Shown here piece by piece: positions 1 through 28,683 of a stretch of 28,683 nt of DNA. How positions within the stretch are numbered: position 1 is the first letter of the stretch; each line of letters opens with the position of its first letter. The notes beneath the pieces were generated by a model, which was not told the origin of the DNA, searched no databases, and was given only the letters and a program-made list of their open reading frames with translations. Source of the stretch: a virus. The translations under genes and the position numbers were made by a program. The stretch spans positions 1 to 28,683 of IMG/VR virus record IMGVR_UViG_3300027759_000331; one strand, 5' to 3'.

Positions 1-346
1 ACATAGAAAACGTTGTACCACTCCAAGAGCATTTAATATCAGCTAAAAGAGTATCAGTTAATAAATCTGGCTCACCAGTTAACCAATCATTGTTAAATCT
101 AGTTTCGTTCTTTACAACGAACTCCCAATTTAAGACCTCAGAAGCCATATTAATAGCAATGTCTTCGTTCTCTATACCTTTGTCTGTGTAACGGCTTGAA
201 AATTCCTTGTAGATGCCTAATTCACGTTCTTTGAATAAGTCTTGAATGTAAGTCTTTGCAGTTTCAGACAAAACCTCGCTTTTTGTACGAGGCTCTGTCA
301 TCAATTTTCCTAGAGACGATGCTCTGAATAATAGTAAATCTTCCAT
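1..346 (-). CDS. YqaJ-like viral recombinase exonuclease, N-terminal part (cut by window edge)
   Basis: These are the first 115 codons of a PD-(D/E)XK exonuclease of the lambda-exo/YqaJ type, which resects double-stranded ends to load the annealing protein encoded just upstream. The N-terminus has the family pattern RASSLGKLMTEP, followed by a conserved KGIENE helix and the core GEPDLL ... ADIKCSWSG, where the two Asp and the Lys form the metal site. The ATG at 346-344 overlaps the stop of the annealing gene by one base (TAATG), so the two are translationally coupled. The frame is open to base 1. The C-terminal half is at 28356-28683, so the gene spans the window join. Family assignment is by eye from motifs; it is quite secure because of the SSAP neighbour. 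Confidence 0.85.
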   Translation of the reverse strand, partial: MEDLLLFRASSLGKLMTEPRTKSEVLSETAKTYIQDLFKERELGIYKEFSSRYTDKGIENEDIAINMASEVLNWEFVVKNETRFNNDWLTGEPDLLTDTLLADIKCSWSGTTFSM

Positions 347-933
347 TATAGTTCTTTTATAAATTTACCGTAAGAAAATCTTAATACGTCATTTTGGTCT
401 TTGCAAGCTAAATAAGTCAACCTATCCTCAATCCATTGACTAAACCATTTCCACTCTTTTAACTTAAGTTCAAATGTAGGTTTCACTACATCTTTACCAC
501 CAAAGTTTTGAATACTAAATTCGTTTTGATTTAGCTTTATTTGAATCATAGGATAGTCATATAACTCACGACCAATTCCTAAATTAAAACAAGCACGCTT
601 AAATGCATCAGACGCTTGACCTTTTTCTTTTTCTGTCATTGATTCTGTACCTACATCTTGCTTCCATACCCATTCATCTCTCAAAGTGTCTAAAATACCG
701 ATTGAACAGTAAAGATTGCCATTAATTACTTCGTATTTCTTTTGCCATCCAAACATACCAAAACGCTCATCTAATCGTTTCATATCCGCTCTGGCGTCTT
801 TATAAGCTAAAATAGTAGCATAACCACTTTTGTTAATTGATTGTACTCTAAAATCAATCTCACTAATAGATAATGGAGAAAATCCATTTGGATGCGTTTT
901 AGGAATCAAATCCTCAAATTCTTCTTTTTTCAT
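346..933 (-). CDS. Rad52/Rad22-type single-strand annealing protein (SSAP)
   Basis: A 195-residue recombinase that anneals complementary single strands during phage recombination and replication. The diagnostic stretch is residues 103-126, KGQASDAFKRACFNLGIGRE, followed by LYDYP. This is the Rad52-family 'sDA.KRA....GiGR.LY' signature. It is preceded by a beta-rich segment (FGWQKKYEV ... LYCSIGI). The gene is paired with the exonuclease that starts on its stop codon, the usual SSAP plus exonuclease arrangement. The start at 933 has the leader AAGAACTATG, a pattern shared with the starts at 27816 and 22756. The 53-bp gap before it (934-986) is AT-rich; I see no perfect promoter there. Confidence 0.85.
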   Translation of the reverse strand: MKKEEFEDLIPKTHPNGFSPLSISEIDFRVQSINKSGYATILAYKDARADMKRLDERFGMFGWQKKYEVINGNLYCSIGILDTLRDEWVWKQDVGTESMTEKEKGQASDAFKRACFNLGIGRELYDYPMIQIKLNQNEFSIQNFGGKDVVKPTFELKLKEWKWFSQWIEDRLTYLACKDQNDVLRFSYGKFIKEL

Positions 934-986
934 AGTTCTTAATTTTTGTTTTGTTTTATTTGTGTAAATATAAACAATTTTGTTAA

Positions 987-1388
987 TTAAATATCAAACG
1001 TTGTAAATATTTCTACTTCTTCGCGTTCTAAAATCACTTTTTGTAGTTCTTCCTGAATGTTTCTAAGGTCTAAATAAGTTTTGCAATCGATTACTTTTTG
1101 CTCTAGATAGCTGACTTCTACTCTTTTGTTCAGTTTTTTTGTAAGTCCTAGTTTCTCGGTGACATCTAGTTTAATGATTTTAAAATCTTCGTATTTGCTT
1201 AGCTTGTCATATTGATTCAAAGCAAACAATACCGTTGCATGGTCACGATTAAACATTTTACCTATTCTTATAAGGCTCATTCCTTGATTTCGTAGATACT
1301 TGTAAAGTACATTTCGTGCGTATACTAGTTCTCTTTTTCTGCAATTTGATTTTAAATCGTACTCCTCAATTAGTTCTTCTATTGTCAT
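987..1388 (-). CDS. DnaA domain IV-like DNA-binding protein
   Basis: A 133-residue protein whose N-terminal half (about residues 17-62) looks like the DNA-binding domain IV of the replication initiator DnaA: helix RKRELVYARNVLYKYLR, then SLIRIGKMF, then the DnaA signature region NRDHATVLFA (Arg48, Asp49, His50, Thr52). There is no AAA+ ATPase domain, so it is not a full DnaA. The remaining 70 residues are charged and unrecognised. The ATG overlaps the upstream stop by four bases (ATGA). Position in an early operon with SSAP and exonuclease suggests a role in origin recognition, competition with host DnaA or transcription control; which of these is inference. Confidence 0.75.
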   Translation of the reverse strand: MTIEELIEEYDLKSNCRKRELVYARNVLYKYLRNQGMSLIRIGKMFNRDHATVLFALNQYDKLSKYEDFKIIKLDVTEKLGLTKKLNKRVEVSYLEQKVIDCKTYLDLRNIQEELQKVILEREEVEIFTTFDI

Positions 1389-1639
1389 AATTCTATTTGT
1401 TTAATTGATTCAGCTAACCAATTTCTAAACGCTAACTGAATGTTATTCTGTTGCTCCATTGCTTCGTTGTAATCTTCCGTTTTTTCAGTGTTCGTATACA
1501 TTCTATCAAATGCTCGTATTGAATTGACTACGTTCTCGCGTCTCATCTTAGCGAGTCTGTTCATTGGAACGTCTTCTAGAAAGTCTGCTAGTACAGGAAG
1601 TAGTGCCGTTGAAATAATTAGTTTGTGTCCTGGTGTCAT
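1385..1639 (-). CDS. Hypothetical early protein
   Basis: An 84-residue protein I do not recognise. It starts with MTPGHKLIISTALLPVLADFL, a mildly hydrophobic amphipathic segment, then DVPMNRLAKMRRENVVNSI, and ends with charged helices. No cysteine or catalytic motif is visible. It is joined by ATGA overlaps on both sides (to the DUF3310-like gene upstream and the DnaA-like gene downstream), so it is certainly part of the early operon. A plus-strand frame over the same bases (1488-1700) is a shadow. Confidence 0.7.
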   Translation of the reverse strand: MTPGHKLIISTALLPVLADFLEDVPMNRLAKMRRENVVNSIRAFDRMYTNTEKTEDYNEAMEQQNNIQLAFRNWLAESIKQIEL

Positions 1640-1992
1640 TCTTCAAATTCTTTTAAATATAAATCAATTACTCGTTTCGTCTTTTCTAAGTCTTTTGTAA
1701 ATTGTCCTTTTTTACGACATCTTACTATTCGTTTTAAAATGTCAAACTCCCAAGCGTTCAACTCATGTTGCTGAGCGAATAGGTAAAGGCTTCCGTTTGT
1801 GTTGTTGTAGTGTTGGTCGGTTAGTTGGTCAGGCACAACCTCTATTTCAGAGTTAAAAAGTGTGGTTATTTCACCTTCATCATCAATTAAGTCATAGTTG
1901 CCTACGTTATTAACTGTGGCTTTATAAATTTTACCAATAGTTACACGTTCATTGTTAAATCTATCTGCTTTTTTTACGTATTTTACTTTCAT
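1636..1992 (-). CDS. DUF3310-like protein with N-terminal SH3-like segment
   Basis: A 118-residue protein. The C-terminal part (about 78-118), ELNAWEFDILKRIVRCRKKG followed by DLEKTKRVIDLYLKEF, has the pattern of DUF3310 (SaV-like phage proteins: D/E-x-IKY-xx-R-xxKK....DL.KA...ID.L). The N-terminal part (residues 15-50), RVTIGKIYKA ... GNYDLIDDEGE, looks like a small beta-barrel seen in many phage early proteins. DUF3310 proteins are common in early regions; their molecular role is not settled. The ATG overlaps the stop of the small upstream gene by four bases. Confidence 0.65.
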   Translation of the reverse strand: MKVKYVKKADRFNNERVTIGKIYKATVNNVGNYDLIDDEGEITTLFNSEIEVVPDQLTDQHYNNTNGSLYLFAQQHELNAWEFDILKRIVRCRKKGQFTKDLEKTKRVIDLYLKEFEE

Positions 1993-2165
1993 TTTATTTG
2001 TTTTATCTGTTTAAAAATGTGTTCAGCTTTTTCGTTAAATGTCATTCCTTGACCATAGTCAACCGTTGACTGCACTCTTACTTGTTGTTTAGGAATGTAA
2101 ACATTCTCTACTTCTTGTGGCTTTACGTCTTTATTTAGCCAGTTGCTTATTGATTTCATATTCAT
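1989..2165 (-). CDS. Small hypothetical early protein (58 aa)
   Basis: A short reading frame of 58 residues starting MNMKSISNWLNKDVKPQEVE and ending FNEKAEHIFKQIKQIK. It has no recognisable domain, but its boundaries are convincing: its ATG overlaps the stop of the 71-residue gene upstream as ATGA (2162-2165), and its own stop overlaps the ATG of the DUF3310-like gene as ATGA (1989-1992). It therefore fills what would otherwise be the only 170-bp hole in a fully overlapped gene chain. An in-frame second Met is at residue 3. Confidence 0.75.
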   Translation of the reverse strand: MNMKSISNWLNKDVKPQEVENVYIPKQQVRVQSTVDYGQGMTFNEKAEHIFKQIKQIK

Positions 2166-2377
2166 TTGATTTTAAATTGTTCAAAGTTATCTGCACATTC
2201 ATCGTAGTATTCAGCATCTTCCATTTGTGCTACATGGTCTTGCGCTATTTCACCTCTTAATTTAAACTTATTTTCTTTCTTTACTTGAGCGTTAATGTTT
2301 CTTATTATCATCTTAAGAGTGTTTCTTAAGTGATTTTCATCCATCGCATCAACATCTATTTGTTGACCGTTTCTCAT
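2162..2377 (-). CDS. Hypothetical early protein
   Basis: A 71-residue, highly charged protein: MRNGQQIDVDAMDENHLRNT, a helical middle (LKMIIRNINAQVKKENKFKL), and an acidic end (EDAEYYDECADNFEQF). Not recognised. The leader is GGACTATG. It overlaps the next small gene by ATGA and is separated from the upstream gene by 22 bp. Member of the early operon. Confidence 0.65.
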   Translation of the reverse strand: MRNGQQIDVDAMDENHLRNTLKMIIRNINAQVKKENKFKLRGEIAQDHVAQMEDAEYYDECADNFEQFKIK

Positions 2378-2399
2378 AGTCCAATATACTTTCTACATA

Positions 2400-2636
2400 T
2401 TATTTTATTTTAGGTTGACAATCACATCTTACAAAATGGCTCTCATCTCCTTCGCCATCATCGTACCATCCTTGCTCACAATCTTCACATTCGTTCATCG
2501 CATCAAAGTTTTTAAACTCACGCAAAAAGCTGATATCTAAAATGATTTCCTGCGAGGGTTGATGTATTGCAATATCAAACTCTTTTCCGTTAATCAATAC
2601 CTTTGCAAAATCTTCTGTTAGTTCTATAATTATCAT
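2400..2636 (-). CDS. Hypothetical early protein with C-terminal zinc-binding motif
   Basis: A 78-residue protein. The N-terminal half is a small beta/alpha segment (IIIELTEDFAKVLINGKEFD, EIILDISFLREF). The C-terminal third has CEDCEQGWYDDG ... FVRCDCQPK, a CxxC plus CxC pair that resembles a half of a DnaJ-type cysteine-rich knuckle and probably binds one zinc. Function unknown. The ATG overlaps the upstream stop (ATGA, 2633-2636). Confidence 0.65.
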   Translation of the reverse strand: MIIIELTEDFAKVLINGKEFDIAIHQPSQEIILDISFLREFKNFDAMNECEDCEQGWYDDGEGDESHFVRCDCQPKIK

Positions 2637-3076
2637 AACTCAAGTTTAATTTGTGTTAATACTTGAAGATATGCGCTCCATAAACGTCTGCTTCCACGTT
2701 GACAACAATCTAAATCGTTCTCTCTTCTTTCAACGTACCATTTTGGCAAACAAGGTTCTTGAAGCCATCCTTTGATTAATTCAATTCGCTTGTCCATATC
2801 TTGTGCCATCTGCAAAAGTTGGTTAGCTTTTTCCTGTAATTCAATTACTTCATCCTTTGTAATTTTGTCTGTTGAAATAATTTTCATTGCTTCTTCTTCT
2901 CTAATTTTCCATGCTGCGATTTCAGTCTCTGATTTTGCGTACTTAACGTAAGCTGCTACTTTACGACTAATTGCCTCTTCAACTGAGATGTTTAATCTTG
3001 TTGCCATTTCTTGACAATCACTAATCATGTTAGTGATAATGTTTTGATTTTCGATTACTGCTTGTTTTGCGTTCAT
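2633..3076 (-). CDS. First gene of the early operon, hypothetical helical protein
   Basis: A 147-residue, mostly helical protein starting MNAKQAVIENQNIITNMISD. It has long heptad-like stretches (DEVIELQEKANQLLQMAQDM) and a C-terminal segment with Trp and Cys (PKWYVERRENDLDCCQRGSR). Not recognised. The frame is open to an ATG at 3118, but that codon lies inside the -7 box of the promoter at 3112-3141, upstream of the expected transcription start. I therefore place the start at 3076, which also has an A-rich leader (AAAAAAACAAAATT). It is the first gene after the promoter and is coupled by ATGA to the zinc-motif gene. Confidence 0.65.
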   Translation of the reverse strand: MNAKQAVIENQNIITNMISDCQEMATRLNISVEEAISRKVAAYVKYAKSETEIAAWKIREEEAMKIISTDKITKDEVIELQEKANQLLQMAQDMDKRIELIKGWLQEPCLPKWYVERRENDLDCCQRGSRRLWSAYLQVLTQIKLEL

Positions 3077-3111
3077 AATTTTGTTTTTTTGTTTGTGCCT
3101 TATTGACCTTA

Positions 3112-3141
3112 CAAACATACTACAATTATTTAACTTACAAA
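3112..3141 (-). promoter_or_regulatory. Bacteroidota-type promoter for the early operon
   Basis: On the minus strand: -33 box TTTG (3138-3141), 18-bp spacer, -7 box TATGTTTG (3112-3119). This is an exact match to the Bacteroidota primary-sigma consensus TTTG-N(17-20)-TAnnTTTG. Transcription would start near 3105, about 29 bases before the ATG at 3076. It is the cleanest promoter in the window, as expected for an early promoter read by unmodified host polymerase. Confidence 0.7.
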
Positions 3142-3177
3142 CATTTTTGTTAATAAAAGTGCAAAATAAGGGTAAAT

Positions 3178-3217
3178 TACGTAAAACTACGTAGAAGAAT
3201 ATACGTAAAACTACGTA
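3178..3217. repeat. Two 16-bp iterons with internal dyad (operator or origin candidate)
   Basis: TACGTAAAACTACGTA occurs exactly at 3178-3193 and 3202-3217, a 24-bp period. Each copy is itself an inverted repeat (TACGTA, AAAC, TACGTA), and each arm is a palindrome. The pair lies 37-76 bp upstream of the -33 box of the early promoter and just past a terminator, so it is not coding. I see no further exact copy elsewhere by eye. It fits a dimer-binding site for a regulator or an initiator. Confidence 0.6.
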
Positions 3218-3225
3218 GATAAACT

Positions 3226-3253
3226 AAAAAAGCCCCCAATCTCTCGGAGGCTT
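3226..3253 (-). terminator. Intrinsic terminator after the DEDD exonuclease gene
   Basis: On the minus strand: stem AAGCCTCC / GGGGGCTT (one A-G mismatch, loop of eight) followed by a run of six U. It lies 42 bp past the stop of the exonuclease at 3296 and shields the early promoter region from read-through. Confidence 0.75.
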
Positions 3254-3295
3254 AACCTAACACAAACAAAATTATGAACTATGATTGATGCAAAC

Positions 3296-4066
3296 TTACA
3301 AATTATTCTTCATTTTCCATTGTAAATAGTCTATAAATGTTTTGTTGTTTATTTTATAGCTTGATTTGTTGCATGAATTACAACTCATGTAATGCTGAAT
3401 AGTTCCCGCTGGAGTTGTGTATGTTTTGCGTAATCTTATTTCGTAGCTTTGGCACTCTGGACATCCAAACTTTTCACCACCTCTTAATACTGAGTAGTTT
3501 ACTTTGTGCTTAGAATAAGGTGCAATTTTCTCATAGACTTTCTCTAGTACAATAACATCCATGTTGCAGTACTCAACCATTCTTTTAAGAGCATCTGCAT
3601 CCTTATCAAATATGATTGACTTCCACATATCCATTCCCTCATGCTTCAGTTTTGCACCAACACCAAGAAATTTAGCTATGTAGTCTAACTTATTTGAATT
3701 GAAATTAAACTGCGATTTAGCGTGTTTAAGAGTGTCTATACTTTGGTACTGCGGAAACATATCCAAACCATGAAATAAGCATCTTGTACGAAGCCATTTG
3801 ATGTCGAATCTATCTCCGTTGTGCGCTATGATTTCATCTGCTTTATTTAGTTCTTTGATAAATGCTTTGAGTAGTTTTTTATCGCATTGGTTAGTGTCCC
3901 AAGTTAAGTTGTGTACTTGGTCTTTCCCTTCCCACTTCCAACTAACGCAAATAATAGCACGCTCTTTTATGATGTCATCTGGTTGAATAGTTAGATTGTA
4001 GCCACTTCTCCAAAAGATACCGATGTTAAAAGAGGTTTCGATGTCCATGAATAGTCTCTTTTTCAT
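3296..4066 (-). CDS. DnaQ-like (DEDD) 3'-5' exonuclease with C-terminal zinc ribbon
   Basis: A 256-residue RNase H-like nuclease. Exo I motif FMDIET (Asp8, Glu10), Exo II motif IIAHNGDRFDIKWL (Asp85 or Asp88), and Exo III YCNMDVIVL (Tyr166, Asp170, the Y-x3-D form) give a complete DEDDy active site of the YprB / family B polymerase proofreading type. After residue 200 there is a zinc ribbon: CPEC (202-205) and CNSC (229-232). No DNA polymerase domain is attached and no polymerase gene is in the window, so it may trim ends, degrade host DNA or assist the host polymerase. It is coupled by ATGA to the homing endonuclease upstream and followed by a terminator. Confidence 0.85.
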   Translation of the reverse strand: MKKRLFMDIETSFNIGIFWRSGYNLTIQPDDIIKERAIICVSWKWEGKDQVHNLTWDTNQCDKKLLKAFIKELNKADEIIAHNGDRFDIKWLRTRCLFHGLDMFPQYQSIDTLKHAKSQFNFNSNKLDYIAKFLGVGAKLKHEGMDMWKSIIFDKDADALKRMVEYCNMDVIVLEKVYEKIAPYSKHKVNYSVLRGGEKFGCPECQSYEIRLRKTYTTPAGTIQHYMSCNSCNKSSYKINNKTFIDYLQWKMKNNL

Positions 4067-4533
4067 ATTGTTTTAAGTTTAGAGTTATAAGCAAATGAAG
4101 CAGCTAATTCACAATTAAATTGACCAAGATAAATTTTTGTCATTCCGATGTTTAACTGAGCAATCCATTTAGATTTTTGTTTATTCCAACTTACTCCTGT
4201 GTACTTTGAAGTTTTATTCTTTTTGTCTTTAGATAGATTTAATCTATTACTAATCAACTGAAGATTTGAAAAGTGATTATTTAATTTATTATTATCTATG
4301 TGGTCAACTACTAATTCATAACCACAAGGAACGTGATTTAAATAAGTTTCAGCTACTAATTTATGTATGTATTTAATATTTCTTTTTCCATCTTTTACAA
4401 GACAAACAAATAACATTCCTCTGTTATCATTTCTGTTTAATGCTGGTTTTAGAATTATATTTCTAACATGACTAAAAACGTTTCCGCTTTCATCAATAGA
4501 ATATAATCCTTCATATCCTTTAATTGTGTTCAT
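4063..4533 (-). CDS. HNH homing endonuclease (NUMOD4-HNH-AP2)
   Basis: A 156-residue free-standing homing endonuclease. NUMOD4 lies at residues 1-30 (IKGYEGLYSIDESGNVFS), the HNH nuclease core at about 57-95 (HKLVAETYLNH, then VVDHIDNNKLNNHFSNLQLIS), and an AP2-like DNA-binding tail at about 108-150 (SKYTGVSWNKQKSKWIAQL, KIYLGQF). Such genes are selfish elements that cut alleles lacking them and spread by repair. It sits between the lysis terminator (4595-4619) and the DEDD exonuclease gene, whose ATG overlaps its stop by four bases. The family is certain; the target site is unknown but is usually next to the gene. Confidence 0.9.
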   Translation of the reverse strand: MNTIKGYEGLYSIDESGNVFSHVRNIILKPALNRNDNRGMLFVCLVKDGKRNIKYIHKLVAETYLNHVPCGYELVVDHIDNNKLNNHFSNLQLISNRLNLSKDKKNKTSKYTGVSWNKQKSKWIAQLNIGMTKIYLGQFNCELAASFAYNSKLKTI

Positions 4534-4594
4534 AAATCAATTTTAGGTAAATAATTGTCTAGTTTTTTAATTAAAATACGGGACATTTTGCAAT

Positions 4595-4619
4595 AAAAAA
4601 ACCTACTTAGTTAGTAGGT
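4595..4619 (-). terminator. Intrinsic terminator of the lysis/late operon
   Basis: On the minus strand: ACCTACT, loop AACTA, AGTAGGT, then six U. A perfect 7-bp stem. The stop codon of the endolysin (TAA at 4607-4609) is inside the hairpin. Confidence 0.8.
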
Positions 4620-5179
4620 CTAAAGGTCTTTATGTAGTCTTTGGCTCTATTTAACCAACCGTTTCTAAATTTAGCATTCTTACTTCCTGGTTCAGATATT
4701 GATTTAAAAAATTCAATTCTAAGTCTCATGATTTCATCAAATAGTTGAACGTCATTTAAAGCATTTGCAGCTGCGATTGTCTTATTACCGATGCTGCCAT
4801 CAATTGCAACTTCAAGACCTAAATTATTAATGGCTTTTTGTAGCGTTTTACCAGCTATAGACGCACCCGAACCCCAAGCCATACCTGTTACTATTACCGC
4901 AATACTAAAGCACTTGTAATCGTCTCCTTTAACGCTATCCCAATACAATGATTTAAACACTTTGAACCAATCTTCACTTGACATAATAAAGAATCGTGTA
5001 TCGTTTTCTTTTCCAAAAACTGAAACCCAAACTTTATATGTTATCCCTACATTTGTGTGATACCCTTTAATTCCTTTGTGCATTGTTGGACATGGATAAG
5101 AACTTGCTGAATCAGAAGTATCGCGTGAAAGACCGCCTTCCCATTTCTTAGTAAAATTTATGTAAGTTTCTAAGTTCAT
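4607..5179 (-). CDS. Endolysin, glycoside hydrolase family 108 lysozyme
   Basis: A 190-residue peptidoglycan hydrolase that cuts the glycan strands at the end of infection. The N-terminus KKWEGGLSRD carries the GH108 catalytic Glu (Glu14 in E-G-G). It is followed by HTNVGITYKVW, then WFKVFKSLYWD, a GMAWGSGASIAGKTLQKAIN segment, and the C-terminal peptidoglycan-binding part (DGSIGNKTIAAAN ... RIEFFKSISE ... FRNGWLNRAKDY). There is no signal peptide, so export depends on a holin; two holin candidates and a spanin candidate lie directly upstream in transcription order. Last gene of the late operon; the terminator overlaps its stop. Confidence 0.9.
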   Translation of the reverse strand: MNLETYINFTKKWEGGLSRDTSDSASSYPCPTMHKGIKGYHTNVGITYKVWVSVFGKENDTRFFIMSSEDWFKVFKSLYWDSVKGDDYKCFSIAVIVTGMAWGSGASIAGKTLQKAINNLGLEVAIDGSIGNKTIAAANALNDVQLFDEIMRLRIEFFKSISEPGSKNAKFRNGWLNRAKDYIKTFRPTN

Positions 5180-5185
5180 TTGCGT

Positions 5186-5629
5186 TTATTTAGAAAATTT
5201 GAAAGCTAATATAGTGATAGTAATAAGACCAATGACAATTAAAAGCAAGTTTAACGTCTTGTTGTTCTTTGTTTCAATCTTTTTTTGTTGTTTAATGTAC
5301 TTGATTTGGTACTTTGTGCGCCACTTTACTTGAGCCTTTTCTACTTTTGTTTTGTATCGGTACTCTATTCTTGTTTCCCAACGTGTTTTTGGGGATTTCA
5401 TTTCAGGACATTCTTTGTCAAACGTGCGATAGATAATCGAATCTTTACCGTTTATCTCTATAGTATCTGATAAAGTAAATGTGATTGTGTCATTTTTTAT
5501 TACTCCACCTTTTTTAATGAATTTAGCCATGTGATAATTAGCTGAACAACTGCTTAAGAAACCAATCCAAAATGCACAAAGTAAGGCGCAAATTGTCAAC
5601 AATCTCATTTCTTTATTTTCATTTATCAT
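5186..5629 (-). CDS. Possible unimolecular spanin (lipoprotein with C-terminal membrane segment)
   Basis: A 147-residue protein with a lipoprotein signal: a hydrophobic stretch (LLTICALLCAFWIGFL) ends in the lipobox LSSC, lipidated Cys28. The middle (40-120) is charged and predicted periplasmic (DTITFTLSDTIEING, then many Lys/Arg/Tyr). The C-terminus has one membrane helix (LNLLLIVIGLITITILAF). Lipidation at one end and an inner membrane helix at the other is the topology of u-spanins (as in phage T1), which fuse the two membranes after the wall is cut. It lies between holin candidates and the endolysin. An ATG at 5608 (Met8) would avoid the 11-bp overlap with the upstream gene and is an equally good start. 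Topology is visible; the spanin role is inference. Confidence 0.65.
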   Translation of the reverse strand: MINENKEMRLLTICALLCAFWIGFLSSCSANYHMAKFIKKGGVIKNDTITFTLSDTIEINGKDSIIYRTFDKECPEMKSPKTRWETRIEYRYKTKVEKAQVKWRTKYQIKYIKQQKKIETKNNKTLNLLLIVIGLITITILAFKFSK

Positions 5630-5843
5630 GGTGTATTTTTTTACTTAGTGAATCACTTATCTTACTACCAATTGAAACGCTAATTAAACCAAGCCAAATA
5701 TCAAATCTAATGCCGTTAAAAAAGAAGTCTAAGATAGCCATAACCAAAGCTACAAACCAAGAAGTAAACATCGTTAAAGACGTTCTTGACCATTTGCCAT
5801 CACGTTTCAAAGTGTCGTTTAATATTTCTTTAATAATTTGCAT
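5619..5843 (-). CDS. Putative holin
   Basis: A 74-residue membrane protein. A charged N-terminus (LNDTLKRDGKWSRTS) is followed by two hydrophobic stretches, LTMFTSWFVALVMAILDFFF (about 23-42) and FDIWLGLISVSIGSKI (about 47-62), with a basic tail (KKIHHDK). Small size, two membrane helices and charged tail fit a class II-like holin that releases the endolysin, and the gene lies in the lysis cassette. No family signature is certain. Confidence 0.55.
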   Translation of the reverse strand: MQIIKEILNDTLKRDGKWSRTSLTMFTSWFVALVMAILDFFFNGIRFDIWLGLISVSIGSKISDSLSKKIHHDK

Positions 5844-5849
5844 ATTATT

Positions 5850-6077
5850 TTAAACATTTTCTATTTCTCCGACAGGATTGCTTGGTATAATAGCAATTAA
5901 CTGAGGAATCAAAACAAAGTTTTCCGTTGTTTTTACTTTTGCGTGCTTAGTCATGTAGCAGTCAAATAGTTTATTTTCTACTACCGATAATCTATTATTC
6001 GTAATAAACAACCAAACAACAAGAACACCTGTTATTCCGTAGTCTTTAATGGCTTTTAAAGTAGTTTCTAGACTCAT
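5850..6077 (-). CDS. Putative small membrane protein, holin or antiholin candidate
   Basis: A 75-residue protein starting MSLETTLKAIKDYG, with one membrane helix (ITGVLVVWLFITN, about 15-27) followed by a short coiled segment (NRLSVVENKLFDCY). This resembles BhlA-type holins in layout. The ATG at 6077 starts one base after the stop of the upstream gene (6079); an earlier in-frame start at 6092 would be TTG and inside that gene, so I reject it. Two holin-like genes in a row may form a holin/antiholin pair, which is inference. Confidence 0.5.
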   Translation of the reverse strand: MSLETTLKAIKDYGITGVLVVWLFITNNRLSVVENKLFDCYMTKHAKVKTTENFVLIPQLIAIIPSNPVGEIENV

Positions 6078-6078
6078 C

Positions 6079-6384
6079 TTAGATAACGTCAACAGTATAA
6101 CCTAATTGCTCAAATGCTAATTTTGCGTACTTGTTAGCAGTATCTATGCTTTGTGTTTCAGTAGTTGCTATTTCAACGTTGAAACTACCTTGTTGCACAT
6201 CTGTAAAGATTGGCTGATTGCTTAAAAAAGTTTCGTAACTCGCATAAGTAGTTACCGCTATTTCTAACGTTTTACCATCTGCTCTACCAGCAAATTCAAG
6301 ACGACCGTAGACATTTTCTACATTTAAAGTAGTACCTAAAATCGTGATACTTTTTTGTTCATTTGATTTAATTAAAACTGCCAT
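6079..6384 (-). CDS. Hypothetical protein between fibre and lysis genes
   Basis: A 101-residue, beta-rich acidic protein (MAVLIKSNEQKSITILGTTL, NVYGRLEFAGRADGKTLEIA, SYETFLSNQPIF). Not recognised. Its place directly after the fibre gene, and the lack of signal or membrane segment, suggest a small tail-associated or fibre-related protein. Co-transcribed with fibre and lysis genes. Confidence 0.55.
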   Translation of the reverse strand: MAVLIKSNEQKSITILGTTLNVENVYGRLEFAGRADGKTLEIAVTTYASYETFLSNQPIFTDVQQGSFNVEIATTETQSIDTANKYAKLAFEQLGYTVDVI

Positions 6385-6397
6385 ATTTTCTATTTTT

Positions 6398-8020
6398 TTA
6401 TGCTAAGATTCCTAAATTTCGTAATGCTTTTACCACTTTCTGAACAGTATACCCGTCAAATGTGTCATCTGTTTTGATTGTATTTCCTCCTCCTGGCGAT
6501 GCAAATGTTGCTGCTCCTACTGATGTAGTTTGTTGATATAGTTTTATGATACCACCATTTTCAGTTCTAAAGTGAGGTGCTGCGTTACCGGCTACAATGT
6601 CGGCAACGTAGAATTGAGCAGCGTCAACAATGTTACCATCTGGAACTGTTCCGTTGTGAATTGTTAATGTGTTTGTTGCGGTTGTATTCCAATGTGTTCC
6701 CGAAGTCAATTGCGTACTATTTTTAAAGACAAGATTCGCCTTATTAGTTAATAGCATTGTTTGACTATTTGCTCCTGTTGGGTCAACACAGAAAGCCAAA
6801 GTCTGACCTAACGCATTAGTATAAGATGACTGACCTACTGCAATGATTCCGCTTAATAATGCACTTGCTCTTGCTCCCTTACCAATTGCTAATGATTGAT
6901 AACCAGATGTACCATCTGCTCTTGCGCCAGCACCGATTGCAATTGATTCATATCCTCCATATGCTGATGCACCAACGGCAACACCCGAAACTGCCGTAAC
7001 TTGAGTATTTGCTCCTATTGCAGTTCCACTATTATTTGATACCGCATTGTAACCAAGAGCAACAGAATTTTCACTAACACCAGCAGAAGAAATATCTTTA
7101 GCACCACCACCGATAACGACATTTTTAAATGCATCTGTAGTGCCAAGAATTTGAGCGTTAAGACCTATTGCTATTCTACCATCTCCAGATACAGATAATA
7201 AGTTTTGAGTGTCTGCTGAGTTTCTTACTCTTAAAGCTAAATCAGTACTTAAAGCACCTTGCGCTCTTACATCAAGTCTAACACTTGTAGATGGTGTTGC
7301 TCCGACTCCTAACCTTGAGTTAGTGTTATCCCAAAATAAAGAAGCAGATTGCTGAACTACATTTCCTGCACCTTGAAAGAATACACGACCAATAGTTCCG
7401 CTAGTTACTGCCGTTGTACCTACGGCTATTCCACCGACTTCAATGTTTCCACTACCTAAAATAGACTGAGAATTGATTGTTTTAAAACTCAATTGATTTG
7501 TCTGCCAGATAGCAGCGTCATCATTCCAAATCAAGTAACCATTTGGTAAAGGAGGTTGCTCAACATCTGTTAATTGATTCAATGTTGTAGGAATGTCAGA
7601 AGTCAACGCTATAGTTCCGCTAGCATCGGGTAAGTAATGGTCACGAATTGCAGTTAAATCACTTGTAAATAAATTTGATTGAATCGTATCTGTCAAGTGC
7701 AATTGAATAAAACCATCTTCAATCACAAGCATCTTATGACCATCTGAATCTTCAATGTGAAAGTCTGTATCTGTGAAGTGCAGACTTCCATGATTATCGT
7801 TCACTTCATCATACAAAAACACTTTGTTTGTGTAGATATCGTTTGTACCTAAATCAACATCACCAATTGCACCTGTGTAAGGAACTAAGTCATTTAAATC
7901 AGTTGTATTAGCTTTAGTTGCTAATGCATCAAATACTGCATTTTCAGATGGTGCAGTTGTAGTGACACCTTCTGTTATCGTTTGCGTTACCTCGCTAGGA
8001 ATGTTAACTGTTATTGCCAT
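6398..8020 (-). CDS. Tail fibre / receptor-binding protein with YadA-like head repeats
   Basis: A 540-residue structural protein. The N-terminus (1-60) includes TEGVTTTAPSENAVFDALAT, a common Bacteroidota phage fibre segment. Residues about 310-410 hold YadA/Hia head repeats of about 14-16 residues with the core xAxGxxA: NSVALGYNAVS, SGTAIGANTQV, SGVAVGASAYG, ESIAIGAGARA, QSLAIGKGARA, SGIIAVGQSSY. These fold as a left-handed beta-roll trimer. The C-terminus ends TFDGYTVQKVVKALRNLGIL, a conserved fibre end. It likely forms the trimeric host-recognition fibre. It overlaps the connector gene upstream by 10 bp. Confidence 0.8.
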   Translation of the reverse strand: MAITVNIPSEVTQTITEGVTTTAPSENAVFDALATKANTTDLNDLVPYTGAIGDVDLGTNDIYTNKVFLYDEVNDNHGSLHFTDTDFHIEDSDGHKMLVIEDGFIQLHLTDTIQSNLFTSDLTAIRDHYLPDASGTIALTSDIPTTLNQLTDVEQPPLPNGYLIWNDDAAIWQTNQLSFKTINSQSILGSGNIEVGGIAVGTTAVTSGTIGRVFFQGAGNVVQQSASLFWDNTNSRLGVGATPSTSVRLDVRAQGALSTDLALRVRNSADTQNLLSVSGDGRIAIGLNAQILGTTDAFKNVVIGGGAKDISSAGVSENSVALGYNAVSNNSGTAIGANTQVTAVSGVAVGASAYGGYESIAIGAGARADGTSGYQSLAIGKGARASALLSGIIAVGQSSYTNALGQTLAFCVDPTGANSQTMLLTNKANLVFKNSTQLTSGTHWNTTATNTLTIHNGTVPDGNIVDAAQFYVADIVAGNAAPHFRTENGGIIKLYQQTTSVGAATFASPGGGNTIKTDDTFDGYTVQKVVKALRNLGILA

Positions 8021-8733
8021 ACTATGTCTATTATTTGGTCACTTAATGTTGGAAAAGTAGTTGATGTAGTAACACCGTTAACTACAAAGTCTATTGTTGT
8101 GTCAGGAAGTATCAAAGATTGTTCTGCAAATATTTCTTCGTAGTAACTTTCATCTGAATTAAATACTGCTGAATTTCCTATTGTTATTTCTCCTAGTTCA
8201 CCGCTTGGAATCTGTCCAGAGTATAATAAAACTTCGTCAAGATTGTACACTTCATAGTCAGCATCTGCACATTCAAACGGAGGATTTGGCTCTATTGGAG
8301 ACATTGGAATTGCACAAACACTATACGCTCCTACTTCAAAGGTAATTGTCTTCATCCATCCCGCAGAATAGTCAAGGTCAAAGTTGTTTATAGGAGTTCC
8401 CGAAGTTGCTCCTATTACATCAATGCTTAAATCATTGCCATCAAGAAAATATAGATAAAGGTCATTTACAATCAAGTTGCAGTCGCTTACAATCGTATTT
8501 ATGTTTGCTCTGTCTTTCTGAATTATGTCAACACAATAAACATCAAGCGTAAATTGATTCGTGTTTAAGTCACTTAAATCACTTGAAGGAACAACATACA
8601 CTATTGGATAACGCTCATCTTCGGTGCTGAAATTCGGCATTTGCTCTTTGAACTCTCCACCATATTTCTTAATTTGAAAATGAGCAGCACAAAATGCCTC
8701 AATTTTATTTAATAGTCCTTTATAGCTTGTCAT
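8011..8733 (-). CDS. Putative tail completion/terminator protein
   Basis: A 240-residue protein. The first 140 residues (YKGLLNKIEAFCAAHFQIKK, then YPIVYVVPSSDL, FTLDVYCVDIIQKDRANINT, VSDCNLIVNDLYLYF) look like the tail-terminator/head-tail joining fold (lambda gpU, SPP1 gp17 type) by order of helix and strands. The last 90 residues are a beta-rich acidic extension with many Pro and Asp. Placed after portal and an adaptor-like gene, which supports a neck or tail-end role. The function is inferred from layout rather than from a signature. Confidence 0.5.
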   Translation of the reverse strand: MTSYKGLLNKIEAFCAAHFQIKKYGGEFKEQMPNFSTEDERYPIVYVVPSSDLSDLNTNQFTLDVYCVDIIQKDRANINTIVSDCNLIVNDLYLYFLDGNDLSIDVIGATSGTPINNFDLDYSAGWMKTITFEVGAYSVCAIPMSPIEPNPPFECADADYEVYNLDEVLLYSGQIPSGELGEITIGNSAVFNSDESYYEEIFAEQSLILPDTTIDFVVNGVTTSTTFPTLSDQIIDIVWQ

Positions 8734-9242
8734 CAGAAAAACATTATTGAATCAGTGTAACCACTATCTAAAGTCCTAAGAGGTCGCAAATCACTATCTC
8801 TATTTAAGGCACTTGTAAACTCTGGAAATAACGCTCTATTGTCTCGTAAATAATTCGATAAACGTGCTTCGTAAAAACTTGCCTTTTGAGCATAATGGTC
8901 TTGACCAAAGTTGACTTCTTGAATAGATACCGAATTTGAGTTGTCTCCGAACTGCGTTTGTAGTCCTTTGTTTTTAAGTTGGTAGCTTAGACCGAATACC
9001 GCATCTTCAGCACTTCGCCACGCAACTACAGGCTGAATGTAAGTAACTAAAATTTCTTCGTCAGGATTCAATGTTTGAGCGTTGTATTTTGCTAATATGT
9101 CATTGTAAAAATACGTACCTAAAATAGGTTGTATACGCATCTCCGTTTGTGTACGAATAAACGGAGTAACATCGTTAACATCAACGTTAGCCGTTATCGG
9201 TGTTTGTGTCTTTAAATATGTCTCTGTGATAAAATAAATCAT
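8733..9242 (-). CDS. Head-tail connector-like protein (DUF6712-like)
   Basis: A 169-residue protein that starts MIYFITETYLKTQTPITANV and continues with DVTPFIRTQTEMRIQPILGT, then YIQPVVAWRSAEDAVFGLSY. This pattern, with an ILGT(Y/F)(Y/F) turn, is a Bacteroidota phage family usually next to the portal and thought to be a head-tail adaptor. It overlaps the portal gene by ATGA on one side and the completion-like gene by one base on the other. Confidence 0.6.
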   Translation of the reverse strand: MIYFITETYLKTQTPITANVDVNDVTPFIRTQTEMRIQPILGTYFYNDILAKYNAQTLNPDEEILVTYIQPVVAWRSAEDAVFGLSYQLKNKGLQTQFGDNSNSVSIQEVNFGQDHYAQKASFYEARLSNYLRDNRALFPEFTSALNRDSDLRPLRTLDSGYTDSIMFF

Positions 9243-10561
9243 AGTGCAGTTGTGTTTGATTGTTGTGATTTAACTACATCCCCACCCTCAACAGGAGGAA
9301 GTGAAGCCAATGCACGAATCTCGTTGTCTGTCATAGATTCTAGTACTTTGTTAGCAACCAATGGAGACATAGCGTTAAGTGCGTCAGATGTCATACTTGC
9401 ATCTCCTTCTATTTCTACGATTGTCTCGTTAACGATTTGATAGTTGTTGATTTCAACTTTTGCTTTGACTTTAGCAATGTTGAAAATGTCATTTACAATA
9501 TCAGCAATTGTTTCACGCAATGGAATAATCGTGTTTTTTTCAAAAATGATATAGGCTTGTTTAATGTCGCTACCGCTTCCTAGTTTACCACTTACTCTAA
9601 TTCCCATTAGAATAGGGTCGATTGTGTGCGCTTGACAAATCTTTGAATCTATGCTCTCAGTAGTTACTTGGAAGACGTTATCTAGGTTGTTTGTAGGTAT
9701 ACTTTCTATAGTTGGTAGACTCTCTTTATTATTAGCAAAGAATGCAACACCTTTCCCAGCATTGTGCGCTCCTTTTGCACGCTCCATAGTGTCCTTAATT
9801 GCTCTTTTTTCTTCCTCGCTTTGTGGCTTCTTAGGAAACATCATTGCAAATGAAGGAAAGATACTATTTAAGATGTTCGACTTCTGTAAGTAACTCATCT
9901 CACCATCTAAGAAAGCCCAATTGAATGCACTCGTATAGCTTGGTAACGGGTAAATGTCTTGACCAACTTGAAGATTCTCCCATACATACAATTGCTCTAA
10001 TTCTTTGCACGTTCTATGATAAGGTGCTATCGTAAATATGTTGATTTGGCTTGACCAATCGTCACACAAGTAGTAGTTTTCTCCGAGTTTATCACGTCTT
10101 ACTTTCTCTGCACCTATATGTTTTACCTTAACTAAGTCTCCGCTTTGATTGAATCGCAAATGAAAATACACACGATTGTGTAGAATAACGTCTTTTGTTA
10201 TTTTGTTGATAGATTTCTTTAAATCAAATCTTTTTTCAAACGCATAAACATCTACTTTCTCAACTGCACTCAAGTCTTTAATCTTGATATCATAACCACC
10301 GCCAATAGTAGCGTTAGTTTTGAAGTCAACAATTGACGAGTGAAGAGGTGAAGTATAATAAAGTTGATTAATCATTTGAGGATATAGGTCATCATCTCCA
10401 AATCTAATTCTACCATTTACCGTTTGTCTACCGTTAATGTAAGGCAACGATAAGTTACCACTACCAACTCTCATGAATGGAGTAGAAAAGGCTTGATAGC
10501 CACTTGTCTCTACCGATTCGATAGCCTTGTTGCTTGTTATGTTAAATCCAAATAATTTCAT
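9239..10561 (-). CDS. Portal protein
   Basis: A 440-residue protein with the features of phage portals: an early segment SPLHSSIVDFKTNATIGGGY (helix then the conserved 'i..k....G.G' strand), a wing region, a late segment MGIRVSGKLGSGSDIKQAY followed by IIFEKNTIIPLRETIADIVN (long stem helix), and an acidic crown. It forms the dodecameric ring through which DNA is packed. The gene abuts the upstream gene (TAA directly before ATG) and overlaps the connector gene by ATGA. It lies about 11 kb from the terminase genes, which is unusual. Confidence 0.8.
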   Translation of the reverse strand: MKLFGFNITSNKAIESVETSGYQAFSTPFMRVGSGNLSLPYINGRQTVNGRIRFGDDDLYPQMINQLYYTSPLHSSIVDFKTNATIGGGYDIKIKDLSAVEKVDVYAFEKRFDLKKSINKITKDVILHNRVYFHLRFNQSGDLVKVKHIGAEKVRRDKLGENYYLCDDWSSQINIFTIAPYHRTCKELEQLYVWENLQVGQDIYPLPSYTSAFNWAFLDGEMSYLQKSNILNSIFPSFAMMFPKKPQSEEEKRAIKDTMERAKGAHNAGKGVAFFANNKESLPTIESIPTNNLDNVFQVTTESIDSKICQAHTIDPILMGIRVSGKLGSGSDIKQAYIIFEKNTIIPLRETIADIVNDIFNIAKVKAKVEINNYQIVNETIVEIEGDASMTSDALNAMSPLVANKVLESMTDNEIRALASLPPVEGGDVVKSQQSNTTAL

Positions 10562-10903
10562 TTAATCGTAAATTGAATTAATATCTTCACCCGCTACTAC
10601 TAGCCGACCTTCTTCTACAAGTCTTAAACCTTCTTCTGTTTCGGGCGGTACTTCGCTCTCATATACAGAATAGGTGTATTGACCCTTAATTAAAACACCA
10701 TCATTTCCTATTCCTTCTATAAATGTGAAAAAATTGTAGCGTTCTTTGTATTCACTAGTGTCTGTACCTACCCAATAAAATGGTGCGCTTTGTTTATTAA
10801 ATTCATTTTGAAAAACAAATAAATAGTAAGGATTTGAAATAGTTGTGTCTTCCGTTAAAGTCAACACGATTTTATTTCTTTTATCTTTCTCAATGTAAAT
10901 CAT
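10562..10903 (-). CDS. Hypothetical structural-region protein
   Basis: A 113-residue beta-rich protein: MIYIEKDKRNKIVLTLTEDT, NPYYLFVFQNEFNKQSAPFY, then YNFFTFIEG and GVLIKGQYTYSVYES, with an acidic end. It resembles a conserved Bacteroidota phage family found in head/tail gene clusters, but I cannot name a role. The ATG at 10903 is chosen over a TTG at 10954 because the longer form would run into the terminator hairpin; the leader CATTATAGTTATG recurs at several other starts. Confidence 0.6.
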   Translation of the reverse strand: MIYIEKDKRNKIVLTLTEDTTISNPYYLFVFQNEFNKQSAPFYWVGTDTSEYKERYNFFTFIEGIGNDGVLIKGQYTYSVYESEVPPETEEGLRLVEEGRLVVAGEDINSIYD

Positions 10904-10940
10904 AACTATAATGACAAAAAAAAGAAATTTGTTTAAAAAG

Positions 10941-10966
10941 AAAACCCCCACCAATTAAGATGAGGG
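10941..10966 (-). terminator. Probable leaky terminator after the tube-candidate gene
   Basis: On the minus strand: CCCTCA / TGGGGG stem (6 bp with one T-G pair), 10-base loop, followed by UUUUC. It is weaker than the other terminators. No promoter is seen between it and the next gene at 10903, so partial read-through to portal and downstream genes is likely. Confidence 0.6.
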
Positions 10967-10991
10967 CTTCTTGATTTACAAAAGTGTTTTA

Positions 10992-11504
10992 TTATGCTCC
11001 GATTAATGCTGGAATAATTGCAGCATCTACCTCTTTAGCAAGGTATGGATTTTCCGCAATCAATGTAACGGAGTACTTACTTCCATCTGCTTTCATTGTT
11101 CCCGAACCTTCTCCAGTTGCACTTACTTGCGCATAAGGAAAGTACCAAAATTTACCATTTGCATCTTTAACGATAACAGACAAATCTCTTTGTCCTTCTC
11201 CTAAGATTTTAATCGCACGTGATACTACCGCTTCTCTTCGTGAGAACATTAAGTTTATTGTTCCCGTTACAAATGAGCTACCAGCAACTAAATCAATTGC
11301 ACTTTCTTCTGTGTAGTTCCCTGTATTTCTACGGAACTCAAAAACTTCATAATCAGCAGAAGCAGTAATAGCATCAATTGTCCAAGTAGCATCTGTTTCT
11401 GTAATAGCAGTCACATTTGCTTGGTCATTAATGTATAACGCTACTATACCGCCAAGATTACCATCGCATCCTTTTGCTATATTTTCTAATGTTGTACAAG
11501 CCAT
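10992..11504 (-). CDS. Putative major tail (tube) protein
   Basis: A 170-residue protein beginning MACTTLENIAKGCDGNLGGI and with a central strand region (YEVFEFRRNTGNYTEESA, TGTINLMFSRRE). The C-terminal segment KFWYFPYAQVSATGEGSGTM, followed by KYSVTLIAENP, resembles tail tube proteins in the order of strands. It lies directly after the capsid gene, between two hairpin terminators, which fits a very abundant structural protein. A head decoration protein is the main alternative. Confidence 0.5.
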   Translation of the reverse strand: MACTTLENIAKGCDGNLGGIVALYINDQANVTAITETDATWTIDAITASADYEVFEFRRNTGNYTEESAIDLVAGSSFVTGTINLMFSRREAVVSRAIKILGEGQRDLSVIVKDANGKFWYFPYAQVSATGEGSGTMKADGSKYSVTLIAENPYLAKEVDAAIIPALIGA

Positions 11505-11516
11505 ATTTTTTATATT

Positions 11517-11545
11517 AAAAAAGGGAAGGCAATTTACCTCCCCTT
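11517..11545 (-). terminator. Intrinsic terminator/attenuator after the major capsid gene
   Basis: On the minus strand: AAGGGGAGG / CCTTCCCTT (9 bp, one G-T pair), 7-base loop, then UUUUUU. It lies 26 bp after the capsid stop and 13 bp before the next ATG (11504). I see no promoter in the gap, so downstream genes probably depend on read-through. Confidence 0.75.
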
Positions 11546-11570
11546 TCTAGTTAATTAATCAATTTAATTC

Positions 11571-12488
11571 TTATGAATAAAGAACAATCTCTGATGGATT
11601 CGTGTAAGCAAAACCAACTTTTAAGTTAGCACGAGTTCTCAAATATGGCTCAGCAACTGAATCAGCAAGGTTAACTGCTTTTAATGCTTTAGAGTCTCCT
11701 TCAGCATCGAATGCATAAATCATGTTGTTTTTCAACGTCAAGACAGCAGTATCGTTAGGCAAGCCTTCAGCAACTACAATTTTGATTCCTAAGAAAGTCA
11801 ACGCTAATGGAAGAGTAACATATGTTTGAGTGTTACCTGTAGCAGCAGCTAGTTCATAAGCAGTTGCAATGTTAGAAGAAACATAGAATCTTAAATCTGC
11901 TTTCTTTCTTTTGATTGAAGCTGGAGCAGCGTTCAAAATTGCAGTCAATTGTGCAATAACGTTTGAAGCAGTAATAGCAACATTTGCAACATCGATAACA
12001 TCACCATCAGCTAACAACTTAACAATGTAACCATCACACAAAGATAAAGTAGGGTCTTCGCTATTTGTGTCACCTTGCCAACGAATTAACTCTAAATCTT
12101 CTTGAATCTTCATTGACATCTCATTCCAATAGTAGTTCATGAAAGCTGGAACTGTAAAGTCTCCGTTTGAACCTTGAGCCATTTGCAAAGATAAGAATGA
12201 CTGCTCTAAATCAAACTGACATAATTGAGCCATTGCTGATAAAGGACAAACAGAAATATCAATAGCATCTAACAAATCTGTTGGTGCTGAGAAGTTACAA
12301 GTAGAAGGTTGTAGAATGTTTCCAAAAGCAACGTTTGCCAATTTCGTTTCTGATTTGATACCAGGCAAAGTTCGGTAGTTATCTACTAAATCTTCTGTTA
12401 AGTAAGCACGAGAATAGAACTCGTTAGGGTTAGGACATAACAACGCATTCGTCTCAATGTCCAAATTAAATTTTAAATTTCTTTCCAT
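11571..12488 (-). CDS. Major capsid protein (HK97-fold candidate)
   Basis: A 305-residue protein starting MERNLKFNLDIETNALLCPN. It has a long helix region (SAMAQLCQFDLEQSFLSLQM), a peripheral segment with MSMKIQEDLELIRWQGDTNS (P-domain spine helix and turn), then LRFYVSSNIATAYELAAATG and LPNDTAVLTLKNNMIYAFD. The layout matches capsid proteins of Bacteroidota siphophages. It directly follows the protease/scaffold gene (4-bp gap) and precedes a strong terminator. The ATG at 12488 is preferred to one at 12536, which would overlap the upstream gene by 44 bp. Confidence 0.8.
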   Translation of the reverse strand: MERNLKFNLDIETNALLCPNPNEFYSRAYLTEDLVDNYRTLPGIKSETKLANVAFGNILQPSTCNFSAPTDLLDAIDISVCPLSAMAQLCQFDLEQSFLSLQMAQGSNGDFTVPAFMNYYWNEMSMKIQEDLELIRWQGDTNSEDPTLSLCDGYIVKLLADGDVIDVANVAITASNVIAQLTAILNAAPASIKRKKADLRFYVSSNIATAYELAAATGNTQTYVTLPLALTFLGIKIVVAEGLPNDTAVLTLKNNMIYAFDAEGDSKALKAVNLADSVAEPYLRTRANLKVGFAYTNPSEIVLYS

Positions 12489-12492
12489 TTTT

Positions 12493-13461
12493 TTATTGTT
12501 TTTTAAATGTTTCTCTGAACGCTGCAAATCGCTCATTTACTGTTAGTTTTTGCATTGCAACTTCTTCTTCTACTTCTACCTCTTCTACAACAGGTATCAT
12601 ATTTTTGATTTCAGCAATCAACTGCAACACTTCGTTGATTCGCTCATCTAAGATTGGTGTAACGATAGCCAAAACTGCTTCAGCGTCTGCGGTAGCATCA
12701 ACTGCCATTGCCACTTCTTCCTCTACAACTTCTTCTTCTGTTACTACCTCTCCTTCTGTTTCGGTTGCCATCGCTACTTCTTCCTCTATTACGGTGTCCG
12801 TTGCCATTACTTCCTCAACAGGTGCATCTTTAATCTCAACAATTTCTCCGTTTGTTACAACGTAGATTTTGCCTTCAATCAGATGTTCTCCATCAGGTAA
12901 CTTCATACTATATTTGGTTTTTAATTGCGATAACTTGAGACCTAAAAAGCCTTCAATACTAAATCCTACTTGACCTTTTTCTACTAAGGTGTTGTAATAT
13001 TCTTTATCTGTCACTTGAGCCGTTAACATAAGCGTTCCTTTTGGTACGTCAATTCCATACGAAGTGAATGCTTTGTCAGCTTTTGGATTTTCAACTAGCC
13101 ATGCTTCAAGAATGTACGCTGGTACAGTTTCTTTTGTGTCATGCTCTAAGTTAAAAAGGTCTTTATTGTTTAGGTTCTGCATAAAGTCTGAAAAAATATT
13201 TTCAATCTCAGCTTCTGAAAATTGCACGTAGTACTCCTCGCCTTCATCATTTCTGTAGATGTCCATTGGAATCATAGCGGGTGCAACAATTCTCATTTTA
13301 GGCTCATCCTTAAACTCAAAAGATTTCGTACTAGAAAATGCCATACCTTTAACCATAATAGCGGGCTTAGCAGTGAATGCTACTTGTTCAATACCTAAAG
13401 CATTACCTTCAGAATACTCCTCATCAATCGTGATTTTATAAGTAGGAATGTCATTTGCCAT
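12493..13461 (-). CDS. Prohead protease with C-terminal scaffold domain (XkdF-like)
   Basis: A 322-residue protein. The N-terminal 205 residues look like XkdF-type prohead serine proteases: GIEQVAFTAKPAIMVKGMAF near the start, His107 in FNLEHDTK and Ser168 in GQVGFSIEGFLG (the G-x-S-x-x-G-F nucleophile site). Residues 212-305 are very acidic and helical, with repeated EEEVAM (226, 247, 298) and a related VEEVMA at 215; this is probably the internal scaffold. Such fusions guide capsid assembly and are then self-digested. The ATG at 13461 is used instead of a TTG at 13494. It is the first gene of the minus-strand head block and lies next to the capsid gene. Confidence 0.75.
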   Translation of the reverse strand: MANDIPTYKITIDEEYSEGNALGIEQVAFTAKPAIMVKGMAFSSTKSFEFKDEPKMRIVAPAMIPMDIYRNDEGEEYYVQFSEAEIENIFSDFMQNLNNKDLFNLEHDTKETVPAYILEAWLVENPKADKAFTSYGIDVPKGTLMLTAQVTDKEYYNTLVEKGQVGFSIEGFLGLKLSQLKTKYSMKLPDGEHLIEGKIYVVTNGEIVEIKDAPVEEVMATDTVIEEEVAMATETEGEVVTEEEVVEEEVAMAVDATADAEAVLAIVTPILDERINEVLQLIAEIKNMIPVVEEVEVEEEVAMQKLTVNERFAAFRETFKKQ

Positions 13462-13478
13462 AACAATAATGAAAAGTA

Positions 13479-13510
13479 ATTGTAAAGTGTTCAAAAATTA
13501 GTATATTTGA
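13479..13510 (+). promoter_or_regulatory. Plus-strand promoter candidate for the chaperone genes
   Basis: -7 box TATATTTG at 13502-13509 and a partial -33 (ATTG, 13479-13482) with a 19-bp spacer. The predicted transcript would start near 13516, only some seven bases before the ATG at 13523. A facing minus-strand -7-like element (TAATTTTTG, 13492-13500) abuts it, and together they form the inverted repeat TCAAA-N10-TTTGA at 13491-13510. Confidence 0.45.
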
Positions 13511-13522
13511 AAAAAAAATGCT

Positions 13523-14065
13523 ATGGTAAAAATTAGAGGGTATCAAATAAACAACCAAGTTTCAGAGTTGACAATAGACCAATTTGAAAAAGTAAGTAAG
13601 ATTTTGAACGATGAAGAACTTGACAAGTTTGAAAAATGGGCTGATGTATTTATCTTGTTAGGTGTTCCAGTTGACGAAGTGAATGATATGGATTTTGACG
13701 AGTTTATACACTACGTAAAAGACTTCAATGCAGTAGAATCAAACACCGATTTAGAAATGATTCAAGAATTTGAGTTGGATGGTTATACTTACAGAGCATA
13801 CGAAGATGAGTTCAAGTTGCGTGTTCGTGATTTGAAAATGATTGAAAAAGCAATGGGTAAAGACAATAAAAACTACTTTTCAAAATTGCTATCAATTATT
13901 TTTAAGAGAACTGATTTAACGAATGCAGAACATTACGAGAACGCACATCTTAAGCATAAAGAAAAATTGTTTAAAGACTTAAATGCTACTATTGTCGTTC
14001 CTTACATCGTTGCGGTGTCTCGTAAATTAATAACACAAAATGAAGTTACCGAAGTCGTGGAGTGA
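13523..14065 (+). CDS. Putative tail assembly chaperone, first paralogue
   Basis: A 180-residue acidic helical protein on the plus strand. Residues 14-61 (SELTIDQFEKVSKILND, then LLGVPVDEVNDMDFDEF) match residues 8-54 of the next gene in spacing and key residues, including V-P-x-x-[ED]-[VL]-[NE]-D-[ML]-[DE]-x-D-E-F. The helical, acidic character and the position next to the tape measure gene suggest a gpG-like tail assembly chaperone that coats the tape measure protein. It ends in the coding sequence of the second paralogue (26-bp overlap). Function is inferred from position; the strand is opposite to all its neighbours. Confidence 0.5.
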   Translation: MVKIRGYQINNQVSELTIDQFEKVSKILNDEELDKFEKWADVFILLGVPVDEVNDMDFDEFIHYVKDFNAVESNTDLEMIQEFELDGYTYRAYEDEFKLRVRDLKMIEKAMGKDNKNYFSKLLSIIFKRTDLTNAEHYENAHLKHKEKLFKDLNATIVVPYIVAVSRKLITQNEVTEVVE

Positions 14066-14765
14066 TGTCTCAGTAGGTCAGTACATCGAAGTAATAAAAT
14101 CAATTCAATTAGATTCTAACTTTGAAACTCAGCTTGAACTCTTAGGAGTTCTTGCTGATGTGCCTACTGAAGACCTTGAAGATTTAGAACTAGATGAATT
14201 TAGCAAATTGATTGCTAAGATATCATTTGTCCAATCTGAGCCAAGCAAAAGAAATGCACAAAAAATATGTGACTATCAACTAAAGCCACTTGACAAAATT
14301 AAGGTAGAAGAATTTTTAGATTTGGAGTACTACATAACCAAAGACTACATTCAACACTTACCTATAATTTGCGCAATTCTTTACAAGCAAACACGAGTAG
14401 ATGAATGGAATCATTTAACATATGAGCCTCACGAGTACGATTTAGAAGAACGCTCTAAAGAGTTTCTAGACATATCAATCAATTCTGTTTACGGTGTAAT
14501 TACGTCCTATTTACAATGGCGGGAGAACTTCTTGAATACTTACTCAAATCTATTCGATGAGCCAATTACAGAAGACGAACTAGAAGATGTTTCACCAGAA
14601 GACAGAAAAGAATTAGAAGCAGAAAAAAAGATGTCAAAATGGGCATGGGAAAAAACAATCTACATTTTAGCAAATGAAGACATAACCAAAATGGAAAAGG
14701 TCTTAGGCATGAATATTATTTTTGCTTTTAATATGCTATCAATGAAGCGAGATACAGAGACTTAA
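14040..14765 (+). CDS. Putative tail assembly chaperone, second paralogue
   Basis: A 241-residue protein starting MKLPKSWSDVSVGQYIEVIK. Residues 8-54 resemble the start of the previous gene (LGVLADVPTEDLEDLELDEF). The rest is helical with a cluster of acidic residues (EPITEDELEDVSPEDRKEL) near residue 180. It starts 26 bp inside the previous gene in another frame and has its own ATG, so it is a separate protein and not an obvious frameshift product. Its TAA stop shares the four bases TTAA (14762-14765) with the stop of the converging minus-strand gene. Possibly the gpT-like partner of the first paralogue. Confidence 0.5.
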   Translation: MKLPKSWSDVSVGQYIEVIKSIQLDSNFETQLELLGVLADVPTEDLEDLELDEFSKLIAKISFVQSEPSKRNAQKICDYQLKPLDKIKVEEFLDLEYYITKDYIQHLPIICAILYKQTRVDEWNHLTYEPHEYDLEERSKEFLDISINSVYGVITSYLQWRENFLNTYSNLFDEPITEDELEDVSPEDRKELEAEKKMSKWAWEKTIYILANEDITKMEKVLGMNIIFAFNMLSMKRDTET

Positions 14766-15187
14766 ATCTGAACGTTTCTTTCGGGAATTTGAAAGTCTAA
14801 CTCTTGTTCATCTATCCAATTAAAGTTAACAAATGCAGTCGGGTTGTTTAAGATTCTAGCCATCTCTAAAAGTGGGTACTTCTCAAACTGCCATGCAATA
14901 TACTCTTGAACCACTTCACCGATAATAGCTTGAACACGTGAAGATGCAAGCCATTTATCTGTTATGTTTTGAGGTGCTATGTATATCGTCCCTTCATCTA
15001 AAAAGAAATAATAATAAAGAACATTGACCGTTATATTAATCCGATTAAGTTCGTCTCCTGTCATTGCGGAGATTCTAACGCTATCGTACAATGCACCCGT
15101 ATCAATTAGTCCTAGTTTACGAATTTCTTGTTGTAACGCTCTTGCGAGTTTGTTACGAGTTGGATATTTTACTTTAAATACTGCCAT
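14762..15187 (-). CDS. HK97 gp10-like tail/neck protein
   Basis: A 141-residue protein starting MAVFKVKYPTRNKLARALQQ. The segment LGLIDTGALYDSVRISAM has the 'DTGaL..Si' signature of the HK97 gp10 / minor tail protein family, followed by beta strands (RINITVNVLYYYFFLDEGT). Members of the family help complete the neck or tail. Its ATG overlaps the tape measure stop by one base (TAATG), and its stop overlaps that of the converging chaperone gene. Confidence 0.6.
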   Translation of the reverse strand: MAVFKVKYPTRNKLARALQQEIRKLGLIDTGALYDSVRISAMTGDELNRINITVNVLYYYFFLDEGTIYIAPQNITDKWLASSRVQAIIGEVVQEYIAWQFEKYPLLEMARILNNPTAFVNFNWIDEQELDFQIPERNVQI

Positions 15188-17166
15188 TATAAAGATGCTG
15201 ATTCTTTAATTTTGTTTATGTTGTTTTGAGTGCTTGTAATTTCAGTCTCAGAAACTACCGCAGTTACCGTAATGTTTTGTCCGTTAGGTTGTCCACTAGC
15301 ATTGATTGTGTTAGCGTTACTTGCACTTCCAAACATATTAAATTGCGGAGCAACCGCAGACGCTGATGCACCACCACCACTAGCACCACCACCACCGCCA
15401 GAACTTCCACCGCTTGGAGAAGAACTAGGATTTGATAATAAAGCCTTAGCCTTAGCGATGTTTGTAATAATTTGAATAATTCCACTAGCATATTGCGCAA
15501 GACCAGCACCACCAAATGTTAAGGAGTTTAAAGGATTTTTTTGTGAGTTAGCAACCAATGCAGATATAGCCGTTGCCGTATCAATTCCGATTTGTACTAA
15601 TGCCATTGCCTTATTTACTTTCTCTAGTTTCTTTTGGTCATTTATAAACAACTTTCCTAGTTCTGCAATACCTTGAATAGTGTCTCCTACAAAAGATATT
15701 TTAGCATCTCTTAACGCTTGCTCTTTTTCAATCTCAGAAATTCTATAACGCTCATTAATTTCTGCTTGTTTGTTTTTAGATTCTTCTGTTAATGCTAACG
15801 TCAACTCTTCGTTGTCTTTAGCAAGTAAGAATTTAGCATCATAATCTTCTTTGAGTTTGGCTAATTCTTTATCTTGCTCTGTTCCTAACGTTTCAAGTGA
15901 AAGTTTGTGTTGTGCTTCTAATCGTGCTTTCTCCGTTTCTTCTGCTTTCTTTTTTTCTTCTAGTATTTTATCATCAATTACCTTTTGCTTTGCTGCTTTA
16001 TCATCAGCTTCTTTTTGGTAAATCTTTAATTCTTCAATTCTTTGTTGCTCTGCATACAACGCCACAATTTTAGCTCTCTCCTCTGCTCTATATTTTTCAT
16101 TCTTTTTCGTATCTTCAATTAAACGCTGGTATTTTACTTTATTTAACTCCAACTCTTTATTTATGCCTTCTTCCATCTGTGCAATGGTTAAATCTTGCAC
16201 TAATCTTGCAGCATCTAATCGGTCTTTTTGATAGGCTTTATTATCGTCTGCTCGTTTCTTATTTTCTGCTTTTAACTCCTGCGTGAGTCTAATCTCTTCC
16301 GCTTGCAACTTAATAGAGGTATCCTCAGCAGTTACCGCTAAATCGTTAAATGACTTTCCGAAGACTGTGTTTTTGTCAATCATGTCTGCAGTCATTTTAG
16401 TCATCTGTGCGCTCTGTTTTGCGTCTGCAAGGTACAACTTGTTTTTCTCCATACGTAGAGCAATAGTAGATTTTCCTTCCGCTTCTAATAACAAAATCTT
16501 GTTATCCATCTGATGAGCAACCGCATCAAGAGCTTCTCGTTCAGCTTTCATCGTAGCCAACATTTTATCTGCTCTTTCTTGATTTGCAAAATTGGTTAGT
16601 CCAATAAGGTCTAATAAAAACTTAATCGCATCAATCAAAGGTTGCAAAGCCTGTTTAACGGCATCAAATATTTTACCCAACCATCCCATTTTGTTAGCAA
16701 ACCAAATTACTGCAGCAACTATTGCAGTTATAACGATAACAAGTAAAAAGATAGGATTTAAAAGTAACTGCGCTCCAAATGCCATAAACGCTTTCCCCAA
16801 TGTTCCAACTACAGAAACTAAACCTTTCAATTGTTGACCTATTACTTTAGGCGAGATTGAAGTAAGTGAAGTGGCAAACATCTTAGATTTCTGCGCTGCT
16901 TCTTCAAAATCCATAGACATCAAAGAATCTTTGATACCAGCAAATCCATTTGATACTTGTTCGAATTTTGACCCTGTAGCAAATACTTTTACTTGGTCAT
17001 TAGCATCTTTAAGTTGGTCAGATAAAGCACCCGCTTTTTCAGCAAGGTCTGCCATTTGTTTAGGGTCGGTAGCATTTGCTAACTCACCTTTTAACGCACG
17101 CAACTCTGCTTTGATTTGAGCGAGTCCGTTTAACTTTATTGGTATCTCTACGGGATTTGTTGCCAT
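15187..17166 (-). CDS. Tail tape measure protein
   Basis: A 659-residue protein with the composition of tape measure proteins: an N-terminal helical region (LAQIKAELRALKGELANATD), a hydrophobic segment at about 133-155 (LLLNPIFLLVIVITAIVAAV), a long Lys/Glu-rich coiled coil at about 200-510, a second hydrophobic stretch (GIDTATAISALVANSQ) and a Gly/Ser-rich stretch near 590 (SSGGGGGASGGGASASA). At the usual ratio of about 0.15 nm per residue this would give a tail of roughly 100 nm, so a siphovirus. It sits next to the gp10-like gene and the tail tip genes. The leader is CATTATAGTTATG. Confidence 0.85.
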   Translation of the reverse strand: MATNPVEIPIKLNGLAQIKAELRALKGELANATDPKQMADLAEKAGALSDQLKDANDQVKVFATGSKFEQVSNGFAGIKDSLMSMDFEEAAQKSKMFATSLTSISPKVIGQQLKGLVSVVGTLGKAFMAFGAQLLLNPIFLLVIVITAIVAAVIWFANKMGWLGKIFDAVKQALQPLIDAIKFLLDLIGLTNFANQERADKMLATMKAEREALDAVAHQMDNKILLLEAEGKSTIALRMEKNKLYLADAKQSAQMTKMTADMIDKNTVFGKSFNDLAVTAEDTSIKLQAEEIRLTQELKAENKKRADDNKAYQKDRLDAARLVQDLTIAQMEEGINKELELNKVKYQRLIEDTKKNEKYRAEERAKIVALYAEQQRIEELKIYQKEADDKAAKQKVIDDKILEEKKKAEETEKARLEAQHKLSLETLGTEQDKELAKLKEDYDAKFLLAKDNEELTLALTEESKNKQAEINERYRISEIEKEQALRDAKISFVGDTIQGIAELGKLFINDQKKLEKVNKAMALVQIGIDTATAISALVANSQKNPLNSLTFGGAGLAQYASGIIQIITNIAKAKALLSNPSSSPSGGSSGGGGGASGGGASASAVAPQFNMFGSASNANTINASGQPNGQNITVTAVVSETEITSTQNNINKIKESASL

Positions 17167-17198
17167 AACTATAATGTCATTTTAAACATTGTTGTTTC

Positions 17199-19742
17199 TT
17201 AAAGTTTGATTCTTATCTCTCCTGTAGGTGTTGCGTATAAAGTACCTGTTTCAAATCCTAAAGTAATTGCTTGCGCTTCATCAGTTGCGATTTGAATAGT
17301 AGCCATTTTCGTCTGACCGTTAGAAACATCTAAAGCAACTTTTGTATCTTGAAAGTTCGACACATCAATAGCAGGAATATCTCCATCCGTAGTAGCTATT
17401 ATGCTAGTTGTAGAGTTTATTCCGTTCTTTGTTACTTGTTGATTGTCGCCAATGACTACCGCATTGCGTACTTGTTGGTCTATAAGGTTTCCTTTACCAT
17501 TCAAAACAACGTTACCATTTGAAGAGTTGACTGTTAAACTTCCGTTGATGTTGCTTAGCACTTCACCGATAAAAGGCTTTACTAGACTACTCGCATTGTT
17601 AGGATTGTTGTTTGGTCTTGAAACTATTCTTGGCAAAATCAACTCATCGTCAATACTTAAAAGTTCGACCTTTGTAGTATCGTTTGAGTTTGCATCATAG
17701 TCAATGACTTTGTTAATGTTCCAATACGCTCTATCTAAATAAATTTTGTCGTTTAACTTTAAGTTTGCGATGTCGTGCGGTGTCAAGTCTAAGTATACGA
17801 TGTACAATTTACCGCTATTTATCTGTGACATTGTTCTTCTCCAATACAACGTACTAAGATTGTTTAGAGTCGTGTTTTGGTACGATTGACTAAAGTAGTA
17901 GTCACAGATTCCGAAGTTAAAATCTAAGTCTGGATTTGTAGGTCTATCAAAGTGTGTTGTGTATGGGTAACTGTTACAAGTTTCACCCGTTGTTCCATAG
18001 TCGTAGATGTAGAACGTGCCACAAGAATGCATCCCGCCATCGTACACTATTCTTGGTAGTGTCTTAGGCTCTGCACCATTTATACCCATAACAACCGCAC
18101 CGAAAGGAGTATCAACAAACGGAGATGCTCCAAAAATTAAAGTCTTTTTGTCATCGTTTTTGATGTACTCGTTATCAAAAATATACTTGACTTGTCCGTA
18201 AGTCTCAGAGACATTTTGTAAATAACCTGTGTTAATTGGGTCTTTATCTTGACCGTATGTCAAAGTAAGTGTTTTACTCGTGACCTCTGGAAGGAATGCA
18301 ATAACATGAGGTTTATCCTTTACTAATTTTCTGCTCCAATCTTTAACAACTCCACTATCATAAAAAGAGTCACGTGTTTTTAAAACAATTTTTGTAGTAT
18401 CAGTATCGTCAGGCTGGCAAAAGATGTTGAACATCGTAAATACCGACTTGATAAAATCTGATTGCTTTATTTGAACGGGTACGTGTTGATTCATTACTAC
18501 AGGAAATAAATAACCTAACGTGTCAGAAGTAGGGAATATTTCTAATCTTACCGAGTTAATTCTAAGTTTTAATGTTGCACTTGGAATGTTGTTAAATATG
18601 GGAGGTATATCTGTATTAATAAAATCAAAAGTAACAGTATCTCCAATATCTACATTTGTTGTAAGACTATAAATAGTTTTTACAGAACTTGAAATAACAT
18701 TAGAACCAATCGGTAATAAATCCCCAATTTCATAAGGTATAGAATCTATTGCAGATGTACTTGTTGTAGTGCTTCCAACACCGACAGCTTCTGTAAATAT
18801 GCTAGGTGCGTATGTTCCATTAGAACTACATATACCTACTATAGCAGATGAATTAACTAGTATTACATCATAATCTAAAATAAATTTAAATTGAATCGTG
18901 TTAGGCACATTTAACGCATACTCAGATGTGTAGGTAGAAGTCGCTGGATTGTAAGCCGAGTTAGGGTCTTGTATCTCGGTGTCTATAATTAATTGGTCTC
19001 CTAAAAAATATTCGGTAGAAATAGTATTTTCCGCAATGATTTTTACCTCCTCAATATAGCCTTCTGATAACTTAACCTTATCTCCGTTGTAAGGCATCAG
19101 CAACTTGTCAAAGCCAATAGTAACCGCTTCATCAAATTGGTATTGATAACCAGCATTGGCAAAGATTCTATCAAAATACGTCTGTAAATAAATAGCTGGC
19201 TTCATCTCAGGCAACTGATATACATTGTCAGATGACATAGGCAAGATGTACTTGTAGCCATCTGTCACATCATGCGCCCAACTTGCTACAACATTAGCAC
19301 TCGTGTAAGAGTGATTTAAATCACTGAAGTCTAAATCTGTCAACATAGCGTTGCCAATGTCTGTGAACAAATCACCAACCGTATCTTTTACCGTTACGGT
19401 GTAGACTATCTGCTCGTCATCGTTCATGCCGTTAGATATCTTCTCAACGTTGACCAATTGAAGAATAGCGTTATCTAAAATAAGTTCGTCATTTTGTAAT
19501 ATTTGACAAGGTTGCTTCTGATTTAGGTTGTAAGTTAACGTTACCGCATTGACATCAAAAAGACTGTTTAAAACCTCGTTATTGTGCTTTGTTCCGATTA
19601 CCTTAATAGACTTTGAATAACTACCACTCTTAGCTTGCACATCTCGTATGTCAGCAATTGAAAAGTTGATAGGAACTACTACATCTTCACTTACTTCTAA
19701 GTAGTTGTCTATTCCTAATAAAATGATTCGTGTTAGTGTCAT
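17199..19742 (-). CDS. Large tail tip / baseplate protein
   Basis: An 847-residue protein, largest in the window. It starts with MTLTRIILLGIDNYLEVSED and FSIADIRDVQAKSGSYSKSI, a conserved start of Bacteroidota phage tail proteins (the 'p..FSI.di.d...R.g.ySktI' pattern). The middle is a beta-rich region that resembles baseplate hubs. The last 130 residues (about 715-847) form a small fibre-like end with repeats: NGSLTVNSSNGNVVLNGKGN and RNAVVIGDNQQV, the latter like one YadA head repeat. Placement beside the tape measure gene fits a tail-associated (Tal-like) protein. Its ATG overlaps the upstream gene by ATGA. Confidence 0.7.
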   Translation of the reverse strand: MTLTRIILLGIDNYLEVSEDVVVPINFSIADIRDVQAKSGSYSKSIKVIGTKHNNEVLNSLFDVNAVTLTYNLNQKQPCQILQNDELILDNAILQLVNVEKISNGMNDDEQIVYTVTVKDTVGDLFTDIGNAMLTDLDFSDLNHSYTSANVVASWAHDVTDGYKYILPMSSDNVYQLPEMKPAIYLQTYFDRIFANAGYQYQFDEAVTIGFDKLLMPYNGDKVKLSEGYIEEVKIIAENTISTEYFLGDQLIIDTEIQDPNSAYNPATSTYTSEYALNVPNTIQFKFILDYDVILVNSSAIVGICSSNGTYAPSIFTEAVGVGSTTTSTSAIDSIPYEIGDLLPIGSNVISSSVKTIYSLTTNVDIGDTVTFDFINTDIPPIFNNIPSATLKLRINSVRLEIFPTSDTLGYLFPVVMNQHVPVQIKQSDFIKSVFTMFNIFCQPDDTDTTKIVLKTRDSFYDSGVVKDWSRKLVKDKPHVIAFLPEVTSKTLTLTYGQDKDPINTGYLQNVSETYGQVKYIFDNEYIKNDDKKTLIFGASPFVDTPFGAVVMGINGAEPKTLPRIVYDGGMHSCGTFYIYDYGTTGETCNSYPYTTHFDRPTNPDLDFNFGICDYYFSQSYQNTTLNNLSTLYWRRTMSQINSGKLYIVYLDLTPHDIANLKLNDKIYLDRAYWNINKVIDYDANSNDTTKVELLSIDDELILPRIVSRPNNNPNNASSLVKPFIGEVLSNINGSLTVNSSNGNVVLNGKGNLIDQQVRNAVVIGDNQQVTKNGINSTTSIIATTDGDIPAIDVSNFQDTKVALDVSNGQTKMATIQIATDEAQAITLGFETGTLYATPTGEIRIKL

Positions 19743-21172
19743 ACGTTTATTGGTGTGTCAACTGATAGTCTTACGTTAATAGTTTTTCTGATTAGATTCT
19801 TGTTCTTCTGTCTCTGCACTTCAAAGCTAGTTTCTTGAACTTGGCAAGCGTAGTATCTGTCTTCAATCTTAACGTATGTAAAACCGCTCGTTATCAACTC
19901 CTCAAAGTAAACACTTTCTGAATCAGTCAACCAATTAGTGTTAAGTGTTAGGTCTTTGCTTAAGTCTATATGGTAAGTTGTTCGACCACTATCCCAAGTG
20001 TTAAAGTCAAAAGTATTTGTCGTGGTGTTGACATCTCCAAACTTCTTGTTATAACTCATCCGTTGTACGTTTCCTTTATCAATCGAACGAAGTTGAAAAG
20101 GGAAAGAACTGAACGACCCTAGTCTATCCAAGAATAGAATCTCATAATATTCAATTGAGCAAGTGCGATTTATGTATACTCTTTTTCTAATGCTCAACTC
20201 AGTCGCTGCTGTATCACATAAGTAGTATTCGTACCACTCAACATCATCATCTATCAAAGGCAAAGTACCGACTACCATCGTCAATGTATCTAGTCCACTA
20301 CCTCCGACATTTGCCAGACCTACCCCAACCGTATTAGACGAAGAAATCGATTTATAACCAATATTTCCTGTGCTAGTTTCAAAATACATTCTGCGACCAA
20401 ATGGCAAGTAGTTGTGAAAGTAAGCAGTCCAAATATCTTGTGTTAACGTCACTCTAAAATCTCTAGGTTGAGTTGTTAAGAACTGACCATCTCCATCAAG
20501 AGAGTAAAATGTATAATCGTAGTCTTTGAATTGTCGCATATCCAAAGCACCATTAAAAGCAGTCTGAGTTGATATATTGGCTAAGTTTGTAAAGCGTGAC
20601 TTTCGATTATCAGAATAATATATCTTGCCTGTTAATGCTAAGCCACTTCCAATCCAAGCCAAAGAGGTTGTTATGTTGTATGCATCTACTACTTCAATGA
20701 CTGAGAACTGACCTTCAAGAGCATCTCTAAAATCACCAGGAGGAGAATCTAAGACAACGCTGATTTGGTCACCTACAACAAAAGGATGCGGTGTAACATT
20801 AGGTACTTGCCAAAATCCCGTTTGCCCGTTGTTAAATATGAAATCAGTAAAGTCCCACGCTACTCTGTACTCCTCACCAAACTTAATGTCAAACTTTAAG
20901 TAGTGGTTCGTAGCATTCAAAGACTCTAATCCAAAAGGCTCGTTGGCACTTAAGTAACTCTGAATGTCTCGTGAAATATTTATCTCTGCAAAGCCATCAA
21001 CTGGTCTTGGTGCATATCTCTTTTCGAATAGCTTCGTACCCGTTCCCGCAATATACACCTCTATGATGTAACGGAAGCCTAACTCATTTACGTTAGTGCT
21101 GCTCAAGTAGTACATCATAGGATTGTAGCCTGGTGTCAGTACTTGTGGTTGTCCTTCAATTGTAATTGCCAT
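19739..21172 (-). CDS. Distal tail / tail tip structural protein
   Basis: A 477-residue beta-rich protein: MAITIEGQPQVLTPGYNPMM, YLSSTNVNELGFRYIIEVYI, then PRPVDGFAEINISRDIQSYL. This 'y.P....i...n...f.Yi..vy....' pattern is typical of a tail protein family of Bacteroidota phages encoded just before the large tail tip protein. It probably forms part of the tail tip (Dit-like position). No enzymatic motif. It follows TerL by a 29-bp gap with the leader CATTATAGATATG. Confidence 0.65.
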   Translation of the reverse strand: MAITIEGQPQVLTPGYNPMMYYLSSTNVNELGFRYIIEVYIAGTGTKLFEKRYAPRPVDGFAEINISRDIQSYLSANEPFGLESLNATNHYLKFDIKFGEEYRVAWDFTDFIFNNGQTGFWQVPNVTPHPFVVGDQISVVLDSPPGDFRDALEGQFSVIEVVDAYNITTSLAWIGSGLALTGKIYYSDNRKSRFTNLANISTQTAFNGALDMRQFKDYDYTFYSLDGDGQFLTTQPRDFRVTLTQDIWTAYFHNYLPFGRRMYFETSTGNIGYKSISSSNTVGVGLANVGGSGLDTLTMVVGTLPLIDDDVEWYEYYLCDTAATELSIRKRVYINRTCSIEYYEILFLDRLGSFSSFPFQLRSIDKGNVQRMSYNKKFGDVNTTTNTFDFNTWDSGRTTYHIDLSKDLTLNTNWLTDSESVYFEELITSGFTYVKIEDRYYACQVQETSFEVQRQKNKNLIRKTINVRLSVDTPINV

Positions 21173-21201
21173 ATCTATAATGATTAAAAACTCGTCAATG
21201 T

Positions 21202-22350
21202 TTAGAAGGCTAGATAGCCATCGTCACTAAAATACATTTCCTTAATAAACGTTGTTGCGTATCGTATCGCATCCATAGCATCGTCAAATAGCTTAACAGG
21301 TTCGTCCGTTATTGTGTCGCCAATCTTCTTCCATTTGTAGTTGTCAAACTCTTTCTTTAGTCTCGGGTCATCTTGGCACATCACACCAAACGTCTTTACG
21401 TTATCAATTCCTTTCTTCACTACCTTGTTTGCGTTGTTGACGTTGTAGCCAGCTATCTGCATTTCTGCTATAATCTCAGGTCTTGAATAATCAGCTAAGA
21501 TGTCAATGCTCTTGTCAATGCCTAGATTGTTGAAACGTTCAATCAAGTCGGTAGTAGTTAAGTAAGACTCGTAAATTACAGGCTCAATGTAGATGTCTTT
21601 CTCATGCCAATAGACTCTAATTAGTGCAGTCGGGTGATTGAATCCAAAGTCAAGCCCGTATACGTGCTGCGTGAACTTTGAAGGTCTGTGTTGTACAAAT
21701 GTCCAATTGCTATAGATGTTCGATTTGCTTATTGCCGTTTCACCAAGTGCGTAGATTTGATACAATGCTTCATCTGTTCTCTTTAAATCTTCTATCTGTC
21801 GCTTGATTGACTCAGCTAAAAAAGGGTTGTCTTTATAGGTTGACTTGATTAATATGCTTTCGTCTTTTGGTAGTTCATACAACCATCCGCTACTTTCTGA
21901 GGGATTGTAATCAAATATCAGCTTTGACTCCGTTCTCATGTTCAACTGCTGGAAATCATCAAACCAAAGTTCATTGGCTTCATTGCACCAACCGATGTCA
22001 CGCTTGCGACCTCTTATCTTTTGTTCATCGTCTACTGAGAAGAACTCAACGATACTACCGTTGTCGAATCGGTAGATGTTCTCACTCATATTGTGATTGG
22101 CTTTCTCGTACAACTCTAAGTCTTTAAGTACCTCAAAGAAGTCACGCATAACGGTAGCACGTAAAGCTGGGAATGTCTTCCTAACGATTGACACAACCTT
22201 TTGAGGATTCTGCAAGCACCACACAATTACAAGCTGACAAAGCGAGTAAGTCTTACTTGACCTTGAACCTCCTTGATTTATAATAAATCGTTTATCCGAG
22301 TTCAGAGCGTTGAAGTTCTTCTCAAATATTTTCGTTACTTGAATCTCCAC
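21202..22350 (-). CDS. terL: Terminase large subunit (PBSX/Terminase_3 type)
   Basis: A 382-residue packaging motor ATPase and nuclease. Walker A is at 27-34 (GGSRSSKT), Walker B-like IGWCNEANEL at 119-128, a coupling motif FDYNP at 146-150, and the RNase H-like nuclease with Asp234 (YGLDFGFNHP), Asp287 (LADYSRPE) and Asp357/360 (FDDAMDAIRYA). It packs DNA into the prohead through the portal and cuts it. The start codon is probably GTG at 22350, inside the small subunit gene (29-bp overlap); no ATG occurs before residue 68. The small subunit precedes it. Confidence 0.95.
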   Translation of the reverse strand: MEIQVTKIFEKNFNALNSDKRFIINQGGSRSSKTYSLCQLVIVWCLQNPQKVVSIVRKTFPALRATVMRDFFEVLKDLELYEKANHNMSENIYRFDNGSIVEFFSVDDEQKIRGRKRDIGWCNEANELWFDDFQQLNMRTESKLIFDYNPSESSGWLYELPKDESILIKSTYKDNPFLAESIKRQIEDLKRTDEALYQIYALGETAISKSNIYSNWTFVQHRPSKFTQHVYGLDFGFNHPTALIRVYWHEKDIYIEPVIYESYLTTTDLIERFNNLGIDKSIDILADYSRPEIIAEMQIAGYNVNNANKVVKKGIDNVKTFGVMCQDDPRLKKEFDNYKWKKIGDTITDEPVKLFDDAMDAIRYATTFIKEMYFSDDGYLAF

Positions 22351-22774
22351 CTACTACCGTTATCTTAATTTCGTTTATCTCTTTGCCGTTTGTCGTTACA
22401 TCTGTACCTTCTTTGATTCCGTTAAGGCGTGCAGTTAAATTAGGTGCTTTATATTTACCTGTTAACGTTCCTGACACTTGGTCAGTTTCCCACTCCTTTC
22501 TTATACACGTAATGACTCCAAGATAATCATTATATGCTTTTTCTTGATTGTCTAAATACTGACAAACATTAAAGCCTTTCACTCTATAAACATACGCTTC
22601 AAATCCACTTCTTAGTAATGGCTTTCTTATACTTAGTTTTACGATGTCTCCTTTTGGTGTTGCTTGTTCTATTATGTCGCACCCTACTTGTTCTTTGTAA
22701 TCATCCCAAAGTTTCAATAGTTCTTCGGGTGTCTCTATGTACTTATTTTTTCCCATAGTTCGTTTTTTTGTCAT
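22322..22774 (-). CDS. terS: Terminase small subunit
   Basis: A 150-residue protein: YIETPEELLKLWDDYKEQVG, RKPLLRSGFEAYVYRVKGF, NDYLGVITCIRKEWETDQVS, then TGKYKAPNLTARLNGIKEGT. This is the layout of phage terminase small subunits of the P22 gp3-like type, which bind the pac site and stimulate the large subunit. It overlaps TerL by 29 bp and the HAD gene by ATGA at 22774. A second ATG at 22756 (Met7) has the leader CGAACTATG seen at other genes here and may be the real start. Confidence 0.8.
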   Translation of the reverse strand: MTKKRTMGKNKYIETPEELLKLWDDYKEQVGCDIIEQATPKGDIVKLSIRKPLLRSGFEAYVYRVKGFNVCQYLDNQEKAYNDYLGVITCIRKEWETDQVSGTLTGKYKAPNLTARLNGIKEGTDVTTNGKEINEIKITVVGGDSSNENI

Positions 22775-23061
22775 TTAAACAATCTACCTACTTTTCCTAG
22801 ATTTTCAATTACCTTTGGATTGTTATCGTAGTGTTCACTTATTCCTAGTTCTTTTATCTTACGAATCTTGTCATTGTTTGACCCCATTGCATAGACTTTA
22901 CTTAAAGGTATGCCTATCTCCTCAGCTTTAGATACCATTCCTTCTTTAGAACTTCTTGCAGATATGATATAAAGGTCTTTAGAATTGACTAGACTTTTTG
23001 CTAGTTCAGTTCCTTTTGAAGTGCTTAATACTCCATCGTAGTCAAAACTAATCTTTGGCAT
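22771..23061 (-). CDS. Mini HAD-like phosphatase
   Basis: A 96-residue protein with the motif set of the HAD superfamily: motif I FDYDGVLS (nucleophile Asp7, Asp9), motif II IISARSS (Ser35), a Lys65 in NNDKIRKIKEL, and motif IV YDNNP (Asp79). There is almost no cap domain, so it is smaller than most HADs and probably acts on a large or exposed substrate such as a DNA or RNA end (inference). Encoded directly upstream of the terminase genes, joined by ATGA overlap. Confidence 0.75.
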   Translation of the reverse strand: MPKISFDYDGVLSTSKGTELAKSLVNSKDLYIISARSSKEGMVSKAEEIGIPLSKVYAMGSNNDKIRKIKELGISEHYDNNPKVIENLGKVGRLFK

Positions 23062-23290
23062 TTTGACTTCGTTTTTTTCTAGGTTTCTTAATTGGTGCTT
23101 CTTGCTCTATTCCTTCAAATGCGATTGGTTTGATTTCTACCTCTTCAAAGATGTAAGAGTAACCCATCTTTTTTAGACGTGTCATATCCTTTGCTTGGAT
23201 TTTATCTACTTCGATTCTGCGCTCTCCTAGTATTGGGTCATAGCTTACTAGCGTCTTTCCCTTCCATTGTTCTTTAATCTTCATATTCAT
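23048..23290 (-). CDS. Hypothetical late protein
   Basis: An 80-residue basic protein starting MNMKIKEQWKGKTLVSYDPI and ending in a Lys/Arg-rich tail (IKKPRKKRSQNAKD). Not recognised; the basic tail suggests nucleic acid contact. It overlaps the mini HAD gene by 14 bp and is itself overlapped by the small membrane protein gene upstream. It may be a packaging accessory, but the sequence does not show this. Confidence 0.6.
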   Translation of the reverse strand: MNMKIKEQWKGKTLVSYDPILGERRIEVDKIQAKDMTRLKKMGYSYIFEEVEIKPIAFEGIEQEAPIKKPRKKRSQNAKD

Positions 23291-23450
23291 TTTCTTCTTG
23301 ATTTATTTCAAATTGTTGCACTACACTTCCTGTTAAGTATAGAATTATTCCTACACCGAGAATCTTGTTAGTGTGTACGTAGTCGTATATTAGCCCCATT
23401 GCATAGCCTAAAAATACGATGTACCCTAATGTTAAAATGTACTTGCTCAT
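23274..23450 (-). CDS. Small membrane protein (58 aa)
   Basis: A 58-residue protein beginning MSKYILTLGYIVFLGYAMGL and continuing with KILGVGIILYLTGSVVQQF, two clear membrane helices, and ending in an acidic tail (NQEENEYED). The ATG lies 2 bp after the stop of the HTH protein gene (23453) and has the leader CATTATAATTATG, almost the same as those of the tape measure and tail genes. It overlaps the next gene by 17 bp. Function unknown; it might belong to lysis control or superinfection exclusion, with no direct evidence. Confidence 0.65.
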   Translation of the reverse strand: MSKYILTLGYIVFLGYAMGLIYDYVHTNKILGVGIILYLTGSVVQQFEINQEENEYED

Positions 23451-23452
23451 AA

Positions 23453-23986
23453 TTATAATGTATTTATTTTATTCGTGTTTTCGTAATTTCTAATTTCTTC
23501 TTTCATTTCTACTATCAACAAGTGAGCCGAAGCAGTAGAGATATTAAAGTGTTCAGCTATTCGTCTTGTAGTACAGATACCTTTATCGTAGTACGCCTGA
23601 AAGAAGTATAGTTTTACTCGGTCATTGATTTGACTTCGATACAATTCTATTATGTTCTTTTGCTCGTTGTATTTTAGTTCAAGTAAAATCTTTTCTGCTA
23701 GGTCGGTATCTTCTACCTCTGGAATATAATCACTTTCTACTGAGTTAATCAATTCTTTCTTGCTCTCGCTATTCCAAAGTACCTCCGCTTTTATTGATTC
23801 AAAAAGTAATGCTTTAGCTTCGTACTCTTCGATTATTATTCCTTTGTATTGAAGTGTTCGTAGATAGGCATTGTTTATTACCGTATCAGCATTTAGCTTT
23901 GACTTTAAACGATGTAAGAAGTAGTTAGTGTACCTGTTTACCTCTTTGTAGTTTCGTTGGATGTAGTTGTCAAGTAGTGCTTTCAT
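23453..23986 (-). CDS. Sigma-like / HTH transcription regulator candidate
   Basis: A 177-residue, highly helical protein. The C-terminal region (residues about 138-166), KGICTTRRIAEHFNISTASA followed by HLLIVEMKEEIR, is a helix-turn-helix of the sigma-70 region 4 / LuxR kind. The N-terminal helices (FLHRLKSKLNADT) are not a recognisable sigma region 2. It sits upstream of the terminase, where many phages place a late-gene regulator. The ATG at 23986 is preferred to a GTG at 24028. It may act at the repeat-flanked promoter near 24415 (inference). Confidence 0.55.
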   Translation of the reverse strand: MKALLDNYIQRNYKEVNRYTNYFLHRLKSKLNADTVINNAYLRTLQYKGIIIEEYEAKALLFESIKAEVLWNSESKKELINSVESDYIPEVEDTDLAEKILLELKYNEQKNIIELYRSQINDRVKLYFFQAYYDKGICTTRRIAEHFNISTASAHLLIVEMKEEIRNYENTNKINTL

Positions 23987-24173
23987 ACCATTCAATAAAG
24001 TTCTTGTACCAAATCTTTCTTCTAACACTTGAACAGAAGCATTCTTTGTCTACTTCGTTTGTGATTCGTGTTTTTATAGCCTTGAGCCTATTCAATGTCA
24101 CCTTTGCCGTACGTGTCACTTCGTCAGCATCTCGAAGGCTTTCTATAAATATCAATTCATCTTGTCCAAACAT
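23970..24173 (-). CDS. Hypothetical late protein
   Basis: A 67-residue protein starting MFGQDELIFIESLRDADEVT and ending SVRRKIWYKNFIEWYESTT. It has a Cys pair (ECFCSS) and a C-terminal segment (Rxx.W....FxEWYE) that resembles small proteins next to regulators in Bacteroidota phages. Not named. An upstream ATG at 24209 is possible but would overlap the membrane protein gene by 58 bp. It overlaps the HTH gene by 17 bp. Confidence 0.55.
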   Translation of the reverse strand: MFGQDELIFIESLRDADEVTRTAKVTLNRLKAIKTRITNEVDKECFCSSVRRKIWYKNFIEWYESTT

Positions 24174-24400
24174 ATCTGTAAAATGTAAGCGGTTAAAGAA
24201 ACAAGGCATGAAAGAAAAAAGTCTCCACTAACAAGTAATGAAGACCAAAATGCAACGCATTTAATACAACCTAGATAACTATGTAAATCGTTTGTGAACC
24301 TATTGAATGGTAGAAACGTAAATACATAATTAAAAGCATTTTGTAGTGGCTCAAAATTAGTAAACCACCAAGCAAAAGATACGAGTAAGAGTAAGTCCAT
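24152..24400 (-). CDS. Small membrane protein, first gene of the late operon
   Basis: An 82-residue protein with three hydrophobic stretches (MDLLLLVSFAWWFTNF; LGCIKCVAFWSSLLVSG; FFLSCLVSLTAYILQI) and a Cys-x-x-Cys in the second (GCIKCVAFW). This resembles a small membrane protein family of Bacteroidota phages without a known role. It starts about nine bases after the predicted transcription start of the promoter at 24415-24422, so it has a very short leader. Confidence 0.6.
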   Translation of the reverse strand: MDLLLLVSFAWWFTNFEPLQNAFNYVFTFLPFNRFTNDLHSYLGCIKCVAFWSSLLVSGDFFLSCLVSLTAYILQICLDKMN

Positions 24401-24401
24401 G

Positions 24402-24440
24402 ATTAAATTTTAGTCAAATATACAATTAAATTTTAATCAA
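24402..24440 (-). promoter_or_regulatory. Late promoter candidate with two 16-bp direct repeats
   Basis: The minus-strand -7 box is TATATTTG (24415-24422). No good -33 TTTG is found at the right distance. The repeats ATTAAATTTTAGTCAA (24402-24417) and ATTAAATTTTAATCAA (24425-24440) have one mismatch and a 23-bp period, and flank or overlap the -7 box. This arrangement suggests a promoter that needs or is blocked by a phage regulator. Confidence 0.5.
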
Positions 24441-24447
24441 CCATATT

Positions 24448-24621
24448 TTAATCTCCTTCTTCATTGTATGTTTCAATTATTTGCTCCTTTTCTATTTCTA
24501 ATCTTGATTCTGCATCAGATAGGCATACGTTAAGACAATTAACTAATGTTGGAGCATTTTCTTTACATAAGTCTATTGCCGATATTAACCATATTATGTG
24601 TTCTTGCATTGCTGTTTTCAT
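24448..24621 (-). CDS. Small hypothetical protein (paralogue of the next)
   Basis: A 57-residue protein starting MKTAMQEHIIWLISAIDLCK and ending EIEKEQIIETYNEEGD. The ends match the neighbouring 66-residue protein in pattern (MK.xA.(E/Q)(W/H)..WL ... E.E.EQIID/ETY). A longer frame to 24711 would begin with TTG inside the neighbour and is rejected. The gene starts one base after the stop of that neighbour. Common small early/middle protein family of Bacteroidota phages; function unknown. Confidence 0.6.
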   Translation of the reverse strand: MKTAMQEHIIWLISAIDLCKENAPTLVNCLNVCLSDAESRLEIEKEQIIETYNEEGD

Positions 24622-24622
24622 C

Positions 24623-24823
24623 TTATTCTGATTTAAAGGTATCGTTGTAGTATTGTTCTGCATATACGTGTATATTATCCGAATCTGCATCTCCTTGATA
24701 ATAGGCATCAATTATCTGCTCTCTCTCCATTTCTTTGGCTTGCTGTAATATTGTAGTGTCCCAATTAAGTGGTGCAGAAATAATTACATTTTCTACTAAC
24801 CATTCTACTGCTGTTTGTTTCAT
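24623..24823 (-). CDS. Small hypothetical protein
   Basis: A 66-residue protein: MKQTAVEWLVENVIISAPLN, then QQAKEMEREQIIDAYYQGDA, ending HVYAEQYYNDTFKSE. The start (MKQTAVEWL), the middle (KEMEREQIIDAY) and the end (AEQYYNDTF) are typical of a very common small protein of Bacteroidota phages with unknown function. Its initiation region is duplicated: a 17-bp direct repeat lies just upstream (24823-24839 and 24845-24861). Confidence 0.7.
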   Translation of the reverse strand: MKQTAVEWLVENVIISAPLNWDTTILQQAKEMEREQIIDAYYQGDADSDNIHVYAEQYYNDTFKSE

Positions 24824-24861
24824 AACTTTGAATTATTTAGTGTTTAACTTTGAATTATTTA
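24823..24861. repeat. 17-bp direct repeat at a gene start
   Basis: TAACTTTGAATTATTTA at 24823-24839 and again at 24845-24861 (22-bp period; on the minus strand TAAATAATTCAAAGTTA, followed by TG of the start codon at 24823). It looks like a local duplication of the translation start region. Confidence 0.7.
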
Positions 24862-24902
24862 TTCCTTGTTTTTCCATTCTTTCCATGTGTCGAAGTCTTT
24901 TA

Positions 24903-24983
24903 CTACTTATTTTTACCAATTTTGTAACCTACATAAAACCACAGAGCAAAACCTATATGTGATATAATTAATATCCAAGTCAT
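24903..24983 (-). CDS. Possible 26-residue membrane peptide
   Basis: A tiny frame coding for MTWILIISHIGFALWFYVGY and six more residues (KIGKNK), one hydrophobic helix with a basic end. It begins 14 bp after a weak hairpin/U-tract. In other frames the same stretch ends in VKDFDTWKEWKNKE, which looks like the end of a phage protein but lacks a start codon; a frameshifted or decayed gene is therefore possible. The rest of the gap 24824-25044 holds only the 17-bp repeat and the hairpin. Confidence 0.3.
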   Translation of the reverse strand: MTWILIISHIGFALWFYVGYKIGKNK

Positions 24984-24996
24984 ATTATTTTTATTT

Positions 24997-25019
24997 AAAA
25001 ATACTCTTGACAAGAAGTA
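24997..25019 (-). terminator. Weak terminator after ninG
   Basis: On the minus strand: TACTTCTTG / CAAGAGTA (one bulge, very small loop) followed by UUUUU. It lies 26 bp after the NinG stop and may end the early operon. The stem is poor. Confidence 0.35.
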
Positions 25020-25044
25020 CCTAGTTTGTAAATACTATTTAGTG

Positions 25045-25557
25045 TTATTTTATCTTTTGTTTATATGTTTCTGTTATTTCTTTCAGTTCCTTAATCGTAA
25101 ATTTACGTGTTTTTCTTGCTCGCTCAACAAGTGCTTCGTATTTTTCTTTACCTAGCTTGTTAATTAGATGACCTTGATAATCAATTAAATTACCGCTTAA
25201 GAACGTGTTGCAATGCTCACATTGTAGATGGCAGTTATCTTCGTCAAATCTAACATTCCAATGATTGTTAGCGTTAAAATAATGTCCGCAGTTCTCTTTT
25301 TTTGCTGGCTTTTGGCAACTTATACAAACTTGATTCTTATCTCGCAATCGAATATACTTGTTAAACGTTACCTGCGCTATTTTAATGTAGTCTTGTACAG
25401 TCATCAACTCAGCTTTCTTTTCTGCTTTGCGTTTGTTCCAAGCCTTTTCTTTTTCAATCGCTACCCAGACTTTGACGCATTCGGATTCTTTACAGTATTT
25501 CTCAAGCGTTGAACGTATAGGTGTAAATGGTTGTTTACAATTCTTGCATTTCTTCAT
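25045..25557 (-). CDS. ninG: NinG/Rap-like recombination nuclease
   Basis: A 170-residue zinc-rich protein of the lambda NinG (Rap) family, which acts on recombination intermediates such as D-loops and Holliday junctions. The N-terminus has KKCKNCKQPF and a second Cys pair (YCKESEC). The middle has FNKYIRLRDKNQVCISCQKP, then CGHYF, and the C-terminal core NVRFDEDNCHLQCEHCNTFL SGN (an HNH-like zinc site). The ATG at 25557 is used; a TTG two codons earlier is possible. It overlaps the C5 methyltransferase by 23 bp. Partners in the window are the SSAP and exonuclease. Confidence 0.9.
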   Translation of the reverse strand: MKKCKNCKQPFTPIRSTLEKYCKESECVKVWVAIEKEKAWNKRKAEKKAELMTVQDYIKIAQVTFNKYIRLRDKNQVCISCQKPAKKENCGHYFNANNHWNVRFDEDNCHLQCEHCNTFLSGNLIDYQGHLINKLGKEKYEALVERARKTRKFTIKELKEITETYKQKIK

Positions 25558-26221
25558 AGTCAAATATTGAAATTTGTTTAATATCTTGCTTTTTGATTAT
25601 ACCTAGTGCAGTTTCAAAAATTGTTTTTCCTGCTTCATAGTCAACTAGATTACGAGCCATTTTTTGAACTCTTTGAGTTCCTTTATACTTTCTAAAATCG
25701 TAATCGTGAAATATACACCACTTCGAAATCTCGTCTTTACTTTCCATTATAGAAGATTTTCTTTCGTTTAAATCATTTGGTAAAATAAAATTTGTCCAAT
25801 ATAAATGCCTACCAATTTTTTTACCATGAATTAATGGTTCGTAATATGGAATGACATTTTCAACGCAATACTTACCTTCAAAATAATTCTCTAAAAATAG
25901 TATTTCTTCATATAATTTCAAATCAGGATAAATTGCAGTAGTTGTATTTCTTCTTGCAAATCTCGCACGTGAATGACTTGGACATGGTGGCGAACTCCAA
26001 ATAAAATCAAACTCTTTAAAGTGTTCAAGTAAATATTGGTGCGCATCTGCAACTATTACAATGTCATTCGGAAATCGTTCTTTATACAATCTCACTGCTT
26101 CTGCATCTAATTCAACTGCAGTAACTTCTAAATCAATATTTGCTTCATTTGCTACTTCATCCCATTTATAACGATTACCACCTAGACAAGCGTATAGATT
26201 TAATACTTTAAATTTCTTCAT
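25535..26221 (-). CDS. Orphan C5 cytosine-specific DNA methyltransferase
   Basis: A 228-residue Dcm-like methyltransferase. Motif I is a variant (LNLYACLGGN, residues 7-16), motif II/III AVELDAEAVRLYKERFP, motif IV DFIWSSPPCPSHSRAR with the catalytic Cys80, motif VI KYCVENVIPYY (Glu121). The target-recognition part is short, and the C-terminal motif RNLVDYEAGKTIFETAL ends the domain. It transfers a methyl group to C5 of cytosine in DNA, probably as protection from host restriction. No restriction enzyme partner is nearby. It is joined by ATGA to the coiled-coil gene upstream and by overlap to ninG. Confidence 0.85.
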   Translation of the reverse strand: MKKFKVLNLYACLGGNRYKWDEVANEANIDLEVTAVELDAEAVRLYKERFPNDIVIVADAHQYLLEHFKEFDFIWSSPPCPSHSRARFARRNTTTAIYPDLKLYEEILFLENYFEGKYCVENVIPYYEPLIHGKKIGRHLYWTNFILPNDLNERKSSIMESKDEISKWCIFHDYDFRKYKGTQRVQKMARNLVDYEAGKTIFETALGIIKKQDIKQISIFDYEEMQEL

Positions 26222-26493
26222 ATATCTAAATTTTGTTCTGTTTTGGTTACTTCATATAACTCTTTTTTTAGCTTCATGTTCTCAATGTGCAAAGAATAGT
26301 TTAATCTATACATCTTTTCGTTCTCTTTAGATACGCTTTTTAATACTTCTAACGCACTTTCAAGGTCATCAAGCATAGTTTGTATTCCTTCACGTTGTTT
26401 AACGCTTGTAGAAGCGTGTTTTTGCCTTACAATAAGTTTGTTAATTACCAAGCCGATGTTTATTCTTGCCGTTGTTAGTTTTAATGCGCTCAT
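26218..26493 (-). CDS. Hypothetical coiled-coil protein
   Basis: A 91-residue helical protein with a long heptad pattern (TMLDDLESALEVLKSVSKEN, then YSLHIENMKLKKELYEV). Not recognised; probably an oligomer. It lies between helicase and methyltransferase genes, starting one base after the helicase stop and overlapping the methyltransferase by ATGA, so it might be a helper of either. Confidence 0.6.
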   Translation of the reverse strand: MSALKLTTARINIGLVINKLIVRQKHASTSVKQREGIQTMLDDLESALEVLKSVSKENEKMYRLNYSLHIENMKLKKELYEVTKTEQNLDI

Positions 26494-26494
26494 T

Positions 26495-27397
26495 TTAAAA
26501 AGGTAAATTATTCAAGTTCTTAATTGATTCAGATTGTTTTGTTTCGTCTTTCAATGGATTTTTACCAGCACAACTAAATCCAGTTCCATTTTCTAACTTA
26601 AATAAAATAGGCTCTGTCAAAATTGTAGGCTTTCCTCCTGTCTCTGTCTCCTTAACTTTCTTCATGTGAACCTCTGTATACATCCACATCGTTGAGTGCA
26701 TTGGGTAACGATGAATGACAATGAAATCATCTGCTCTATTTCCCCATTTACCACCGCCCTCAGCATCTGCCATGTTCGGTGCTTGTGGCATACCGTTAAA
26801 CTCTCCATCTTTATGAGTCTTACGTAGTGCTTCTGTTGCTGCGTGTGTACACATATAAATGGATGTGTTCGTCTTTTTGGCAAATAACCTTAGCTTCGTT
26901 GCCATCTCATAGTCAAGTTCGTGAGCATTTGCAAACTTAGGCTTTAAGAATGAGTTGTGTGGGTCTATCATTAATGTATCATAACTACCTAGTACTTGTA
27001 CCTCTTTCATAAAGTCCTCAATAGTCCAAGCCTTTTGAGCATCAATAAAATCAAAATGCGATTCTATAAACACTTTGCAATTATCCAACTGCTTAGGCTT
27101 CATGTCTTTGATTTTGCACCCAGCGTACAATTCGATAAGATTTCTTTTTAATCCATTTACTGAGTTTTCAGCTGAATAAATTAAGTGTTTTAAATTATGC
27201 TTGTGTGCTAACGCTAAAAGATACCACAACACCCAATAAGTCTTACCAACATTTGCGTGACCTAAAACAATGTTAAACGATGCTCGCTTGAATCTTAGGT
27301 TAATATCTAAATCTATCCCAAGACCTAATCCAAGAGGTATTTTATCCTGGCGAGACAACTCAAGAAACTCGTCACTACTTCTGTGGTTAACTATCAT
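26495..27397 (-). CDS. RecA-fold / DnaB-like replicative helicase ATPase
   Basis: A 300-residue P-loop ATPase. Walker A is GHANVGKT (46-53), Walker B TLMIDPHNSF (141-150), then a sensor CTHAATEA (His185) and NMADAEGGGKWGNRADDFIV followed by IHR, which is the DnaB-type 'g...ag.aD.v..l.R' arginine-finger region. No N-terminal DnaB domain, so it is a minimal helicase (RepA/KaiC-like). It probably unwinds phage DNA with host or phage partners. The last residues are NLPF, like the SSB-type tip. The ATG overlaps the stop of the DUF6291-like gene by four bases. Confidence 0.8.
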   Translation of the reverse strand: MIVNHRSSDEFLELSRQDKIPLGLGLGIDLDINLRFKRASFNIVLGHANVGKTYWVLWYLLALAHKHNLKHLIYSAENSVNGLKRNLIELYAGCKIKDMKPKQLDNCKVFIESHFDFIDAQKAWTIEDFMKEVQVLGSYDTLMIDPHNSFLKPKFANAHELDYEMATKLRLFAKKTNTSIYMCTHAATEALRKTHKDGEFNGMPQAPNMADAEGGGKWGNRADDFIVIHRYPMHSTMWMYTEVHMKKVKETETGGKPTILTEPILFKLENGTGFSCAGKNPLKDETKQSESIKNLNNLPF

Positions 27398-27816
27398 TTT
27401 TTTGTTTTTATGTAAAAGCCGTTAATATCAATTTGATTTCCCCATTGGTCGGTGCTAATTACATCTGCTGTGCTATTTATTACATTTACATTATCATTAT
27501 CATTATCAGCTATTTTTGCTATAGCTTGTATGCCTTTGCTATCGTTTGCCATTTTTTGCCATCTTTTCTCTGCTCCAGCCTTACCCGAAATGCTTCTGCT
27601 ATGCTTCACTTCCTCAAACTTGATTAAGTCTCTTTTGAGTTGTATTTCGATTGGTTTCCACGCAGTTAGCACAAGTCTATCTGTAATAATTGGATTCATA
27701 TCATTGACGTATTCCAGCAAGTGATTAAACAAAATACCTTTCTCTTCGTTTGTTAGGTGTTCAATGCTTTTTATGAGGTCAGCATACAGGACAAAAGACT
27801 TTTTGTTTTGTGCCAT
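27394..27816 (-). CDS. DUF6291-like replication-associated protein
   Basis: A 140-residue protein starting MAQNKKSFVLYADLIKSIEH, then GILFNHLLEYVNDMNPIITD and QLKRDLIKFEEVKHSRSISG KAGAEKRW. This matches a phage/prophage family (DUF6291 type) encoded next to a helicase in many Bacteroidota phages and thought to be a replication or helicase-loader-like protein. After residue 95 there is a low-complexity stretch (ADNDNDNVNV) encoded by a 6-bp repeat. Leader GAACTATG. Confidence 0.65.
   Translation of the reverse strand: MAQNKKSFVLYADLIKSIEHLTNEEKGILFNHLLEYVNDMNPIITDRLVLTAWKPIEIQLKRDLIKFEEVKHSRSISGKAGAEKRWQKMANDSKGIQAIAKIADNDNDNVNVINSTADVISTDQWGNQIDINGFYIKTKK
27490..27507. repeat. Hexanucleotide microsatellite inside the DUF6291-like gene
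   Basis: Three exact copies of ATTATC in tandem (27490-27507), giving Asp-Asn repeats in the protein. Copy number changes would keep the frame. Confidence 0.75.
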
Positions 27817-27832
27817 AGTTCATTCTGTTTGT

Positions 27833-28027
27833 TTAATTACTTTTTTTAATCAGTTGTTCGTGTTCTTCAATCGTGCCTAAAAATAAAAGTTCTACTTTAT
27901 CATAAGGTGTAATGTTTTCCAACTTCCAAGCCTTTAATTTTAATTGTTTTTCTGCTTCGTCTTTTGCTGAAAATACATAAAAAATAGGCTTGCCGTTCTT
28001 GTAAATAATTAGTTTGTAACATTCCAT
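27833..28027 (-). CDS. Hypothetical protein
   Basis: A 64-residue protein starting MECYKLIIYKNGKPIFYVFS, then KDEAEKQLKLKAWKLENITP and YDKVELLFLGT. Not recognised; a small beta/alpha fold. The ATG at 28027 is chosen because the longer frame (GTG at 28084) would run through the attenuator structure. It lies 11 bp after the U tract of that structure and thus depends on read-through. Confidence 0.6.
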   Translation of the reverse strand: MECYKLIIYKNGKPIFYVFSAKDEAEKQLKLKAWKLENITPYDKVELLFLGTIEEHEQLIKKSN

Positions 28028-28037
28028 ATTCAAGAGT

Positions 28038-28092
28038 AAAAAAGGGGGTAAAAGTTTGACTTTTACTGCTGGGCAACCCAACACAACCCCCT
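28038..28092 (-). terminator. Complex terminator/attenuator with possible three-way junction
   Basis: On the minus strand, an outer stem AGGGGGT / ACCCCCT (28086-28092 with 28043-28049) encloses two hairpins: TGGG-TTG-CCCA (28070-28080) and GTAAAAGT-CAA-ACTTTTAC (28048-28066, which shares two bases with the outer stem). Six U follow (28038-28043). A simple terminator would need only one of these stems. Confidence 0.6.
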
Positions 28093-28099
28093 CGTTAAT

Positions 28100-28354
28100 T
28101 TAAAATGGCAAATCGTTAACTACTTGCTCAATCGGTGCTGATGGTGCTGATGGCTTCCAAGTATCAATTGATACGTTTACATCTTTTCCGTATTGGTCAG
28201 CTTCCTTTTTATCGTGTACATTCAGCTTAATGTACTTCTTTCCGTTGTACTCAAAGATGTGTTCTTGTGCCAAATCAGTTAAGCATATTGATACTGAACG
28301 TAGGTTGTCGAACTTCTTTTTTCCGTTACCTACAAAGGTCTTTTTTTCTTCCAT
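28100..28354 (-). CDS. Candidate single-stranded DNA-binding protein with DLPF tail
   Basis: An 84-residue protein: TFVGNGKKKFDNLRSVSICL, YNGKKYIKLNVHDKKEADQY, GKDVNVSIDTWKPSA, then a Pro/Ser linker and the C-terminus VVNDLPF. The ending is like the acidic DDIPF/DLPF tip of SSBs, which recruits replication partners. It has five beta strands and a linker but is shorter than a standard OB-fold SSB (about 110 residues). It lies directly downstream of SSAP and exonuclease in the early operon, which supports the call. I do not see the aromatic ssDNA-binding residues clearly. Confidence 0.6.
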   Translation of the reverse strand: MEEKKTFVGNGKKKFDNLRSVSICLTDLAQEHIFEYNGKKYIKLNVHDKKEADQYGKDVNVSIDTWKPSAPSAPIEQVVNDLPF

Positions 28355-28355
28355 T

Positions 28356-28683
28356 TTAATTAAATATTTGTTTTAAACTTAGGTAGTAGTCACGTGCTAC
28401 CTCTACACGTTGTTTTACTTTTTCTATTGCTTTGTTATCTCGTTTGATTATAAATCGTTTTACTCTTAATTCTAAAGGAATATGACTAAAATCATGCAAT
28501 GCCTGTACTGCTTCTCTTACATCTAAATCTTCATCAATTAAATTCAACTTCCAATGCGCTCGTCTTACTTCGTCTTCTACTATTTGATGCGGAGTATTTG
28601 TAAGGCAATAAACTAGTTCAGCTTCTTCATGTCCTGTTAGCATCATGTATGCTTGCATCTGCCAAAAATAGTCTTTATTTTTT
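28356..28683 (-). CDS. YqaJ-like viral recombinase exonuclease, C-terminal part (enters from window edge)
   Basis: The frame is open from base 28683 (KNKDYFWQMQAYMMLTGHEE) and ends at 28356. The segment NKDYFWQMQAYMMLTGHEEA followed by ELVYCLTNTP is the conserved C-terminal half of YqaJ-type exonucleases (Q-x-Q-x-Y motif, then 'a.lvY.l.ntP'). It is the missing end of the gene that starts at 346. An internal ATG at 28658 should not be taken as a start. In this family a few residues (about 8-10) usually lie between the DIK-containing segment seen at base 1 and NKDY, so about 25-30 bp are probably missing at the join. The stop is followed after 1 bp by the candidate SSB. Confidence 0.85.
   Translation of the reverse strand, partial: KNKDYFWQMQAYMMLTGHEEAELVYCLTNTPHQIVEDEVRRAHWKLNLIDEDLDVREAVQALHDFSHIPLELRVKRFIIKRDNKAIEKVKQRVEVARDYYLSLKQIFN

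Follow-up and report, generated by a model that had tools for sequence, protein, structure and literature searches.

What the pair of short repeats in front of the early operon of this phage does, and which protein would read it, is the question raised by this locus, which lies in a window of 28,683 nt (the whole stretch of DNA analysed, from an IMG/VR virus record). The sequence TACGTAAAACTACGTA occurs at 3178–3193 and again at 3202–3217 with 0 mismatches each and has no further exact copy in the window; a scan of the whole window that allowed up to 3 mismatches to the 16-mer added a single site, at 22630. Each copy is a dyad in which AAAC is flanked by two palindromic TACGTA arms, the start-to-start distance is 24 bp, and the exact direct repeat extends over 18 nt, a feature for which 300 Markov simulations of the window gave no equal (0 with an 18-mer repeat within 60 bp). 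A sequence-only reading had described the pair in the same terms, correctly in coordinates, spacing and arms, and had proposed that it may be either the phage origin or the operator for a regulator that the early operon encodes. The features needed for the argument are the following.

3202 to 3217, minus strand: promoter-distal dyad TACGTAGTTTTACGTA, from sequence match and comparison of arrays
3178 to 3193, minus strand: promoter-proximal dyad TACGTAGTTTTACGTA, ending 58 nt before the −7 element
3138 to 3141, minus strand: early-promoter −33 element TTTG, read from the sequence and the published consensus (PMC6847099)
3112 to 3119, minus strand: early-promoter −7 element TATGTTTG, from the sequence, relatives and the published consensus (PMC6847099)
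3230 to 3253, minus strand: intrinsic terminator (hairpin, −15 kcal/mol) that closes the upstream operon and immediately precedes the array
2633 to 3076, minus strand: first early-operon gene, product of 147 aa without family assignment, start codon probably at 3076
987 to 1388, minus strand: DnaA domain IV-like protein of the early operon (PF08299, 3.7e-11)
3296 to 4066, minus strand: gene for a 3'-5' exonuclease, situated upstream of the array and used as the anchor for finding relatives

Read on the minus strand, the array is TACGTAGTTTTACGTA-N8-TACGTAGTTTTACGTA and occupies about −110 to −71 relative to the early promoter, the order being exonuclease gene, hairpin terminator, array, 58 nt, −7 element and early operon. 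The pair does lie between two operons, as had been stated, with the qualification that both are on the minus strand and that a terminator separates the array from the upstream gene. The claim that 3119–3295 is the only non-coding stretch needed correction: the listed ORF 2633–3118 starts inside the promoter, the stretch becomes about 3077–3295 when 3076 is taken as the start codon, and a second gap, 24824–25044, also lacks any ORF of at least 50 aa. A perfect 16-bp inverted repeat, AAACAAAATTATGAAC, at 3071–3086 and 3264–3279 encloses terminator, array and promoter; an invertible promoter was considered and rejected, since inversion would lead to an early stop codon, and the repeat was judged to be shared leader sequence. 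Elsewhere in the window, the protein encoded at 23453–24028 (minus strand) weakly resembles YlxM-like helix-turn-helix proteins (PF04297, E 0.017) and is possibly a late regulator. The window ends (1–345 and 28356–28683) seem to encode, in different frames, the two halves of one exonuclease-like protein, which gives the record the appearance of an almost complete genome that is circularly permuted.

The adjoining consensus promoter is present (TTTG-N18-TATGTTTG, 3141–3112, minus strand) and is kept in relatives, but judged from its elements it is of the Bacteroidetes sigma-A type, with TTTG at −33 and TAnnTTTG at −7, and not of the E. coli sigma-70 type. The Bacteroidetes consensus is TTTG/TANNTTTG, and a G at −9, which is rare and nearly absent among Flavobacterium johnsoniae promoters (PMC6847099), is present in the −7 element TATGTTTG of the window.

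Seven related records (L015/G001, L023/G002, L042, L006, L058, L059 and L060) carry the array, in all cases exactly 58 nt from the −7 element. In L058–L060 the terminator lies much farther from the array than it does in the window, but the array-promoter distance is unchanged, which argues that the array belongs to the promoter. The search for the 16-mer in related phages, which the sequence-only reading had suggested, thus turned up relatives with the array at a constant position but also near relatives that lack it: L096–L100 have the same terminator and an exonuclease 91–93% identical, L093 (G013) has the same promoter, and the early genes are still retained in the near relatives without the array. 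The array-less L103–L110 have a different pair of direct repeats, GCTATAACCTTAAATT, spaced by about 36 bp, downstream of the exonuclease gene and upstream of the early promoter; this pair is perhaps a different operator.

Like iteron or DnaA-box origins, the locus combines short direct repeats, an AT-rich gap and a nearby gene for a DnaA-like protein (the domain IV assignment of the earlier reading is borne out by the Pfam match), and the presence of a single array per genome would also suit origin iterons bound by this protein or by another initiator. It differs from such origins in having two copies only, in being locked to a promoter and in showing no linkage to the initiator-like gene across relatives. 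The DnaA-like protein is present in every array-less relative tested and is 97% identical in L093 (G013), whose promoter region has no array, which makes it an unlikely partner requiring the array; conversely, no DnaA_C domain was found in the unrelated array-bearing phages G024–G033. The window holds fewer DnaA-box-like sequences than chance would give (27, with 46.7 expected). The GC skew is monotonic with no turn at 3.2 kb, an observation of little weight since nearly one-directional coding dominates it. With the promoter spacing fixed within phage groups and the 16-mer also found at bacterial promoters (see below), a DnaA or origin element is disfavoured and, in our judgement, very unlikely, and the proposal that the DnaA-like protein binds an origin here is not supported.

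The array was sought in other phages by scanning for four TACNTA arms at the array spacings with the spacers left free; conservation of the arms is therefore partly built into the scan, but the scan pattern does not account for the conserved spacer and first-arm G among phage arrays. Three further phage groups with differing early genes have two to three units with a 24-bp period in the same orientation before promoters. The distance from array to −7 element is 59 nt in L062, L063, L068 and L083, 69 nt in L065, L079 and L087, and 49 or 50 nt in a group whose records are 18–64 kb long and have two or three units each, and in which the −7 match is often imperfect. With 10.5 bp to the helical turn, the offsets of the arrays from 58 nt amount to −0.86, 0, 0.1 and 1.05 turns; the spacings are near whole turns, which is suggestive for a comparison of four groups only. 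The spacer is GTT[C/A/T] in most phage units, as in the bacterial sites described below, the second arm is frequently TACTTA, and each genome has one array of two to three sites. The array pattern was also present in L064, L066 and L086, with no promoter at these distances; TACNTA runs in L074, L075, L078, L081, L082, L084 and L092 were rejected as low-complexity noise, and comparison of the promoter region with cultured-phage records gave chance matches only.

With the window, the 69-nt group has structural genes in common and very few early genes, and the 59-nt group a few early genes; the stretches compared in the large 49/50-nt group gave no shared gene apart from one small ORF that matched weakly. 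At least one member of the latter encodes a protein that we take, from its translation, to be GroEL-like. An array that adjoins an early promoter, with a dimer spacing of 24 bp resembling that of cooperative operator pairs, could be an operator for a repressor or activator that the phage itself encodes; lambda OR1-OR2 is such a cooperative pair. We consider this improbable: protein comparison gave no window protein common to all array-bearing groups, no GerE (LuxR/GerE-type) domain scored above the cut-off in the array-bearing phages examined, and near relatives that lack the array keep the early genes. Because the array-bearing phages examined offer neither a GerE domain nor a window protein common to all groups, a host factor is the simplest partner.

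Searches of 397 Flavobacteriaceae genomes gave 241 matches to TACGTAGTTNTACKTA, spread over 72 genomes, against 8 for the reversed control; a longer motif, CTACGTAGTTNTACKTAG, was too strict (2 matches in 199 genomes). The phage 16-mer is identical to this Flavobacteriaceae chromosomal site. The chromosomal 16-mers are often tandem, 140–340 bp apart, each preceding a promoter and a short hairpin-terminated unit resembling a small RNA, with the layout 16-mer, 23 nt, TAnnTTTA, CTATTAAT... and hairpin terminator (L170:4211-5000, L175:3397-4050, L210–L225). The 23-nt distance from site to TAnnTTTA accounts for 70 counts and the next most frequent offset for 9. A search of Rfam with two chromosomal loci and the window gave no match for the sRNA-like units. 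One Flavobacteriaceae genome, G385 (L225–L227), contains the 16-mer 40 times; nine of these copies belong to consecutive sRNA-like units of about 140 bp. The bacterial arrangement places one dyad at about −51 to −36, a usual activator position (class II); the two or three phage dyads are further upstream and out of phase with that position. The full four-arm array was found at only 9 loci in bacterial genomes, which makes the double array largely a property of phages. Double arrays occur in Lacinutrix (L160, L165 and L166), that of L160 lying between a glutamine synthetase gene and a gene for a curlin-like repeat protein, and L165 and L166 look alike.

The gene directly adjoining the chromosomal sites encodes a NarL/FixJ-type response regulator with Response_reg and GerE domains, the layout also of VraR, NarL, RcsB and DesR, which are its PDB matches; the Lacinutrix-type gene lies at L170:3436-4065. 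This regulator gene is present in 34 of the 34 genomes with at least two sites, compared with 176 of 397 overall (Fisher test, 1.4e-13, computed on related genomes as if they were independent). Among 26 genomes paired by hand the site lies within 1.8 kb of the regulator gene, usually within 50 bp, and in genomes without an exact site near variants (TACGTAGAAGTGCGTA, TACGTAGACCTACGTA and others) adjoin the gene at 19 of 20 regulator loci. By this association of site and gene, the 16-mer is the predicted chromosomal regulatory site of a NarL/FixJ-type regulator family. As to the second of the functions first proposed, the operator fits the fixed promoter distance, but its assignment to a regulator encoded in the early operon gives way, the same 16-mer adjoining a bacterial regulator family. 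That the array site is a host regulon site would also allow a decoy, in which the array, multiplied along with the phage genome, would titrate the host regulator and the phage promoter would not be directly affected; as the distance from array to phage promoter is fixed and close to helical, and each genome has no more than two to three sites, this is the least credible of the readings, and we give it very little weight.

Another host DNA-binding protein, whether a further LuxR-HTH regulator, a member of a different family or an architectural protein, might bind the array, the likeness to the chromosomal site being then one of a shared half-site only. The phage arms tolerate TACTTA, and Bacteroidetes MAGs (L161, L163 and L164) have TACGTA arrays of 24-bp period which in L161 and L163 adjoin CheY-like genes and a different NarL-type regulator gene (31% identical). 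Agreement with the bacterial sites nevertheless extends to the asymmetric GTTN spacer and to the promoter-facing orientation, and we regard another host protein as unlikely, though less so than the alternatives above. The response-regulator family beside whose genes the identical 16-mer stands remains the best candidate partner.

Fixed spacing and common orientation favour regulation of the promoter over a decoy or an origin. The reading that we prefer, with moderate confidence, is that the array would be an upstream operator, probably activating, for a host NarL/FixJ response regulator co-opted by several phage lineages. Each 16-mer would be one dimer site for the LuxR-HTH regulator, two dimers would sit 24 bp apart on the array, and the bound regulator would most likely activate the early promoter from upstream; early expression would then follow the signalling state of the host, and the early genes are probably wired to a host sensor. 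Activation is suggested by the position of the array upstream of the promoter, and we infer the binding of the regulator, its presence in the phage's own host and its activating effect. More tentatively, and short of calling it probable, we suggest that a Flavobacteriaceae NarL/FixJ-type circuit drives tandem small RNAs from TACGTA-N4-TACGTA and that several unrelated phage lineages, large phages with GroEL among them, have each tapped it on their own, so that their early genes may fire according to host state.

The closest precedents are host response-regulator sites at promoters of other phages. CtrA sites, which evolved independently, are concentrated in the intergenic promoter regions of several lineages of Alphaproteobacteria phages, with binding and regulation established by experiment (PMC9437464), and, as described in the same article, Spo0A sites lie at promoters of the virulent Bacillus phage phi29, where Spo0A suspends lytic development. 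The CtrA phages resemble the present ones in having such sites at promoter regions in several lineages; they differ in phylum, in having many sites in gaps or terminal repeats where we find one compact array of two to three dyads at a fixed promoter distance, and in that CtrA binding is demonstrated and that proposed here predicted. CtrA is of the OmpR-type response-regulator subfamily, unlike NarL/FixJ. The phi29 case, on the description cited, is alike in its host response-regulator site at phage promoters and unlike in that lytic development is suspended, whereas the upstream position here suggests activation, and in the DNA-binding domains. The work names in Flavobacteriaceae a site, TACGTAGTTCTACGTA, a regulator family and tandem sRNA-like units of which the literature searched gave no description. 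If the proposed reading is true, the array would add to the CtrA and Spo0A cases a counterpart from the Bacteroidota, with phages reading host signalling at their early promoter.
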